Source: Prescottella sp. R16 (GTDB lineage: Bacteria; Actinomycetota; Actinomycetes; Mycobacteriales; Mycobacteriaceae). Taken from it: a stretch of DNA of 64,000 bases. The number at the start of each line of letters is the position of its first letter. The stretch's first letter is position 1. The notes under the pieces were generated by a model that was not told the origin of the DNA, ran no database searches, and worked only from the letters and a program-made list of their open reading frames with translations. The DNA is taken from contig NZ_CP130943.1 in assembly GCF_030656875.1 (NCBI RefSeq), forward strand, positions 4,340,001-4,404,000, read 5' to 3'. A program made the position numbers and the translations under genes. Of the stretch, positions 1 through 64,000 are shown piece by piece.

Positions 1-54
1 TACATGACCGGGCAGACGCTCATGGTCGACGGCGGCACCATCAAGCTGCGCTGA
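1..54 (+). CDS. C-terminal end of a short-chain dehydrogenase/reductase (partial)
   Basis: The window opens inside a plus-strand reading frame that ends at a TGA at 52-54. The 17 visible residues (YMTGQTLMVDGGTIKLR) carry the Y-x-T-G-x-x-x-x-V-D-G-G signature found at the C-terminus of classical SDR oxidoreductases, where it closes the NAD(P)-binding fold. Nothing can be said about substrate because the catalytic part lies outside the window. A strong inverted repeat follows at once. Confidence 0.75.
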   Translation, partial: YMTGQTLMVDGGTIKLR

Positions 55-60
55 CGTCTT

Positions 61-98
61 CCGCCCGGTCGGGTCGTTCGCCGCACCCGACCGGGCGG
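61..98 (+). terminator. Strong hairpin after the SDR gene
   Basis: Perfect 14-bp inverted repeat, CCGCCCGGTCGGGT at 61-74 and its complement at 85-98, with a 10-nt loop. It starts 7 bp after the SDR stop codon, which suits a transcription terminator, although no long T-run follows. Confidence 0.6.
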
Positions 99-156
99 TG
101 CGTGCTGTACTGAGAGGCGTCGGTACTCGGCCGCATCCGTCGACGAGGAGCCCCCG

Positions 157-2349
157 ATGACGCGTGTGGAATCGTCCGGTCGGCGGTGGCCGGTGTTCAC
201 GGTGGTGGCGGTCGCGGTCGTCGTGTTCCTGTTGGGTGGGCTCGGTGGCGGGTTCCAGGGCAAGCTCGCCGACGTGCAGAAGAACGACAATGCGTCGTTC
301 CTTCCGGCGCAGGCGGAGTCGACGATCGTGACGAACGAGTCGGCGAAGTTCGTGTCGGTGGAGACGGTGCCGGGGGCGGTGGTCTTCCATCGTGACGGCG
401 GGTTGACGGATGCCGACCGGGCGGCGATCGAGCAGGCCCGCACCACGATCGCGACGATCGACGGGGTGGCGACGGATTCGGTGACGCCCACCCAGTTCTC
501 GCAGGACGGGTCGACGGCGTCGGTGTTCGTGCCGTTGATCGCGAAGCAGGACGGGACGGCGGTGACCGGGCCCGCGCTCGCCGACACCGAACAGCACGTT
601 CTCGATGCCGCGCGTGCGGCCGTCGACGGCGGGGTGGAGGTGCTGCCGGCGGGACCGGGCGGCCTGCTGGTGGCGTTCATCGACGCCTTCGAGGGGCTCG
701 ACAGCACGCTGCTGCTCGTGGCGTTGCTCGTCGTGATCGTGATCCTGCTGGTGGTGTACCGCTCGCCGGTGCTGTGGGTGTTCCCGCTGTTCTCGGCGTT
801 GTTGGCGCTGGGATTGTCGTCGATGGTGATCTATCTGCTCGCCGACCACGAACTGCTCACGCTCACCGGGCAGAGTCAGGGCATCCTGTTCGTGCTCGTG
901 ATCGGCGCGGGCACGGACTATGCCCTGCTGCTGATCGCCCGGTATCGGGAGGAACTGCACTTCCACGACAACCGGTTCGACGCCATGATCAAGGCGTGGC
1001 GGGAGTCGGCGCCGGCGATCACGGCGTCGGCGGTCACCGTGATCCTGGGTCTGCTGTGCCTGAGCTTCTCGGAGTTGAACTCCAACAAGAGTCTCGGTCC
1101 GGTCGCCGCGATCGGTATCGCGTGCACGTACGTGGTGATGATGACGTTCCTGCCGGTCGTCCTGTCGGTGGTCGGGCGCTGGGTGTTCTGGCCGCGCACG
1201 CCTCGGGTCGACGGTGCGACGGACCTTGCCACGCACGGGATGTGGGGGCGGATCGCCGGATTCGTGGGACGACGCGACCGGCCCGCCTGGATCGGGGCGA
1301 CGGTGCTGTTGGCGGCGCTGTTCGCAGTCGGTATCGGCAGCCTGCAGACCGACGGGCTGACCGCGACGGAGAACTTCACCGGCACACCCGACGCCGTCCG
1401 CGGGCAGGCACTGTACGACGCCGACTTCGATCCCGGTGCCGGTGCCCCCGCCGTCGTCACGACGAACGCGGCGGCGGTCGATGCGGTGATCGCCGCGGCG
1501 AGCGGTGTCGAGGGGGTGCGGCAGGGACCGGGATCGGTGTGCGTGCAGATCGACCTCGAGAAGGTCGAGGGGCTGCTACGCAATTCCGGCGGTACGACGC
1601 CGGAGCTTCCGCCCGGGTGCCCGCCCGCGATCCTGAACGTCGCCCCGATCGACGGCCGCACGGTTGTCAATGTGGCCCTTGACGATTCGTACGATTCGCC
1701 GGAAGCATTGCAGACCGTGCAGCGGCTGCGGGACGCGTTGCACGAGGTTCCCGGGGCGGACGCCCTCGTCGGTGGTAGTTCGGCGGCAACTCTGGACGTG
1801 CAGACCGCGTCGGTGCACGACCGGAACCTGATCATCCCGATCGTGCTGGTGGTGATCTTCGTCGTTCTCGCGATCCTGTTGCGGGCGCTGCTCACGCCGC
1901 TGATCCTCATCGCGACGGTGGTGCTGAGTTTCGCGGCGACCCTCGGTGTGTCCGGGATCTTCTTCACGCACGTCTTCCATTTCGCGGGTGCCGACCCGTC
2001 GTTCCCACTGTTCGCGTTCGTGTTCCTGGTCGCGCTGGGCATCGACTACAACATCTTCCTCATGACACGGGTACGGGAGGAGACGCTCGAGCACGGCACC
2101 CGCTCCGGTGTGCTGCGCGGTCTCGCCGTGACCGGTGGCGTGATCACATCGGCGGGCATCGTGCTGGCCGGCACGTTCGCGGTGCTCGGGGTGCTCCCCC
2201 TCGTCGTCCTCGCGCAGGTGGGGTTCGCGGTCGCGTTCGGTGTCCTGCTCGACACGATCGTCGTGCGCAGCGTGCTCGTGCCGGCCCTGTCCCACGACAT
2301 CGGCAAGGCGATCTGGTGGCCGTCGGCACTGGCCCGCGCGAAGGACTGA
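157..2349 (+). CDS. MMPL-family (RND-type) membrane transporter
   Basis: A 730-residue membrane protein with the two-repeat layout of the MMPL/YdfJ family: one N-terminal membrane helix (about residues 12-30), a periplasmic domain, a helix bundle starting near residue 180, a second periplasmic domain (about 400-540), and a second helix bundle to near residue 715. The family motifs GAGTDYALLL and ALGIDYNIFLMTRV, with their membrane-embedded Asp-Tyr pairs used for proton coupling, are visible. Family members export lipids or drugs across the inner membrane in mycolic-acid bacteria; the cargo here is unknown. The start is ATG 157 behind the purine-rich GACGAGGAG. It lacks the long extra C-terminal domain of mycobacterial MmpL3 and is more like the short YdfJ type. 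Confidence 0.88.
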   Translation: MTRVESSGRRWPVFTVVAVAVVVFLLGGLGGGFQGKLADVQKNDNASFLPAQAESTIVTNESAKFVSVETVPGAVVFHRDGGLTDADRAAIEQARTTIATIDGVATDSVTPTQFSQDGSTASVFVPLIAKQDGTAVTGPALADTEQHVLDAARAAVDGGVEVLPAGPGGLLVAFIDAFEGLDSTLLLVALLVVIVILLVVYRSPVLWVFPLFSALLALGLSSMVIYLLADHELLTLTGQSQGILFVLVIGAGTDYALLLIARYREELHFHDNRFDAMIKAWRESAPAITASAVTVILGLLCLSFSELNSNKSLGPVAAIGIACTYVVMMTFLPVVLSVVGRWVFWPRTPRVDGATDLATHGMWGRIAGFVGRRDRPAWIGATVLLAALFAVGIGSLQTDGLTATENFTGTPDAVRGQALYDADFDPGAGAPAVVTTNAAAVDAVIAAASGVEGVRQGPGSVCVQIDLEKVEGLLRNSGGTTPELPPGCPPAILNVAPIDGRTVVNVALDDSYDSPEALQTVQRLRDALHEVPGADALVGGSSAATLDVQTASVHDRNLIIPIVLVVIFVVLAILLRALLTPLILIATVVLSFAATLGVSGIFFTHVFHFAGADPSFPLFAFVFLVALGIDYNIFLMTRVREETLEHGTRSGVLRGLAVTGGVITSAGIVLAGTFAVLGVLPLVVLAQVGFAVAFGVLLDTIVVRSVLVPALSHDIGKAIWWPSALARAKD

Positions 2350-2502
2350 GCCAGGACCGGACACCGACACCCCGGAGTGGTTGACGGATCGCTCCCGAAG
2401 TGGTCGGGTGGTAGGTGACGGACGGCGCAGCCCGCCACTCCGGGCTACTGCCTTCCTTGCAGCTCTACTGCACGGCAACGTGATTCGTGGGGAAGGATGC
2501 AG

Positions 2503-4017
2503 ATGTCGAATTTCACGACGGACGACGCCGGAATCCCGGTGCCCAGTGACCAGCATTCGCTGACCGTGGGGCCGGACGGGCCGATCCTGCTGCAGGACTA
2601 TTACCTGATCGAGAAGATGGCCCAGTTCAATCGGGAACGGGTCCCGGAACGGCAACCGCATGCGAAGGGCGGCGGCGCGTTCGGCACGTTCGAGGTCACG
2701 AACGACGTGAGTGCCTACACGAAGGCCGATCTGTTCCAGCCCGGGAAGAAGACGGAGATGCTCGCCCGCTTCTCCACGGTCGCCGGCGAGCGGGGCAGCC
2801 CGGACACGTGGCGGGATCCGCGCGGATTCGCGCTCAAGTTCTACACCGAGCAGGGCAACTTCGACATGGTCGGCAACAACACGCCGATCTTCTTCATGCG
2901 GGATCCGATGAAGTTCCAGGACTTCATCCGCTCGCAGAAACGCCGGGCCGACAACAACTTGCGCGATCACGACATGCAGTGGGATTTCTGGACGCTGTCT
3001 CCCGAGTCCGCGCACCAGGTGACCTGGCTGATGGGTGATCGCGGCATCCCCCGCACCTGGCGGCACATGAACGGGTACTCGAGTCACACCTACATGTGGG
3101 TCAATGCGCAGGGCGAGCGGTTCTGGGTGAAATACCACTTCGTCACCGATCAGGGCATCGAGTTCTTCACGCAGGACGAGGCCGACCAGATGGCTGCGAT
3201 CGACACCGACTACCACACGCGGGACCTGTGGGAGCACATCGACGGCGGCGACTATCCGACGTGGACGCTGAAGATGCAGATCATGCCGTACGAGGAGGCA
3301 AAGAGTTATCGGTTCAATCCGTTCGATCTGACGAAGGTGTGGCCGCACGGCGACTACCCGTTGATCGACGTGGGCACGATGCGACTCGACCGCAATCCGG
3401 CGGACTACCACTGCGAGATCGAGCAGGCCGCGTTCGAGCCGAGCAGTTCGGTGCCGGGCACCGGACCGAGTCCGGACAAGATGCTGTTGGGTCGGTGGTT
3501 CTCGTACCCGGATGCGCACCGGTATCGGATCGGCTCCAATTACAAGGAGCTACCGGTCAATTCGCCGCACGCGTCCCAGCGCCGCTCGTACACCAAGGAC
3601 GGGCGCATGCGGCACCACAATCCGGGCGACCCGGTGTACGTGCCGAACTCGAAGGGCGGACCGCACGCCGATGTCGACGTGTCCGGGGAGTCCCCGGGCT
3701 GGTTCACCGACGGTGAGATGGTGCGTCAGGCGTACACGCTCCGCAAGGACGACGACGACTGGGGCCAGGCCGGAACACTCGTGCGTGACGTCCTCGACGA
3801 CGCCGCCCGCGAACGGCTGGTCTCGAACATCGTGGGGCACCTGCTGAACGGGGTGACCGAGCCGGTGTTGGTGCGGGCGTTCGACTACTGGCGCAACGTC
3901 GACGCGAACCTCGGCGAGCGCGTCGAGAAGGGAGTGCGGGCCAAGAAGGACGAGAAGGATCCGAAGGCGGCCGGCCAGCAGAACCCGGCACGAAAGTCGG
4001 CGCAAGAGAAGGCATGA
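2503..4017 (+). CDS. katA: Monofunctional haem catalase
   Basis: Catalase that disproportionates hydrogen peroxide in the cytoplasm. The catalytic His lies in [16 protein letters not shown], the catalytic Asn in [11 protein letters not shown], and the proximal haem-ligand Tyr in [17 protein letters not shown]. The length (504 aa) fits the small-subunit clade. I place the start at ATG 2503, because GGGGAAGG lies 6 nt upstream; an ATG two codons earlier (2497) directly abuts that Shine-Dalgarno. The C-terminal 25 residues are Lys- and Ala-rich and low in complexity. About 150 bp separate it from the MMPL gene, so it probably has its own promoter. I saw no clear Fur or OxyR site. Confidence 0.93.
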
Positions 4018-4084
4018 TGTCCGTTTGATCCCGGAACCGTGATAGACAACTTCCTCGGAGGAAGTGCACGTCACGGGGAGGGCC

Positions 4085-5461
4085 ATGAGCGACGACGACA
4101 CGGATCCGGGGTCACCGTCACGCCGGATCGCGGCCTGGACGTTCGGGCTGTCGGTGGTGTCCGTCGTCGCGGCGGGTGTCGTCGTCGGCGGGCTGTTGCA
4201 CACCCCGGAACCGGAGTTGACGACAGCGCTGCCGACGACGACCACCCCGCCACCCCCGCCGGAGCTCCCCGAATACAGCTACGTGACGCCGTCGGTGACG
4301 TATCCGACGCAGATCCCCGGCTGCGATGTCGTGGAGCCGCCGGGCGAGTCGGAAATGATCGCGTACGCGCACTACGGTGCGCCCGCCTACGAGAACCCCG
4401 ACTATCCGTGGTTCTCCGGCCCGAAGGCGCTCGCCATGTCGCAGGCGCTGGTCGACGCCCTCCCCGCCGGGACGGAGGTGGAGTTCGCGGCACCGGAGGC
4501 GTCGCTGTACTTCCAGCCGATCTCGAGCTACGAGGACCCCACCATCGATCTCGGTGGCAGCACCGACGCGCACGCGACGCTGCGGCGCGGCGACGCCCGC
4601 GGTTCGCTCTGGGTGTCGGTGCGCCAGACCGCCGATCCGGTGCCGCCGTGTGTCGCCGGATCGCTCGATGCGCGGCGCACCCTCGGCGACGGCACCGTCG
4701 TCGACGTGCAGGACACGTGGTCGGAGACCGACGGTGTGCGGACGGTGTCGCGCAGTGCGGCGGTGTACACGACGGACGGCAGCCGGATCCACCTGTCCGC
4801 GTCCGACGCCTCGTACTCCGACGGCGAGGAGAAACACAGCAGCGCGGTTCCGCTGAGTATCGACGAGCTCGTCACGCTCGCCACGCTTCCCCAGTTGCGG
4901 GTGACCGTGCCGGTCCCGCCGGGCACGGGTATGCCGCCCATGCCCTGCTCCACGTCGGTCGAGGGCGGCCCCGCGATCGACCGAGCCGAAGCAGCCCGGC
5001 TGGGTGTCGCGCTCGCGGCGGTGCCCCTGCCGGGTGTGTCGACGGATCGTCCACTCGGGGAGCTGTGGCCGGCAGGGTACGACGCGGGCACCGTGTGCCA
5101 GGCGGTACAGGTCACGACTCCCGGCAGCGAATCCGAGCTGCGGGTGGCGATCGCCGGCGGCCAGGATCTCCCGGACACGTCCGAAACCTCTTCCGGACGA
5201 GGGTCGTACGACGGAACCTTCACCGAGATCCGCACGCTCGCGGACGGCAGCGTCGTCGAACGCCGCGAACACCACTACGCACAGGTCGGCATGGAGGCGG
5301 GTGCGCAGTCGACCCAGATGACGTCACGGACCGTCACGGTCACCCGCCTGTCCGGCGGATACGTCCAGGCGGTGTCGAATGCAGCCGTACCGGCACGACC
5401 TCTGTCGTTCGAGCAGCTCGAGGCGATCGCCCTCGCCCCCGACCTGGAGGTGACGTCGTGA
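4085..5461 (+). CDS. Membrane-anchored hypothetical protein with Pro/Thr-rich linker
   Basis: A 458-residue protein I do not recognise. It has a short cytoplasmic start, one hydrophobic helix (about residues 18-40), and a Thr/Pro-rich linker (TTTTPPPPPELPEY) leading to a large exported region. The exported part seems to hold two related halves, each opening with an acidic/Cys patch (IPGCDVVEPP and PMPCSTSVEG) and each ending in an 'xLxxLATLPQL'-type helix. The start is ATG 4085, with GGGGAGGG just upstream; an upstream ATG at 4064 has no such site. Its stop overlaps the next gene (GTGA), so the two are almost certainly co-translated and may act together at the outer face of the membrane. Confidence 0.6.
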   Translation: MSDDDTDPGSPSRRIAAWTFGLSVVSVVAAGVVVGGLLHTPEPELTTALPTTTTPPPPPELPEYSYVTPSVTYPTQIPGCDVVEPPGESEMIAYAHYGAPAYENPDYPWFSGPKALAMSQALVDALPAGTEVEFAAPEASLYFQPISSYEDPTIDLGGSTDAHATLRRGDARGSLWVSVRQTADPVPPCVAGSLDARRTLGDGTVVDVQDTWSETDGVRTVSRSAAVYTTDGSRIHLSASDASYSDGEEKHSSAVPLSIDELVTLATLPQLRVTVPVPPGTGMPPMPCSTSVEGGPAIDRAEAARLGVALAAVPLPGVSTDRPLGELWPAGYDAGTVCQAVQVTTPGSESELRVAIAGGQDLPDTSETSSGRGSYDGTFTEIRTLADGSVVERREHHYAQVGMEAGAQSTQMTSRTVTVTRLSGGYVQAVSNAAVPARPLSFEQLEAIALAPDLEVTS

Positions 5462-6855
5462 ACCGTGAGGTCCGCAATCTGGTGGTGGCCGCCGCCGTGG
5501 CCGCCGTCACCGTCACCGGTGCCGTCGTGACCGTCGTGCAGGCCGGCGGTGACGGCACCCGCAAGATCACCGGAACCGTCGATGCGGCACCGGGTCTGGG
5601 CTGGTCTCTCGACGCGGCCGCGATGTACGGGCAGTCGTTCGCCGAGTTCCGCGATCCGGTCACCGGAAGCGAATACGACTGGGGCAATCCGGGTTTCGTC
5701 GACGCCGGCGATACGCTGCTGTCGATCGTCGGGGTCTCGAACGGTGGTATGAGCCTGCAGGATCCCGTGATGGTCGGGGTCGACGCGGCGAGCGGTGACG
5801 TGCGCTGGCGCAGTCCCGCCGAGGAATTGGGCGGGTGCGCATCCGCCGTCCTCGACGGCGATCTCGTGTGCTTCACCGCACCACTGGCGGACGAACCCGC
5901 GCTCGTCGGCTTCGACGTCGACACCGGGGAGGTCACCCGAACCCCGACGGACTGGATGGTGTTCGCGGTGGCCACCGTCGACGATCGCCTGTACGTCGCC
6001 GAGGGCAACATCGAGGACGCCGACGTGCGCCTGCACGCCGGCTCCCTTGCCGAGCCGGATGCGCAGTGGTCGCGGCCATTCGACGTGCAGGGCTGGTGGG
6101 AGGACGATCTCACCCATGCCCTGGACGTCACGCACGGGCAGGGTGTCGTTGCGCTCGGTGCGGACCTCGCCGGGTTCGATCTCGACACCGGCGAGCCGAC
6201 GTGGACGTCGTCGCTCGACGGCTGCTCGCGGGCAGAATCGACCGCTGGCGCCCTGGTGGTGACGATCCACACCGAGTGCGACGGCTACCGCCGTGTCGGT
6301 ACCGAGGTGGTCGACCGGGCGGGGCGCGCGCTCGTCGCCGTGGACGGTGAAGTGGCACAGTCTCCGTCGTTCGACGATCCCGTAGACGCGACGATTCCCG
6401 TGCTCGTCGGCGACGGCGGACGCGATCGGGTGACCGGTGAACTGCTGTGGACGAGCACCGATCTGGTGTCCACGCCACGCGAGGCCGACGAGTACAACGC
6501 GAACACCACGTTCGGGACGGCCACCGCGGTCGTCGGTGACGTCGCGATCCTGCAGGACGGTGACACGACGACGGCCCTGGATCTGCGCACCGGGAACCGA
6601 CTGTGGCAGCGAGAGGAAAGCGACTTCGGCACCGTGCAGGGGCACGACGATCGGGTGCTGGTGACGGCGGATCACAAGGCGATCCGGGCGTTCGACCTCC
6701 GGACCGGCGAACCCGTGTGGGAAACACCGTTTCTCGCGATCGACGACGATCGGGATGCACTCGGGTCCAACAGCATGCTCGCGACCGGTGGCGACGGACG
6801 CTACAGCTACGTCTCGGACCGCACGATGATCGGACTGCGTCCGCTCCCCCGGTGA
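5458..6855 (+). CDS. Exported PQQ-like beta-propeller protein
   Basis: A 465-residue protein starting at GTG 5458, which overlaps the preceding stop by 4 bp. An N-terminal hydrophobic helix (about residues 8-26) serves as signal anchor. The rest is built of repeated propeller blades with 'D-x-x-T-G-E-x-x-W' strands: DAASGDVRW, DLDTGEPTWT, DRVTGELLWT, DLRTGNRLWQ and DLRTGEPVW. Such PQQ-like/WD40-like propellers act as protein-binding scaffolds (BamB type); there is no sign of a PQQ dehydrogenase active site. Its tight coupling to the upstream anchored protein suggests a two-component surface assembly. The function is unknown. Confidence 0.65.
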   Translation: MNREVRNLVVAAAVAAVTVTGAVVTVVQAGGDGTRKITGTVDAAPGLGWSLDAAAMYGQSFAEFRDPVTGSEYDWGNPGFVDAGDTLLSIVGVSNGGMSLQDPVMVGVDAASGDVRWRSPAEELGGCASAVLDGDLVCFTAPLADEPALVGFDVDTGEVTRTPTDWMVFAVATVDDRLYVAEGNIEDADVRLHAGSLAEPDAQWSRPFDVQGWWEDDLTHALDVTHGQGVVALGADLAGFDLDTGEPTWTSSLDGCSRAESTAGALVVTIHTECDGYRRVGTEVVDRAGRALVAVDGEVAQSPSFDDPVDATIPVLVGDGGRDRVTGELLWTSTDLVSTPREADEYNANTTFGTATAVVGDVAILQDGDTTTALDLRTGNRLWQREESDFGTVQGHDDRVLVTADHKAIRAFDLRTGEPVWETPFLAIDDDRDALGSNSMLATGGDGRYSYVSDRTMIGLRPLPR

Positions 6856-6862
6856 CCACGAC

Positions 6863-7726
6863 TCACAGGTAGGCCTGCGCCGTCCACAGATGGAACAGGG
6901 CGTAGGCCCGCCACGGCCGCCAGGGCTCCGATGCCGCGGCGGCCTCGCGTGGCGTCGTCACGCCGAGAGCGCGGCGGAGCACGAGGTCGCCGGAGGGGTA
7001 GGCGTCGCGGTCACCGAGGACGCGGACCGCGAGGTAGTCGACGGTCCACGGCCCGATGCCCGGCAGGGCGAGCAGCCGGGACCGGAACTCGTCGGGGTCG
7101 GCGTCGGGTCCGAGGGGCAGGCCGTCCGCTGCCGCCTCCGCCAGCGTGTGGACGGTGCGGGCGCGTGCCCCGGTGAGTCCGACGGCCTCCCGGATCGCCG
7201 ACGGGTCGAGGGCCGAAAGCTGCTGTGGTGTCGGGAAGCTCGTGAATCCGTCGATCCCGGTCGGTGCACCGAATGCCGCGACGAGACGCGACCCGAACGT
7301 CCGGGCCGCCGGGAGCGACACCTGCTGCCCCAGGACGGTGAGCACCGCGGTCTCGAATCCGTCGACGGAGCCGAGGACACGCAGCCCCGGGCGTGCGGAC
7401 ACGTGCGGCGCGAGAACGGCATCCGACGACAGTGCCGCGTCGACGGCGTCCGGGTCGGCGTCGAGGTCGAGCCACCAGCGGAGCAGCGATTCGAGGTGCG
7501 GGACGTCGTCGCCGTGGGCGGGCCGGATCGTCGCGTGCACGTGGTCGGTGCCGAACCGGATGCCCACCACGGCCGGCCCGTGCGGGGCGGGCACGATACG
7601 GGTGTGCGTCCCGGTGTCCGGGTCGTGCCGTTCGAGGCCGGCCACGGTGTGCGCCGCCAGTGCGGCGAGCAGTGGGGCCGATGTGAACGGCGGACGGAAC
7701 GGCAGGCGCCGGGTCGTGGTCGTCAC
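6863..7726 (-). CDS. AlkA-like 3-methyladenine DNA glycosylase
   Basis: A 287-residue base-excision glycosylase of the HhH-GPD superfamily. The N-terminal half resembles the AlkA beta domain. The C-terminal half has the helix-hairpin-helix LPGIGPWTVDYLAVRVLG followed by the catalytic-Asp loop DAYPSGDLVLRRAL; the Asp of PSGD is the expected catalytic residue. It would remove alkylated purines from DNA. The start is GTG 7726, overlapping the alkB stop as GTGA. It has no N-terminal Ada zinc domain, which is often fused to AlkA in actinobacteria. It is the last gene of an operon of direct-reversal and excision enzymes. Confidence 0.82.
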   Translation of the reverse strand: MTTTTRRLPFRPPFTSAPLLAALAAHTVAGLERHDPDTGTHTRIVPAPHGPAVVGIRFGTDHVHATIRPAHGDDVPHLESLLRWWLDLDADPDAVDAALSSDAVLAPHVSARPGLRVLGSVDGFETAVLTVLGQQVSLPAARTFGSRLVAAFGAPTGIDGFTSFPTPQQLSALDPSAIREAVGLTGARARTVHTLAEAAADGLPLGPDADPDEFRSRLLALPGIGPWTVDYLAVRVLGDRDAYPSGDLVLRRALGVTTPREAAAASEPWRPWRAYALFHLWTAQAYL

Positions 7727-8376
7727 GAATCCTCGAGCCCGGTCACCCGCAGCGTGATGTTGAGCCGGCCGGAGGCCAGCCCGCACTCCGGATCCGCTGT
7801 TCCCGGAAACACTTTGGGCACACCGTGGTACGCGAACCGGGACGGCCCACCGAATACGAACAGATCACCGGAGCACAGTTCGACGTCGGTGTACGGCCGG
7901 CTGCGGGTGTCGGGGTTGCCGAACCGGAACGTGCACGTGTCGCCGATGCTCAGCGACACGACGGGTGCGGTGGACCGCTCCTCCTGGTCGCGGTGCATGC
8001 CCATGCGGGCGGTGGCGTCGTAGAAGTTGATCAGGGCCGCGTCGGGTGTATAGCCGGCCCCGGCGTCCGGGTCTTCGTAGGCGTCGGCGACGGCCCGCCT
8101 CCCCCACTGCACCAACCGGTCCGGGACCGGTGGCACCCGCACCCCGTCGACGCTGCGGAGGTAACGGTACGGGGCCCAATGCCATCCGAGGCCCACACTC
8201 TGCACCGACATGAGCCGCCCGGTGGGCAGCCGGGTCGCCCGCATCGGGATCGGGCCGCGCGCCCACTCCCGGCACGCGGCGACCAGCCGGCGCTGATCAT
8301 CGGTGTCCAGCCAGTCCGGGACGTGGACCGCACCCGGTGCCACCGTCCGGCGCGGCCGCGGAAGGAGCGCTCTCAC
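7723..8376 (-). CDS. alkB: AlkB-type 2-oxoglutarate/Fe(II) DNA-repair dioxygenase
   Basis: A 217-residue dioxygenase that oxidatively demethylates 1-methyladenine and 3-methylcytosine in DNA. Visible motifs are NFYD, the iron ligands His and Asp in MHRDQEE, the distal His in FAYHGVPK, and the 2-oxoglutarate-binding Arg residues in RLNITLR. The start is GTG 8376, 4 bp inside the upstream MGMT gene. An ORF extends further upstream but only in the MGMT antisense-like frame. Its location between two direct-reversal genes fits a coordinated response to alkylation. Confidence 0.87.
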   Translation of the reverse strand: MRALLPRPRRTVAPGAVHVPDWLDTDDQRRLVAACREWARGPIPMRATRLPTGRLMSVQSVGLGWHWAPYRYLRSVDGVRVPPVPDRLVQWGRRAVADAYEDPDAGAGYTPDAALINFYDATARMGMHRDQEERSTAPVVSLSIGDTCTFRFGNPDTRSRPYTDVELCSGDLFVFGGPSRFAYHGVPKVFPGTADPECGLASGRLNITLRVTGLEDS

Positions 8377-8969
8377 GCCGCCTCCAGATCCAGCAGCGCC
8401 CGTTTGACCTCGACGCCACCGGCGTAGCTGCTCATGGTGCCGTCGCTGCGGATCACCCGGTGGCACGGCACGAACACCGGCAGCGGGTTGGTGGCGCACG
8501 CGGTGCCGACGGCCCGTACCGCGCGCGGGCTGCCGGCGGCCTCCGCGATCTCGGTGTAGCTGGCGGTTGTGCCGTAGCCGATGTCCGGCAGCAGGGTCAG
8601 CACCGTGCGCCGGAAGCCGCGGGTCAGCCGCAGGTCGAGGGGCACGTCGAAGTGGGTGCGGCGGTGGGTGAAGTATTCGTCGAGTTGTCGGGCCGCGGCG
8701 TCGAGGCGGCCCGGCGCGGCGAGGATGCGCGGGCTGATCCGCTCGGCGAGGTCGGCGAGGACGGCGTCGTGGTCCTCGCGGGGATACGCGACCCGGACCA
8801 GACCGATATCGGTGGCGGCGAGCAGCAGCCGCCCGACGGGGGTGTCGACGGACCGGTAGCCGATGTCGAGGAGACCGTCGCGGTCGGCGGTGGCGGTGAG
8901 TCGGGCGTGCAGGCGGTCCAGGTCTGCGGCGGCCACGTCCGGGGCGGGAAGGGCGGGCAGAATGTTCAT
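8373..8969 (-). CDS. ogt: Methylated-DNA-protein-cysteine methyltransferase (copy 1)
   Basis: A 198-residue suicide repair protein that transfers the methyl group of O6-methylguanine to its own Cys. The active-site motif PCHRVI lies in VFVPCHRVIRSDG, followed by the usual YAGGVEVKRALLDLE tail. The N-terminal domain is full length. The start is ATG 8969, overlapping the sigma-factor stop as ATGA; its stop overlaps alkB as GTGA. It is one of two intact MGMT genes in this operon. The two are clearly different in sequence, so this is not a recent duplication. Confidence 0.88.
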   Translation of the reverse strand: MNILPALPAPDVAAADLDRLHARLTATADRDGLLDIGYRSVDTPVGRLLLAATDIGLVRVAYPREDHDAVLADLAERISPRILAAPGRLDAAARQLDEYFTHRRTHFDVPLDLRLTRGFRRTVLTLLPDIGYGTTASYTEIAEAAGSPRAVRAVGTACATNPLPVFVPCHRVIRSDGTMSSYAGGVEVKRALLDLEAA

Positions 8970-9523
8970 CGGGGGGCTCCTTCCGGATCGGGGGTCGGGT
9001 AGGTGCGGCGTAGCCGGGCGATGCCGTCGGCGGCGGCCCGGCGGGCCGCGTCGGTGCTGTTGCCGAGAATCTCGGCGACCTGCGCGTACGGCAGCCCGGC
9101 CAGGTGGTGGTGGACGACGGCGGCCCGCTGCGTGAACGGCAGGTCGGCGAGTGCGTCCCACAGTTCGTGGTTCCACGTGCCGGGCACGTCCCGCACGGTC
9201 GGTCGTTCGGGCAACTCGTCCGTCGGGATCGGGGTGCGGGCGCGAACCCGATGGATGTCGACGGCCTTGCGGTGCGCGATGGTCACCAGCCAGGCTTCGA
9301 CGTTCGCGCCGGGCGGCAGGTCGGGGTATGCCCTCAGTGCCGCCAGGAACGTCTCGGACCAGGCATCGTCGGCGTCGGCGCTGGTGGGGCCCAGCAGCGC
9401 GCGGCACACCCGCAGCACCACCGGCCCGTGCTCGGTGACGATCTTCTCGAACGGTATCGGTCCCACATCGGGTAGACGCTCGCGGCGGCCGGAACGTGAG
9501 ATCGGTTCGTCAGAACAGTCCAT
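8966..9523 (-). CDS. ECF-type RNA polymerase sigma factor
   Basis: A 185-residue sigma-70 family protein. Region 2 spans roughly residues 25-95 (DADDAWSETFLAALRAYPDL, then EAWLVTIAHRKAVDIHR), and region 4 spans about 120-172 (LADLPFTQRAAVVHHHLAGL, then YAQVAEILGNSTDAARRAA). The start is ATG 9523 behind GGGAG; the first 14 bp overlap the upstream MGMT gene. The stop overlaps MGMT copy 1. No anti-sigma gene is adjacent. A sigma factor embedded in an alkylation-repair operon suggests it drives, or is co-induced with, that response; this is inference. Confidence 0.82.
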   Translation of the reverse strand: MDCSDEPISRSGRRERLPDVGPIPFEKIVTEHGPVVLRVCRALLGPTSADADDAWSETFLAALRAYPDLPPGANVEAWLVTIAHRKAVDIHRVRARTPIPTDELPERPTVRDVPGTWNHELWDALADLPFTQRAAVVHHHLAGLPYAQVAEILGNSTDAARRAAADGIARLRRTYPTPDPEGAPR

Positions 9524-10037
9524 CCTGGACTCCCGCAGCGCCCTCCAGGTCGAGCAGGAACCGTTTCCGGTCGAGACCGCCCGCGTACCCGGTGAGGGAT
9601 CCGTCGCTGCCGATCACGCGATGACAGGGGACGACGATGCCGATCGGGTTGCGCCCGTTGGCGGCGGCGACGGCCCGGATCGCGGCCGGATTGCCCAGCT
9701 GCTCCGCGAGCTGCAGATACGTCCAGGTGTCACCGTACTCGATGGTGCGCAGCGCCGCCCACACCCGCTGCTGGAACTCGGTTCCCACGGGGGCGAGGGG
9801 CACCGTGAACTCGGTGCGGTCACCGGCGAAGTACTCGGCCAACTGCCTCGTCACGTCGCCGAAACCGTCGCTGTGACGCGGCCCGAACCGCTCCGGATCC
9901 GGCAGGTGCCGTTGCTCGTGCATGTACAGCCCGCACAGGCCGTCGGGGCTGCGGACCAGAGTCAACGGTCCGACCGGGGAGTCGACGACGGTGTGCACGG
10001 TATCCACGGATCCGATACTGCCAGCTACCACCGACAT
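9510..10037 (-). CDS. Methylated-DNA-protein-cysteine methyltransferase (copy 2)
   Basis: A 175-residue O6-alkylguanine repair protein with the active-site Cys in VVPCHRVIGSDGSLTGYAGG and the preceding Asn-hinge segment ANGRNPIGI. Residues 15-80 form the ribonuclease-H-like N-terminal domain. The start is taken as ATG 10037, 1 bp after the Lrp-type gene; GTG 10007 is an alternative. It overlaps the sigma factor start by 14 bp. Together with copy 1 it gives the operon two independent methyl acceptors. Confidence 0.87.
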   Translation of the reverse strand: MSVVAGSIGSVDTVHTVVDSPVGPLTLVRSPDGLCGLYMHEQRHLPDPERFGPRHSDGFGDVTRQLAEYFAGDRTEFTVPLAPVGTEFQQRVWAALRTIEYGDTWTYLQLAEQLGNPAAIRAVAAANGRNPIGIVVPCHRVIGSDGSLTGYAGGLDRKRFLLDLEGAAGVQDGLF

Positions 10038-10038
10038 C

Positions 10039-10521
10039 TCACGGACGGACGGCCTTGGCCAGTAACGGCACCGACCGGTACGAAACCACCTGGGACAGCA
10101 CGACGACGGACACCGACCGGGCGACCGTCGACGAATGGTGCAGGTCGATGAGCAGGGCCTGCAGGTCGTCGTGGGAGGCGGCCGCGACCCGGCACAGTAC
10201 GTCCCCGGCCCCGGTGGTGGCCCACGCCTCGACCACCTCCGGGATCGCCTCGAGTTCCCTGGTGAGCTGGGCGAGCGACCCCTGTGCGATCTCCAGTGTC
10301 ACGAACGCCTGCACCGGGAAACCGGCCGCCCGCAGGTCGATGTCGGGTCCGTAACCGGTGACGATCCCGGCCTCCTCGAGACGGCGCAGCCGGGCCGCCG
10401 CGGTGGCCCGGGCGACCCCGGCCCGGCGCGCGAGTTCGAGCACCCCGATGCGTGGGTCCCGGCGCAGCCGGGCGATCAGGTCGACGTCGAGGCCGTCGAG
10501 CCGGTGCCCCTGCCGGTCCAT
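10039..10521 (-). CDS. Lrp/AsnC-family transcriptional regulator
   Basis: A 160-residue regulator. The N-terminal winged helix-turn-helix includes LDVDLIARLRRDPRIGVLEL followed by ARRAGVARATAAARLRRLEE, and ends in the typical GIVTGYGPDID hinge. A C-terminal RAM (ligand-binding) domain follows from about residue 65. The start is ATG 10521 (MDRQGHRL). An in-frame extension upstream runs into the universal stress gene and is not credible. It lies 1 bp upstream of the MGMT gene, so it is co-transcribed with the alkylation-repair operon, but Lrp proteins usually sense amino acids, so the link is unclear. Confidence 0.8.
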   Translation of the reverse strand: MDRQGHRLDGLDVDLIARLRRDPRIGVLELARRAGVARATAAARLRRLEEAGIVTGYGPDIDLRAAGFPVQAFVTLEIAQGSLAQLTRELEAIPEVVEAWATTGAGDVLCRVAAASHDDLQALLIDLHHSSTVARSVSVVVLSQVVSYRSVPLLAKAVRP

Positions 10522-10534
10522 GTCGGGCCGCCGG

Positions 10535-11386
10535 TCAGGTCGTGACGCGCGTGCGGGCCACGATGACGGGGCATTGCGCGTGGTACAGCAGCGACTGGCA
10601 CGTCGACCCCAGCAACGCGCTCTCGAAACCGCCTCGGCCCCGGTTCCCGACGACCATCGCGCGGGCACCGGAGCTGAGCGCGACGAGATGCTTCGTCGGG
10701 CCGGCCTCCGCGAGCACCGTCTCCACCTGCACCGACGGGAACTTCGCCCCCCACGTCGCGATCAACCGGTCGATCCGGGCACGAGCCTCCTCGTCGGCCT
10801 CCTGGCTGCCGCGACGCCGCCGCGCGTGGACGGCCGTCACATCCGTGTGCCGGATCGCCGCCTCCTGCATCGCGGCACCCACCACGATGTCGGCGCTGTC
10901 CGAATGATCCACTCCGGCGACGACGGGCCCGGACGACGGCGGAACGGGACTGCCGTCCGCACCGCGCACGACCGCGACCGTGCAGTGGGCGTGGTGAGCC
11001 AGGGACAGGGCCGTCGACCCGAGGAGCATGCGGGCGAAGAAACCGGTGCCCACCGAGCCGACGACGAGCAGGCTCGCATGCTCGGACAGATCGACGAATG
11101 CCCGATTCACCCGTCCCCGAAGCAGTTCCACCTCGATGTCGATCGTGTAGTCCTCGATCGTCGCGGCCTCACGGGCAGCCTTCAGCACGTCTCGCCCGAA
11201 CGCTTCCTCTTCCTCGAGATCGTCTGCGACGAAAGGGAAGTCGTTCTCGGTGTCGATGACGTGTACCAGTTTCAGCGGCACCTTGCGGGCATGGGCCTCT
11301 GCGGCCGCCCACTGCACGGCGTGCGTGGACGCCTCGGACCCGTCCACCCCCACGATCACCGGCCGGGACTCGTTCGCTGATGCCAT
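10535..11386 (-). CDS. Tandem-domain universal stress protein
   Basis: A 283-residue UspA-family protein with two Usp domains (about residues 8-145 and 150-280). Each carries the ATP-binding pattern: VIVGVDGSE at the start of domain 1 with GSVGTGFFARMLLGSTALSL, and VAGVDHSD in domain 2 with GNRGRGGFESALLGSTCQSL. Such proteins accumulate during stress or hypoxia in actinobacteria. It ends 13 bp upstream of the Lrp-type start on the same strand, so the repair operon may read through from here. The 62 bp upstream show no recognisable DosR-type box. Confidence 0.85.
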   Translation of the reverse strand: MASANESRPVIVGVDGSEASTHAVQWAAAEAHARKVPLKLVHVIDTENDFPFVADDLEEEEAFGRDVLKAAREAATIEDYTIDIEVELLRGRVNRAFVDLSEHASLLVVGSVGTGFFARMLLGSTALSLAHHAHCTVAVVRGADGSPVPPSSGPVVAGVDHSDSADIVVGAAMQEAAIRHTDVTAVHARRRRGSQEADEEARARIDRLIATWGAKFPSVQVETVLAEAGPTKHLVALSSGARAMVVGNRGRGGFESALLGSTCQSLLYHAQCPVIVARTRVTT

Positions 11387-11448
11387 CGTCTGCTCCGATC
11401 GCCTCGGGTGCTGCGGTACGCGCGCTGTTCAGACTAGCCCCGAATCCG

Positions 11449-12891
11449 TCACGCTTCCTGCGCTCCGGCGAACGTCGTCGTGGCCGCCGTCTCGAGCTCG
11501 TCGAGCCGCATCCGGATCAGGTCGAGGTAGCGGCCGGGGTCGGGCATCGAGGCGGCGTCGGCGACGACGGTGAGGGTGAGCCGGTCCCCGGTCGCCGCGA
11601 CGACGAAATGGCGCAGTCCGTCGCCGTCGACGGGCGGCTGTCCGCCGATCACCGCGACCGCGGGCGCACCGTCGAGGGTGAGACCGTCGACGGTGAACGG
11701 CATGTTGCTCACCATCGTGTGCTGGTAGCGGGGACGGTTCAGATCCCGGTCGTTGTTCTTGTGCCCGTAGGCGATGAGCCGCATCAGCGGCGGCGGCGCG
11801 GTCTGGACGGCAGCGGCCTGCCTGCACACCACCGGATGCGCCGTGCGGACCTTCTCGGACCGGGAGGAGCCGGCGATCCGTGTCAGCCGGGCGACCGGGT
11901 CCGGGACGCCGGTGTGCATGTCGACGCTCATGATCGCGAGCCGGTTGGCCGACGCCTCCTCTTCCACCTGACGCATGGATCGCGGCACCATCGCGACGAG
12001 CGAACCCCGGTGCGGCGTACCCGTGTCGGCGAGATAGTCGGCGAGTCCGGCCCCGACGACCGCGAGCAGGACGTCGTTGACGGTGGCGTCCGGGACCGCC
12101 GCCCGGATGCGACGGATCCGGCTCGTGGAGAAGGTGGTCGACGCCGAAACGGCACGGCCGCTGACCTTGCCGTTGAAGCGGGTCGACGGTTGCTCGGCCT
12201 CTGCCTCCCAGAGCCCGGCATCGCGGGCCTCGTCCACGGCTCCGGCGGCAGCCCGGTTCCCGGGGACAGCGCGGGCGAAACGCAGGAGCTGTCCGGGAAG
12301 ACTGCACAGCGAGTCGACGAGCATGCGGGCGGGAAGCAATGGTGCCGGTGTGACGGGTGTCGCCGGCCGGGCGTCGGCGGTGAAGAGACGACGGGCCAGC
12401 TCCAGCACGGCCAGTCCGTCGCCGGCACTGTGATGGGCCTTGAACACGACGGCCGTCACCCGGTCCGGCAGCCCTTTCAGCCCTTCGAGGCCGGTGAGGA
12501 AGTGCAGTTCCCAGGGCGGCCGGGTGAGATCCATCCGGGCCGACACCAGGCGGTCCACGTGGTCGTGCAGCGCCGCCCAACCCGAGCCTTCGACGGCAGT
12601 GACGTGGACGTGCTCGTCGAGCTCCACCGGAACCGGCTGCCAGTAGGGGTGTTCGAGCCCCAACGGAACCCGCCCGACGGCATGCGTGAACACGCGGTGA
12701 TGACCGAGTCTCTCGGCGGTCCACTTCCTCGCCTGCTCGTGTGTGAACTCGACGTCCGGACGGCCGGTGGCATCGAAGAGGTAGACGGCGAACAGGTGCC
12801 CGGGATGGCCGTCGTGCTCCTGGTAGACGAAATCGGCGTCGCGGGGTGCGAGCGTCACACATCCGGCGGTGAGGCGATCGGACAACGACAT
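11449..12891 (-). CDS. Wax ester synthase/diacylglycerol acyltransferase (WS/DGAT)
   Basis: A 480-residue acyl-CoA-dependent acyltransferase. The catalytic HHxxxDG motif is HHSAGDG (about residue 135), in AVVFKAHHSAGDGLAVLELA. The late family motif near residue 370 reads MVSNMPFTVDGLTL (ND-type loop altered to SNMPF). The family makes storage triacylglycerol or wax esters on lipid bodies. The start is ATG 12891, preceded by GAGGAG at good spacing; a GTG 7 codons earlier lacks this. A 14-bp-stem hairpin and five tiny genes lie directly upstream on the same strand, so the acyltransferase could be read by leakage from them. Other HHxxxDG enzymes act on non-lipid acceptors, so the substrate is open. 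Confidence 0.85.
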   Translation of the reverse strand: MSLSDRLTAGCVTLAPRDADFVYQEHDGHPGHLFAVYLFDATGRPDVEFTHEQARKWTAERLGHHRVFTHAVGRVPLGLEHPYWQPVPVELDEHVHVTAVEGSGWAALHDHVDRLVSARMDLTRPPWELHFLTGLEGLKGLPDRVTAVVFKAHHSAGDGLAVLELARRLFTADARPATPVTPAPLLPARMLVDSLCSLPGQLLRFARAVPGNRAAAGAVDEARDAGLWEAEAEQPSTRFNGKVSGRAVSASTTFSTSRIRRIRAAVPDATVNDVLLAVVGAGLADYLADTGTPHRGSLVAMVPRSMRQVEEEASANRLAIMSVDMHTGVPDPVARLTRIAGSSRSEKVRTAHPVVCRQAAAVQTAPPPLMRLIAYGHKNNDRDLNRPRYQHTMVSNMPFTVDGLTLDGAPAVAVIGGQPPVDGDGLRHFVVAATGDRLTLTVVADAASMPDPGRYLDLIRMRLDELETAATTTFAGAQEA

Positions 12892-12925
12892 GACACTCCT
12901 CGGGTTCGTCACGGAACGAAAGGCA

Positions 12926-12958
12926 ATGGGCTCGAGGACGGATCGTCCTCGAGCCCAT
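12926..12958 (-). terminator. Hairpin between tiny-gene cluster and WS/DGAT gene
   Basis: Perfect 14-bp inverted repeat, ATGGGCTCGAGGAC at 12926-12939 and its complement at 12945-12958, with a 5-nt loop. Read on the minus strand it is followed by TGCCTTTCG, only weakly T-rich. It lies after the last tiny gene and 35 bp before the acyltransferase start, so it could end the peptide transcript or set a lower level of the downstream enzyme. Confidence 0.6.
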
Positions 12959-12986
12959 CGTGTTCACACCACCATGTGTGCGTCGA

Positions 12987-13088
12987 TCACTTCTGCGGCG
13001 GATCCTTCAGGATCTTGCTGCCCGCTCCGGTGAGCCCGGTGACCGCCGAAAGCGATCCGATCATGAAATTGATGTATCTCTGGAACAT
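12987..13088 (-). CDS. Tiny protein E of the peptide cluster (33 aa)
   Basis: A 33-codon gene from ATG 13088 to TGA 12987-12989, preceded by AAAGG 8 nt upstream. It begins MFQRYINFMIGSLSAVTGLT and ends in a charged KDPPQK tail. A single hydrophobic or amphipathic helix is likely for residues 4-20. It follows gene D by only 15 bp. I recognise no family. The support is positional: it is the fifth of five consecutive small frames on one strand, each with a ribosome site and short spacing. It could be a structural surface peptide or a toxin-like peptide. Confidence 0.5.
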   Translation of the reverse strand: MFQRYINFMIGSLSAVTGLTGAGSKILKDPPQK

Positions 13089-13103
13089 CGTCGGTGCCTT
13101 TCG

Positions 13104-13217
13104 TCAGGCCGTGGGCGCGAGAGACAGGGCGTTCAGGAACTTCGTGAACGTCGCCACCAGATCGACAGATCCGAAATTCGAGAGATCGGAACTGTAGGTG
13201 AGAGACAGATCGAGCAT
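13104..13217 (-). CDS. Tiny protein D of the peptide cluster (37 aa)
   Basis: A 37-codon gene from ATG 13217 to TGA 13104-13106, preceded by the strong site GGGAAGGAAG. It begins MLDLSLTYSSDLSNFGSVDL, so it contains the GSVD motif shared with proteins B and C, and continues with an amphipathic stretch ending FLNALSLAPTA. It has few charges and is rich in Ser and Leu. There is no signal peptide. The size, composition and lack of export signal recall PorA/PorH-type outer-membrane peptides of Corynebacterium, but I see no sequence identity that proves it. Confidence 0.55.
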   Translation of the reverse strand: MLDLSLTYSSDLSNFGSVDLVATFTKFLNALSLAPTA

Positions 13218-13235
13218 GCGTTCTTCCTTCCCTGA

Positions 13236-13439
13236 TTACTGGGCGGCGGCAGAGCCGAGAGCGGTGAGGAGCGCGTCGACACTGCCGTTGGCCGCGGTCG
13301 ATCCGGCCGGCCAGACGCCGATGACGCCACCGATGACCTTGAACACGGCATCGACCACGCCCGTGAGTGAATTGATCGGCTCCGTGAGCGATCCGATGTC
13401 GACACTGGTGATGAGGTCGACGAGACTTCCGGTATCCAC
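13236..13439 (-). CDS. Small protein C of the peptide cluster (67 aa)
   Basis: A 67-codon gene from GTG 13439 with AAGGAAGGTG upstream, stopping at 13236. It opens MDTGSLVDLITSVDIGSLTE, has a central hydrophobic stretch (VVDAVFKVIGGVIGVW), then AGSTAANGSVDALLTALGS. It is the largest member and carries the shared GSVD motif near residue 53. It contains one Lys and no Arg or Cys. It begins 36 bp after gene B ends. No known family is recognised; a membrane-inserted amphipathic peptide of the mycolata outer layer is one possibility. Confidence 0.6.
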   Translation of the reverse strand: MDTGSLVDLITSVDIGSLTEPINSLTGVVDAVFKVIGGVIGVWPAGSTAANGSVDALLTALGSAAAQ

Positions 13440-13475
13440 TAGATTGTCACCTTCCTTACGTTTGTCGAGGCCGAG

Positions 13476-13604
13476 CTAGATCGGAACTTGCCAGTCCATG
13501 TCGACCGAACCCTGCAGCGACATGACCGCCAGCTGGCCCATGACCATGTTCACGATTGCCGAGTAAGGGCCGTCGAGGACGTCGGCGAGCGAACTCAATT
13601 TCAT
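13476..13604 (-). CDS. Tiny protein B of the peptide cluster (42 aa)
   Basis: A 42-codon gene from ATG 13604 to TAG 13476-13478. The ribosome site AGAGGAG lies 6 nt upstream, the best in the cluster. It begins MKLSSLADVLDGPYSAIVNM, continues with a Met-rich hydrophobic segment (VMGQLAVMSLQ), then GSVDMDWQVPI. Signal-less, with no Cys and almost no Arg or Lys. The length is close to C. glutamicum PorA (45 residues, established knowledge). Neighbouring genes A and C are 43 and 36 bp away, so the set behaves as one operon. Confidence 0.62.
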   Translation of the reverse strand: MKLSSLADVLDGPYSAIVNMVMGQLAVMSLQGSVDMDWQVPI

Positions 13605-13647
13605 CGGTTACTCCTCTTGTCGGAGAATGCCTTCGGATTGTTCAGGG

Positions 13648-13779
13648 TCAGCTCAGACGAAGCAGGCCGCCCAGCGAGCTATTGGCACCCGTGATTCCCG
13701 GAATAACCGAACCGGAATACAGGTTGGTCAGCAGGCCGTTCAACAGGTCCGCTGCGGCGTCGAGAAACGACACACTCAT
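13648..13779 (-). CDS. Tiny protein A, first gene of the peptide cluster (43 aa)
   Basis: A 43-codon gene from ATG 13779 to TGA 13648-13650, with a weaker site (GTGGGA) upstream. It begins MSVSFLDAAADLLNGLLTNL, an amphipathic or hydrophobic helix, followed by YSGSVIPGITG (a GSV motif like B, C and D) and SSLGGLLRLS. Only one Arg and no Lys. It is the promoter-proximal member; about 530 bp lie between it and the divergent hpd gene. No family is recognised. Confidence 0.57.
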   Translation of the reverse strand: MSVSFLDAAADLLNGLLTNLYSGSVIPGITGANSSLGGLLRLS

Positions 13780-15498
<1,719 letters not shown>

Positions 15499-15519
15499 CC
15501 GCGCCGCTCCTTCTGCGTG

Positions 15520-16332
15520 TCAGATGGACGTGATGCCCAGGTCCAGCGACATCTGCGAGCCGGTGACGGTACGGGACCGGTCGCTGGCCAGGTACAGCAC
15601 GATCTCGGAGACGTCGTCGACGCTGCACTTGCTGAGCCCGGCGAGCGGCCACTTGTAGTTGTCGATGTAGCGCGGGTACTGCGCCAGGATCTTTCCGACG
15701 TTGGTGTCCTGACCCATCGGGGTGTCCACCGCGCCCGGATGGATGGAGTTGACGCGAATACCGAACTCGCCCAACTCGATCGCCGCGGTCTTCGTCAGAC
15801 CCACCAGGCCGTGCTTGGCGGAGGTGTAGTTCGACGTGCCCGGGCTGGCCTTGATGCCGGCCGCCGAGCTGACGACGATGATCGAGCCGCCGCGGCCGCC
15901 GTCGATCATTGCGGGTGCCGCGGCCTTGAGGGTGCGCCACACACCGTTGAGGTTGATGTCGATCATCGTCGTCCACTGGTCTTCGGGCATCTCCCAGAAG
16001 CGGTTCCAGGTGGAGATGCCGGCGTTGGCGACCACGATGTCGAGGCGTCCGAAGCGTTCGACGCCGGTGTCGACGGCGGCCTGCAGTGCCGCCTGGTCGC
16101 GGACGTCGCCGATCGCGGTGACGATCTCGCGGCCCTCGGCGCGCACCAGGCGGGCGGTCTCCTCGAGATCCTCGGGGGTGGCGGCCGGGTAGCCGACATC
16201 GTCGGAGACCGGGGCGCACACGTCGAGCGCGATGATGTCCGCGCCTTCACGGGCGAACCGGACCGCATGGTTGCGTCCCTGTCCCCGTGCCGCACCCGTG
16301 ATGAAGGCAACCTTGTTCTCGAGCAGTCCCAT
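15520..16332 (-). CDS. Mycofactocin-type short-chain dehydrogenase/reductase
   Basis: A 270-residue SDR. It has the NAD-binding motif TGAARGQG, NAG in VVANAGIST, catalytic Ser in SSAAG and the YxxxK pair in NYTSAKHGL. The segment LDVCAPVSDDVGYPAATPED followed by LEETARLVRAEGREI is the insertion typical of mycofactocin-coupled SDRs (carveol dehydrogenase group), where the nicotinamide stays tightly bound and electrons pass to mycofactocin. It would oxidise a secondary alcohol. The start is ATG 16332 behind GGAGG; the upstream frame extension runs into the tRNA. It is convergent with hpd. Confidence 0.82.
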   Translation of the reverse strand: MGLLENKVAFITGAARGQGRNHAVRFAREGADIIALDVCAPVSDDVGYPAATPEDLEETARLVRAEGREIVTAIGDVRDQAALQAAVDTGVERFGRLDIVVANAGISTWNRFWEMPEDQWTTMIDINLNGVWRTLKAAAPAMIDGGRGGSIIVVSSAAGIKASPGTSNYTSAKHGLVGLTKTAAIELGEFGIRVNSIHPGAVDTPMGQDTNVGKILAQYPRYIDNYKWPLAGLSKCSVDDVSEIVLYLASDRSRTVTGSQMSLDLGITSI

Positions 16333-16474
16333 GTTCGATCCTCCGCGTTCCGTCGTCGTACCGTGTACTCGCAGGCTAGGACGGCTCCGGACGTGCACGA
16401 ACCACGACTTCCGATCACCGGGACCGCCTCGATGCGGTGAATCCGCCCGTGTCGTGTACTGTGGGAAACACCGA

Positions 16475-16551
16475 CGCGGGGTGGAGCAGCTCGGTAGCTC
16501 GCTGGGCTCATAACCCAGAGGTCGCAGGTTCAAATCCTGTCCCCGCTACCA
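16475..16551 (+). tRNA. Initiator tRNA-fMet (CAT)
   Basis: A 77-nt tRNA with encoded CCA. The anticodon CAT is at 16509-16511. The anticodon stem has three consecutive G-C pairs (GGG/CCC), and the first acceptor position is a mismatch (C1 with T72), both hallmarks of bacterial initiator tRNA. The 5' half starts CGCGGGGTGGAGCAG, which is the conserved fMet sequence. Confidence 0.97.
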
Positions 16552-16554
16552 CCG

Positions 16555-16590
16555 AAGAACCCGGTATCGCAGCTGCGATACCGGGTTCTT
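16555..16590 (+). terminator. Terminator after tRNA-fMet
   Basis: A perfect 36-bp palindrome, with arms beginning AAGAACCCGGTATCGCAG, starts 3 bp after the tRNA CCA end. The bases TTCTTCTCTG at its 3' side give a modest U-rich tail. It reads in both directions and fits a tRNA transcription terminator. Confidence 0.8.
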
Positions 16591-16714
16591 CTCTGTCCGG
16601 GGCTCGTTCCGGAGCGTTCCAAGGGCTCCGTCGATGCCCGTCCTGCGCGCACGTTGACGGCCTGCCCACGGACGGTGCCTCCCTTCGCCCCGTCTCGAGC
16701 GTTAGATTGCTTGT

Positions 16715-17188
16715 ATGGCGGACCGCGATCGGGACACGCTCGGCAAGCCCCGTAATGCCCGTCCCCGGGATCGGTTGGGGCGACCGTTGGCGTGGGGTGA
16801 GGAGGGTTTCCCGACGATGCCCGACGATCTGGATCTGGCGCCCGGTGCGGCGATCACGGAGGCGCAGCGGTTGCTGGATCACGAGTTGCCGTTCCATGCG
16901 CACGAGGTGCTCGAGGCGGCGTGGAAGAAGGCGCCGCACGAGGAGCGGGGCCTGTGGCAGGGGCTGGCGCAGTTGGCGGTTGCGGTGACGCATCTGTTGC
17001 GCGGCAATCCGGCGGGCGCAGTGTCGTTGCTGCGGCAGGGCCGGCATCGCATCGTCCCGTTCGAGGTGGATCCTCCGCACGCCCTCGATGTCACCGGCCT
17101 GGTGGCGTGGGCCGACCATCTGATCGCCGAACTGGATGCGGGTGTTCCCCCGGAGACGGTGCCGGTGCCTCGACTGCGGATGCCGTGA
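16715..17188 (+). CDS. DUF309 domain protein
   Basis: A 157-residue protein. The core (about 45-120) carries the DUF309 pattern: LLDHELPFHAHEVLEAAWKK, then ERGLWQGLAQLAVAVTHLLR. It is an all-helical fold with conserved His and Trp residues, of unknown biochemical role. Its N-terminus is short and basic. The ATG of the next gene overlaps its stop (TGATG), so translation is coupled to the LON-domain protein. Function cannot be stated. Confidence 0.75.
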   Translation: MADRDRDTLGKPRNARPRDRLGRPLAWGEEGFPTMPDDLDLAPGAAITEAQRLLDHELPFHAHEVLEAAWKKAPHEERGLWQGLAQLAVAVTHLLRGNPAGAVSLLRQGRHRIVPFEVDPPHALDVTGLVAWADHLIAELDAGVPPETVPVPRLRMP

Positions 17189-17844
17189 TGACCGAACCGT
17201 TGACCGTCCTGCCGATGTTTCCGCTCGGGGTTGCGCTGCTGCCCGGGGAACGGTTGCCGCTGCACGTGTTCGAACCGCGATATCAGGCTCTGGTGCGGGA
17301 CTGTATGGCCGCGACGGCCGGTCCGGTGTTCGGGACGGTGCTCATCGAACGGGGTCGGGAGGTCGGTGGCGGGGAGGACCGCTACGACGTCGGCACGTCG
17401 GTGCGCATCGTCTCCCGGATCGGGATCGGTGACGGCCGCTACGCCCTGAACTGTGTGGGCGAGGAGCGAATCCGGGTGCGGCACTGGCTCGGTGACGATC
17501 CGTACCCGCAGGCGGAGGTGGAGCCGTGGCCGGTGGACGCGTCGGGGCGTCTCTCGGACGGGCAGCTGCAGAACCTCACCGACAAGATCACCGAGTTGTA
17601 CATCCTGCTGACGCGGGTGCGGGAGTTGCGGGAGGATCCGCCGCCTCCGCCGCCGCGCCTGTTCGACGTGCTCGCCCAGCCGGGGGACCATCTGTACGCG
17701 CTGGCGGCGTGGGTGCCGATGGGTGCGGCGGACAAGTTCACGATCCTGACCGCCGGGTCCGCGGACGAGCGGCATCGGGCCCTGTCCGACGCGATCGACA
17801 ACACCCGGGAGATCGCCGAGTTCCGACTTTCCGGACGTCGGTGA
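17188..17844 (+). CDS. LON peptidase substrate-binding-domain protein
   Basis: A 218-residue protein made of the N-terminal (LAN) domain of Lon protease without the ATPase or peptidase parts. The family start LTVLPMFPLGVALLPGERLP and the LHVFEPRYQALVRDC block are clear. It contains a Pro run (PPPPPP, about residues 153-158) between the beta domain and the helical tail. Stand-alone LON domains are common in actinobacteria and probably bind proteins. The start is ATG 17188, overlapping the DUF309 stop. Confidence 0.85.
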   Translation: MTEPLTVLPMFPLGVALLPGERLPLHVFEPRYQALVRDCMAATAGPVFGTVLIERGREVGGGEDRYDVGTSVRIVSRIGIGDGRYALNCVGEERIRVRHWLGDDPYPQAEVEPWPVDASGRLSDGQLQNLTDKITELYILLTRVRELREDPPPPPPRLFDVLAQPGDHLYALAAWVPMGAADKFTILTAGSADERHRALSDAIDNTREIAEFRLSGRR

Positions 17845-17899
17845 CTCAGGTCACTTTCAAGGTGTACTAGTGTCCGACTTCCAGGGAGGGAGGCACACC

Positions 17900-18346
17900 A
17901 TGATCCACGTTCGACACAAGGCCGTCGCGGTCGTTCCCGTCGAGTTGGCGTTCGCGCACATCGACGACTACCGGAACGTGCCCGACTGGATGTTCGGTAT
18001 CACCCGGTTCGATCCGATCGGTACGCAGGTGCAGGGCCTGGGTGCCCGTTACGACGCGGCCATGCAGATCGGGCCGAAGACGATGAAGTCGACGGTCGAG
18101 ATCACCGAATGGGAGCAGGATCGTCTGATCACGCTGTCGTCGGTCGAGGGGTTCGGCAACAAGTCGAGCTGGATGTTCGCGCCGGTCGGTGACGACCACA
18201 CCGAACTGTCCGTCGACTTCGGCTACGAGCTGCCGGGCGGTATGGCCGGCCGCATGCTCGGCAAACTGATCGAGCCGTTCGTCGTCACCGCGATCAGGCA
18301 GACGGAGGCCAATCTGCGCAAGCAGATCGAGGCTCTCGAACTGTAG
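17900..18346 (+). CDS. SRPBCC (START-like) family protein
   Basis: A 148-residue polyketide-cyclase-like ligand-binding fold: beta strand MIHVRHKAVAVVPVE, helix LAFAHIDDYRNVPDWMFGIT, a curved sheet, and a long C-terminal helix (VVTAIRQTEANLRKQIEAL). Members bind hydrophobic ligands; none can be named here. The start is ATG 17900, because AGGGAGGGAGG lies immediately upstream; a GTG ten codons earlier would put that site inside the gene. Confidence 0.75.
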   Translation: MIHVRHKAVAVVPVELAFAHIDDYRNVPDWMFGITRFDPIGTQVQGLGARYDAAMQIGPKTMKSTVEITEWEQDRLITLSSVEGFGNKSSWMFAPVGDDHTELSVDFGYELPGGMAGRMLGKLIEPFVVTAIRQTEANLRKQIEALEL

Positions 18347-18349
18347 TCC

Positions 18350-19324
18350 TCACGCCGCGTGCCGGCCACGGTGGCCGAGCGCGCGGCGCACGAAGTCGAG
18401 GCTGAACGCGATCGTCATCGTCGCCTCGTTCAGGAACGTCCCGATCACCGGGTAGGCGTGGATCTGCCCGCTCCACACGTGCGTTTCGACGGACTGTCCG
18501 GCGTCCTCGAGCAGCCCGGTCATCGTCTCGACGTCGGGGCGCATCAGTTCGTACTGGGCGACGCTGAAGAACGTCGGCGGGAACAGGCTCGGGTCGGCTT
18601 CGACCGGCGAGTCGGCACCGACGATCGTAATAGGACCATCGGCCCATTTGTCGCGCAGCTTCTCCACCTGGCTCATCGGCAGGTAGGCGTCGCGGCGCAT
18701 GTAGTCCGGGTCGTGCTTCCCGAGCGCCAGGTTGAGCAGCGGCGAGTAGCCGATCACCGCGGCAGGGGTGACCAGGCCGCGGGTGGCGGCGAGTTCGGCG
18801 ACCTTCATCGCGAGATACCCGCCGGCCGAGTCACCGGCGAGCACGATCTTCGACGGATCCTCGCACCGCTCGAGCAGGTCGGTGTATGCGGCCATCACGT
18901 CGTGGATCGACGTGCCGATCCCGCCGTACGGCAGCTGCCGGTATTCGACGGAGATCACCGGTATCCCGGCACGAGCGGCGAGGACCGCGCACAGGCTGCG
19001 GTGAGTGGCCAAGCCGCAGAACACGAATCCGCCACCGTGGAAGTAGAGGATCGTGGCACCGGCCAGTGCGTCGGACGCCTTGCGGTGGTGGCTGACCCGT
19101 TCGCTGGGCACCCCACCGAGCGTCATCGGCTCGACGGTGACACCGTGCGGCTTCGGCAGGCGGTCGACGAGCTTCTCGAGCCGCCCGAGCACCGCGATCC
19201 CGCGATCCGTCGTCGGCCACAGCGTGAACAGCGGTTTGACGAGGATGCGGGCGAACCAGAACACCAGCCATGCCCGCAGGCTGACCTTCCAGTGCCGGAT
19301 GATCGTCGTCTCACGCGTACGCAT
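18350..19324 (-). CDS. HSL-family esterase/lipase
   Basis: A 324-residue alpha/beta hydrolase of the hormone-sensitive-lipase group. The oxyanion motif HGGG is in LYFHGGGFVFCG, the nucleophile Ser in VLAGDSAGGYLAMK, the catalytic Asp probably near VEADPSLFPPTF, and the catalytic His in SGQIHAYPVIG. An N-terminal hydrophobic segment (AWLVFWFARILVKPLFTLW) could anchor it to the membrane, as in mycobacterial Lip proteins. It would hydrolyse acyl esters. The gene is convergent with the SRPBCC gene, with only 3 bp between stops. Confidence 0.83.
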   Translation of the reverse strand: MRTRETTIIRHWKVSLRAWLVFWFARILVKPLFTLWPTTDRGIAVLGRLEKLVDRLPKPHGVTVEPMTLGGVPSERVSHHRKASDALAGATILYFHGGGFVFCGLATHRSLCAVLAARAGIPVISVEYRQLPYGGIGTSIHDVMAAYTDLLERCEDPSKIVLAGDSAGGYLAMKVAELAATRGLVTPAAVIGYSPLLNLALGKHDPDYMRRDAYLPMSQVEKLRDKWADGPITIVGADSPVEADPSLFPPTFFSVAQYELMRPDVETMTGLLEDAGQSVETHVWSGQIHAYPVIGTFLNEATMTIAFSLDFVRRALGHRGRHAA

Positions 19325-19395
19325 ACCGCCCCCAAGTCGTCGTTCCCGAGTCCGTCCGCCACCCTAGAGTCCGGCGCCGGGGAATGCAGCCACTC

Positions 19396-20535
19396 TCACA
19401 CCTGCAGCAGAGGAACCAGCAGTTCGTCGTCGGTGAGGGCGCCGTGCTGTCCGATCAGCCGTGACATGCGCGGTTCCGTCTCACCCCGGACGAGGGCGGC
19501 CGTGCCACGGGCGATCGCGACGACGTCCCCGACCCGCTCGAGTGCGTCCGGTTCCGGGTCCGGGCCGAGGAGCCCGGCCACGACGAGGTCGTCCCGGGTG
19601 CCGACCCAGGCCCGATCCCCCAGTACGCCGCGCCACCGGCGCAGGACGTCGTCGGTACGTCCGGGCGCGGTGTGGACGTACCGGCAGCGGGCCTCTCCGG
19701 CGATCTCGGCGACACCGTCGGTGAGGGCCGGTTCGGTGTCGATGTCGATGCGTTCGTCGACGGTCACCATCCCGTGATCGGCGGTGACCAGGAGCCGGGT
19801 GCCGGGGCCGAGACGGGTGACGAGGTCCTCGACGAGCCGGTCGACGATGGTCAACTGTGCCGTCCAGCCGGCGGTGCCAGGCCCGTACACGTGGCCGAGG
19901 GTGTCGATTTCGCTGAGGTAGCTGTAGACGAGGGTGCGGGGGCCGGCCGTCGCCGCGGCCGCGGTGGTGTGCAGCAGATCTCCGTATGCGATCCGTCCGG
20001 CGAAGCGTCCACCGCGGAGGGCGGCACGGGTGAGGCCGGTGCCACCGAATTCGCGGGGCAGGACGGTGGTCGTGACGATGCCGGCCGCGGCAGCTCGCTC
20101 GAACACGGTGGGGTGCGGCTGGATTCGCTCGGGGACCACCGTCGACAGCAGATCTCGGTGGTCCCCGACCCGCTGCCAGCGCAGCCAGTTGAACGGTCCG
20201 CCCGCGGCGGCGACACGGGACGTGTAGCCGGTGACGCCGTGCCGCCCGGACGGTAGTCCGGTGCCGAGGGTGGTGATCGAGGTGGCGGTGGTGGTGGGGA
20301 ATCCGGCCCGGATCGGCCGCGCCGTCGCACTGTTGAGGAACGGTGCGGCATCGGTGTTGCTGCGCAGCAGGTTCCAGCCCAGCCCGTCGACGAGAAGGAC
20401 GATGATCCGTTCGGTGGGCGGTAGCGCCAACCGGTTCGGCTCCCCGGGCGCACCCAGCGCGGCGAGCGCCGACGGCAGCACGTCGGCGAGCGTGGGCTGC
20501 GAATACACGTCCTGCAACGGAAGAACATCCGACAC
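19396..20535 (-). CDS. Nucleotide pyrophosphatase/phosphodiesterase-like protein (alkaline phosphatase superfamily)
   Basis: A 379-residue metalloenzyme-like protein. Metal-binding and nucleophile motifs match the type I phosphodiesterase group: Asp in [14 protein letters not shown], the Thr nucleophile region in [15 protein letters not shown], Asp/His in [14 protein letters not shown], and Asp-His in [11 protein letters not shown]. The substrate is unknown; close relatives hydrolyse nucleotide or phosphonate esters. The start is taken at GTG 20535 ([12 protein letters not shown]); the longer upstream frame has no typical composition. It is divergent from gpsA. Confidence 0.78.
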
Positions 20536-20654
20536 GTCCCCGACGGTACGCGGGGGAGGCGCCGCGAGTTCACCGAATCGGCGCCGGGAACCGCACCGGA
20601 GTGCCAACCTGGAGTGATGGACGGCAACGGCGTTCGACGGCGAGGTGGCCGCTG

Positions 20655-21662
20655 ATGGCCCGCCCGGTGCGCGTGGTGGTGCTCGGCTCCGGATCGTGGG
20701 GGACGACGGTGTCCGGGCTCGCGGCCCGCAACACACCCACCCTGCTGTGGTCACGCAGTCCCGAAACGGCCGACGAGATCAATCGTGAGCACCGCAACAG
20801 CCGCTATCTCGGTGATCGGGCGCTGCCGGAGAATCTGCGGGCCACCGCGGACATCGTCGAGGCCGCGAACGAGGCGGACGTGCTGGTGGTGGGGGTGCCG
20901 TCGCATGCGGTGCGTGCCACTCTGAGCCTGATCTGCAACGAGGTGCGCGCCTGGGTGCCGGTGCTGTCGCTCGCGAAGGGCCTCGAGCCGGGCACCCGGC
21001 AGCGGCCCACCGAGGTGATCTCCGAATGCCTGCCCGGCCATCCGGTCGGGTTGCTGTCGGGGCCGAACATCGCCCGCGAGATCGCCGACGGGCTGGCCGC
21101 CGCCGCGGTCGTCGCGACGCAGGACGAGGACGTCGCGACCGCGCTGCAGCCGCTGTTCGCGTCGCCGGTGTTCCGCGTCTACCGCAACACCGACGTGCTC
21201 GGTTGCGAGCTGGGCGGCGTGCTCAAGAACATCGTGGCGATCGCGTCGGGCATGGCGGACGGGCTCGGGGTCGGCGACAACACCCGCGCCATGGTGCTGG
21301 CCCGCGGGCTGGCGGAGATGACCCGGCTCGGGGAGGCGATGGGCGCGAATCCGCGGACGTTCGCGGGCCTGACCGGGGTGGGTGATCTGATCGCGACGTG
21401 CATGAGTCCGGCGTCGCGCAATCGCCGGGTCGGCGAGGCGCTCGCGCGGGGACTCACGGTGGAGCAGGCGGTCGAGGAACTCGGGCAGGTCGCGGAGGGG
21501 GTCAAGACCGCACCGACAGTGATGGAGCTGGCCCGCGACCACGGTGTGGAGATGCCGATCGCCGCCGAGGTGGAGGCCGTCGTGGCGGGCCGGCACAGTC
21601 CCGCCGAGGCCTACCGCGGCCTGCGGAAGGTGCAGCCGGGAGGCGAGGACGAGGTGGCGTGA
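20655..21662 (+). CDS. gpsA: NAD(P)-dependent glycerol-3-phosphate dehydrogenase
   Basis: A 335-residue enzyme reducing dihydroxyacetone phosphate to sn-glycerol-3-phosphate for phospholipid synthesis. The Rossmann motif is [10 protein letters not shown]. The substrate and catalytic signature [19 protein letters not shown] contains the catalytic Lys, followed by [14 protein letters not shown] and the late [12 protein letters not shown] block. The length is standard. The start is ATG 20655 with GAGGTGG upstream; an ATG 18 codons earlier lacks a site. Confidence 0.93.
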
Positions 21663-21680
21663 CACGGTTCGCCGATTTGT

Positions 21681-21697
21681 CTTGAACACCGTTCAAG
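21681..21697. promoter_or_regulatory. Inverted repeat upstream of the flavin monooxygenase (candidate TetR-type operator)
   Basis: CTTGAAC-ACC-GTTCAAG is a perfect 7-bp inverted repeat with a 3-bp spacer, 37 bp upstream of the chosen start of the monooxygenase. The form is typical of TetR-family operators in actinobacteria. No TetR gene lies next to it. Confidence 0.55.
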
Positions 21698-21733
21698 TTG
21701 CACACTGACCAGCGTCGGGCAGCGAGGGGAGCG

Positions 21734-23230
21734 TTGCAGAGTTCCAGGGATCGGAAAAGCAGCGTGTCGCAGGTTCGCCACAGTCGGGTGTTGATCGTCG
21801 GAGCCGGGTTCGCCGGGCTCGGCATGGCTCTCGACCTGGCCCGTAGCGGCGAGCGGGACTTCACGATTCTCGAGAAGTCCGACGCGGTGGGCGGCACGTG
21901 GCGACAGAACACCTATCCGGGCTGCGCGTGCGACATCCCATCGGTCCTGTACTCGTATTCCAGTGCCCCCGAAGGGGGCTGGAAGGGTGCGCACGCCTCC
22001 CAGCCGGAGATCCGCGACTACCTGACGGGGCTGACGCGGCGACACCGCCTGGCGGACCACATCGAGTTCGGCACCGAGGTGGCCGGCGCCCGGTGGGACG
22101 CGGACACGTGCCGCTGGCACGTCGTCGACACCCGTGGCCGGGAGTTCGTCACCCGGTTCCTCGTGGTGGCGTCGGGGGCACTCAATGTTCCTCGGCTGCC
22201 TCGCATTCCGGGTTCCGAGTCGTTCCCGGGGCCGATCGTGCATTCGGCGGCGTGGCGCGACGACGTCGAGCTCACCGGCCGTCGGGTCGCCCTGATCGGC
22301 ACCGGAGCCAGCGCGATCCAGCTGGCTCCGCACCTGGCGCGGACGGCGTCGCACCTGCACGTCTTCCAGCGCACCCCGGCGTGGGTGCTGCCCCGGCGCG
22401 AGCACCGGCTCGCCACCACACTGGGCCGTCACATTCCACTGGCCCGCAAGGTGTTCCGAGTATCCACCTACTGGAAATCGGAGCGACTCGCACTCGGCCT
22501 GAGCCGCTACCCACGGCTGCTCGACGTCACCGAGGCCCGCGCCCGCCACCACCTGCGCCGGCAGGTCACCGACCCGGATCTGCGGGACGCCCTCACCCCC
22601 ACCTACCGGATCGGCTGCAAGCGCATCCTGCGCTCGAACGACTTCTATCCCACCCTGGCCCGGGAGAACACGACCCTGGTCACCGAGTCGGTCACCGAGA
22701 TCCGGCCGGACGGAATCGTCACCGGCGACGGCACCGTCCACGAGGTCGACGCGATCGTCTGCGCCACCGGGTTCCGGGTCGCCGGGGCCCTGAACCGCAT
22801 GCACCTGGTCGGCCGCGACGGGGTGAGCCTGCTCGAACGCTGGCGGCGCGACGGCGTCCGCACCCATCTGGGTGTCACGGTGGCGGGGCTGCCCAACGCG
22901 TTCTTCCTGTCCGGCCCCAACACCGGCCTGGGGCACAACTCGGTGCTCGTGATGATCGAGGCGCAGATCCGGTACGTGCGCGACGCGATGCGACTGGCCG
23001 ACGCGTCCGGCGCCGACGGAGTCGACGTCCGCGCCGACGCGCAGGCGGCGTTCGATGCCGATCTGCGCCGGCGTCTGGCGCGCGGGGTGTGGAGCACGGG
23101 CGGCTGCGCGAGTTGGTACCTCGACGGGAGCGGGTCCAATCATGCGCTGTGGCCGGGATCGTCGTGGGGGTACCGGCGTCGACTCCGGCGGGTGGAGGCG
23201 GACGATTTCGAGCTGCTGCACGCGGCGTGA
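21734..23230 (+). CDS. Flavin-containing monooxygenase (Baeyer-Villiger type)
   Basis: A 498-residue FAD/NADPH monooxygenase. The FAD Rossmann motif is VLIVGAGFAGLG (about residue 20), the ATG-like loop YPGCACDIPS follows, the fingerprint FPGPIVHSAAW matches FxGxxxHxxxW, and the NADPH Rossmann motif is ALIGTGASAIQ. It likely inserts oxygen into ketones or hydroxylates a lipophilic substrate. The start is uncertain: TTG 21734 has GGGGAG directly upstream and is preferred; GTG 21764 is the alternative. A TTG at 21698 would begin right at the operator-like repeat, which argues against it. Confidence 0.82.
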   Translation: MQSSRDRKSSVSQVRHSRVLIVGAGFAGLGMALDLARSGERDFTILEKSDAVGGTWRQNTYPGCACDIPSVLYSYSSAPEGGWKGAHASQPEIRDYLTGLTRRHRLADHIEFGTEVAGARWDADTCRWHVVDTRGREFVTRFLVVASGALNVPRLPRIPGSESFPGPIVHSAAWRDDVELTGRRVALIGTGASAIQLAPHLARTASHLHVFQRTPAWVLPRREHRLATTLGRHIPLARKVFRVSTYWKSERLALGLSRYPRLLDVTEARARHHLRRQVTDPDLRDALTPTYRIGCKRILRSNDFYPTLARENTTLVTESVTEIRPDGIVTGDGTVHEVDAIVCATGFRVAGALNRMHLVGRDGVSLLERWRRDGVRTHLGVTVAGLPNAFFLSGPNTGLGHNSVLVMIEAQIRYVRDAMRLADASGADGVDVRADAQAAFDADLRRRLARGVWSTGGCASWYLDGSGSNHALWPGSSWGYRRRLRRVEADDFELLHAA

Positions 23231-23256
23231 CATGCACGAATGCATACCTTCGACTT

Positions 23257-23271
23257 TGACAATCATTTTCA
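23257..23271. promoter_or_regulatory. Candidate Zur (zinc uptake regulator) box
   Basis: TGACAATCATTTTCA matches the actinobacterial Zur palindrome TGAAAATGATTTTCA (read on the complementary strand TGAAAATGATTGTCA) with one deviation. It lies 21 bp upstream of the start codon of the AztD-like lipoprotein, so a bound repressor would block its promoter. Confidence 0.65.
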
Positions 23272-23292
23272 TAAACGGATAGATCTCTGGGT

Positions 23293-24555
23293 ATGAACCG
23301 CACCACCCTCATGCCCCGACGCCGCACCCTCACCGCCTCCGCCGCCCTGTGCACGGCCCTGCTCACCGGATGCGCGGCCACCGACGCCGACACGTCCGAC
23401 ACGTCCGTCGCAGCCGCCACCGAGTCGACGACGACCGATGCGGGCCCCACCTCGGTCCGGTCCGCGACACCACGCCTGGCCGTCACGTACGACGGCGGCC
23501 TTCTCGTCCTGGACGCCGAAACCCTTTCGGTGGTAGGCGAATCGGAACTCGACGGGTTCAATCGGATCGCTCCGGCCGGCGACGAACGGCACGTGGCCGT
23601 CGCCACCGCGGGCGGTTTCCGGATGCTCGACACCGGCACGTGGTCGCAGGCCCACGGCGATCACGCCCACCACTACACCGCCGCTCCCGCCCTCACCGAC
23701 CTGGTGTTCGACGCCGAGGAACCCGGGCACGTCGTCCGGCACGCGGGACGCACCGTCCTGTTCGACGACGGCACCGGACGTGTGGTCTCGTTCGACCCGG
23801 CCGAGCTCGCCGACGGGTCACCGGCGACGTCGGTGTTCACGACTCCGGCCGCGCACCACGGTGTCGCGATGGAACTGTCCGACGGCCGCCTGGTCACCAC
23901 GCTCGGTGACGGCAAGGCTCGCACCGGCATCGTCGTGTACGACGCGAACCGCACCGAGATCGCCCGCAGCGAGGAGTGCCCGGGTGTGCACGGGGAGACG
24001 GTCGCCGCGGACGAGTCCGTGGTCTTCGGTTGCGAGAACGGCTTGTTGATCTACCGCGACGGCGTGATCACGAAGGTCACCAGCCCGGACCCGTACGGCC
24101 GGATCGGTAATCAGGCCGGCTCCGAGGACTCCCCCGTGGTACTCGGCGACTACAAGACGGACCGGGACGCCGAACTCGAACGCCCGCAACGGGTGTCGTT
24201 GACGAACACCGAGACCGGTGAGCTGCGCCTGGTCGATCTCGGTACCTCCTACACGTTCCGATCCCTCGGCCGCGGCCCGTTCGGGGAGGCGCTCGTGCTC
24301 GGCACCGACGGCGCCCTGCACGTGCTCGACCCGTCGTCCGGCGAGGTGCTCCGCCGACTGCCCGTCGTCGACCCGTGGACCGAGCCGGCGCAGTGGCAGA
24401 CACCGCGCCCGGCCCTGTTCGTGCAGGGGTTCACCGCGTACGTCACCGATCCGGCGACGAACCGGATCCATGCCGTCGACGTCGAGACGGGCGAGGTCAC
24501 GGCGTCCGTGGAACTGCCGCACACCCCGGACGAGATCACCGGGGTCCGCGGCTGA
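23293..24555 (+). CDS. AztD-like zinc-binding lipoprotein
   Basis: A 420-residue exported protein. The signal peptide ends in the lipobox LLTGC (Cys about residue 27), followed by an Asp/Thr-rich linker. The rest is a propeller with short 'LLVLDAETL', 'FRMLDTGTW', 'LHVLDPSSG' blades. A His cluster HGDHAHHY (about residue 116) and further His residues fit the zinc metallochaperone AztD, which hands zinc to the AztABC importer. The Zur-like site upstream supports a zinc role. No aztABC genes are within reach, so it is an orphan here. A general propeller lipoprotein is the alternative. Confidence 0.66.
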   Translation: MNRTTLMPRRRTLTASAALCTALLTGCAATDADTSDTSVAAATESTTTDAGPTSVRSATPRLAVTYDGGLLVLDAETLSVVGESELDGFNRIAPAGDERHVAVATAGGFRMLDTGTWSQAHGDHAHHYTAAPALTDLVFDAEEPGHVVRHAGRTVLFDDGTGRVVSFDPAELADGSPATSVFTTPAAHHGVAMELSDGRLVTTLGDGKARTGIVVYDANRTEIARSEECPGVHGETVAADESVVFGCENGLLIYRDGVITKVTSPDPYGRIGNQAGSEDSPVVLGDYKTDRDAELERPQRVSLTNTETGELRLVDLGTSYTFRSLGRGPFGEALVLGTDGALHVLDPSSGEVLRRLPVVDPWTEPAQWQTPRPALFVQGFTAYVTDPATNRIHAVDVETGEVTASVELPHTPDEITGVRG

Positions 24556-24610
24556 CACGTCGGCAACAGGGGTTGCACGGCCGGGAAGTCGTGCCCTAGA
24601 CTTCTCGGCC

Positions 24611-24655
24611 ATGCAGCGCATCGAGGTAGTAGTTCACCGCCGTAGCGGGGTCTGA
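24611..24655 (+). CDS. Putative leader peptide (attenuation) upstream of the LeuA-domain gene
   Basis: A 14-codon frame, ATG 24611 to TGA 24653-24655, encodes MQRIEVVVHRRSGV. It has one Ile and three consecutive Val codons, and is followed at once by alternative hairpins. This is the layout of a transcription-attenuation leader for a branched-chain amino-acid gene. It has no strong ribosome site and may be leaderless. Confidence 0.5.
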   Translation: MQRIEVVVHRRSGV

Positions 24656-24658
24656 ATC

Positions 24659-24704
24659 GGACCGACCCCTCGCTGCGGGTCGTTGAGCTATCTCTCGTCG
24701 GTCC
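24659..24704 (+). promoter_or_regulatory. Mutually exclusive hairpins (candidate attenuator)
   Basis: GGACCGAC at 24659-24666 can pair with GTCGGTCC at 24697-24704. CGACCC at 24663-24668 can pair with GGGTCG at 24677-24682. The two stems share bases 24663-24666 and so exclude each other. TTCCTT follows the outer stem. Placed between the leader peptide and the gene, this fits an attenuator switch. Confidence 0.5.
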
Positions 24705-24732
24705 TTCCTTCACTTCAGGAAGACCTCGCATC

Positions 24733-25215
24733 ATGCGCACCTCCCACGCTTTCGCTCCCACCGCCACCGCCTCGTTCTCGGACGATCCGTTCTTCCACCG
24801 TTTCGGTACCCGCCTGCCGCGTGACCTGCGCGCCGAGGCGCAGGGCCTGAGCTGGACCGAGTTCGCGGCGCGGTTCGCCCCCACCGGCGGTCCCGTCCGG
24901 CTCGGCGCCTGGACGGCGGCAGCTCTCGGTGCGGGCCGCGGCACCTACACCGCGACGCTCGGCATCGGCGACCGCATCATGTCGGCGACCGCCACGGCCA
25001 CCGGCCCCGTCTCGGCGCTCACCTCAATGCTGTACGACGCCGGTTTCCAGCTGGAGATCCTCTCGTTCCACCAGCAGTCCACGTCGGCGGGCACCGCGAC
25101 GTTCGTCCTGTGCGAGCACGACGGTGAGCGCCGCTGGGCGATGGCGATCGGCGCCGACGGCATCGCGTCGTCGCTGTCGGCGATCATCGCGGGCGCCAAC
25201 CTGTTGCACCGCTGA
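24733..25215 (+). CDS. Stand-alone LeuA regulatory-domain-like protein
   Basis: A 160-residue protein that lacks any catalytic domain. Residues 55-158 resemble the C-terminal allosteric (leucine-sensing) domain of 2-isopropylmalate synthase: VRLGAWTAAALG, TYTATLGIGDRIMSATATAT, GPVSALTSMLYDAGFQLEIL, and a final AIIAGANLLHR helix. It may bind a branched-chain amino acid or regulate LeuA; this is inference. A leader peptide and competing hairpins upstream support control by branched-chain amino acids. The start is ATG 24733. Confidence 0.7.
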   Translation: MRTSHAFAPTATASFSDDPFFHRFGTRLPRDLRAEAQGLSWTEFAARFAPTGGPVRLGAWTAAALGAGRGTYTATLGIGDRIMSATATATGPVSALTSMLYDAGFQLEILSFHQQSTSAGTATFVLCEHDGERRWAMAIGADGIASSLSAIIAGANLLHR

Positions 25216-25230
25216 CTACGCTCGACAGCC

Positions 25231-25884
25231 ATGACCGCACCGGACACCCCGTTCGACATCGACACCGACGGCGTGCAGGGCTATCTGCACCGGCCGGGTG
25301 GCGCCCCGGTCGGTGCGGTCGCCCTCACGCACGGCGCCGGCGGGGACTGCACGGCCGAGTTGTTGCGGGACATGGCCGCCGGGTTCGCCGACCGAGGACT
25401 GCTGGTGCTGCGCTACAACCTGCCGTTCCGGCAGCGGCGGGCGTCCGGGCCCCCGCATCGGGCGCATGCCGCGCAGGACCGGGACGGCATTCTCGCGGCG
25501 GCCGACGCCGTGCGCGCGCTCACCGGTGGGCCGCTGATCCTGGCCGGGCATTCGTACGGGGGACGCCAGTCGACGATGCTCGCGGCGCAGCACCCGAATG
25601 TAGCGGATGCCCTTGTGCTGCTGTCGTATCCGCTGCATCCGCCGCGCAAGCCGGAGAAGTCGCGGACCGAGCATCTGCCGCAGTTGCGGACGCCGTCGCT
25701 GTTCGTGCACGGCGACCGGGACCCGTTCGGCACCCCCGACGAGATGCGCAGCGCACTCGAACTCGTCCCCGCCGAACACCGGCTGATCCTGATCGAGGGC
25801 GGCCGGCACGGACTCGATCCCGGCCGCGGCGACGTCGTCGCCCGCACCGTCGACGCCGCGGTGGAGTTGTTGCCCCGGCGCTGA
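25231..25884 (+). CDS. KANL3/Tex30-type alpha/beta hydrolase
   Basis: A 217-residue alpha/beta hydrolase. The oxyanion loop is LTHGAGGDCTAEL, the nucleophile elbow LAGHSYGGRQST, the acid VHGDRDPFGTP, and the catalytic His GGRHGLDPG. The short form without a lid domain matches the dienelactone-hydrolase-like KANL3/Tex30 group. Its substrate is unknown. The start is ATG 25231, 15 bp after the previous stop, so it may be co-transcribed. Confidence 0.78.
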   Translation: MTAPDTPFDIDTDGVQGYLHRPGGAPVGAVALTHGAGGDCTAELLRDMAAGFADRGLLVLRYNLPFRQRRASGPPHRAHAAQDRDGILAAADAVRALTGGPLILAGHSYGGRQSTMLAAQHPNVADALVLLSYPLHPPRKPEKSRTEHLPQLRTPSLFVHGDRDPFGTPDEMRSALELVPAEHRLILIEGGRHGLDPGRGDVVARTVDAAVELLPRR

Positions 25885-25975
25885 TCCTCGATGCATACCC
25901 GCCGGCTGCGGAAACCCTGCCGACGGTTGCCCTCGTGGGTACGCTGAAACCGACCAACTACCGGGAGGTCGAGGA

Positions 25976-27094
25976 ATGCTCTACAGCGATATTCCGAGTC
26001 ACGCCGAGATCCGTCGGCTCGCCGAGGTGGAGGGCCGGACCTGCGTCTCGATCTACACGCCCACCGAGGACGACATCCACGAACCGGGCAAGAGCCGCAT
26101 CGAATTCACGAATCAGGTCAAGGCCGCACTCGACGAGGTCACCGACTCCAAGGAACGCGCCACATTGGAGAAGGCGTTCGGCGACCTGATCGACGACGAA
26201 GCGTTCTGGCGCTACCAGGCGCGCACCCTCGTCGTGCTCGCGACACCGGATCGGCTGCGCCGCTACCGGCTGCCCAATCGACTCGGATCGAGTGCGATCG
26301 TCAGTGATCGCTTCTACATCAAGCCGCTGCTGCGGACCGTGACGTTCCCGCAGACCGCGTTCGTGCTGGCCCTCGCGGAGGGGTCGGTCCGGCTGATCGA
26401 GGTCACCGCGGACCAGGCACCGGCGACGGTCCACGTGCCCGGGCTGCCGACCGATGCGGCGAGCCATGCGGGTGTCGAGTCGCTGGGCCGCACCGCACCG
26501 GGCCGCATCCACGGCCGGGTCCAGGGCGACGAGGGCCGCAAGCTACGCGTCCACGAGTACGTCCGCGCGGTCGATCACGAGCTCCGCAGCGTCCTCACCG
26601 GACGGGACATCCCGCTGATCCTCGCCGCCGCGGAACCTACTGCGTCCCTGTTCCGTTCGGTGAACAACTATCACAAGCTGCTCGACGAGGGCATCCCCGG
26701 AAACCCGGAGGAGATGAGCGACGAGCAGATCGCACAGGCCACCCGGAAGGTACTCGACGGCTTCTACGCGCAGCAGTTGGCCGACACCCGCTCGAAGTTC
26801 GACGATCTGCGGTCGAAGGGCCGCGCACAGGTCGAGATCACCGACGTCGCCCGCTCGGCCACGTTCGGGCGGATCGACACACTGCTGGTCGACATCGAAG
26901 GCATCGTGCCGGGCACCGTCGACCCGGAGACCGGTACGGTCTCGCTGACCGAGCTCGACGGAAACCACGCCTACGGTGTCGTCGACGAGATCGCCCGGCG
27001 GGCACTGCTGACCGGGGCGAAGGTGCTGGCCGTACGCAGCGGGGACGTCCCCGAGGACGTACCCGCCGCCGCGATCCTGCGGTTCGCCGAGTAG
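25976..27094 (+). CDS. baeRF-like protein (release-factor-related fold)
   Basis: A 372-residue cytoplasmic protein resembling the bacterial archaeo-eukaryotic release factor (baeRF) families. The arrangement is an N-terminal segment (CVSIYTPTEDDIHEPGKSRI, then LVVLATPDRLRRYRLPNR), a central region with VRLIEVTAD, a His-rich connector (RVHEYVRAVDHELRSVL), the 'IPLILAAAEPTASLFRSVN' block, and a C-terminal region with EIARRALLTGAKVLAV. Such proteins are thought to act on stalled ribosomes or in hibernation; direct evidence here is lacking. The start is ATG 25976 behind GGGAGG. Confidence 0.62.
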   Translation: MLYSDIPSHAEIRRLAEVEGRTCVSIYTPTEDDIHEPGKSRIEFTNQVKAALDEVTDSKERATLEKAFGDLIDDEAFWRYQARTLVVLATPDRLRRYRLPNRLGSSAIVSDRFYIKPLLRTVTFPQTAFVLALAEGSVRLIEVTADQAPATVHVPGLPTDAASHAGVESLGRTAPGRIHGRVQGDEGRKLRVHEYVRAVDHELRSVLTGRDIPLILAAAEPTASLFRSVNNYHKLLDEGIPGNPEEMSDEQIAQATRKVLDGFYAQQLADTRSKFDDLRSKGRAQVEITDVARSATFGRIDTLLVDIEGIVPGTVDPETGTVSLTELDGNHAYGVVDEIARRALLTGAKVLAVRSGDVPEDVPAAAILRFAE

Positions 27095-27106
27095 GGGCTC
27101 TCACCC

Positions 27107-27139
27107 AGTCGTTCTGCGCGGCTAGTCGTTCTGCGCGGC
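27107..27139. repeat. 16-bp tandem direct repeat over the end of the ClpN-type gene
   Basis: AGTCGTTCTGCGCGGC occurs at 27107-27122 and again at 27124-27139, separated by one base. One copy encodes the last residues (AAQND) and stop of the ClpN-HTH gene; the other is just downstream. It looks like a small local duplication of the 3' end. Confidence 0.7.
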
Positions 27140-27859
27140 AACGATCGCCGAGAGCACCTCGGTGACGAAGGCGTCGGTCGCCGTCTTGTCGATGCCGGCG
27201 TCGGCGAGCACACCGGCCCCGTCCTCCTGCTCAAGGAGGGCGAGCAGGATGTGTTCGGTTCCGATGTAGTTGTGCCCGAGTCGAAGTGCTTCCCGGAAGG
27301 TCAGTTCGAGGACCTTCCGGGAAGCCGCGTCGAACGGGATCAGGTCGGGGACGGAGTCGACGCGGGCCGGGAGCACGGCCGTCGCCGCCGCCCGCAGGGC
27401 GTCGGTGTCGGCTCCCTGCACGGTCAGCGCTCGCACCGCGAGCGCGTTGGGGTCGCCGAGCAGGCCGAGCACCAGATGTTCGGGGGCGATGTGGTCGTTG
27501 CCGGCGGTGCGGGCCTCGTTCTGCGCGGCCATCACGACGTTGCGGGCGCGCGGCGTGTAGCGGCTGAAGCCCTGGTCCGCGTCGAGGTCGGACGGTTCGC
27601 CCGGCCCCTTGGGGACGAAACGTTTCTGCGCGGCCTGCTTGGTGACGCCCATGCTGTGGCCGATCTCGGTCCACGAGGCGCCGGTGCGGCGGGCCTGGTC
27701 CACGAAATGCCCGATCAGATGGTCGGCGAGTTCACCGAGGTGCTCGGCCGCGAGCACGGCGTCGGTCAGTTGTTCGAGGGCGTCGGTGTGCACTTTCTTG
27801 ATCGCGTCGATCAGATCGTCGAGGCGGACGGAGTTCTTCATGGGTACCGGATTCGTCAT
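27122..27859 (-). CDS. HTH plus Clp N-domain protein
   Basis: A 245-residue protein. The first third contains a helix-turn-helix-like segment, GASWTEIGHSMGVTKQAAQK. The remainder holds two Clp N-terminal repeats: RNVVMAAQNEARTAGNDHIA with PEHLVLGLLG, and RKVLELTFREALRLGHNYIG with TEHILLALLEQ. It has no AAA module, so it is not a ClpC ATPase. It could be a DNA-binding protein that also binds Clp substrates or phospho-Arg-like marks. The start is ATG 27859 (MTNPVPM); ATG 27841 is possible. Twin palindromes sit immediately upstream, consistent with autoregulation. Confidence 0.75.
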   Translation of the reverse strand: MTNPVPMKNSVRLDDLIDAIKKVHTDALEQLTDAVLAAEHLGELADHLIGHFVDQARRTGASWTEIGHSMGVTKQAAQKRFVPKGPGEPSDLDADQGFSRYTPRARNVVMAAQNEARTAGNDHIAPEHLVLGLLGDPNALAVRALTVQGADTDALRAAATAVLPARVDSVPDLIPFDAASRKVLELTFREALRLGHNYIGTEHILLALLEQEDGAGVLADAGIDKTATDAFVTEVLSAIVAAQND

Positions 27860-27863
27860 GCGA

Positions 27864-27904
27864 CAACCGTAGGTTGACGCTCCAAATTCGTCAACCACGG
27901 GTTG
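27864..27904. promoter_or_regulatory. Twin CAACC-N3-GGTTG palindromes upstream of the ClpN-HTH gene
   Basis: CAACC-GTA-GGTTG at 27864-27876 and CAACC-ACG-GGTTG at 27892-27904 are two copies of the same 13-bp palindrome, centres 28 bp apart. Between them GGTTGACG and CGTCAACC (27872-27879, 27889-27896) pair as well. They lie 5-45 bp from the start codon and overlap the expected promoter. Confidence 0.6.
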
Positions 27905-27918
27905 TCGATACAGCGTTT

Positions 27919-28905
27919 TCAGCTCTTCGCCGTCACGAACCCCTGCTTCACCATCCAGTCGCGGGCGACGGTCGCCGGATCGTCACCGTCGACGTCGACC
28001 CGACGATTGAGTTCGGTGATCTCGGTGTCGGTCAACACGGCCGACACCGGTGCCAGCACCTCTGCGATCTCGGGATGATCGGCGGCGAAACCCTCACGCA
28101 TCACGATCGCCGGGTTGTACTTGGGGAAGAACTGCCGGTCGTCCTCGAGCACCACCAGGTCGAGTGCGGCGATCCGGCCGTCGGTGGTGAACACCTCGCC
28201 GAACTTGCACTGGCTGCCGTCCGCCGTCGCCTGATAGATGATGCCGGTCTGCAGGATCCGCCGCTCCACCTGCGCCGGATCGAAACCGTAGGCCGCCGCC
28301 ATGCCGGGGAACCCGTCCTGCCGGACGTTGAACTCGGTTTCGACGCACGTCGCCGCGGCCGCCGGATCCCGCTGCACCAGATCGGCGTAGTCGGACAGCG
28401 TCCGCACCCCCGTCTCCTCCGCCACCCGCCGGCTCGTCGCCAGCGCGTACGTGTTGTTCATCGGCGCCGGATCCACCCACACCACACCGTTGCGTTCGAG
28501 GTCCTCGTCCCGGACCGCCTCGTACTGGGCGCGTGAATCCGGGATCGGCTGCTCGTGTCCCAGATAGTTGATCCATCCGGTGCCGGTGTACTCGTAGGAG
28601 ATGTCGATCTGACCGGCGAGCTGCGCGTCCCGGACACTGTTGGACCCTTGGATGTTCGTCAGGTCCCGGACGTCGGCGCCAGCCGCGGAGAGCGCGAACT
28701 CGACGATGTAGCCGAGGATCACCTGCTCCGTGAAGTCCTTGGAGCCCACAGTGATCCGAACGCCGTCCAGTTCCGGAACCGGCCGGATGCTGCCCGGCCC
28801 CACCTTCAGAGGCACCGCGCCACCCGACTCGAGCCCGCACCCGGCCACGACGGCCAGTGTCAGCACCAGCGCCGCCAGGACCCGGATCCGTCGTGTCACC
28901 GCCAT
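27919..28905 (-). CDS. Glycine betaine/choline ABC transporter substrate-binding lipoprotein
   Basis: A 328-residue OpuAC/ProX-type binding protein. It has a signal peptide with lipobox AVVAGC (Cys about residue 23). The family block ITVGSKDFTEQVILGYIVEF leads the mature domain, and DISYEYTGTGWINYLG and MNNTYALATSRRVAEETGVR follow. It would capture betaine, choline or a related compatible solute outside the membrane for the permeases encoded upstream. It ends the four-gene operon; its start lies 1 bp after the permease stop. Confidence 0.87.
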   Translation of the reverse strand: MAVTRRIRVLAALVLTLAVVAGCGLESGGAVPLKVGPGSIRPVPELDGVRITVGSKDFTEQVILGYIVEFALSAAGADVRDLTNIQGSNSVRDAQLAGQIDISYEYTGTGWINYLGHEQPIPDSRAQYEAVRDEDLERNGVVWVDPAPMNNTYALATSRRVAEETGVRTLSDYADLVQRDPAAAATCVETEFNVRQDGFPGMAAAYGFDPAQVERRILQTGIIYQATADGSQCKFGEVFTTDGRIAALDLVVLEDDRQFFPKYNPAIVMREGFAADHPEIAEVLAPVSAVLTDTEITELNRRVDVDGDDPATVARDWMVKQGFVTAKS

Positions 28906-28906
28906 G

Positions 28907-29668
28907 TCACCGCAGTCCCTTCGGGCCGAGGAACGATTCGGCGAGCGCGCCGAGCCAGTCCACCAGCAGCGCGAGCGCCACCGCCAGCACCGCGCCGACG
29001 ACGAGCGTCACGTTGTCGCGCAGCTTGTAGCCGGTGTCGATGAGGATGCCGAGACCACCGGCACTGACCAGGAAGCACAGGGTCGCGGTGCCGACCGCCA
29101 GCACGAGCGATGTCCGCAGGCCCGCCAGGATGTACGGCACGGCCAGCGGGAACTCGACCCGGCGCAGCACCGTGAGCGCCGACATCCCCTGGCCGCGGCC
29201 GGCGTCGATCAGTGTCGGATCGACCTGCTGGTAGCCGAGGATCGTGTTACGCAGCACCGGCAGCAGCGAATAGAACGCGATCGGCAGGACCCCGATCCAG
29301 AAGCCGGTGGTCCGCGTCGCGAGGTAGAACAGCACCAGCAGGCCGATCGCGGGCGCCGACGCCCCGATGTTGGCGATACCCACGAAAATCGGTGCCAGCC
29401 TGCGGAACCCGGGACGGGTGAGCAGGGTGCCGAGTGGCACCGCCAGCGCCAGCACGATGATCACCACCACGGCGGTGATGAGGATGTGCTGCCACGTCAG
29501 GGTGGCGATGTTGCCGACACTGATGCTCGCCTGCTGAGTGGCGGTCAGATCACGGGTGAACGCCCAGCCCAGCACACCGCCCGCGAGCAGCAGCACCAGC
29601 AGCGGCTGCACCAGCAGTCGCAGGCGCTCGGCCCGTGCGGTGGCCTCCTGTCCGGTGTTCGCGGTCAT
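28907..29668 (-). CDS. OpuC-type ABC transporter permease (distal)
   Basis: A 253-residue inner-membrane permease. It starts with a helix at about residues 20-37, then a BPD-type bundle of five to six helices. The EAA loop is DAGRGQGMSALTVLRRVEFP, which contacts the ATPase. The start is ATG 29668, overlapping the ATPase stop (ATGA). It is the partner of the other permease at 30893-31549; two different permeases around one ATPase are normal for betaine/carnitine/choline uptake systems. Confidence 0.85.
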   Translation of the reverse strand: MTANTGQEATARAERLRLLVQPLLVLLLAGGVLGWAFTRDLTATQQASISVGNIATLTWQHILITAVVVIIVLALAVPLGTLLTRPGFRRLAPIFVGIANIGASAPAIGLLVLFYLATRTTGFWIGVLPIAFYSLLPVLRNTILGYQQVDPTLIDAGRGQGMSALTVLRRVEFPLAVPYILAGLRTSLVLAVGTATLCFLVSAGGLGILIDTGYKLRDNVTLVVGAVLAVALALLVDWLGALAESFLGPKGLR

Positions 29669-30900
29669 TGCGACGATTCCTCCGCGCGGCCCCCGGCGAC
29701 CTGGCCGACGTCCGGGTCGCCGTCTCGACCGGCGTGGTCGTCGGCGTGTTCCTCCCGCACCTCCTGCAGTGCCTGCACGAGCGAGTCGATCGTCACGAGC
29801 CCGACGAACCGGCCGGCCCGGTCCGTCACTGCGGTGGATGCACTGGTCTGCACGAGCAGTGCCTCGAGTGCGTCCTGCAGGGTCGAGCTGACCGACACGT
29901 TCTCCCCCACCGGGTCGCCGACGGACTCGAGCGAGGCCGCCGACTCCAGGTGCTCCACGGACACCCAGCGCACCGGCCGGTCCCGCCGGTCGAGGATCAC
30001 CGCCCACGTCGCCCCCTGCTCGTCGAGAGCGCGTCGCAGATCGGCGACCGACCCGTCCGGATAGGCGGTGGGGCACGGTGTCAGTTCGATGTCACCGACC
30101 CGGGTGAGCGTCAACTGTTTGAGGGACGCGTCGGCGCCGATGAATCCTGCGACGGTGTCGTTGGCCGGGTTCGCGAGGATCGCCTCGGGGGTGTCGTACT
30201 GCATGATGTGCGACTGGCTGCCGAGCACCGCGATCCGGTCACCCAATTTGACGGCCTCGTTGAAGTCGTGGGTGACGAACACGATCGTCTTGCCGAGATC
30301 GGACTGCAGTCGCATCAGCTCGTCCTGCAGCAGCCCTCGCGTGATGGGGTCGACGGCACCGAACGGCTCGTCCATGAGCAGCACCGGCGGGTCCGCCGCC
30401 AGGGCTCGGGCCACCCCGACCCGCTGCTGCTGGCCGCCCGACAGCTGCCGCGGATACCGGCTTCGGTACGTGTCCGGGTCCAGTCCGACGAGGTCGAGCA
30501 TCTCGTCGACGCGTTGCGCGGTGCGTTTCTTGTCCCACCCGACCAGGCCGGGCACGGTGGCGACGTTCTTCGCAACCGTCAGGTGTGGGAACAGTCCGGC
30601 CTGCTGGATCGAGTAGCCGATACCGCGGCGCAGCCGGTCCGGGTCGATCGCGTGCGTGTCGTGTCCGGCGATGGTGATGGCCCCGGACGTCGGCTCGATC
30701 AACCTGTTGATCATCCGCATGGTGGTGGTCTTGCCGCAGCCGGACGGGCCGACGAACACCACCGTCTCCCCGGCCGGGATGGTCATCGACACGTGGTCGA
30801 CGGCCGGATCGTCCTGACCCGGATATTGTTTGACGACCTCGTCGAGCACGATCTCGACGCCTCGGCCGGTGCGTTCCTCGGCGGTGAGCAGTTCAGTCAC
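29665..30900 (-). CDS. OpuC-type ABC transporter ATPase with CBS domains
   Basis: A 411-residue ATPase that powers compatible-solute uptake. Walker A is VGPSGCGKTTTM, the signature RQLSGGQQQRVGVARAL, Walker B VLLMDEPFGAVDP, and the switch His is in FVTHDFNEAV. The C-terminal part (about 280-390) holds two CBS-like segments ending in STAVTDRAGRFVGLVTIDSL, the osmosensory module of OpuA-type ATPases. The last 25 residues are acidic. The start overlaps the upstream permease by 8 bp. Confidence 0.9.
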   Translation of the reverse strand: MTELLTAEERTGRGVEIVLDEVVKQYPGQDDPAVDHVSMTIPAGETVVFVGPSGCGKTTTMRMINRLIEPTSGAITIAGHDTHAIDPDRLRRGIGYSIQQAGLFPHLTVAKNVATVPGLVGWDKKRTAQRVDEMLDLVGLDPDTYRSRYPRQLSGGQQQRVGVARALAADPPVLLMDEPFGAVDPITRGLLQDELMRLQSDLGKTIVFVTHDFNEAVKLGDRIAVLGSQSHIMQYDTPEAILANPANDTVAGFIGADASLKQLTLTRVGDIELTPCPTAYPDGSVADLRRALDEQGATWAVILDRRDRPVRWVSVEHLESAASLESVGDPVGENVSVSSTLQDALEALLVQTSASTAVTDRAGRFVGLVTIDSLVQALQEVREEHADDHAGRDGDPDVGQVAGGRAEESSQ

Positions 30901-31549
30901 GGATCCCCCTCGAGATGGTGAAGCGCCCGAGCAGGACCAGCAGTCCGTCGAGGACGAGCGCGAGAACGACGATGAGAACGGTTCCGGTGAGCGCCTGCGG
31001 CACCGCAGTGGGGCTACCCACCCGGGACAGGCCCGAGAAGATGAGGTTGCCCAGGCCGGGGCCCTTGGCGTACGCGGCGATCGCGAGGATGCCCATGAGC
31101 ATCTGTGTGCTCACCCGGATGCCGGCGAGGATCGACGGCCACGCGAGCGGGAGCTCGATCCGCCCCAGGACGTGCAGCCGGCCCATGCCGACGCCCTTGG
31201 CAGCGTCGGTGACCGCGGGATCCACCGATGCCAGCCCGATGATGGTGTTCCGGATGATCGGCAGCAGCGCGTACAGCACCAGGGCTGTCACGGTCGGTGC
31301 GACACCGAGCCCCAGAATCGGGATGAGCAGACCCAGCAGCGCGAACGACGGCAACGTGAGGATCGTGCTGGCCAGTCCCGTCGCCACCGCGGATCCGATC
31401 GGGCTGCGGTAGACCGCGATCCCGATCAGCACCGCGATGACACCCGCGATGGCCACCGATTGCACGACGGCACTGACATGGAGAAACGAGTCGGTGAGCA
31501 GTTGGTGCCGCCGTACCGACACGAAGTCCCACCAGGTCTGGAAATCCAT
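30893..31549 (-). CDS. OpuC-type ABC transporter permease (proximal)
   Basis: A 218-residue permease with about six membrane helices and the EAA loop DAAKGVGMGRLHVLGRIELP. It is the first gene of the operon. The start is ATG 31549, because AAAGGAGGT lies 6 nt upstream, an almost ideal ribosome site; a longer frame upstream has none. It pairs with the permease at 28907-29668. Confidence 0.87.
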   Translation of the reverse strand: MDFQTWWDFVSVRRHQLLTDSFLHVSAVVQSVAIAGVIAVLIGIAVYRSPIGSAVATGLASTILTLPSFALLGLLIPILGLGVAPTVTALVLYALLPIIRNTIIGLASVDPAVTDAAKGVGMGRLHVLGRIELPLAWPSILAGIRVSTQMLMGILAIAAYAKGPGLGNLIFSGLSRVGSPTAVPQALTGTVLIVVLALVLDGLLVLLGRFTISRGIRD

Positions 31550-31733
31550 CCGGGACCTCCTTTCGCAGCCGCCTCCCCCCAACCCTGCCCTCATCGGCGG
31601 GATTCCGCTGGGCAATCGACCGGTAAAGACCACTGAGCGAGAAGCGAGCTCGATGATTCCGACCGGTCCGGTGATAGTCGGTCACGGGCCGGGCGACCCG
31701 GCCCGCACTTGGTTCCGAGGACGCGGAGGACAC

Positions 31734-32522
31734 ATGGCACGGCTGGACGGCAAGGTTGCGATCATCACCGGGGCGGCGCAGGGCATGGGCGCGGCGACAG
31801 CCCGGCTGTTCGTCGCCGAGGGCGCCCGGGTGGCGCTCGGCGACGTGCTCGAGGACGCTGGACGCGCCCTCGCCGACGAACTGGGCGATGCCGCATTCTT
31901 CGAGCCGCTCGACGTGAGCAGCGAGACGTCGTGGACCGGTTTCGTCGAACGGACGGTCGACCGGTTCGGTGGCGTCGATGTGCTCGTCAACAATGCGGGC
32001 GTCATGCACTGGGCGCCGATCGAGGAGCTCGACGTCTCGCGGACCGAACGCCTCCTGGACGTCAACGTTCTCGGAAACCTGTTGGGCGCCAAGTCCGTCG
32101 TCCCCACCATGAAGCAGGCCGGACGCGGCGTCATCGTCAACATCTCGTCGGTCGACGGACTGCGCGGTGTCAACGGTCTGGCCGCGTACACGGCCAGCAA
32201 GTGGGCGGTCCGCGGACTGACGAAGGCCCTCGCGTACGAGCTGGGCCCGTCCGGGATCCGGGTGTGCTCGGTGCATCCCGGTGGCGTCGACACCACACTC
32301 GGCAATCCGGGTGGCCTGAGCGGGGACGAATTGCAGAGCAAGTACGCCGGCGTACCCCTGCAGCGGATCGGGGAGAGCGAGGACATCGCCCGCGCCACCC
32401 TGTTCGTCGCGAGCGACGACGCCGCCTACATCTCGGGCGCCGAACTCGCCGTCGACGGCGGCTGGTCGGCCGGCACCTACTACCCGGGCCTGCCCGGTAC
32501 CCCGACGGCACTGCTGCCCTGA
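31734..32522 (+). CDS. Short-chain dehydrogenase/reductase (hydroxysteroid-dehydrogenase-like)
   Basis: A 262-residue classical SDR: TGAAQGMG cofactor motif, NNAG, catalytic Ser in NISSVDGLRG, YTASK in AAYTASKWAVRGL, and the C-terminal SGAELAVDGGW. The overall pattern resembles 3-alpha/20-beta-hydroxysteroid dehydrogenases, and kshA lies close by, but the substrate is not proven. The start is ATG 31734 with GGAGG upstream. A 9-bp hairpin (CGGGCCGGG and complement, 31685-31705) lies in its leader. Confidence 0.8.
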   Translation: MARLDGKVAIITGAAQGMGAATARLFVAEGARVALGDVLEDAGRALADELGDAAFFEPLDVSSETSWTGFVERTVDRFGGVDVLVNNAGVMHWAPIEELDVSRTERLLDVNVLGNLLGAKSVVPTMKQAGRGVIVNISSVDGLRGVNGLAAYTASKWAVRGLTKALAYELGPSGIRVCSVHPGGVDTTLGNPGGLSGDELQSKYAGVPLQRIGESEDIARATLFVASDDAAYISGAELAVDGGWSAGTYYPGLPGTPTALLP

Positions 32523-32523
32523 G

Positions 32524-33300
32524 TCATTCGTCGTACTCGTCGAGATCCGGTTCGTCGGCACCGTCCTCTGCGAGGCTCGTGTCGTCGAGGTCACGCCGCC
32601 CGGCCGTGACCTCGACGACCCCGTCGATCGACGCGAGCCGGTCGGCGAGCGTCGTCAGGCCGCCGCGCCCCTCCACGTCCATCGTCAGCCGCACCGTGCC
32701 GTCCTGTTCGGACCGCACGGTTCCGACGTGCGTCACCGCATAGTTCATGTCGGTGGCGGTCTGCAGGATCTGCCGTAGAAGCCCCCGCCCGTCGCGGTAA
32801 CGCAGCCGGATCGGTTCGCGGCGCAGCCGGCTGCCGGGAACCAGTCGCAGGATGCGTGGATAGACGTACACGACGACGAAGTAGAAGACCGTCACGACGG
32901 CCGCAAGAACCGGCAGGCCGGCACCGCACGCCGCGCCGACGGCCGCGCTGATCCAGATGCCGGCCGCGGTGGTGAGCCCGCGGACGGCATCCTGTCGGAC
33001 GAAGATGATTCCGGCACCGATGAATCCGATACCGGACACGATCTGGGCGGCGATGCGGGACGGATCGAGGTTGACGGTGCCCTCGGCGACCACGTCCCCG
33101 AACCCGAACTTGCTGATCAGCACGAACAGCGCCGCCCCGACACCGACGATCGCGTAGGTCCGGATGCCGGCACTCTTGCGACGGAACTCGCGTTCGAGGC
33201 CGATCGCCGAGCAGAGGAGCAGCGCGTAGCCGAGGGCGATCAGCGGCGCCCACCCCTGCCCGACGGCCTGCCCCCACCACACGGAGCTCACCGGCCCCAT
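32524..33300 (-). CDS. MgtC/SapB-family membrane protein
   Basis: A 258-residue protein with about five membrane helices in the first 155 residues and a C-terminal cytoplasmic ACT-like domain (about 160-235), as in MgtC. Family marks are CSAIGLEREFRRKSAGIRTY and VSGIGFIGAGIIF, followed by GLTTAAGIWISAAVG. MgtC proteins help bacteria cope with low magnesium and modulate ATP synthase. The C-terminus is strongly acidic (DLDEYDE). It is convergent with the SDR gene (1 bp between stops). Confidence 0.87.
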   Translation of the reverse strand: MGPVSSVWWGQAVGQGWAPLIALGYALLLCSAIGLEREFRRKSAGIRTYAIVGVGAALFVLISKFGFGDVVAEGTVNLDPSRIAAQIVSGIGFIGAGIIFVRQDAVRGLTTAAGIWISAAVGAACGAGLPVLAAVVTVFYFVVVYVYPRILRLVPGSRLRREPIRLRYRDGRGLLRQILQTATDMNYAVTHVGTVRSEQDGTVRLTMDVEGRGGLTTLADRLASIDGVVEVTAGRRDLDDTSLAEDGADEPDLDEYDE

Positions 33301-33326
33301 TCTGGCATCCGGACCGTGCGCGGGTG

Positions 33327-34505
33327 TCAGTTCGACGCAGCGAGTTCCCGTGCCTTGCGTTCGATGTTCTCGGCCACCTCACGCCGCCAGGCTGCAACCG
33401 GCTTGGTGGTGTCCATCTCGAACTCGAACCGGGCCGTCATGTCCTCGGTGACATCGGCGACGTCGACGTAGAACTGCTCGTACCAGCGACGCAGCTGGTA
33501 GACCGGGCCGTCCTCCTCGCACAGCAGCGGATTCTCGATGCGGGTCTTGTTCCTCCAGATCGCCACGTCCTGCTCGAACCCGAGCGTGATGTACGAGCCC
33601 ATCGCCGTGGCCAGCTCCTGCGCCTGCTCGCCGCGGATCGCATCCGACTGCTTGATCTTGATGCCGTACATGAGCACGAACTTGTCCGGCGCGATCGGGT
33701 AGTGGCAGTTGATCAGGATCGAGTCGATGTCGAAATCCGGGTAGTGGTAGGTCAACTCGTCGATCATGAAGGACGGACCGTAGTACGCGGCGACCGAACT
33801 GTTGCCCGTCGACGCCGGCTGCCCGTCCTTGGCGGGCCGGGCCATGTCCTCGCGTCCGACCCCCTCGTAGTACTGGGTCGCGACGTGCCCCTCGAAAATG
33901 TTCTTGAACTTGATCGGAAAGCCGTAGTGCACGTAGAAGAAGTGCGCCATGTCGACGACGTTGTCGATGATCTCGCGGCAGTTCGTGTCGATGACGATCT
34001 GCTTCCACACCCAGTCCGTCCACTCCTCACCGGGAGCGGTCATGTCCGGGATGGTGACCTCCGCCGGCGGCTGGTTGCCCTCCGGGTCGTGCCACACGAA
34101 CAGCAGCCCGTCCTTCTCCATCGTCGTCCAGGCCCGGGTCTTCGCGATCGGCGGCACGCGGCGGGCGTAGGGGATGTCGGTGCACTTGCCGTTGCCGCCC
34201 CAGCGCCAGTCGTGGAACGGGCACGCGATCGAATCGCCCTTGATCTCGCCCTGGCTCAGGTCACCGCCCATGTGCCGGCAGTATGCGTCGAGGATCTTCA
34301 GATCACCCTTGCTGTCCGCGAACACGACGAGCTTGGTGCCGAACGCCTCGATCGAGTGCGGCTTGCCGTCCCGCAGGTCCTGCACCAGCCCCACACAGTG
34401 CCACCCGCGGGCGAACCGCGTGGGCGCCTGTCCCGCATCGATCATGCGGATCTCGTCGTCACTCGTCCCGGTGACCGTCCCATTGTTCGTCTCGATCGTC
34501 GTCAT
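33327..34505 (-). CDS. kshA: 3-Ketosteroid 9-alpha-hydroxylase, oxygenase component
   Basis: A 392-residue Rieske non-haem iron oxygenase. The Rieske cluster ligands are CRHMGG and CPFHDWRW (two Cys, two His; about residues 80-105). Mononuclear iron ligands are expected in NVVDMAHFFYVHYG. The close match to the KshA type (FARGWHCVGLVQDL start) points to 9-alpha-hydroxylation of 3-ketosteroids with the KshB reductase encoded elsewhere. This step opens steroid ring B. The start is ATG 34505 behind GGGGAG. A KstR-like palindrome lies about 48 bp upstream. Confidence 0.88.
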   Translation of the reverse strand: MTTIETNNGTVTGTSDDEIRMIDAGQAPTRFARGWHCVGLVQDLRDGKPHSIEAFGTKLVVFADSKGDLKILDAYCRHMGGDLSQGEIKGDSIACPFHDWRWGGNGKCTDIPYARRVPPIAKTRAWTTMEKDGLLFVWHDPEGNQPPAEVTIPDMTAPGEEWTDWVWKQIVIDTNCREIIDNVVDMAHFFYVHYGFPIKFKNIFEGHVATQYYEGVGREDMARPAKDGQPASTGNSSVAAYYGPSFMIDELTYHYPDFDIDSILINCHYPIAPDKFVLMYGIKIKQSDAIRGEQAQELATAMGSYITLGFEQDVAIWRNKTRIENPLLCEEDGPVYQLRRWYEQFYVDVADVTEDMTARFEFEMDTTKPVAAWRREVAENIERKARELAASN

Positions 34506-34552
34506 GTCCGCTCCCCGTAGCCCTCTCTCGTGTCCTGTGCTCCGAGTCACAC

Positions 34553-34566
34553 TGGAACACGTGTCA
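34553..34566. promoter_or_regulatory. KstR-like operator upstream of kshA
   Basis: TGGAACACGTGTCA fits the KstR palindrome TnnAACnnGTTnnA at seven of eight fixed positions (GTG in place of GTT). It is 48 bp upstream of the kshA start, in the divergent region with the hydrolase at 34718. Sterol-responsive repression by KstR would be expected. Confidence 0.45.
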
Positions 34567-34717
34567 TACGACGGTGACAGAAATCTCACTGGGTGGGACC
34601 TGTTCGCGTCCTTTGTCCCCGATCGGTGACCAAAGTCCGTACCGAAAAAGCAATTTCGGATCACGGAACCGGCTCCGGCGTGCATCGTGAAGGCAGCGAC
34701 GACGGAAGGACCCGCCG

Positions 34718-35536
34718 ATGCCCGACATCTCGCCTCGATCCCCCGTGCCCCCGGTGATGTTCGTCCACGGGTTGTGGCTGGCCGCCGCATCCTGGGACCG
34801 ATGGCAGGACAAGTTCGCCGCGGCCGGTTTCCCGACCCTCGCACCCACCTGGCCCGGCGAGGCGCCGAGCATCGACGACACCCGCGCCCACGCCGACGAC
34901 CAGGCCGGGATCGGCATCGACGAGATCACCGCACACTTCGCGGAGGCCATCGCGCCGCTGCACCGCAAGCCGATCGTCGTCGGGCACTCCTTCGGCGGGT
35001 TGATCGCGCAGAAACTCCTCGCCGCCGACGTCGCCGCAGCCGCCGTCGCGATCGATCCGGCCCAGATCCAGGGCGTCAAGACGATTCCACTCGCGCAGCT
35101 GAAGTCGTCGTTCCCGGTTCTCGGTAACCCGGCGAACGCCAAACGCAGCATCACCCTCACCCCGGATGCGTTCGCGTACGGCTTCGGCAACACCCTGGCC
35201 CGCGACGAGTCGGACGAACTGTACGAGCACTGGTCCATTCCGTCGCCCGGCCGCCCCCTGTTCCAGGCCGCGTTCGCGAACTTCGCCCCCGGCTCCCCGG
35301 CCCACGTCGACACCGGCGTCGAGCGCGGCCCGCTGCTGATCGTCGGCGGCGGCCGGGACCACACGGTGCCCGAGTCGGTCAGCCGGGCCACCCATCACCG
35401 ATACCACAAGGCCCACACCGAGAACGACTACATGGTGTTCGCCGACCGCGGCCATTCCCTCACCGTCGACCACGGCTGGGAGGAGATCGCCGACGAGGTC
35501 CTCGACTGGCTGGCGGCCAAGGGATTCAGGGCGTGA
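34718..35536 (+). CDS. Alpha/beta hydrolase
   Basis: A 272-residue alpha/beta hydrolase. The oxyanion loop is MFVHGLWLAAASW, the nucleophile VVGHSFGGLIAQK, the acid probably in VGGGRDHTVPES, and the catalytic His in ADRGHSLTVDHG. It resembles non-haem haloperoxidase or esterase-like proteins; the substrate is unknown. The start is ATG 34718 behind GGAAGG. It is divergent from kshA and shares its promoter region, so it may be part of the steroid response. The last 11 bp overlap the convergent DUF2889 gene. Confidence 0.75.
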   Translation: MPDISPRSPVPPVMFVHGLWLAAASWDRWQDKFAAAGFPTLAPTWPGEAPSIDDTRAHADDQAGIGIDEITAHFAEAIAPLHRKPIVVGHSFGGLIAQKLLAADVAAAAVAIDPAQIQGVKTIPLAQLKSSFPVLGNPANAKRSITLTPDAFAYGFGNTLARDESDELYEHWSIPSPGRPLFQAAFANFAPGSPAHVDTGVERGPLLIVGGGRDHTVPESVSRATHHRYHKAHTENDYMVFADRGHSLTVDHGWEEIADEVLDWLAAKGFRA

Positions 35537-36494
35537 TGCTGCGCAACAGATCGTTGAGGTGCGTGCACGTTCCGACGCCCCGGAAGTCGCGGCGCACCTG
35601 CTCGTCGATCCGGTCCAGCGTCGTCCCGGCGAGCCGGCCGGCACTCGCCACCGCGCCGGGGCAATCGGACCACGGCAGTACCCGGGGCGTCGCGACCGCC
35701 CGGTCGACGACACCGGTCGTCGCGTCCGCGACGACGGTCAGTTCGTACTCGTGGACGACCGTCTCGGCGCCGTCCACCCGCCGGTAGGTGTCGCGGAACA
35801 TCGCATCGATTCGCACCGATCCGTCCGTGATGCGGCGGTCGATCCGCCGGATGCGCCGCATCCCGTGCACGGCGAGCGGCTCGGACATCCAGTCGGGCGC
35901 GCCGCGCAGCGTCGGTGCGGCGGGACCGTCCGCGACCGGGCTGCGGCCCCGCTCGGCGATCGACGTCATCAGCGCACCGTCTGCCGCGTAGCCTGCGCAC
36001 TGGTCGGCGATCGGAATGTATCCGCTACTCACAGTTACATTTTCGCTGTCCGGTCCGCGGGCCGCGGACACCGCGTGCCCGGAGATCAGGACGCCGACCG
36101 GGACGTCGTCGAGGAGCGCGGCGAGCGGGGCCGAGAAGCCGGCCACCGCATCGAGACCCGCCCGCCCCCGGAATCCGGCGATCGCCGACGATCCCACCAG
36201 GTCCACGAGCTCGGGCAGCGCCGGTGACGTTGCGAGACGGAGCAGGCGTCGGCCGTCGTGGTAGTCGACGGTGGCCTCGAGTTCGGCGTCACTGCACCGG
36301 CCCGATCGTCCGTCGGATCCCGTCGTACTGTCGCGGGCCCGCCCCCGCACCACCAGGTCCCCTGCCGGCCCGTCCGGGCGGAGCAGGTCGAGCCGGGTGA
36401 GACGCCGCCACGAACCAGGCTGTGCGACAGGCATGTCGGCTCGCGGCTGCCGCACGTCACCGTGCAGACGCCGATCCGGTGGAGGCTGGCTCAT
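35526..36494 (-). CDS. DUF2889 domain protein
   Basis: A 322-residue protein. The C-terminal two thirds match the DUF2889 pattern: GMRRIRRIDRRITDGSVRID, MFRDTYRRVDGAETVVHEYE, and the Cys-containing ends LPWSDCPGA and GVGTCTHLNDLLR. The family often occurs in steroid or aromatic catabolism regions, with unknown function. The start is ATG 36494 (MSQPPPDRR) behind GAGGAC; ATG 36434 is possible. A very long same-frame extension reads antisense through the LuxR gene and is not real. Confidence 0.65.
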   Translation of the reverse strand: MSQPPPDRRLHGDVRQPRADMPVAQPGSWRRLTRLDLLRPDGPAGDLVVRGRARDSTTGSDGRSGRCSDAELEATVDYHDGRRLLRLATSPALPELVDLVGSSAIAGFRGRAGLDAVAGFSAPLAALLDDVPVGVLISGHAVSAARGPDSENVTVSSGYIPIADQCAGYAADGALMTSIAERGRSPVADGPAAPTLRGAPDWMSEPLAVHGMRRIRRIDRRITDGSVRIDAMFRDTYRRVDGAETVVHEYELTVVADATTGVVDRAVATPRVLPWSDCPGAVASAGRLAGTTLDRIDEQVRRDFRGVGTCTHLNDLLRSITP

Positions 36495-36596
36495 GTCCTC
36501 GACCGTGCCACGGTCCGGTCGATGCATCGAGTCGATTCTCACGAAGCGGGACACGGAGGCACACGTAGTCCGACTTTCCTGGTTTGCAATGATCGA

Positions 36597-39257
36597 ATGA
36601 TCGAGCGACAGGGGTGGTTCTGGGTGAGTCGAGGTCGAGACGTCCGTGGTCCCGGCGGCGCGTCGCGGCGCGCCGCCGCGTGGATCCCGCCCCGGGCCCG
36701 GCTCCATGCACGCCTCGACCGCAATGCACCGATCACCGTGATCCGCGCACCGCGGGGGTTCGGCAAGACCGATCTTCTCGCCTCGTGGTCGGACTCGGTG
36801 CGCGCCGGATCCCGCACCGTCCTGTGGATCCCCGAACCCGACGGCGTCGTCGACTCCGACACCTTCTGGCGGTCCGCCCTCGATGTCGTCCGACGATCGG
36901 GAGTCATTGTCGAGGAACCTGTTACGGATTCCGGGCACTCGGCGGCCGATACCGTCCGGGAGCTGCTGGCCGCCGGCCGGGCACCGGTCCTGCTCGTGGT
37001 GCCCCGGATCGATCTGGTGGACGACGCGCAGTTCGAGGACGAGATCGCACATCTGCTCGACCGGTGTCACCACACCACGATCGTCGCCACGGCGTGCGCG
37101 CGGACCTTGTTCGGCGATCCGATCCTGACGGAACCGGCCCACGAACTCGTCTCGTCCCACGACCTGCAGTACACACTCGACGACATCGCCGAACTCGTCG
37201 ATCATGCCGAAATAACGCTCGAGCCAGGTGAAGTGGAGTACATCCACGAACGGGTCGGCGCGCTGCCCGCGCTCGTGCAGGTGGCCGTGGCCGTCGCGAA
37301 GGGCCTTCCCGCCGTTCCGGGGCGGCGGGCTCTGCTGGCGCACCGTCTCGACACCGCGATCGACCGCTACGTGCACGACACCGTGCTCGAGGATCCGGCG
37401 GTCGACCGGGACCGCGACTTCGTGACCGCGGTGGCGGCGGCCCGGATCGTGACGGCGGAGATCGCCACCCTGATCACCGGAGCCGACGACGCCGTGCACC
37501 GTCTCGAACGTCTCGAACGGGCGGGGATCGTGGCCTACTGCGAGACGACGGTGGACGACGCCTGGGAGTTCGCGCCACCGGTCCGGGAGCGGATGCTCGT
37601 GTTGCAGGAACGCGACGGGCTCGAACCGGGACGCCGGCTGACGATACTGGCCCGGCACGCGGACGCGGCCGGTGACATCGCCACCGCCGTCTCCTACGCG
37701 CTCGAGGCCCGGAATCGGGTGCTCGTGGTGGAACTCGTCGAAAAGAACTGGATCCGACTGGTGGGCAGTCATTTCGGTCTCCTGCGATCGACCCTGCGGA
37801 ACCTGCCCGACGACCTGCTGGAGGGGCGTCCCGCCGTCAAGGCGGGCCGGGACCTGTTCCTGATGCTCGGCACGCAACCCACCGTCCCCGCGGATACGCT
37901 GCCGACCGACCCGGCCGCGCTCGAGGCGCTCGGGGCCTCCGAGGGGGCCCGTGATGCGCTCGCCGTCGGCTGCGTCCAGTCCCTCATGCTGCGGCTGGCC
38001 GGAGAGCATGCCCGGGCGGCACAGACCGCCCGGCAACTCTCGCATCTCGTGCGGGGAGCGCTCGCCGCCCGGCCCGACGACATCGGCCCGGGTCTGCCGA
38101 TCATGCGACTGCAGTGGGGCATCACCTTCCAACTCGCGGGAGCGATCACCGAATCGTCGGTGGAGCTGAGCCTGGCGTACCGCGGCGCCACGAGCGGGGC
38201 CGCCGCCCCCACCGAGGGCGTCAACCTCGTCGCTCGCAACGCCGCCGGGAACTCGGCACTGAACTGGGCGATCATCGGTGAGCCGCGGCGCGCCGAGGAA
38301 TGGATCGAATGCGAGGACGCCCACCCCGACCCCAACGGCTGGCTCGAACCCATGGTCAAGGTGGGCGGGCTGGCGGCGCGGGTCATCGTCGCCCTCGACC
38401 GGCTCGACTTCGCCGCCGCGGGCCGATGGCTCGACGAACTGGGTGAGGCGCCGGAGCGTGAAGAGTTGTGGCCGTATGTCACCTACGCCCATACCCGGCA
38501 CGCCCTCGCCACCGGCCAGGCGTACACCGGCATGGCCGTCCTGCAGCGGGCGGTCGCGTCCCGGTCCGCGGTGCTGCGGCCCGCCTCGGTCGCCGCACAG
38601 GTACTGACCACCCTCGACGTCAACCTGCGGCTCGCACTGGGCGAGGGCAACCGTGCTCACACGATCCTCGCCGCACAACCGATCGAGTACCCGCTGACCG
38701 TGGTCACCGCCGCGCGCACCCACATGCTCACCGGCACACCGAGAACCGCACTCGCCCTGTGCCGGACGTGCGACTGGTACAGCTATCCGTTCACCCGCAC
38801 CCAACTGGAGGTGCTGCTGGTCGAGGCCGCCGCGCATCTCACGCTCGGCGAGAAGCCGGCCGCCGTGCAGGCGTGGACGCAGGCCGTCGCGATCGTCGAA
38901 CGTACCGGGCTGCTGGGCACACTCGCGACCGTGCCTCGCAGTGTCGTCGTCGAACTCGACGACGCCGCACCGAACCGGTCGGCCGCGATCGCGACGTTCC
39001 TGGCCGCCGACGCGCCCGAGATGTATCCCGCGACCGTCCACCGGGTGGTCCTGACCGAACGTGAACGCGCCGTCCTCGCCGCCCTCGCGCAGGGACTCTC
39101 CACGGGTGAGATCGCGCGGGAACAGTTCGTCTCCACCAATACCGTCAAGAGCCAGCAACGCTCGCTGTACCGCAAGATCGGCGCGCACTCGCGGGACGAG
39201 GCCCTCGAGATCGCCTACCGGGCCGGGCTGATCGACCAGGGCGGGCAGAACGGATAG
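36597..39257 (+). CDS. Large LuxR-type ATPase regulator (MalT/LAL-like)
   Basis: An 886-residue regulator. An N-terminal P-loop NTPase has a compact Walker A (APRGFGKTDLL, about residue 50) and a probable Walker B LLVVPRIDLVDD. A long helical region (about 300-800) has tetratricopeptide-like character. The C-terminus is a LuxR helix-turn-helix: LTERERAVLAALAQGLSTGE, then IAREQFVSTNTVKSQQRSLY. It would activate transcription after binding a ligand and ATP. The start is not certain: ATG 36597 or GTG 36624, the latter with GGGGTGG upstream. It ends 14 bp from the convergent ureD stop. Confidence 0.8.
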   Translation: MIERQGWFWVSRGRDVRGPGGASRRAAAWIPPRARLHARLDRNAPITVIRAPRGFGKTDLLASWSDSVRAGSRTVLWIPEPDGVVDSDTFWRSALDVVRRSGVIVEEPVTDSGHSAADTVRELLAAGRAPVLLVVPRIDLVDDAQFEDEIAHLLDRCHHTTIVATACARTLFGDPILTEPAHELVSSHDLQYTLDDIAELVDHAEITLEPGEVEYIHERVGALPALVQVAVAVAKGLPAVPGRRALLAHRLDTAIDRYVHDTVLEDPAVDRDRDFVTAVAAARIVTAEIATLITGADDAVHRLERLERAGIVAYCETTVDDAWEFAPPVRERMLVLQERDGLEPGRRLTILARHADAAGDIATAVSYALEARNRVLVVELVEKNWIRLVGSHFGLLRSTLRNLPDDLLEGRPAVKAGRDLFLMLGTQPTVPADTLPTDPAALEALGASEGARDALAVGCVQSLMLRLAGEHARAAQTARQLSHLVRGALAARPDDIGPGLPIMRLQWGITFQLAGAITESSVELSLAYRGATSGAAAPTEGVNLVARNAAGNSALNWAIIGEPRRAEEWIECEDAHPDPNGWLEPMVKVGGLAARVIVALDRLDFAAAGRWLDELGEAPEREELWPYVTYAHTRHALATGQAYTGMAVLQRAVASRSAVLRPASVAAQVLTTLDVNLRLALGEGNRAHTILAAQPIEYPLTVVTAARTHMLTGTPRTALALCRTCDWYSYPFTRTQLEVLLVEAAAHLTLGEKPAAVQAWTQAVAIVERTGLLGTLATVPRSVVVELDDAAPNRSAAIATFLAADAPEMYPATVHRVVLTERERAVLAALAQGLSTGEIAREQFVSTNTVKSQQRSLYRKIGAHSRDEALEIAYRAGLIDQGGQNG

Positions 39258-39270
39258 AACACGGCCCCGC

Positions 39271-40185
39271 TCAGGTGCGGCGGATGTGCGGTGCCGGTAC
39301 CCCGATCAGAAGACGACGGGCGGCATCCCAGGCCCGGTACACGACCGCGGTGACCGATTCGGTGTGGGCACCGAGCACCCGCACCCACACCCCGCAATCG
39401 TCGGGGAGCACGCTGACTCCGGCCCGGACGTCCGGTCCCGAGTCGGCGATCGCCTCGTGGACGGTGTCGGCCAGCACCGCGGCCTCGGCCGACGCGGTGA
39501 CCACGTACAGCGTGCCCATGACGTCGTGGTCACCGAAGACCGCCGGTCCCGTCACCCCGTCGGTCTCCGGCTGCAACCGGATGGTGTCGACCGCGAGCAG
39601 GCTGCCGTCGGGGCGCACGATCTCGAGATCCGATGCGAACACGTCGTACCGGTGGCGTTCCCCACGTGCCAACCGGCCCGCGAGTACGGTCTCCCCGACG
39701 ATCACGGTCGCGGACGGGTCGACCGTCACTTCGGTCCGCTGGTGCAGGCGTGCCCCGCCGAACGGGATGAGCGGCTCGGGCAGGTATTCGACGAATGCTC
39801 CGGCCGCGGCACGCAGCTGGACCACCTGGGTGGCGTAGTCGGTGTCCATCCGCTGCGCCTTGGTGGATGCCTGGGTCGTCAGATGCACGGACGTTCCCGG
39901 ACCGCAATCGAATTCGAAGCGCATCCGATCGCCCTGCACCAGACCGCCGCCGGTCGACATCAGATACACCACCGGCAGATCGGGTCGTTCGGGGTCGACG
40001 TACAGCGGGCGCATGATCTGCAGCGGCGACTGCTGCCGGTGATGCGACAGTTCGGTGCGGCCGTCGACGACGACGAATCCGATCTCGAGAACCCCCGCCT
40101 TGCCCGGGCTTCCGGGCGGAAGCGTCTCGGGTGCACCCGCGTACCCGGCGACGACAGCGGGGACGTCCGTCCCGTCGGCCGTCAC
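39271..40185 (-). CDS. ureD: Urease accessory protein UreD
   Basis: A 304-residue assembly protein that binds apo-urease and, with UreF and UreG, delivers nickel. Family marks: LYVDPERPDLPVVYLMSTGG, GGLVQGDRMRFEFDCGPG, THLTTQASTK-type block (VHLTTQASTKAQRM), and PEPLIPFGGARL. The start is GTG 40185, overlapping the ureG stop (GTGA). It is the last gene of the urease operon. Confidence 0.9.
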   Translation of the reverse strand: MTADGTDVPAVVAGYAGAPETLPPGSPGKAGVLEIGFVVVDGRTELSHHRQQSPLQIMRPLYVDPERPDLPVVYLMSTGGGLVQGDRMRFEFDCGPGTSVHLTTQASTKAQRMDTDYATQVVQLRAAAGAFVEYLPEPLIPFGGARLHQRTEVTVDPSATVIVGETVLAGRLARGERHRYDVFASDLEIVRPDGSLLAVDTIRLQPETDGVTGPAVFGDHDVMGTLYVVTASAEAAVLADTVHEAIADSGPDVRAGVSVLPDDCGVWVRVLGAHTESVTAVVYRAWDAARRLLIGVPAPHIRRT

Positions 40186-40796
40186 GCCGGTTTCCTGAAA
40201 GTGTCGAGGAAATCCGCGATCTCGACGATCCCCTGACCGGTCAGGCTGTTGGTGAGCTGCACCGGTCGGCCGTCCCGGACCCGGTAGGCGTCGGACTCCA
40301 TGACCCCGACATCGGTCCGCACGTACTGCGCGATGTCGATCTTGTTGATCACCAGCAGGTCCGAGTCGGTGATGCCCGGTCCGCGTTTGCGTGGCATCTT
40401 CTCTCCCTCGGCGGTGTCGAGGACGAACAGGAACAGATCGACCAGTACCGGGCTGAAGGTCAATGTCAGATTGTCTCCACCGGATTCGTAGAGAAGCGTG
40501 TCGACATCCGGGAACTGTTCCAGCAGTTCGGCACCCGCCGCCAGATTCATCGTCGGATCGTCGCGTACCGCGGTGTGCGGGCACGCACCGGTCTCGACCC
40601 CCACGACACGTGCGGGGTCGAGGACCCCGGCGAGAGTGCGGCGGACATGCTCCGCGTCCTCCTGTGTGTAGATGTCGTTGGTGATCACGGCAGGGCGGTG
40701 CCCCCGCGTCGTCAGCACCGGAACCAACGCCTCGATGAGCGCGGTCTTGCCCGATCCGACGGGTCCTCCGATTCCGACCCTGAGAACGTCGGTCAT
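40182..40796 (-). CDS. ureG: Urease accessory GTPase UreG
   Basis: A 204-residue SIMIBI GTPase that supplies energy for nickel insertion. The P-loop is GIGGPVGSGKTALIE, the nickel-binding CPH motif is in GVETGACPHTAVRDD, and the G-domain motifs ESGGDNLT and NKIDIA are present. It lacks the N-terminal His stretch of some UreG proteins. The start is ATG 40796 behind GAAGGAG. Confidence 0.95.
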   Translation of the reverse strand: MTDVLRVGIGGPVGSGKTALIEALVPVLTTRGHRPAVITNDIYTQEDAEHVRRTLAGVLDPARVVGVETGACPHTAVRDDPTMNLAAGAELLEQFPDVDTLLYESGGDNLTLTFSPVLVDLFLFVLDTAEGEKMPRKRGPGITDSDLLVINKIDIAQYVRTDVGVMESDAYRVRDGRPVQLTNSLTGQGIVEIADFLDTFRKPA

Positions 40797-40816
40797 GTCA
40801 TCTCCTTCTTCCGATG

Positions 40817-41506
40817 TCAGCTGACGAACAGGCGCGCGTCGGCGCGCTCGTGCCCGGCCGACATCACATCGGCGACGGGTGTGCACCCGCCGAGATCGTT
40901 CAGTCCGCGATGCAGCGCAGCGGTGGACACCTCGTGGATCACCGGTGCGGCATCCGCCAGGATGCGTTGTGCACGTAGATGGTCGGTGAGACGCAGCCGT
41001 AGCGCCGCCCCGACGAAGCTCGACGAGAATGCGAACAGTTCACCGACGACGGCCTGCTCGACGTCCACCCCGTTCGCTGCGGTCACCACCCCGGTCACGA
41101 CGGCTTGGGTTCCGGGTGTCCGTTTGTCGGTGACCTGCTGCGCGAACCGGTCGATGTCGGCACGGTCGAACGTCTGCCGTGCCACCGTCAGCATCTGGTG
41201 CCCGGTCCGGGTGCAGGCCCGCCGCAGTTCCCGATTCAGTTTGGTTGCGTGCAGCCGACGGTCGATCCGGTGCAGTTCGGTGTCGTCACCGGCCCGGACC
41301 GCGGCGTGCGCGAGTGCGAGCGCCGTCGCATCCGACGGTCCGACCGAGTTCCGCAGCAGGTCGGCCAGCAGTTCCGGCAGACTCTCCGGGGTCACCGACC
41401 GTGCCTGCGCGTACCCCTCGAGTCCGTGCGAGAGCGTGTAGAAACCCGCCGGGAACGCCGAGTCGGTGAGCTGCAGTGTCACGAGCAGTGCGGCCACATC
41501 CGTCAT
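40817..41506 (-). CDS. ureF: Urease accessory protein UreF
   Basis: A 229-residue all-helical protein that acts as a GTPase regulator for UreG. Family marks are the start LQLTDSAFPAGFYTLSHGLE, the central DRRLHATKLNRELRRACTRT, and the late VTGVVTAANGVDVEQAV. It lies 7 bp after ureBC and 20 bp before ureG. Confidence 0.92.
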   Translation of the reverse strand: MTDVAALLVTLQLTDSAFPAGFYTLSHGLEGYAQARSVTPESLPELLADLLRNSVGPSDATALALAHAAVRAGDDTELHRIDRRLHATKLNRELRRACTRTGHQMLTVARQTFDRADIDRFAQQVTDKRTPGTQAVVTGVVTAANGVDVEQAVVGELFAFSSSFVGAALRLRLTDHLRAQRILADAAPVIHEVSTAALHRGLNDLGGCTPVADVMSAGHERADARLFVS

Positions 41507-41513
41507 CGTCGCC

Positions 41514-43679
41514 TCACACCACGTAGAACAGTTGGGTCAGTGGAAGCCGTTGTGCCGGTGCGATCGTCACCGTTTCACCGTCCGCCCGGACGTGATAGGT
41601 GTCCGGGTCCACCGTGATGTGCGGTGTCGCGGTGTTGCGGACCATGTCCTTCTTGCCGACGGAACGACAGTTGCGCACCGCGGCGACAGGGCTGCGCAGC
41701 CCGAGCTGTTCGGGGACACCGGCGTCGACCGCGGCCTGCGACATGAACGTCATGCGCGTGGACCGCATCGCCGCTCCCAGCGCGCCGTACATGGGTCGGT
41801 AGCGCACCGGCTGTGGTGTCGAGATCGAACCGTTGGGGTCGCCCATCAGGGACCAGCAGATCATCCCGCCCTTGAGGATCAGATTGGGTTTGGCCCCGAA
41901 CGAGTGCACGGGCCACAGCACGATGTCGGCCAGCTTGCCCGGCTCGAGCGATCCGACGTGGTCGGCGACACCCGCCGCGAGCGCCGGATTGATCGTGGTC
42001 TTCGCGACGTACCGCAGGACCCGGTTGTTGTCGTTGCGGGACGTACCGTCCGGCGCGGTGTCCTCGGGCAGCGGCCCTCGCTGGTCCTTGCAGTGGTGTG
42101 CCGTCTGCATCGCCCGCGTCCACGTCTCACCCACCCGCCCCATCGCCTGCGAGTCGGACGAGAAGATCGAGATGACGCCGTCGTCGTGCAGTACCGTCTC
42201 GGCGGCGATGGTCTCCGCCCGTACCCGGGAGTCGGCGAACGAGACGTCCTCCGGGATGTCGTGCCGGAGGTGATGGCACACCATCACCATGTCGAGCAGT
42301 TCGTCCACCGAGTTCACCGTGTAGGGAAGCGTCGGATTGGTCGATGCCGGAAGAACGTTCGGTTCGCCCGCGATACGGAGGATGTCGGGGGCGTGCCCGC
42401 CGCCGGCCCCTTCCGTGTGGAAGGTGTGGATGGTGCGGCCACCGATGGCGGCCAGGGTGTCCTCGTAGAAACCCGACTCGTTGAGGGTGTCGGCGTGGAT
42501 CGCGACCTGGATGTCCATGTCGTCCGCGACCCGCAACGCGGCATCGATGGTGGCGGGCGTCGCACCCCAGTCCTCGTGGATCTTGAGGCCGCACAGTCCC
42601 GCCGCGACCTGTTCCGCGATCGCTGCGGGCAGCGACGTCGCCTTGCCCAGCAGGCCGACGTTCACCGGCAGCTCCTCGAGCGCCTGCAACATGCGGCCGA
42701 TGTGCCACGGCCCCGGGGTACAGGTGGTGCCCTTGCTGCCGTCGGCCGGGCCGGTGCCGCCACCGATCATCGTGGTGACACCGTTGCTCAGCGCCTCCTC
42801 GACCTGCTGCGGTGCCAGGAAGTGGACGTGGGTGTCGACCGCGCCGGCGGTCGCGATCAGGTGCTCGCCCGAGATCACCTCGGTTCCCGGCCCGATCACG
42901 AATCCGGGATCGACGCCGTCCTGGGTACGCGGGTTACCGGCCTTGCCGATCCCGACGATCCGGCCCTCACGCACACCGAGATCACCCTTGACCACCCCGA
43001 GCACCCCGTCGAGCACGACGACATTGGTGATCACCAGGTCGAGAGCCCCGGATGCGGCCGTCGCGGTGGGATCCTGCGCCATCCCGTCCCGGATCGCCTT
43101 CCCACCGCCGTACACCGCCTCGTCGCCGAACGCCCCGGTGTTGCAGTCGTGTTCGACCTCCACGACGAGATCGGTGTCGGCGAGCCGGAAACGGTCACCG
43201 ACCGACGGGCCGAACAGGTCCACGTAGGTGCGGCGGGGCAGGGTGGCCGCCGCCGGCTCGGGGACCTCGGCGCGGGGGCCGGATTCGTGCTCTGCGGAAA
43301 GGAATCCGAGTTCGGCGGCCCGCCGGAACGCCCGAGCACGCACGTCCTCGTCGTCGAGCGACACCACATCGTCGCCGCCGTCGTGGACGAGCCCGGCGAA
43401 TCCCGCGAGTTCGCGTGTACCACCGAACTCGCACAATGTGACGGTGCGGGTGTCACCGGGTTCGAAACGGACCGCGGTGCCCGAGGCGATGTCCAGGTGC
43501 ATGCCGTAGGTGACGGCACGATCGAACCGCAGGGCCCGATTGACCTCGAAGAAGTGATAGTGCGAACCCACCTGCACGGCCCGGTCCCCGATGTTCGACA
43601 CCGTGACCACGACACGCTTCCGACCCACGTTCAGGTGCACGGGTTCGTCGGCGTACAGATACTTCGCTCCCTCCGTCAT
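41514..43679 (-). CDS. ureBC: Fused urease beta-alpha subunit (UreB-UreC)
   Basis: A 721-residue protein carrying a UreB domain (about 1-125) and a complete UreC domain (about 149-721) in one unbroken frame. UreB marks: [20 protein letters not shown] and [12 protein letters not shown]. UreC marks: HVHF metal ligands, the carbamylated Lys in GLKIHEDWG, the nickel His residues in [10 protein letters not shown] and [19 protein letters not shown] segment, the flap Cys-His in [12 protein letters not shown], and Asp in SSDSQAMG. The linker (about 43236-43304) is Ala/Glu/Pro-rich and has no start codon in frame, so separate UreC translation is unlikely. These are normally two genes in actinobacteria. 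The start is ATG 43679. Confidence 0.92.
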
Positions 43680-43783
43680 GTGGAGTCGCGTCCTTTCCCG
43701 CGGGGGTTCGATCCGCCGCAACAGTCCTCGTGGAGAAGCTGGTCCCGGAACCGTCCGGAACCGTCCGATGGTGGCCGGTCGAG

Positions 43784-44560
43784 CTAGTGGCCGTGACCGT
43801 GGCCGTGGCCGTGGCCGTGTTCTTCGCCGGGGCCGTGGCTGTGCGCGAAGCCGTGGCCGTGCTCGGCGTCCATTCCGTCGTCGACACCGTCGCGACCGTG
43901 TACCAGACCGTGCAGCGCGTCCGAGACCCGGCTCGCGACCAGTCCGCGCAGTGCGGCGTCGGAGAGCAGCGGACCGCCGTCGACGACGTCGTGCCGGCCG
44001 GCCACCCGACTCGTACCGAACCACGCCGAGAGAACGATCGGTTTGCGGGCACCGAGGCGGCGACACCGATCGACGGCACCGTCGAGATCGGGGTCACCAC
44101 CCGACAGGGCCACCTCGACGAGCCCGATAGGTCCGAATTGTCGCACCAGACGGGCGATTCGGAACAGTTCGGCATCCTCGAAGGGGTCGCCGGACGGGGC
44201 GGCGATCACCAGTGCGTCCGCCGACGGGGTGTCCGTCGATGCGGATACCGCACGGCCCCGCAGCCAGCCGACCAGGTGGTCGGTCTCCCCGATCTGCCGA
44301 GCCAGCACCACGGGAGCCGAATTCGTTTTCCTGCGTGACCAACTCAGCGCTCGCGCCGCATCCGCGACAAGACCGGGATCACGCCCGACGGTCATCGGGA
44401 CGACGCAGATCGGCGCCGGTGAGGATGCCTGAGCTGCCTCGACGGCCTCGCTCAGTTCACGCCCACCCGCAACGACCGTCCAGTCGGTATCGAGTCGGCG
44501 CAGATATTCCGGGTCGGGGCACTCGTGCCCGCAGGTGAGGACGATCCGGGCGGCAGACAT
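43784..44560 (-). CDS. CbiX/sirohydrochlorin-chelatase-like protein with His-Gly tail
   Basis: A 258-residue protein inside the urease operon. Its two halves resemble CbiX-type chelatases: [19 protein letters not shown] near the N-terminus, and [19 protein letters not shown] then [20 protein letters not shown] in the second half. The C-terminus is a metal-binding tail (about 28 residues) rich in His and Gly, ending [13 protein letters not shown]. No cobalamin or sirohaem genes are nearby, and no ureE is present. It is probably a nickel-handling protein, perhaps replacing UreE. The start is ATG 44560; GTG 44572 would overlap ureA. Confidence 0.65.
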
Positions 44561-44564
44561 CCCG

Positions 44565-44870
44565 TCACCCACCGATCGGATCGTGGCACGAGACCAGCTT
44601 GGTGCCGTCGATGAACGTGGCTTCCACCTGCACGAGCTGTGTCATCTCACGCACGCCGGGCATGACATCGGCGCTGGTGAGGACGGCTCGCCCCCGTTGC
44701 ATGCACTCCGCCACGGTGCAGCCGTCCCGCGCTCCCTCGACGACGGCTTCGCTGATGAGAGCGACCGCTTCCCCGTAGTTGAGTTTCAGCCCCCGGTCCC
44801 GGCGGCGCCGCGCCAGATCGGCCACGACGTGGATGTAGAGCTTGTCCATCTCGCGGGGACTGAGATTCAT
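44565..44870 (-). CDS. ureA: Urease gamma subunit
   Basis: A 101-residue structural subunit. Family marks: [40 protein letters not shown], and [20 protein letters not shown]. It is the first gene of the minus-strand urease operon and ends 4 bp before the CbiX-like gene. The start is ATG 44870; TTG 44876 two codons earlier is less likely. The active enzyme would be (UreA with UreBC) trimers in the cytoplasm. Confidence 0.94.
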
Positions 44871-45230
44871 GTGCAACGGTCCGTTCTCATCCCGAAGGAT
44901 GCTTCGATGGTGGGTGCCGCGGGCCGGGGGAGCGATCGGGAACCTTCCGATGCGAGCGCGTGCAGCAGCTTCGTGATCCGGAATCCGGCGGCGCCCAACA
45001 TCTTACAACTTCTTCCCCCACACTCCAAGACGGTCCGACTTCCCGGAAAAGCGCTGTTGAGAGGGGGTCCGAGGCATCGGACCATGATCGTAAAGTGGCC
45101 GGTACGAACCGTTTTCGACGATCCGACTTGCGGCGTACTGATACCTTTCCCTCGAATCACCATTCGGATCGCCCACGGACCACCTCCGACGTCGGCTGGA
45201 TCCTCCCTCACCCCGTCCTCCGGAAGGGCC
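44871..45230. other. Divergent promoter region between ureA and the family-5 ABC transporter
   Basis: About 360 bp without a credible gene. It should hold the promoters for the urease operon (minus) and the transporter (plus), each possibly nickel- or nitrogen-controlled. I looked for NikR-, Nur- and GlnR-like palindromes and found none I would defend. The frames open through this stretch are continuations of flanking frames and lack coding character. Confidence 0.5.
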
Positions 45231-46832
45231 ATGAAACTCGTCTCCCCTGTCTCCCTCCTCGCGCTCGTACCGTTCGCCCTGGCTGCCTGCACCGCCCCGG
45301 CCCCGACCGGCGGCGACAGCGCCTCCCTCGTCCTCGCGGACGGCTACGAACTCGGCCACTACAACCCTGTCGCCGGTTACGGGGAAGCCGGCGAGGCGAA
45401 GATGTACGACGGCCTCGTGCGGCTGACCGGCGGCGTGGACCGGGGCATCCCCGCCCTCGAGCCCGCACTCGCTGCCGAACCGCCGGTTCCCGACGCCGAT
45501 GCACGGGTGTGGACCGTGCGACTGCGCGACGACGTCCGGTTCACCGACGGCACCTCCTTCGGCCCCGAGGACGTCGTCGCCACCTATCGGGCGATCCTCG
45601 ACCCGGCGTCGGCGTCACCGCTGGCGACGTCGTACGCCATGCTCGAGTCCGTCGAGGCCACCGGCCCGGACACGGTGGAGTTCCGGCTCGCGTACCCGTA
45701 CGCCCCGTGGCCCACCAAACTGCTCCTCGGTATCGCCCCGTCCGAACGGCTCACCGGCGGCCCGGCCGAGCAGTCCACCCTCAACAGCGAACCGGTCGGT
45801 ACGGGCCCCTACCGGCTGGTGTCGCTGCGTCCGGACCAGGCGGTCTTCGAAGCCAACGAGAACTACTGGGACGGCGCCCCACAGGTGAAGAAGCTCACCG
45901 TCGTGTACGTGCCCGACGACAACGCCCGCGCACAGCGCACGGCGGCCGGGGAACTCGACGGTGCGAACCTCCCACCGCTCCTGGCGAACACGTTCGCCGG
46001 CCGCCCCGGCTACGAGGTGGTCGCGAACCGGTCGGCGGACTGGCGCGGCGTGACCCTGCCGCCCGACAATCCGGTCACCGCCGACCCTGCGATGCGGACG
46101 GCGCTCAACCTGGCCGTGGACCGCGACGTGATGGTGACGAGCATTCTCGGCGGGCACGGCCGGGCGGCGTCGACCCCGGTGCCCGAGGTCTACGGCGACA
46201 CCTACGAGGCGTCCGCCGTCTTCCCGTTCGATCCTGCACGCGCGGCGCAACTGCTGGACGACGCCGGATGGCGGCCGGGGCCCGACGGGGTCCGCGGCAG
46301 GAACGGCGTCCGTGCCGAGTTCACCGTCATGTACTTCCCGCAGGAGACACTGCGCCGGGATCTGGCGCAGGCGTTCGCATCGGACGTATCGAAGATCGGG
46401 GTGCGGGTGAACGTCGCGGCCGTGGACCGCAACGTGTTCCCCGGCCGGCTCACCACCGAGGCGGGACTGCTCGGCGGCGGCGACCTGCCGTACGACCCGG
46501 ACACGCAGTTGTACTCGACGCTGCACTCGTCGTACGCGCAACCGGGCGTGGGCAGCGGCTACGACAACGCTTCCGGCTACGTGAACCTGGACATCGACCG
46601 GGCACTCGACGATGCCCGCCGCAGCGTCGACCCCATGGCCCGCGCCGCCGACTACCGCGCCGTCCAGACCGCGTACGTCGCCGATCCCGGCTACGTGATG
46701 CTGGTGTTCCTCGACCACACGTACGTGCAGCGCACCGACGGCTGGACCGGGTCGACCCCGATCCTCGAACCGCACAGTCACGGCGTCGGCTGGGGTCCGT
46801 GGTGGAACCTGCGGGCCTGGACCCGCCCGTGA
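45231..46832 (+). CDS. Family-5 ABC transporter substrate-binding lipoprotein (probable nickel or peptide)
   Basis: A 533-residue extracytoplasmic binding protein. The signal peptide ends in ALAAC (Cys about residue 20). Family-5 marks: KMYDGLVRLTGG, WTVRLRDDVRFTDGTSFGPE with DVVATYRAILDP, VGTGPYRLVSLRPDQAVFEA and RTALNLAVDRDVM. The C-terminus has PHSHGVGWGPWWNL, a possible metal-binding His pair. Divergence from the urease operon suggests nickel (free or chelated) as cargo, but oligopeptide is not excluded. The start is ATG 45231 behind GGAAGG. Confidence 0.78.
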   Translation: MKLVSPVSLLALVPFALAACTAPAPTGGDSASLVLADGYELGHYNPVAGYGEAGEAKMYDGLVRLTGGVDRGIPALEPALAAEPPVPDADARVWTVRLRDDVRFTDGTSFGPEDVVATYRAILDPASASPLATSYAMLESVEATGPDTVEFRLAYPYAPWPTKLLLGIAPSERLTGGPAEQSTLNSEPVGTGPYRLVSLRPDQAVFEANENYWDGAPQVKKLTVVYVPDDNARAQRTAAGELDGANLPPLLANTFAGRPGYEVVANRSADWRGVTLPPDNPVTADPAMRTALNLAVDRDVMVTSILGGHGRAASTPVPEVYGDTYEASAVFPFDPARAAQLLDDAGWRPGPDGVRGRNGVRAEFTVMYFPQETLRRDLAQAFASDVSKIGVRVNVAAVDRNVFPGRLTTEAGLLGGGDLPYDPDTQLYSTLHSSYAQPGVGSGYDNASGYVNLDIDRALDDARRSVDPMARAADYRAVQTAYVADPGYVMLVFLDHTYVQRTDGWTGSTPILEPHSHGVGWGPWWNLRAWTRP

Positions 46833-47800
46833 CGGCCACGTCCCGAATGGTGCTGCGCCGCATCGTCTTCGCCGGACCACTGCTCGTGGCGGTGTCGGCA
46901 GGGCTGTTCGCGCTCGCATCCCTCTCCCCGTTCGATCCCCTCGCCGGCTACCTCGGCGACCGCTACCTGACCACCAGCGACGCCGACCGCGCCCGGCTCG
47001 CCGACGAACTCGGCCTGCACGACCCGTGGTGGACGACGTACGGGCACTGGGTCCGGGGCCTGCTGTCCGGCGACCTCGGTGTCTCCCGCAGCTTCGGGCA
47101 ACCGGTGGCGACCGTGATCGCCGAGCGTCTGCCGTGGACACTGCTGCTGGCCTGTCTGGGTCTCGGGCTGGCGATCGCGGCGTCGTTCGTGCTCGGGGTG
47201 TGGTCCGGTGCCCGGCCGGGCGGTCTGCCGGACCGGGTGGTGACGCCACTCGCCTCCGTCGTGCAGGCGACGCCGCCGTTCGTGCTGTCCCTCGGCGCGG
47301 TCGCGGTGTTCGCGCTCTCGCTGGGCTGGCTGCCCGTCGCCGGTCTCACCGACGCCGGCGCCGGTCCCACGTTCGGCCAGGTGGCCGAGCACCTGGTGCT
47401 GCCGGTGATCGTGCTCGCGGTCTCCCAGGTGCCGTGGCTGACGATGTCGGTACGACAGTCGGTGCGCGACGCGATCGGGTCGGACGCCGTGCGCGGTGCC
47501 CGGGCCCGCGGCATCCCCGAACGGACGATCCTGCTGCGGCACATCGTCCCGGTGGCGCTGGGGCCGTTCGTGACCGTGATCGGTCTACGGCTACCGGAAG
47601 TCGTCGTCGGCGCCGCGGTCGTCGAGGAAGTGTTCTCCTGGCCCGGGATCGCCGGGGCGGTGGTCACATCCGCGCGTGAACTCGACTTCCCGCTCCTCGC
47701 GGCCCTCACCGTCGGCACCACGTCGATCGTGCTGATCGGATCGCTGCTCTCCGATGTCGCGCTGACACGGCTCGATCCGCGGGTGCGCGCCGATGGCTAG
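46829..47800 (+). CDS. Dpp/Nik-type ABC transporter permease 1
   Basis: A 323-residue permease with six membrane helices. The layout LADELGLHDPWWTTYGHWVR followed by GLLSGDLGVSRSFGQPV is the DppB/NikB signature, and the EAA loop is DAVRGARARGIPERTILLRH. It starts at GTG 46829, overlapping the binding-protein stop (GTGA). It forms a heterodimer with the next permease. Confidence 0.86.
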   Translation: MTATSRMVLRRIVFAGPLLVAVSAGLFALASLSPFDPLAGYLGDRYLTTSDADRARLADELGLHDPWWTTYGHWVRGLLSGDLGVSRSFGQPVATVIAERLPWTLLLACLGLGLAIAASFVLGVWSGARPGGLPDRVVTPLASVVQATPPFVLSLGAVAVFALSLGWLPVAGLTDAGAGPTFGQVAEHLVLPVIVLAVSQVPWLTMSVRQSVRDAIGSDAVRGARARGIPERTILLRHIVPVALGPFVTVIGLRLPEVVVGAAVVEEVFSWPGIAGAVVTSARELDFPLLAALTVGTTSIVLIGSLLSDVALTRLDPRVRADG

Positions 47801-48629
47801 GTTCGCTCGCCTCGACCGGCGACTCCTCGTGTCGGTGATCGTGCTCGTCGCGATCGGCGCGTACGCGGTCCTGGTGCCGTGGCTGGCCGGCGTCGACGAT
47901 CGCCTCACCGATTTCGCCGACGCCCGGCTGGCACCGAGCGCCGAGCACTGGTTCGGCACCGACACTGCCGGACGCGACCTGTTCGTCCGGGTCGCCGCCG
48001 GGCTCCGGGTGTCCCTGTTCGTCGCCGTGGTGTGTGCCGTCGCGTCCACCGTCCTGGGCACCGGAATCGGTGTCGCCGCTGCCACTTTCGGCGGACGGAC
48101 GGACCGGGTCGTGATGCGTGTCGTCGACGGCGTCAACGCGCTTCCCCATCTGCTGCTGGGGATCGTCGTGGTGGCCCTCTTCCGGGGCGACATCGTGGCG
48201 ATCGTCGCGTCGATCGCGCTCACCCACTGGACGCAGGTCGCACGCATCACCCGGTCCGAGGTCCTCGGGACACGAGATCGCGAGTACATCGACGCCGCCC
48301 GACTCGCGGGGGCCGGGCACCTGCACATCGTGCGGCACCATCTGCTGCCCGCGGCGGCCGGTCAGGCACTCGTCGCGGCCACCATGCTGCTCCCGCACGC
48401 CATCTGGCACGAAACCACCCTGTCGTTCCTGGGTCTCGGTCTTCCCCCGCACCAGCCGTCCCTGGGAACGATTCTGCAGGAAGCACGTTCGACACTGTTG
48501 CTCGGTGGCTGGTGGGTGCTCGTCTTCCCGTCGCTCCTGCTGATCGCCGCCACGCTCGCGGTCGTCGGTGTCGGGGCGGCGCTGCGCGACCGCATCAGCC
48601 CACCGATCCTCGAGAGGACCCCGCGATGA
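47793..48629 (+). CDS. Dpp/Nik-type ABC transporter permease 2
   Basis: A 278-residue permease of the DppC/NikC type. The family block HWFGTDTAGRDLFVRVAAGL lies near residue 55, the EAA loop is YIDAARLAGAGHLHIVRHHL, and about six helices are predicted. It overlaps permease 1 by 8 bp and the ATPase start by 4 bp (ATGA). Confidence 0.87.
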   Translation: MARFARLDRRLLVSVIVLVAIGAYAVLVPWLAGVDDRLTDFADARLAPSAEHWFGTDTAGRDLFVRVAAGLRVSLFVAVVCAVASTVLGTGIGVAAATFGGRTDRVVMRVVDGVNALPHLLLGIVVVALFRGDIVAIVASIALTHWTQVARITRSEVLGTRDREYIDAARLAGAGHLHIVRHHLLPAAAGQALVAATMLLPHAIWHETTLSFLGLGLPPHQPSLGTILQEARSTLLLGGWWVLVFPSLLLIAATLAVVGVGAALRDRISPPILERTPR

Positions 48630-49555
48630 CCACCGCACTCACCGTCGACTCCCTCACGGTTCGGATCCCGGTCGACACCGGTGTCGTGCATGCCGCCACC
48701 GACGTGGGCCTGGCCCTCACCGCCGGATCCGTGCATGCCCTCGTCGGTGAATCGGGGTGCGGCAAATCGATCGTCGCGGCGGCGATCGGCGGGCTGCTGC
48801 CCTCGAATGCCCGGGTGTCCGGCTCCGTCCGGTTGTCCGGTCCGGGCACCGACCCGATCGAGATCGTGGGCGCCTCCGAACGCCTCCTGCGGACTGTACG
48901 GGGGCGACGGATCGCACTGGTCCCCCAGTCCGCGTCGACCTACCTGACACCGGTCCGCACCGTCGGCAGCCAGCTGGACGAGACCGTGAAGCACCTCGGC
49001 AGCCGGTACACCGCGGCGGACCTCCTCGACCGGGTCGGCCTGGACGCCGGCTGCCGGGACCTGTACCCGCACGAGTTGTCCGGCGGGATGGCGCAGCGGG
49101 CCGCGGTCGCATTCGCCGTAGCGGCGGATCCCGACGTGATCGTCGCCGACGAACCGACGTCCCACCTGGATCCCGCTCTCGGCGAACGGATCCTGACCCT
49201 CCTCGACGGCTGTGCCGCGGCCGGCGCCGCCGTCCTGCTGATCACCCACGACCTCGCCGCCGCCCAGGGGCACGCGGACACGGTGTCGGTGATGTATGCC
49301 GGACGGATCCTCGAATCCGGTCCGGCTGCAGAGGTTCTCGACGATCCGTGGCACGACTACACCAAGGACCTGATGGCCGCCCTGCCCCGGAACGGACTGC
49401 ATCCCATACCCGGGTCGCCGCCCGAACCGACCGACCTGCCCGACGACTGCGTCTACCACCTGCGCAGGCCGGGTACCGCGTTCTCGGGCGGTCCGACGCA
49501 CCTGGTCCGGGCGGGCGACCGGACGATCCGCACCCGTGTCGGAGCCGGATCGTGA
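48626..49555 (+). CDS. Dpp/Nik-type ABC transporter ATPase 1
   Basis: A 309-residue ATPase. Walker A is VGESGCGKSIVA, the signature ELSGGMAQRAAVA, Walker B VIVADEPTSHLDP, and the switch His is in LITHDLAAAQ. The late segment resembles the oligopeptide/dipeptide C-terminal domain but has just one Cys (LPDDCVYHL), so an iron-sulfur cluster is unlikely. Start ATG 48626, overlapping the permease. Confidence 0.88.
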   Translation: MTTALTVDSLTVRIPVDTGVVHAATDVGLALTAGSVHALVGESGCGKSIVAAAIGGLLPSNARVSGSVRLSGPGTDPIEIVGASERLLRTVRGRRIALVPQSASTYLTPVRTVGSQLDETVKHLGSRYTAADLLDRVGLDAGCRDLYPHELSGGMAQRAAVAFAVAADPDVIVADEPTSHLDPALGERILTLLDGCAAAGAAVLLITHDLAAAQGHADTVSVMYAGRILESGPAAEVLDDPWHDYTKDLMAALPRNGLHPIPGSPPEPTDLPDDCVYHLRRPGTAFSGGPTHLVRAGDRTIRTRVGAGS

Positions 49556-50256
49556 GCCTGGTCGCCGCGCAGGTACGCGCCGGGCACCGGCCGGGTCTCC
49601 CCGTACTCGACGGCGTGGACCTGGAGATTCCGGGCGGACGCACGATCGGGCTCACCGGGCCGTCCGGCGTCGGGAAGACGACGTTGGCGCGGGTGTGCGC
49701 ACTGCTGCACCGCCCGTGGTCGGGCCGGGTGTGCATCGACGGTGTCGACGTGACGGGCCGGGCGGAGGCGTCACCGGAAACCCGGCGGGCCGTCGCGATG
49801 CTGTTCCAGTCCCCACGACAGTCGACGTCCCCGCGTCTGACACTCGAGCGGATCATCACCGAGCCGCTGTTGCTGTCCCGGGTCCCCCGGGCCGACCGTT
49901 CGCCCCTCGTCCGCGACGCCGCGGCGCGCGTGGGGCTCACCGGCGACCTCCTGTCCCGACGCCCCCATCAGGTGAGCGACGGGCAACTGCAACGAGCCTG
50001 TCTCGCACGGGCGCTGGTGCAACGGCCCCGCTATCTGATCTGCGACGAGATGACCGCGATGCTCGACCCTGCGACCACCGCAGCCCTCGTCGCGGTGCTG
50101 CGTGAAGAAACCCGTGCGGGCCTCGGTGTGCTTGCCGTCAGCCACGACCACACACTGCTGCACGCGTGGGCCGACAGTATCGTCGAACTCCGTACCCGAC
50201 CCGCCTCCCGTGCTCCCGAGGCCGAACTCCCGAAAACGCATATCGGACAGATCTGA
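49552..50256 (+). CDS. Dpp/Nik-type ABC transporter ATPase 2
   Basis: A 234-residue ATPase, NikE/DppF-like. Walker A is LTGPSGVGKTTLA, the signature is QVSDGQLQRACLARAL (Asp in place of the usual second Gly), Walker B YLICDEMTAMLDP, and the switch His is in AVSHDHTLL. The altered signature is odd but does occur in some two-ATPase transporters, where one site is degenerate. Start GTG 49552, overlapping ATPase 1 (GTGA). Confidence 0.85.
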   Translation: MSLVAAQVRAGHRPGLPVLDGVDLEIPGGRTIGLTGPSGVGKTTLARVCALLHRPWSGRVCIDGVDVTGRAEASPETRRAVAMLFQSPRQSTSPRLTLERIITEPLLLSRVPRADRSPLVRDAAARVGLTGDLLSRRPHQVSDGQLQRACLARALVQRPRYLICDEMTAMLDPATTAALVAVLREETRAGLGVLAVSHDHTLLHAWADSIVELRTRPASRAPEAELPKTHIGQI

Positions 50257-50308
50257 TCGCGTACCCGGAACCGCCTCGGACCGGCCGCCGCACCTGCTTC
50301 AATCGAGT

Positions 50309-51922
50309 ATGCAGACCGGCACCGGTTCGCGTGCGACGCTCGTGCTCGCGACGCTCGCGGCAGGGCAGTTCCTCATGACCCTCGACAGTTCCGTGATGAA
50401 CGTGTCGATGGCGACGGTCGCGTCCGATCTGGGCACGACCGTCACCGGCATCCAGACGGCGATCACCCTGTACACGCTCGTCATGGCGGCGTTGATGATC
50501 ACGGGTGGCCGGATCGGCAGCATCGTCGGCCGCCGCCGGGCGTTCGGGGTCGGGCTGGTCGTCTACGGATGCGGTTCGCTGACCACCGCACTGGCCCCGA
50601 ACCTGACGGTCCTGCTCGTCGGATGGTCACTGCTCGAGGGCATCGGCGCGGCCCTCATCATGCCCGCGATCGTGGCCCTGGTCGCAGCCAACTTCTCCGC
50701 CGAGAAACGCTCGGGTGCATATGGTCTGGTGGCCGCATCGGGTGCGGCGGCAGTGGCGGCAGGACCGCTGATCGGTGGCGCGGTCACGACGTTCGCGTCG
50801 TGGCGGTACGTCTTCGCCGGGGAAGTCGTCCTGGTGCTGCTGATCCTGCCGGTACTCCGGCGCATCGACGACGCTCCCCCGGCCCCGGCGCGCCTCGACA
50901 TCGTCGGGTCGGTGTTGTCGGCGGCCGGGCTGGGCCTCGTGGTGTTCGGTGTGCTGAGGTCCGGCGAATGGGGATGGGTGCGCGGCCACGGCAGCGGGCC
51001 GGAGATCCTGGGCCTGTCGCCGGTGTTCTGGCTGCTCCTCGGGGGCATGCTGGTGGTCTACGCGTTCGCGCGCCGGGAGGCGCATCTGCTGCGGAGCGGA
51101 CGCGAACCCCTCCTCGACACCCGCCTGCTCGCCGTCCGACAGCTCTCCGGTGGTCTCACGATGTTCTTCGCACAGTTCATGATTCAGGCGGGCGTGTTCT
51201 TCACCGTCCCCCTGTTCCTGTCGGTGGTGCTGGAACTGGACGCGTTGCAGACCGGGGTGCGGTTGGTTCCACTGTCGGTGGCGTTACTGGTCACCGCGGT
51301 CGGTATCCCCCGGCTGCGGTCGCACGCCGATCCGCGGCGGGTGGTGCGCCTGGGGCTGGCGTCGATGACGGTCGGCATCGTGATTCTCGCGGCCGGCATG
51401 GATCCGGGTGCGAACGCCGCCGTCGTCGCGGTTCCGATGCTGCTGATGGGCCTGGGCCTGGGTGCTCTCGCCTCCCAGCTCGGAGCGGTCACCGTCTCCG
51501 CCGTCCCGGACGACCGCAGCGCCGAGGTCGGCGGACTGCAGAACACCGCAACGAACCTCGGTGCGTCCCTCGGCACCGCCCTCATCGGATCGGTGCTCAT
51601 CGCGACACTCGGCACGTCCGTCGCCCAGGGGCTCCGGGCCGACCCGCGGGTTCCGCCGTCCGTACTGCAACAGGCGGACGTCGAACTCGCGGAAGGGATC
51701 CCGTTCGTCGGCGACACACAGCTCCGCACCGCGCTGGACGACGCAGGTGTGGACCCGGCGGCCGCGGACGCCGTCGTCGAGGCAAACTCCGACGCCCGCC
51801 TCACGGCACTGCAGAGCGCGTTCGCGGTGACGGCACTGCTGGCCGCCGGCGCCCTGTTCTTCACCGGGCGGATACCCCGACGGCCCGTCGGAGCGCGGGA
51901 CGACGCACCCGCGCCGACGTGA
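50309..51922 (+). CDS. MFS drug/metabolite exporter (DHA2, 14-helix type)
   Basis: A 537-residue membrane protein with about 14 helices. The start LATLAAGQFLMTLDSSVMNV matches the DHA2 (EmrB/QacA) family; the A-motif is GGRIGSIVGRRRAFG and motif C is in VAASGAAAVAAGPLIGG. It likely exports a drug or metabolite by proton antiport. It follows the ABC cassette by 52 bp on the same strand. The start ATG 50309 has no strong ribosome site. Confidence 0.85.
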   Translation: MQTGTGSRATLVLATLAAGQFLMTLDSSVMNVSMATVASDLGTTVTGIQTAITLYTLVMAALMITGGRIGSIVGRRRAFGVGLVVYGCGSLTTALAPNLTVLLVGWSLLEGIGAALIMPAIVALVAANFSAEKRSGAYGLVAASGAAAVAAGPLIGGAVTTFASWRYVFAGEVVLVLLILPVLRRIDDAPPAPARLDIVGSVLSAAGLGLVVFGVLRSGEWGWVRGHGSGPEILGLSPVFWLLLGGMLVVYAFARREAHLLRSGREPLLDTRLLAVRQLSGGLTMFFAQFMIQAGVFFTVPLFLSVVLELDALQTGVRLVPLSVALLVTAVGIPRLRSHADPRRVVRLGLASMTVGIVILAAGMDPGANAAVVAVPMLLMGLGLGALASQLGAVTVSAVPDDRSAEVGGLQNTATNLGASLGTALIGSVLIATLGTSVAQGLRADPRVPPSVLQQADVELAEGIPFVGDTQLRTALDDAGVDPAAADAVVEANSDARLTALQSAFAVTALLAAGALFFTGRIPRRPVGARDDAPAPT

Positions 51923-51935
51923 CCGTGCCTGCCGG

Positions 51936-52502
51936 TCAGCGCCGTCGCACGTACTCGGTGACGGACACCCCCGAGCCGAAGGTGCGGGTGTCGGCGACGT
52001 CGAACACGGTCGGCAGGTAGGTGCCCGGGGCGAACATCGGAATCCCGGCACCGAACAGCACCGGGTGACGTTTGACGACGATCCGGTCGATCTCGCCGGA
52101 GAGGAGGCTCGCCAGGGTTCCGCCACCGCACAGCCAGATGTCCGCACCCGGCTGCCGTTTCAGTTCCCGCACCGACTCGACCGGATCGGCAGCGGTCACC
52201 TCGAGGTTCTCGGCGTCGGCAGTGTGGTTGCGGGAGAACACGATCTGTCGCAGATGCCGGTACGGGCTCACCGTGCCGGGCAGGCCCACCGCGTACGTGT
52301 TCCACCCCATGAGCACCGTGTCGAACCCGGTGCACGGCTGGGCGATGCCGAGATGCTCGGCGCCGTCGGTGGGCAGTGCGTCGGCGAAGCGCGCGAGATC
52401 GGCCATGTGGTCGCCCTCGGTGGAGAAGGCGTCGAATTGCCCGTCGGGCCCGGCGATGCAGCCGTCGAGACCGGCGGCGACGTAGTACACGAGTTCACGC
52501 AT
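51936..52502 (-). CDS. Dihydrofolate-reductase-like (RibD C-terminal) protein
   Basis: A 188-residue protein of the YyaP/RibD reductase group. Family marks: VYYVAAGLDGCIAGPDGQFD, TVLMGWNTYAVGLP, and the NADPH-loop IWLCGGGTLASLL. It is probably an NADPH-dependent reductase of unknown substrate. The start is ATG 52502 with TTGGAG upstream. A large inverted repeat separates it from the divergent TetR gene, which probably represses it. Confidence 0.8.
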   Translation of the reverse strand: MRELVYYVAAGLDGCIAGPDGQFDAFSTEGDHMADLARFADALPTDGAEHLGIAQPCTGFDTVLMGWNTYAVGLPGTVSPYRHLRQIVFSRNHTADAENLEVTAADPVESVRELKRQPGADIWLCGGGTLASLLSGEIDRIVVKRHPVLFGAGIPMFAPGTYLPTVFDVADTRTFGSGVSVTEYVRRR

Positions 52503-52511
52503 TCCGACTCC

Positions 52512-52559
52512 AATCACTACAACTGTTGTGAATGGCAATGTACAACAGTTGTAGTGATT
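52512..52559. promoter_or_regulatory. Twin TetR operator between the reductase-like gene and tetR
   Basis: AATCACTACAACTGTTGT at 52512-52529 is repeated in inverted form at 52542-52559: 18-bp arms with a 12-bp spacer. Each arm also holds a palindromic half-site of the form ACAAC-N-GTTGT. Position and symmetry fit two TetR dimers on a shared promoter. Confidence 0.75.
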
Positions 52560-52576
52560 CGGCTAGGGTGTTCGAC

Positions 52577-53143
52577 ATGGCACGCAACGACGAGCGTCGG
52601 CAGCTGCTCGCCGACGCGGGCTTGACCGTCCTGGCCGATCAGGGCGCCCGCGGACTCACCCACCGCGCGGTCGACCGGGAGGCCGGCGTCCCGGTGGGCA
52701 CGACGTCGAACTACTTCCGCAGCCGGGACGCCCTCGTCGCCGGACTGGTGGCACGGATCGGAGAGCGATTGACCCCGGACGAAACGGTGCTGGCCGCGCT
52801 CTCCACCCGGGAACCGGGTCGCGAATTGTTCGCCGACTACATGCGCGACATCGTCCGGCGTCTCACCGTGAACCGTGACGTGACGCTCGCGCTGTTCGAA
52901 CTGCGGCTCGAGAGCGCCCGCAACCCGGACATCGCGGCGATGATGTCCGATTGGGGCCGAACGGGTTTCGAGGCCGATGTCGCGTTCAACACCGCGGCCG
53001 GGCTACCCGGCGGTGCGCGTGAGATCGCACTGTTCCACTACGCCGTCGACGGGCTGCTCCTCGACCGCCTCACCACACCGCTGATGCCCGACACTTCGAC
53101 GGACGAGATCGTCGACGCCCTCGTCGCAGGACTCCTGCCCTGA
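52577..53143 (+). CDS. TetR-family transcriptional regulator
   Basis: A 188-residue repressor. The helix-turn-helix is LTHRAVDREAGVPVGTTSNY (about residues 26-45), followed by the family FRSRDALVAGLVARIGERL. The C-terminal domain is ligand-binding and of unknown specificity. The start is ATG 52577, just after the twin operator. It is divergent from the DHFR-like gene, which it likely controls along with itself. Confidence 0.85.
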   Translation: MARNDERRQLLADAGLTVLADQGARGLTHRAVDREAGVPVGTTSNYFRSRDALVAGLVARIGERLTPDETVLAALSTREPGRELFADYMRDIVRRLTVNRDVTLALFELRLESARNPDIAAMMSDWGRTGFEADVAFNTAAGLPGGAREIALFHYAVDGLLLDRLTTPLMPDTSTDEIVDALVAGLLP

Positions 53144-53167
53144 CCGTCGACCCCGACCGCAGGACGG

Positions 53168-54700
53168 TCAGTCCCGCAGCATCGTCCCGGTCTCGAGGAA
53201 CCGCTCGTGGAACGAGAGTGCCTCGCCGAGCAGGTGCGGGGTGTGTCCGGCCACCGGAGCGTGCTCCGCGCGGTCGACGTAGTCGAGCAGGGCGGCCCGG
53301 TAGTCGGGGTGCGCACACTTGTCGATGACGACGCGGGACCGTTTGCGCGGGGACAGGCCACGCAGATCGGCGAGGCCCTGTTCGGTGACGAGCACCTGAA
53401 CGTCGTGCTCGGTGTGGTCGACGTGCGGGACCATCGGCACGATCGACGAGATCGCGCCGCCCTTGGCCGTCGACGGGCTCAGGAACATCGACAGGTAGCC
53501 GTTGCGGGCGAAGTCACCCGAGCCACCGATACCGTTCATGATCTTGGTGCCCATCACGTGCGTCGAGTTCACGTTGCCGTAGATGTCGGCCTCGAGCATC
53601 CCGTTCATCGCGATGATGCCGAGCCTGCGGACGACCTCCGGATGGTTGCTGATCTCCTGCGGCCGCAACACGATGTGCTTGCGGTAGAAGTCGATGTTCG
53701 ACACCAGTTCGTCGATACCGGCCTCCGACAACGCCAGTGACGTCGCCGACGCGTACCGCACGGTGCCGTGCTTGATGAGGTGCAGCATCCCGTCCTGGAT
53801 CACCTCGGAGAAACAGGTGAGTCCCTTGTGCGGGCCGGCGTCGAGGCCCTGCAGGACCGCGTTGGCGACGTTGCCGATGCCGGACTGCAGTGGCAGCAGA
53901 CCGTCCGCGGGCAGCCGGCCCTTCGAGATCTCGTACTCGAAGAAGTCGAGCACGTGCGCGGCGATGGCCTGGCTCACCTCGTCCGGCTGGGCCAGTTCAC
54001 TGGCACTGTCGCGGGCGTGCGTCTCGACGACCGCGACGACCTTGCGCGGGTCCACCTTCAGGGTGGACTGCCCGATCCGGTCCTCGACCGAGGTGATCTG
54101 GATGGGCTTGCGGTGCGGCGGCAGCGCGGTGCCGTAGTAGACGTCGTGGATGCCCGCCATCTCCTCCGGAACCCACGAGTTGACCTCGAGGATCACCCGC
54201 TCGGCGACGTCGAGCCACGTCTTGTTGTTGCCGATGGACGCGGACGGGATCAGCTCACCTGATTCGGTGATGCCGGAGATCTCGACGACCGCGACGTCGA
54301 CGTTGCCGTAGTAGCCCTCCCACACCTGTTGCGCCACGTGGGACAGGTGGATGTCGACGTAGTCCATGCGGCCGCTGTTGATGTTGCCGCGGGCGGTCGG
54401 CTCGGACTGGTAGGGCATCCGCAGGGAGATGCCGTCGACCTCGGCGAGTATGCGTTCGGTGCCGGCGGACACCGATGCACCCGTCAGCAGGTTCACGGTG
54501 AAGTTGGCGCCCTCGCCACGAACCTTCCGGATCCGCTCGGCGAGTGCCGGGATCACGTCCTTCGGGGTGCCGGCGCTGGCGAAACCACTGATCGCGACGG
54601 TGTCGTGGGGGTGGATGAACTCCACGGCGTCCCGAGCGGAAGTGATCTTCTTCCGGAACTCCGCATTACGAATCCTGGTGCCATCCACATACTGCGTCAC
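53168..54700 (-). CDS. Acetyl-CoA hydrolase/succinate-CoA transferase family protein
   Basis: A 510-residue CoA-transferase. The N-terminal family block FIHPHDTVAISGFASAGTPK, the Glu-containing CFSEVIQDGMLHLIKHGTVR, and the late GGSGDFARNGYLSMFL and VTEQGLADLRGLSPRKR are all present. Relatives such as C. glutamicum Cat move CoA between acetyl- or propionyl-CoA and succinate. A thioester on the Glu of CFSEV is the expected intermediate. The start is GTG 54700 and lacks an evident Shine-Dalgarno; it may be leaderless. Confidence 0.87.
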   Translation of the reverse strand: MTQYVDGTRIRNAEFRKKITSARDAVEFIHPHDTVAISGFASAGTPKDVIPALAERIRKVRGEGANFTVNLLTGASVSAGTERILAEVDGISLRMPYQSEPTARGNINSGRMDYVDIHLSHVAQQVWEGYYGNVDVAVVEISGITESGELIPSASIGNNKTWLDVAERVILEVNSWVPEEMAGIHDVYYGTALPPHRKPIQITSVEDRIGQSTLKVDPRKVVAVVETHARDSASELAQPDEVSQAIAAHVLDFFEYEISKGRLPADGLLPLQSGIGNVANAVLQGLDAGPHKGLTCFSEVIQDGMLHLIKHGTVRYASATSLALSEAGIDELVSNIDFYRKHIVLRPQEISNHPEVVRRLGIIAMNGMLEADIYGNVNSTHVMGTKIMNGIGGSGDFARNGYLSMFLSPSTAKGGAISSIVPMVPHVDHTEHDVQVLVTEQGLADLRGLSPRKRSRVVIDKCAHPDYRAALLDYVDRAEHAPVAGHTPHLLGEALSFHERFLETGTMLRD

Positions 54701-54858
54701 AGTGACAAGGCTAACCCCGAACCGGACGGCAACTTCCCGGTGACGGACACATGAAAACGTCCTGACGTGCGATTTCGGTCACTTCAGGGTGATGCGGATC
54801 GGTGATGTGCCCGGAATGTGCGCCGAACGCGCACCCCACCGCGACGAACTGCACCGGG

Positions 54859-55185
54859 TCAGGCGAACACCCAGTTGTGGAGGACGACGAACGTCGCGGT
54901 TCCACCGACGATGCTCAGCAGGGCGTGGGACCGCCACAGGTGCAGCCCCACGGTGACGGCCAGCGCGCCGGCGACGGGCAGTATCGACGCGGGCGCCAGG
55001 GTCACGTTCCGGACGGTGTAGACGGCGAGGATCAGCATGATCCCGACCGGCATGTGCGCGCCCAGGTAGTGGACGACGGCCGACGAGCGCAGCGGCGCGA
55101 TCACCGCGAACGGCACCGCCCGCAGCGCGAACGTCACCGCCAGGATCACGGCGAGGGTCGCCAGGACGTACGACAGGTCAGGCAC
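54859..55185 (-). CDS. azlD: AzlD-type branched-chain amino-acid exporter subunit
   Basis: A 108-residue membrane protein with about four helices: LATLAVILAVTFALRAVPFA, YLGAHMPVGIMLILAVYTV, and two further helices. This is the small subunit of the AzlCD branched-chain amino-acid exporter. The start is GTG 55185 with GCAGGAGGT upstream; it overlaps the azlC stop by 8 bp. Confidence 0.85.
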   Translation of the reverse strand: MPDLSYVLATLAVILAVTFALRAVPFAVIAPLRSSAVVHYLGAHMPVGIMLILAVYTVRNVTLAPASILPVAGALAVTVGLHLWRSHALLSIVGGTATFVVLHNWVFA

Positions 55186-55912
55186 GGACGGACCTCCTGC
55201 GCTGCCACGCGTAGCGGGCCAGCAGGGCGGTGACGAACAGTCCCATCGCGACCACCAGCATCTGTTCACGGGCGACGACGAGCGCGACGAGGGCACTGAG
55301 CAGGGCCAGGACCGGGCCGGGCACGTCCCGGCGTTCCCGGAACGCGTCGATCGTGAGCACCACGAACAGGGCGGTGAGCGCGAAGTCCAGGCCCTCGATC
55401 CGCATCGGCAGCGCGTTGCCGACGAGCGCACCGGCCACACCGCCGAGCACCCAGTACGACTGGCAGAACACCTGGATCAGCAGGATGCGGCGGCCGGTCA
55501 GCGACTCCGAATCCTTGGACGCGGTGACCGCGTACGTCTCGTCGGTGAGCGCGTACATGCTGTAGAGCCGCGCCGCCCGACCCCGGATCCGGTGCAGGGG
55601 GAACGACAGCGCATAGAAGACGTGCCGGAAGTTGACGAGCAGGGTCGTCATTGCGATCGACGCGAGCGGGGTCACGGCGAGCACGAGGCCGATGACGAGG
55701 AATTCGAGCGAGCCCGCATAGATCGTCACGGAGAAGATCGGCGTCCACCACCAGGAGAAACCCGACTGCACCATCAGCAGGCCGAACGCCACACCGAGCG
55801 GGAACAGACCGAACCCCACCGAGACGGTGTCCCGGGCAGCACTGCGCAGGTCCTCCCGCGCCGTGGCGGCGGGAGGACCTGCGGAAGCCCGATCGGTAAA
55901 CGTACTGGTCAC
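55178..55912 (-). CDS. azlC: AzlC-type branched-chain amino-acid exporter subunit
   Basis: A 244-residue membrane protein. The family block GFGLFPLGVAFGLLMVQSGF lies near residue 35, with YAGSLEFLVIGLVLA, VNFRHVFYALSFPLHR and ALTDETYAVTA following. With AzlD it would export leucine, isoleucine or valine. The start is GTG 55912. The Lrp regulator gene is divergent, 79 bp away, with an inverted repeat between. Confidence 0.87.
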   Translation of the reverse strand: MTSTFTDRASAGPPAATAREDLRSAARDTVSVGFGLFPLGVAFGLLMVQSGFSWWWTPIFSVTIYAGSLEFLVIGLVLAVTPLASIAMTTLLVNFRHVFYALSFPLHRIRGRAARLYSMYALTDETYAVTASKDSESLTGRRILLIQVFCQSYWVLGGVAGALVGNALPMRIEGLDFALTALFVVLTIDAFRERRDVPGPVLALLSALVALVVAREQMLVVAMGLFVTALLARYAWQRRRSVRA

Positions 55913-55958
55913 ACCGCAATTTTAGTGCGTCGTGCAGGAAATATGGTTGCCATGTATT

Positions 55959-55971
55959 GCGTCAGAGACGC
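55959..55971. promoter_or_regulatory. Inverted repeat in the azlC/Lrp divergent promoter
   Basis: GCGTC-AGA-GACGC is a perfect 5-bp inverted repeat, flanked by ATTGCG and GCGCAAT, which extend the symmetry imperfectly. It lies midway between azlC and the Lrp-type gene and is a plausible Lrp binding site. Confidence 0.5.
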
Positions 55972-55991
55972 AGTAGGCGCAATATTTCTGC

Positions 55992-56426
55992 GTGGATGAT
56001 CTCGACCGCGCAATTTTGCGCGAGCTCAGCGTGAACGGGCGTATCTCCAATGCCGATCTCGCCGACCGGGTCGGACTCACCCCCGCCCCGTGCCTGCGGC
56101 GGGTCCGCCGCCTCGAAGCCGACGGCGTCATCACCGGCTATCGGGCCGTCGTCGACGCCGATGCCGTCGGACGAGGATGGGAGGTACTCGTCAACGCCGA
56201 AATCGTCTCGCAGGACCGCCGCACCGTCGAAGCATTCGAGGCCGCCGTCGGCGCGTTCGACGAGGTCGTCGAGTTCCGGCGAATGATCGGCCGGCCCGAC
56301 TACTTCATCCGCGTCGCCGTCGCCGACCTCAACGCCTTCGAAGTGTTCCTGCGCACCAAACTCATGGAACAGCCCGCGATCTCGAAACTCGAATCGCACC
56401 TGACGATGAAGAAACTGAAGGGGTGA
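55992..56426 (+). CDS. Lrp/AsnC-family regulator of azlCD
   Basis: A 144-residue regulator: winged helix-turn-helix (DLDRAILRELSVNGRISNAD, then LADRVGLTPAPCLRRVRRLE, then ADGVITGYRAVVD), followed by a RAM domain with FIRVAVADLNAF. It is divergent from azlCD, the classic arrangement in which Lrp senses branched-chain amino acids and activates export. The start is GTG 55992. Confidence 0.87.
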   Translation: MDDLDRAILRELSVNGRISNADLADRVGLTPAPCLRRVRRLEADGVITGYRAVVDADAVGRGWEVLVNAEIVSQDRRTVEAFEAAVGAFDEVVEFRRMIGRPDYFIRVAVADLNAFEVFLRTKLMEQPAISKLESHLTMKKLKG

Positions 56427-56588
56427 CTTCCCTACCGGCCACCCGTCTCCGTGCCGTTTCCCAGCGCACCCCGGCAACGTTTCCCTGAGATCGCTGCCCC
56501 AAAGGACCAGACAGACCACTGCTGGGCAGGTCGGTCCTGTCTCGAACTCGGCGAGCTGTTCCGAACACCGGCGACGAGATGAGTCACA

Positions 56589-56708
56589 GTGGGCAACCGA
56601 GGCCAGTCGACCGGTCCGCACCTGCACTTCGAGGTGTGGAATCCGGCCGGCTACCAGGTCGATCCGCTGATCTGGCTGCACGACAGCGGAGTCGCCGTCG
56701 ACTGGTGA
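56589..56708 (+). pseudogene. Remnant of a peptidase M23 (LytM) C-terminus
   Basis: A 39-codon frame ending at TGA 56706-56708 reads VGNRGQSTGPHLHFEVWNPA and then GYQVDPLIWL. HLHFEVW, with its HxH zinc and catalytic His residues, is the end of the M23 endopeptidase domain, which cuts peptidoglycan cross-links. An in-frame TGA (56580-56582) lies just upstream and the rest of the domain is missing. It is therefore a fragment, left by deletion. The GTG at 56589 is not a convincing start. Confidence 0.7.
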
Positions 56709-56720
56709 CCCGGCTCCGGG

Positions 56721-58259
56721 TCACACCGGGTCGAGCTCGGCGCGCAGCTCACGCTTGAGCAGCTTGCCGCTCTGGTTGCGAGGCAACGCCGAGACGAAGC
56801 GAATTCGCTTGGGCACCTTGAACGGTGCGATGCGATCTCGGACGTGGTCCACGAGCACCTGTGCCGTGACCACATCCGGGTCGGCGTCGTCGCGCAGCAC
56901 TACGACGGCCGTCACGGCCTCGATCCACTTCTCGTCGGGCACGCCGATCACCGCTACCTCGGCCACGCCGGGGTGCGTGTAGAGAGCGTCCTCCACCTCT
57001 CGGGACGCCACCAGGATTCCGCCGGTGTTGATCACGTCCTTGATCCGGTCGACCACGGTGATGTACCCCTCGGCGTCGCGAGTCACCAGATCTCCGGAAT
57101 GGAACCAACCGTCCCGGAACGCCTCGGCCGTGGCCTCCGGATTGTCCCAGTACCCTTGGCACAGTTGCGGAGAACGATAGAGAATCTCGCCCGACTCGCC
57201 GTCGGGGACGTCGTCTCCGTTCGCGTCCACCACCCGGGTCTCGACGAAGTAGACCGCACGACCGCACGACGACGGCCGCGCCTCGTGCTCGTCGGGGCCG
57301 AGCACCGTTGCGAGCGGGCCGATCTCGGACTGCCCGAAGCAGTTGTAGAAGCCGAGGTCCGGGTACCGCTCACGTAGCCGGTTCAGGACCGTGACCGGCA
57401 TGATCGACGCGCCGTACTGCGCCTTCCGCAGCGACGAGAGATCACGCCTCTCGAGGTCCGGATGCCCCGCGAGCGGAACCCACACGGTCGGGGCGAGGAA
57501 CAGCGAGCCGATCCGATCGGCCTCGATGCGGCGCAGGATCTCGGGGATGTCCGGCGTCTGCATCAGGTGCACGGTCGCCCCCACCGACAGGTACGGCAGC
57601 ATGAACACGTGCATTCCTGCGGAGTGATACAGCGGCATGCAGATCAACGGATTGTCGTCGGCGTTCAGCCCGAGGGCGATCACCGACGACACGTACTCGT
57701 GCACCAGTGCGCTGTGGGTCATCATGGCGCCCTTGGGCTTCGATGTCGTGCCGGAGGTGTAGAGCAGCTGCGCCAGGTCGCCACCGGACACCCGGGCCGG
57801 CGCTTCCGGGTCGTCGTCGGCCCGCGCCCACTCGAGCAGCGAGTCGCCCTCGCCCCGAAGCGCGACCACGTGCTCGAGCCCGAGATCGGCGCAGACGGAT
57901 TCGAGGGTTGACCGAAGCGCCGGGTCGACCAGTACGGCCCGGGACCCCGATTGTGCAAGCAGGTAATGCAATTCGTCGCCGGTGAGCGCGTAGTTCACCG
58001 GCACGTGGACCAGGCCGGCGCGGGAGCAGGCCAGGAAGCCGATGACGTAGGCGTCGGAGTTGACGCCGTACCCGGCCACCCGGTCGCCGGGGACCAGTCC
58101 GAGCGCGAGCAGGCGCCCGGCGGCGCGGGTGACGGCGTCGTCCAGTTCGCGATACGTCCAGCTGCGGTCGTCGAAAGTCAGAGCAGTGTGTTCGGGCCGT
58201 CTCGCGGCGGACCGACGGAGCACTCCGTCGACGGTGTCGGTGCGCGGATCCTCACTCAT
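56721..58259 (-). CDS. Acyl-CoA synthetase (class I adenylate-forming)
   Basis: A 512-residue enzyme that activates a carboxylic acid to its CoA thioester. The AMP-binding P-loop is LLYTSGTTSKPKGAMMTHS, motif A5-like GFYNCFGQSEIGPLATVLG, A7 GWFHSGDLVTRD, the hinge Asp-Arg in VVDRIKDVINTGG, and the catalytic Lys in NQSGKLLKREL. It belongs to the FadD/long- or medium-chain group; the substrate cannot be named. The start is ATG 58259. Convergent with the M23 remnant. Confidence 0.88.
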   Translation of the reverse strand: MSEDPRTDTVDGVLRRSAARRPEHTALTFDDRSWTYRELDDAVTRAAGRLLALGLVPGDRVAGYGVNSDAYVIGFLACSRAGLVHVPVNYALTGDELHYLLAQSGSRAVLVDPALRSTLESVCADLGLEHVVALRGEGDSLLEWARADDDPEAPARVSGGDLAQLLYTSGTTSKPKGAMMTHSALVHEYVSSVIALGLNADDNPLICMPLYHSAGMHVFMLPYLSVGATVHLMQTPDIPEILRRIEADRIGSLFLAPTVWVPLAGHPDLERRDLSSLRKAQYGASIMPVTVLNRLRERYPDLGFYNCFGQSEIGPLATVLGPDEHEARPSSCGRAVYFVETRVVDANGDDVPDGESGEILYRSPQLCQGYWDNPEATAEAFRDGWFHSGDLVTRDAEGYITVVDRIKDVINTGGILVASREVEDALYTHPGVAEVAVIGVPDEKWIEAVTAVVVLRDDADPDVVTAQVLVDHVRDRIAPFKVPKRIRFVSALPRNQSGKLLKRELRAELDPV

Positions 58260-58346
58260 GTGACGCAGGTTATAGGACGTCCAACTATTGCGTAAGGGCT
58301 TTCTTTCCGCTCAGCGGTTGTGTAGTTTCGCGCGTCCGCCTCGGAA

Positions 58347-58718
58347 TCAGCCGCCGAAAGCGGCCGTGATCGCCGCCATGTCGAAGTAGTCCCGCCACGC
58401 GGCGATCTTCCCGTCGACCACCTCGAACACGCCCATGACCGGTAGCGGCGTCGCCTTGCCGAGCCCGCGGAGCACGTCCGTGCGTTCGTTCATCACGAGG
58501 CCGCCCGACTCGACCTGCTTGTGGATCTGGAAGTCGATGCCCTCGAACATCGCCAGGAAGCCCTCGAGGAACTCCCGAATCGCGGCGCGGCCCTTCACTG
58601 GATCCATCGGAATATTGTGGTAGACAGCATCTTCGGTGAAACAGTCCGCGATCACCGCGGGGTCCGGATCGGACCAGAGGGCACAGAACTCGGTGACCAG
58701 ATCTTCGGCAGCACTCAT
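58347..58718 (-). CDS. Limonene-1,2-epoxide-hydrolase-like protein
   Basis: A 123-residue NTF2-fold protein with the LEH layout. The Arg-x-Asp pair is in NERTDVLRG, and the second Asp in WRDYFDMA; together they match the Asp-Arg-Asp catalytic triad of limonene-epoxide hydrolases. It may hydrolyse a terpenoid or steroid epoxide, or be a SnoaL-like binding protein. The start is ATG 58718 behind GGAG. It is upstream of the acyl-CoA synthetase on the same strand, with 87 bp between. Confidence 0.72.
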   Translation of the reverse strand: MSAAEDLVTEFCALWSDPDPAVIADCFTEDAVYHNIPMDPVKGRAAIREFLEGFLAMFEGIDFQIHKQVESGGLVMNERTDVLRGLGKATPLPVMGVFEVVDGKIAAWRDYFDMAAITAAFGG

Positions 58719-59117
58719 GCATTCACTCCAGTTCTCGCATCCAGTTCCCGATCGGTTCGGGTGAGGCTCTCGATGTAGGGCGCCTGCTCGCGAGATCGCC
58801 TGCGCTGTAGGACCTCCCGCCGATTCCGCCGAGCAGGTCCAGCATGCCGGGGTCGGCGGCAAGGAACGTCATCTCCGTGGCGGTGACCACGCCGAGTACT
58901 GCGCCGCAGTCCACCTGCGCGGACAACTCGGCGAGCGCCGCGTCCAGTCCACGTTTCCTCCCACCCTCGCCACAGTAACCGATATTCGTCCAGTGCGACA
59001 CGAATATTCGTCTCGCATCTTTTCGGGAGGATCCCGCCGACGACCGCTCCGTCAACGCTCGACACCGTCGACATCGAGGGGGGCGACGTCGCCTTCGAGG
59101 ACGAGGACACCTTCCCC
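58719..59117. other. Decayed stretch without an intact gene
   Basis: About 400 bp with no credible full gene. On the minus strand around 58819-58950 a protein-like stretch (GLDAALAELSAQVDCGAVLG, then VVTATEMTFLAADPGMLDLL) stands out from low-quality flanks, suggesting the remains of a lost gene that I cannot identify. Confidence 0.45.
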
Positions 59118-59384
59118 GTGTCGACCATCTACTCGATGCCCACCGGGGCGGTGCCGGGAAAGACGTTGCAGTGCATGGCCGTCCGGGAGCATCGAGTGAA
59201 CCGCCCCATCGTGCCCCCGCCCTTCCGGCGAAGCCGGACCAGTGAGTACATCGAGCCGGTTCTCGAACCGCTCGCACACGAGCTGATCGATCGCTGCGCC
59301 GGTAGCCGGCTCGCACTGGCCGAACTGGACACCGCGCTGACGATCCTGCTGAGCCGGCCACTCACCGCGGCAGCACCCCGTTGA
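59118..59384 (+). pseudogene. Possible cytochrome P450 N-terminal fragment
   Basis: In the frame ending at TGA 59384, residues read REHRVNRPIVPPPFRRSRTS, then EYIEPVLEPLAHELIDRCAG. This resembles the 'EHxRxRRxVxxxF' helix C region of bacterial P450s. The I-helix, ExxR and Cys-haem motifs are absent and the frame ends in the adjacent TetR gene. It may be a deletion remnant of a P450. The frame is open upstream to about 58983, but that part has no P450 likeness. Confidence 0.4.
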
Positions 59385-59955
59385 GCAGGATGTCGACGAG
59401 CGACGACGCGAGCCGCTCCTGGTCCTGCACGTCCCGTACCGACTGCGCGAAGATCGCCGCGCCGGCGATGACGTCGAGCAGAACCTCGGAGTCGACACCG
59501 GCACGAATCTCGCCGGCGGTGGTCGCGTCGGCGATCCGCTGCGCGAGAACCTCACGGATCACATCGATCTGACCGGTGACCAGCGTCGTCCGGGTCGTCT
59601 CGTCGGTGCGGCCCTCACTCATCAACCCCGGGACGGCCTCCCTGGTGGCCGGAGCCCCGAACAGCGCGACCGCACCGCGGGTGAGGCGTTCGATCTCGTC
59701 GACGATCGGCAGATCCGACTCCCACTCGGTCACCACCGTCGGGTAGACGGCGTCGTGCACGACGTGCGCCTTCGACGGCCACCGCCGGTAGATCGCGGGA
59801 CGGCCCACACCGGCCCGGGTGGCGATGGCGTCGATCGACGTTCCCGCGTACCCGTTCTCGATCAGCAGTTCCCGGGTTGCCTGCAGCACCGCGTCGTCGA
59901 TCGCAGGATTGCGCTGCGGCCCCAACCGGTGCTGCGCAGGAATTTTCAACGACAT
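59362..59955 (-). CDS. TetR-family transcriptional regulator
   Basis: A 197-residue repressor. The helix-turn-helix is GTSIDAIATRAGVGRPAIYR followed by RWPSKAHVVHDAVYP, typical of TetR/AcrR proteins with a C-terminal TetR_C_16-like domain. The start is ATG 59955. It is divergent from the phosphotransferase gene, and an inverted repeat lies in the shared promoter. Its 3' end overlaps the P450-like fragment by 23 bp. Confidence 0.85.
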   Translation of the reverse strand: MSLKIPAQHRLGPQRNPAIDDAVLQATRELLIENGYAGTSIDAIATRAGVGRPAIYRRWPSKAHVVHDAVYPTVVTEWESDLPIVDEIERLTRGAVALFGAPATREAVPGLMSEGRTDETTRTTLVTGQIDVIREVLAQRIADATTAGEIRAGVDSEVLLDVIAGAAIFAQSVRDVQDQERLASSLVDILLNGVLPR

Positions 59956-59978
59956 TCTTCAAACCTCTTACACGGAAA

Positions 59979-60004
59979 CGTGACAGTCGTTACATTGTGT
60001 CACG
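59979..60004. promoter_or_regulatory. Inverted repeat in the TetR/phosphotransferase promoter
   Basis: CGTGACA at 59979-59985 and TGTCACG at 59998-60004 form a perfect 7-bp inverted repeat with a 12-bp spacer, between the divergent TetR gene and the phosphotransferase. It is a likely binding site for that TetR protein. Confidence 0.6.
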
Positions 60005-60101
60005 GCTCAGTCGATACGGAATGTATCGGGTAGGCCATCCGAGTCCCGCAGACCGGGAGGCCGCCGCTCCTCAGCGGCCTCCCGCCCACCGAAGGGTCGT
60101 C

Positions 60102-61271
60102 ATGAGCGCCGAGCACACCACCGGAAACCCGGACTTCTCCGAAGTGGCCCGTCCCGGCGCATCCCGCACCGACCCCGCCGAACTCGCGCACCGCTTGCAG
60201 ACCTGGCTGCGGACCACACTGCCCACCGATGCGGAACCGCAGGTCGTAGACGTGCAGGTGCCCGACGCGAACGGCATGTCCAACGAGACGATCCTGTTCG
60301 ACGCCGTGTGGCTCGAGACCGGCGAACGCCGGCACCACCACCTCGTGGCCCGCATCGCACCTGCCCCGTCGGGGGTGCCGATCTTCCCGTCGTACGACCT
60401 GGACCGGCAGTACCGGATCATGCAGGCCGTCGGCGAACGGTCGACCGTTCCGGTGCCACGCGTGTACTGGTCGGAGACGTCACCGGAGCCGCTCGGGGGC
60501 GAATTCTTCGTCATGGAACGCCGTGACGGGCTGATCCCGCCGGACGTGATGCCCTACAACTTCGGCTCGTGGCTGTCGGAGTGCACCGACACCGAACGAC
60601 GCCGACTGCAGGACGCCTCGGTCGGTGTCCTCGCCGATCTGCACGCGATACCCGAACCGGCGCAACTATTCCCGGACGCGGACGAGGATTCCGCCGCGGC
60701 CGCGCTGCGCGCCCACGTCGACGGGCAGCGCCGCTACTACGAGTGGGCGACGGCGGGCGGACCGCGCTCGCCGCTCATCGAACGCGCTCTCGACTGGCTC
60801 GATACGCACTGCCCGTCCCCGTCCGGCCCGGCCGTGCTCTGCTGGGGCGACTCGCGGATCGGGAACGTCATCTACCGCGACTTCGAGCCCGTCGCGGTCC
60901 TGGACTGGGAGATGGCGACGATCGGGCCCCGCGAACTCGACCTCGGCTGGATGATCTTCATCCACCGCTTCTTCGAGGACCTCGCGGCCGTCGCCGGACT
61001 ACCGGGACTGCCCGATCTGCTGCGCCGCGACGACGTCGCCCGCACCTACACCGACCGTACCGGGCACACCCCCGAGGATCTGGACTTCTACACCCTGTAC
61101 GCAGCCCTGAGGCACGCGATCATCATGTTCCGGATCCAATGCCGCGCAGTGGCATTCGGTCAGGCCGAGGCGCCGGCCGACCCGGACGACATGATCATGC
61201 ACCGCAAGGCGCTCGAAGAGATGCTCGCCGGCACCTACTGGGGCCGCGTCGACGGAACGGAGGTGGCGTGA
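60102..61271 (+). CDS. Aminoglycoside-phosphotransferase-fold protein (ACAD10-like)
   Basis: A 389-residue protein kinase-like fold. The catalytic loop is LCWGDSRIGNVIY (Asp of WGDSRIGN), and the magnesium loop is VLDWEMATIGPRELDLGWM. The FFVMER block lies near residue 135. This is the group often linked to acyl-CoA dehydrogenases (ACAD10/11 kinase domain), which phosphorylates hydroxyacyl substrates. It is co-translated with the next gene (TGATG overlap). The start is ATG 60102. Confidence 0.78.
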   Translation: MSAEHTTGNPDFSEVARPGASRTDPAELAHRLQTWLRTTLPTDAEPQVVDVQVPDANGMSNETILFDAVWLETGERRHHHLVARIAPAPSGVPIFPSYDLDRQYRIMQAVGERSTVPVPRVYWSETSPEPLGGEFFVMERRDGLIPPDVMPYNFGSWLSECTDTERRRLQDASVGVLADLHAIPEPAQLFPDADEDSAAAALRAHVDGQRRYYEWATAGGPRSPLIERALDWLDTHCPSPSGPAVLCWGDSRIGNVIYRDFEPVAVLDWEMATIGPRELDLGWMIFIHRFFEDLAAVAGLPGLPDLLRRDDVARTYTDRTGHTPEDLDFYTLYAALRHAIIMFRIQCRAVAFGQAEAPADPDDMIMHRKALEEMLAGTYWGRVDGTEVA

Positions 61272-62431
61272 TGCTCTCCCCCATGGACGACTTCCCGGTG
61301 CACCAGATCGCCGAACCGATCCGGCACGTCGGCACGTCGGACCGCAACTTCTACGACCGCTACTACTTCAACTGCCATCCCGGCCTCGACTACGACGGCG
61401 AACCGCTGTTCCTCATCGTCGGCCTGGGCCAGTACCCGAATCTCGGTGTCACCGACGGGTTCGCGGTGCTTCGCCGCGGCGACGACCACATCGTGGCACG
61501 GGCGTCCAAAGCCCTCGGCCACGACCGCATGGACGTCTCCGTCGGCCCGCTGCGCATCGAGGTGATCGAAGGCCTGCACCGGCTGCGGGTGGTCCTCGAG
61601 CCCACCGCGGAGGCACCCGACCTGTCGTTCGATCTCGTCTTCACCTCGGACACCCCGGCCGCCTTGGAGGCCAGGCATTTCCACCGCCAGCTCGAGCGGG
61701 TCACGTTCGACACCCAGCGGTTCGTGCAGACCGGACGGTGGGAGGGCACCCTGACCGTCGACGGGGAGACGATCCCCGTCACCCCCGACACGTGGCGCGG
61801 CAACCGGGACCGGTCCTGGGGTGTGCGCCCGGTCGGCGAAGCCGAACCGGCCGGCCGCCGCGCCGACCCGGCGCTCGCCGGCGACCAGAACTTCTTCTGG
61901 ATCTACGCGGTCATGCAGTTCGACGACTTCTCGATCGTCACGATCGTGCAGGAGGACCGCCGTGGCCGGCGGATCGTCGAGGACGCCACCCGCGTGTGGA
62001 CCGACCGCAGTCGTGAACCCGAATGGCTCGGCCGCACCGAACACGACCTGTCGTTCGTCTCGGGCACGCGGGAGGTGGCCGCCGGCACCCTCGAGTTCCA
62101 TCGCCCCGGCGGGTACGGGCGACCCGACGACGTCCTCACCGTCACGTGCGAGCCGGTTCTCCCCCACTACCTCGGCGTCGGCACCGGCTACGGCCTCGAA
62201 CAGGACTGGCGGCACGGCATGTGGCAGGGCGAACTCGTCGTGCAGGGCCTGCGCGAGAAGGTTCCCGACATCGAGCCGTGGAAGAAGATGTTCTGCCCCG
62301 TCGACAACCTGACCCGGTTCACGCTCACCGAGAACGGCGTCACCCACACCGGTTCCGGCCTGTTCGAGGTCGCCGTGATCGGCCCGTGCGACCGCTACGG
62401 GTTCGACGGCGCCGGCGACGTCGCCCCCTGA
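61271..62431 (+). CDS. Unknown protein coupled to the phosphotransferase
   Basis: A 386-residue protein I do not recognise. It has no signal peptide or membrane helix. It is rich in beta strands with several Trp/Arg motifs: TWRGNRDRSWGVRPVGEAEP, EDATRVWTDR, VLPHYLGVGTGYGLEQDWRH, and a late GPCDRYGFDG. The overall build suggests a lipocalin- or CrtC-like beta barrel that binds a hydrophobic ligand, but this is a guess. The ATG 61271 overlaps the phosphotransferase stop; GGAGGTGG sits just upstream. The strict pairing implies a shared pathway. Confidence 0.65.
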   Translation: MLSPMDDFPVHQIAEPIRHVGTSDRNFYDRYYFNCHPGLDYDGEPLFLIVGLGQYPNLGVTDGFAVLRRGDDHIVARASKALGHDRMDVSVGPLRIEVIEGLHRLRVVLEPTAEAPDLSFDLVFTSDTPAALEARHFHRQLERVTFDTQRFVQTGRWEGTLTVDGETIPVTPDTWRGNRDRSWGVRPVGEAEPAGRRADPALAGDQNFFWIYAVMQFDDFSIVTIVQEDRRGRRIVEDATRVWTDRSREPEWLGRTEHDLSFVSGTREVAAGTLEFHRPGGYGRPDDVLTVTCEPVLPHYLGVGTGYGLEQDWRHGMWQGELVVQGLREKVPDIEPWKKMFCPVDNLTRFTLTENGVTHTGSGLFEVAVIGPCDRYGFDGAGDVAP

Positions 62432-62483
62432 ACCACCACGACTTGCGAACGAGAATCAACCCCTCGGTCCTCGTTCGCCGCCC

Positions 62484-62528
62484 GCCCGGGCGGTCCTGTA
62501 CCCCTCCCCCGACCAGGACCGCCCGGGC
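62484..62528 (+). terminator. Hairpin after the phosphotransferase operon
   Basis: A perfect 15-bp inverted repeat: GCCCGGGCGGTCCTG at 62484-62498 and its complement at 62514-62528, loop 15 nt. It lies 52 bp after the operon stop and 176 bp before ppm1. A shorter stem (GCGAACGAG/CTCGTTCGC) lies just before it. Confidence 0.6.
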
Positions 62529-62704
62529 ACCCTCCCTCCCCGACCGGGCCCGGCGTCACACCACAGCGAGAGGCCCGGATGGTGAACATCACCGTGAACC
62601 CGCCTGAACACTCGAATAAGCACAGGTAAGTTGCCTTCGTATGCATTGATGACCACACTCGTTTCCGCCGGAGACGACAGCGTGTGATCACCAGGGAAGG
62701 CGCC

Positions 62705-63439
62705 ATGGACAGCAGTTCGCCGAAAACCACCATCGTTGTGCCCACATACAACGAACGCGACAACCTGCCGAAACTCGTCGAGCGGCTGGCTGCGTTGGAG
62801 GTCCCGAACCTGCACCTGCTGGTGGTCGACGACAACTCCCCCGACGGCACCGGCGACGTCGCCGAGAAACTGTCCGAGGAGTCGACGCTTCCCATCCGGG
62901 TGCTGCACCGCACCGTCAAGGACGGGCTCGGCCGTGCCTACGTCGCCGGCATGACCCGGGCACTCGACGAGGGCGCCGACATCGTCATCCAGATGGACGC
63001 CGACCTGTCGCACCCGACCGAGGTCGTCCCGACGATGATCCGCACCCTCACCACGACGGACGCCGCCGTGGTCCTCGGCTCCCGCTACGTGCCCGGCGGC
63101 GCGGTCGCGAGCGACTGGCCGTGGCACCGCAAGGCACTGTCGGCGTGGGCGAACTTCTACGTCAATGCGATCCTGCGGCTCGGCGTCAAGGACGCGACCG
63201 CCGGGTTCAAGGCGTGGCACGCCGACACGCTCCGCGCGATCGACGTCGCGTCCATCCACTCCAACGGCTACTCGTTCCAGGTGGAGATGAACTACCGCAC
63301 CACCAGCCGCGGCATGCGCATCGCCGAGGTGCCGATCCGCTTCGAGGAGCGCATCGAAGGCGTCTCCAAGATGAGCCTGGGGGTCCAGCTCGAGTCGGCG
63401 CTGGTGCCGTGGAAGCTGCGGTTCGGCAAGAAGGCCTGA
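62705..63439 (+). CDS. ppm1: Polyprenol-phosphate mannosyltransferase
   Basis: A 244-residue GT2 glycosyltransferase that makes polyprenyl-phosphate-mannose, the donor for lipoglycan and glycoprotein mannosylation. Motifs: TIVVPTYNERDNLPKLVERL, LLVVDDNSPDGTGDVAE, DADLSHP for the metal-binding Asp residues, and RFEERIEGVSKMS near the end. It is the stand-alone catalytic domain, without the Lnt domain fused to it in M. tuberculosis Ppm1. The start is ATG 62705 with GGGAAGG upstream. Confidence 0.88.
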   Translation: MDSSSPKTTIVVPTYNERDNLPKLVERLAALEVPNLHLLVVDDNSPDGTGDVAEKLSEESTLPIRVLHRTVKDGLGRAYVAGMTRALDEGADIVIQMDADLSHPTEVVPTMIRTLTTTDAAVVLGSRYVPGGAVASDWPWHRKALSAWANFYVNAILRLGVKDATAGFKAWHADTLRAIDVASIHSNGYSFQVEMNYRTTSRGMRIAEVPIRFEERIEGVSKMSLGVQLESALVPWKLRFGKKA

Positions 63440-63468
63440 TCCGGCGGTTCACCCGCCACGGGTGATTT

Positions 63469-63513
63469 CGACTCGGCCGCGCACATTCCCCGGAACTGTG
63501 CGCGGCCGAGTCG
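63469..63513 (+). terminator. Terminator after ppm1
   Basis: A perfect 17-bp inverted repeat: CGACTCGGCCGCGCACA at 63469-63485 and its complement at 63497-63513, loop 11 nt, 29 bp after the ppm1 stop. TTAGCG follows, so the tail is short. Confidence 0.65.
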
Positions 63514-63549
63514 TTAGCGTGTCGATGTCACCGACACGAAGAGGTTCCC

Positions 63550-63957
63550 ATGCGCGTCTTCCGTACGGCTTCCGTCACGGCCGCCCTCGCCGGAGCCGCC
63601 GCCCTGGCGTTCGCGCCGGCAGCGTCGGCCGCCACCGTCTACGACGTCACCGCGGTCCCGCCGATCGGGGTGGTGTACGCGAACACGATCACCACGCTCG
63701 CCGTCGTCGTCACCCCGACACCGGTGGGCGCCGACGCATCCACCCCGGTCACCGCCCGGATCACCGAACCCGACGGCGACACCCGCACCCTGACGATGCC
63801 GCTCACGCTCGGTGGGGCGACGGTGACCACCCGGACCCACGAGGCCGGGCGGTACACCGCCGTCTTCACCTATGCGCCGCCGTCGGGAACACCGGCGGAG
63901 ACCACCCTGCAGTTCGACGTGGCGCCGTCCCCGTTCGGGTTCGGCAGCGCGTCCTGA
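63550..63957 (+). CDS. Small secreted hypothetical protein
   Basis: A 135-residue protein with a clear Sec signal peptide (residues 1-28, cleavage after ASA in APAASAATVY). The rest is a beta-rich, Thr/Pro-rich domain resembling a single Ig-like fold (LAVVVTPTPVGADA, RITEPDGDTRTLTMPLTLGG, GRYTAVFTYAPP). It has no Cys and no known motif. It is probably secreted or loosely attached to the cell wall. The start is ATG 63550 behind GAGG. Confidence 0.7.
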   Translation: MRVFRTASVTAALAGAAALAFAPAASAATVYDVTAVPPIGVVYANTITTLAVVVTPTPVGADASTPVTARITEPDGDTRTLTMPLTLGGATVTTRTHEAGRYTAVFTYAPPSGTPAETTLQFDVAPSPFGFGSAS

Positions 63958-63969
63958 CCGCGGCGCCCG

Positions 63970-64000
63970 TCAGAGCCGGGTGACGTCGAGCGCGCCGTCG
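63970..64000 (-). CDS. Possible C-terminal end of a minus-strand gene (partial)
   Basis: A TGA at 63970-63972 (minus) ends a frame reading DGALDVTRL to the window edge. The composition is plausible, but 31 bp is too short to prove a gene or to name a family. Confidence 0.25.
   Translation of the reverse strand, partial: DGALDVTRL

What the first reader, a model, noticed from the sequence alone, without database searches (positions are those of the whole stretch)
12987..13779. Cluster of five tiny genes (33-67 codons) upstream of a WS/DGAT acyltransferase
Seen directly: five consecutive minus-strand frames (43, 42, 67, 37, 33 aa), each with its own start, four with good Shine-Dalgarno sequences, gaps of 15-43 bp, and a strong hairpin after the last. 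All lack signal peptides and are poor in charge and rich in Ser, Gly and Leu. Established knowledge: mycolata have signal-less channel peptides of this size (PorA 45 aa, PorH 57 aa in Corynebacterium) that are O-acylated. Inference: this may be an undescribed outer-membrane or secreted peptide system. A toxin, bacteriocin or phenol-soluble-modulin-like set is an alternative.
Basis: partly seen in the sequence, partly recalled or inferred. Interest (0 to 1): 0.85.

Follow-up and report, generated by a model that had tools for sequence, protein, structure and literature searches.

The report
Five-peptide envelope operon beside an acyltransferase
Five tiny protein genes without export signals keep one order in the 23 bacterial genomes where they were found, 19 of them with the same kind of lipid-attaching enzyme alongside; they likely make lipid-tagged outer-membrane peptides that work like the small Corynebacterium porins, which would carry that kind of channel into Rhodococcus relatives.

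Summary
The five small genes are real: all five frames stand in the same order and on one strand in 23 of 23 loci from three genera, and six species pairs give dN/dS 0.09-0.29. The window lies in the genus Prescottella. In 19 of 23 loci a WS/DGAT acyltransferase follows. In the Rhodococcus erythropolis group the set lies beside groEL2 in 8 of 8 loci with groEL2 in view, in five genomes between groEL2 and ppk2, the interval that holds porH-porA in Corynebacterium. Other arrays of signal-less Gly-Ser peptides stand beside groEL2 in 10 of 10 Prescottella genomes examined and beside a second WS/DGAT branch, reaching three unnamed genera. One WS/DGAT clade holds 38 of 40 rows next to such peptides; 0 of 15 outside rows. 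The peptides miss the PorA/PorH family models; only D shows a weak profile match to PorA. I infer lipidated mycomembrane peptides or channel subunits, perhaps acylated by the linked enzyme. Localisation, channel activity and acylation are untested.

The parts
13648..13779 (-). Peptide A, 43 aa, ATG; consensus MSVxFLxATAxLLxxLLxxVxSGSxxPG...GSL...S; invariant GS at 23-24
   Evidence: HMM hit in 23 of 23 loci; helix 3-24 in a low-confidence model (mean pLDDT 65)
13476..13604 (-). Peptide B, 42 aa, ATG; consensus MxLGSxAxxL...SVD; invariant Ser 5 and Ser 33
13236..13439 (-). Peptide C, 67 aa, GTG start; consensus MDTGSLVDLxTSVD...LWPAGS...
   Evidence: GTG start in 19 of 19 loci where the script listed C; low-confidence all-helix model (mean pLDDT 60)
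13104..13217 (-). Peptide D, 37 aa, ATG; consensus MFDLSLTYSSDLVxFGSVDLVGTFAKYLNALS; best conserved; weak profile match to PorA
12987..13088 (-). Peptide E, 33 aa, ATG; consensus MLQxYxxxMIxxxxxxxGLTxxGSKxLxNPx; net charge +3
12925..12959 (-). Strong hairpin between E and the WS/DGAT gene, without a U run; possible attenuator or processing element
   Evidence: hairpins of 34 nt or more are predicted after E in 12 of 19 loci with a WS/DGAT (no shuffle control there)
11449..12891 (-). WS/DGAT-family O-acyltransferase, 480 aa, HHSAGDG motif, ATG start
   Evidence: Pfam PF03007 and PF06974; related to solved WS/DGAT 6CHJ; clade linked to peptide arrays
13780..14000 (-). Upstream leader/promoter stretch with conserved blocks, including GTGTGCTGC(C/T)(C/T)GA
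   Evidence: alignment of 8 Prescottella sequences (A gene included in the aligned stretch)

Best explanation
The cluster encodes five conserved signal-less Gly/Ser-rich peptides followed by a WS/DGAT acyltransferase gene, and it is likely a PorA/PorH-type system whose lipidated helical peptides would insert into the mycolate outer membrane as channel or structural subunits. Shown: the five frames keep order and strand in 23 of 23 loci and evolve under purifying selection; the WS/DGAT is next to them in 19 of 23. Shown: the WS/DGATs belong to one clade whose examined members nearly always stand beside such peptides. Shown: in the R. erythropolis group and two Prescottella genomes the set lies beside groEL2, the seat of porH-porA in Corynebacterium. 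Inferred: the peptides leave the cell by the same unknown signal-less route as PorA/PorH, assemble with one another in the mycomembrane, and carry an acyl chain on a conserved Ser. Inferred: the linked WS/DGAT attaches that chain from acyl-CoA, or makes the lipid with which the peptides assemble. The hairpin after E may hold the enzyme at a lower level than the peptides.
For: Conservation of all five frames in order and dN/dS. WS/DGAT downstream in 19 of 23 loci. WS/DGAT clade: 38 of 40 rows by peptides, 0 of 15 outside; Prescottella loci 10 of 12 and 10 of 10 against 0 of 14. groEL2 beside the set in 8 of 8 R. erythropolis-group loci in view, in five genomes with ppk2 on the far side, and in two Prescottella genomes. 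PorH/PorA-type frames between groEL2 and ppk2 in 6 of 8 Corynebacterium loci read; the literature used that position to find porins that sequence search missed (PMC3792995, PMC5944148, passages). Size, lack of a signal sequence and predicted helices match PorA/PorH as described there. D-PorA profile score above all 150 class-preserving shuffles. Conserved Ser in GS context.
Against: No NCBIfam PorA/PorH hit (PorH model 0 of 14 Prescottella genomes). D-PorA is the best of ten tests, probability 50% one way and 36% the other; the other nine are weak. Helical amphipathicity beats shuffles clearly only for C (0.002) and barely for A (0.049), not for B, D or E. Models are low-confidence. The WS/DGAT is missing or broken in 4 of 23 loci. 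In the window the set is not near groEL2, and ppk2 was not seen near groEL2 in Prescottella. In four other genera groEL2 and ppk2 are neighbours without such peptides by my filter or listing, and 2 of 8 Corynebacterium loci lack PorH/PorA-type frames there. No direct evidence for envelope location, export, acylation or channels.
Confidence: 0.5

Rival explanations
1. Lipid-inclusion coat: the peptides bind the surface of triacylglycerol or wax-ester inclusions made by the adjacent WS/DGAT and control them, as phasins or oleosins do; they never leave the cell.
For: Tight link to a WS/DGAT clade; no export signal; helical peptides; amphipathic helices are proposed to bind inclusions (PMC10699116, passages).
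Against: The Prescottella WS/DGATs outside the clade that I examined have no peptides (14 loci), whereas a storage-lipid coat should serve them too; the groEL2-ppk2 position is the porin position; peptides persist in 4 of 23 loci without an intact WS/DGAT; X1-X3 stand by groEL2 without one.
Confidence: 0.2
2. Secreted multi-peptide surfactant, leaderless bacteriocin or PSM-like set acting on other cells or surfaces.
For: Signal-less short peptides in a multi-gene set; at least four different C variants are named from Prescottella equi, as might be expected of a diversifying exported factor.
Against: No ABC transporter or immunity family among the neighbours scanned; four of five peptides are anionic; present in 12 of 14 species of the genus; the WS/DGAT and groEL2 links are unexplained. 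An S9 peptidase lies near the cluster in L035 and a homologue in L037.
Confidence: 0.12
3. Cytoplasmic helpers of the WS/DGAT or of lipid metabolism: the peptides bind and regulate the enzyme or the inner membrane rather than the outer membrane.
For: Clade-specific enzyme linkage.
Against: Sets without an intact enzyme; different peptide arrays for sister enzymes; groEL2 position.
Confidence: 0.12
4. Chance open frames in a non-coding stretch.
For: Very short frames and no protein-level evidence.
Against: Frames, order and key residues kept in 23 of 23 loci, dN/dS 0.09-0.29, no filter hit elsewhere in 64 kb.
Confidence: 0.01

Closest known systems
PorH/PorA cell-wall channels of Corynebacterium (NCBIfam NF033938, NF033937, NF033925), including PorACj and PorACur
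   Same: Peptides of about 40-60 aa, no signal sequence, helical, Ser-bearing, in small operons beside groEL2 with ppk2 beyond (PMC3792995, PMC5944148, passages; own loci).
   Different: Five peptides instead of one or two; a WS/DGAT follows; no family-model hit; the window's copy sits elsewhere in the chromosome; no channel data.
ProtX of C. glutamicum and other O-mycoloylated proteins
   Same: Small Ser-bearing envelope peptide, acylated on Ser; sites lie among small residues without a strict consensus (PMC5310785, PMC11066868, passages).
   Different: Acylated outside the cell by a mycoloyltransferase; no WS/DGAT involved; acylation of the present peptides is untested.
WS/DGAT enzymes (PF03007/PF06974; solved structure 6CHJ)
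   Same: The linked enzyme has both domains and the HHxxxDG motif.
   Different: Its clade stands by arrays of tiny peptides; it falls below the TIGR02946 cut-off (283.8 of 309.95 bits); substrate unknown.
MspA-type porins of Rhodococcus (PorARc, PorARr, PorBRr)
   Same: Outer-membrane channels of the same group of bacteria.
   Different: Proteins of roughly 200-270 aa made with signal peptides (PMC9233653, passages).

Membership tests
PorA/PorH porin families | Match to NCBIfam PorA (NF033925) or PorH (NF033938, NF033937) models | tested here: not met
   Window's five peptides, 20 A members, 22 D members: no hit at E <= 1; PorH model 0 of 14 genomes
PorA/PorH porin families | Distant sequence homology | tested here: inconclusive
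   D-PorA 20.8, 0 of 150 shuffles, reversed 8.0; D-PorH and B-PorH 3 of 150 each; the other seven pairs weaker
PorA/PorH porin families | Gene position beside groEL2 with ppk2 beyond | tested here: inconclusive
   Met in five R. erythropolis-group genomes; beside groEL2 on its other side in three more; beside groEL2 without ppk2 in two Prescottella; not met in the window
PorA/PorH porin families | Short peptide whose start Met opens the mature protein, no signal sequence | tested here: met
   Sequences; judged by eye, no signal-peptide program was run
PorA/PorH porin families | Channel formation in lipid bilayers | not testable with these tools
   needs purified peptide
PorA/PorH porin families | O-mycoloylation of Ser | not testable with these tools
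   conserved Ser only
WS/DGAT | PF03007 and PF06974 above cut-off | tested here: met
   119.5 and 42.5 bits against 23.6 and 20.7
WS/DGAT | HHxxxDG motif | tested here: met
   HHSAGDG in the window's enzyme and a form of it in all 40 clade rows
WS/DGAT | TIGR02946 cut-off | tested here: not met
   283.8 bits, cut-off 309.95; the domain membership stands, the subfamily does not
WS/DGAT | Acyl-CoA dependent wax-ester or triacylglycerol synthesis | not testable with these tools
   no assay
Leaderless bacteriocin or PSM-like set | Adjacent transporter or immunity gene | tested here: inconclusive
   none among 3 window neighbours and 20 selected long ORFs of six other loci; not every neighbour was scanned

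The most novel reading that the evidence does not exclude
A large, unannotated superfamily of ribosomal lipopeptides exists across Rhodococcus, Prescottella and related mycolate bacteria: arrays of signal-less Gly-Ser microproteins, many served by their own enzyme of one WS/DGAT clade. That enzyme would be a dedicated peptide serine O-acyltransferase, not a storage-lipid synthase; the lipid-tagged peptides would build channels or scaffolds in the mycomembrane, and Corynebacterium PorA/PorH would be one lineage of this world that uses extracellular mycoloylation instead.
Probability: 0.27. Interest if true: 0.95.

Novelty: new variant of a known kind. Interest (0 to 1): 0.8.

Why it matters
PorA/PorH of Corynebacterium are exported without a signal by an unidentified mechanism (PMC3792995, passages), and such small helical channel peptides have been contrasted with the larger MspA-type porins of other mycolata (PMC5944148, passages). 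PorA/PorH-like peptide sets at the equivalent locus in rhodococci would give a comparative handle on that open question. The clade-wide link to WS/DGAT suggests a testable new job for an enzyme family known for storage lipids. Proteins this small are easily missed: where a source names the relatives found here, nearly all are 'hypothetical' or 'uncharacterized'.

Tried and rejected
Rfam search of 10000-17000: only a tRNA. Plasmid DNA search: no match. Pfam and NCBIfam: nothing convincing for the five peptides. PDB profile search with C: only chance-level hits to a cation transporter. Two D-profile hits in genus g9 proved to be pieces of longer unrelated frames and were dropped from the count. 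Weak hits 6-9 kb from GroEL2 in Prescottella were not counted. The column-shuffle null was judged too lenient, because it destroys helical periodicity, and was replaced by reversed and class-preserving nulls, under which only D-PorA stands out; PorH against PorA itself scores 20.7 forward and 18.7 reversed, so these nulls are not tight. All-against-all comparison of the peptide families puts four pairs (F1-F6, F5-F7, F1-F2, F2-F7) above every reversed score; D-X2 (23.0) stays below the highest reversed score (23.6), so one superfamily for all is not claimed as shown. Low-confidence AlphaFold models were not taken to fold search. One L028-L038 filter hit outside any array (L037, 44 aa) is counted as spurious.

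Full report
What is there. One search confirms five consecutive minus-strand frames of 43, 42, 67, 37 and 33 aa (A to E in order of translation) at 13779-12987, with gaps of 43, 36, 18 and 15 bp. A 16-pair hairpin follows E, then a WS/DGAT acyltransferase (11449-12891). A divergent HPPD-like dioxygenase lies upstream and a universal stress protein gene downstream. The genome has 4.57 Mb; its genus is Prescottella, the R. equi group, by the names of same-genus genomes.

The frames are genes. C is found in 12 of 14 genomes of the genus. These 12, nine genomes of genus g23 and two of genus g13 carry A, B, C, D and E in the same order and on one strand: 23 of 23 loci. g23 includes the R. erythropolis group by named proteins and contig lengths. 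Among 401 genomes of the family the A profile finds 23, the C profile 22 and the D profile 25, two of the last spurious. dN/dS by a simple counting method is 0.09-0.29 over the joined frames in six species pairs, not all independent; single frames are noisier. A has 43 aa in all 12 Prescottella members; the GTG start of C is kept in 19 of 19 loci where the script listed C. A and E have an invariant GS (20 and 19 rows); D keeps FGS in 20 of 22 rows; B and C have invariant Ser.

The acyltransferase belongs to the pattern. A WS/DGAT is found with the set in 19 of 23 loci and not as an intact gene in L034, L037, L076 and L131 (in L037 the match contains stops). Among 14 Prescottella genomes, WS/DGATs of 48% identity or more to the window's enzyme, itself included, have the five peptides in 10 of 12 loci. 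The exceptions L077 and L078 belong to genomes whose peptide cluster lies by groEL2. WS/DGATs of about 40% identity have a different array of small Gly-Ser peptides in 10 of 10 loci. Of the remaining 58 match rows, some of them fragments, I read 14 loci with 16 genes: none has such peptides by the filter. The filter misses weak Shine-Dalgarno sites, so its absences are not absolute. In a tree of 55 WS/DGAT rows one clade (support 100/97) holds 40 rows, 38 labelled as standing by peptides, and 0 of 15 outside rows. I gave the label per locus, one gene appears twice, and near relatives are not independent. The HHxxxDG motif is intact in all 40. The window's own genome lacks the 40% branch and its F1 peptide.

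A profile of F1, one peptide of that second array, matches 37 of 301 genomes in 5 of 31 genera. F1- or F2-type peptides show in 20 of 20, both in 19 by the filter; a WS/DGAT of 35-42% identity, partial at a contig end in L252, lies within about 0.2-2.3 kb in 18 of 20, and none is in view in L250 and L251.

Position. In Corynebacterium porH and porA lie between groEL2 and ppk2, and channel genes of C. jeikeium and C. urealyticum were found by that position where sequence search had failed (passages of PMC3792995, and PMC5944148). Of eight loci from genus g3 (Corynebacterium, inferred from the PorH model), six show PorH/PorA-type frames in that interval by my reading and two, L189 and L190, do not. 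In g23 GroEL2 is in view in 8 of 9 loci and in all 8 the five-peptide set is within about 1.5-3.5 kb of it; in L069 the contig ends first. In L067 the order is groEL2, an orphan gene, A-E, WS/DGAT, second WS/DGAT, ppk2, all on one strand; L068, L072 and L073 share this plan. In G185 (L075, L196) the set lies in the same interval but inverted. In L070, L071 and L074 it lies on the other side of groEL2, while the second WS/DGAT and ppk2 follow groEL2. In two Prescottella genomes the set lies 6-8 kb downstream of groEL2, and ppk2 was not seen there. In the window and eight other Prescottella loci it lies between the dioxygenase and the stress-protein gene, which I read as a derived place. Against a general rule: in L158, L169, L171 and L180 (four other genera) groEL2 and ppk2 are neighbours without a comparable array, and the g13 sets are not near groEL2.

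A wider family. Near groEL2, 10 of 10 Prescottella genomes read (of 14), including two without the five-peptide set, carry three other conserved signal-less peptides, X1, X2 and X3. The R. erythropolis group carries F1/F2-type peptides between the second WS/DGAT and ppk2 (L193, L194, L195, L072). The filter behind these counts finds 4 peptides in the 64-kb window, all in the cluster, and 8 in 99 kb of flanks of L028-L038, 7 of which are X peptides near groEL2.

Relation to PorA/PorH. By family models the peptides are not members. By profile comparison D resembles PorA (score 20.8, probability 50% one way and 36% the other, 0 of 150 class-preserving shuffles as high, reversed 8.0), but this is the best of ten tests. 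I therefore say that it works like PorA/PorH and that its relatives sit where PorA/PorH sit, not that it is PorA/PorH. Helix models are of low confidence, and amphipathicity beats shuffles for C and, barely, A only.

Mechanism. Shown: conserved peptides, purifying selection, linkage to one WS/DGAT clade, linkage to groEL2 and, in part, ppk2. Inferred: envelope location, assembly into channels or a scaffold, Ser acylation, and the WS/DGAT as the acylating enzyme. O-mycoloylation occurs at Ser amid small residues without a strict consensus (passages of PMC11066868), so the GS motifs are compatible but not diagnostic. The main rival is a lipid-inclusion coat: it explains the WS/DGAT link, but not the groEL2-ppk2 position, nor the loci where peptides persist without an intact enzyme.

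Literature. Nine full-text searches of the open library listed no paper whose title or abstract start describes these peptides or this link; four of the lists were cut, and the library lacks most subscription journals. Six papers were read as passages only. That WS/DGATs are storage-lipid enzymes and that their usual donor is acyl-CoA is recalled knowledge.

Noticed in passing
L139 (own genome G000:C1:3783000-3797000) and L140-L148: Three further conserved signal-less Gly/Ser peptides (X1 35-47 aa; X2 26-27 aa in 1-3 copies; X3 49-52 aa) stand downstream of groEL2 in 10 of 10 Prescottella genomes read.
   Followed up: partly
L235-L254: A conserved pair of tiny MGS... peptides (F1/F2) beside a WS/DGAT in unnamed genera g21, g22 and g25.
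   Followed up: partly
P0001, P0015, P0020, P0030: At least four different forms of peptide C are named from Prescottella equi / Rhodococcus hoagii, so strains of one species seem to carry different versions.
   Followed up: no
L037:6004-7118: The WS/DGAT beside the groEL2-linked peptide set of this genome seems interrupted by stops, while an open WS/DGAT of 56% identity without peptides stands at the dioxygenase/stress-protein locus, L077.
   Followed up: partly
L067:3091-3789; L035:6500-7240; L037:3256-4182; L071:1062-1775: An orphan protein of about 230-310 aa without a Pfam hit over its cut-off recurs near the peptide sets.
   Followed up: no
window 14090-14103: Perfect palindrome TGGACAATTGTCCA upstream of the divergent HPPD-like gene, a possible regulator site.
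   Followed up: no
window 13780-14000: Conserved blocks upstream of peptide A in eight Prescottella sequences, among them GTGTGCTGC(C/T)(C/T)GA.
   Followed up: no
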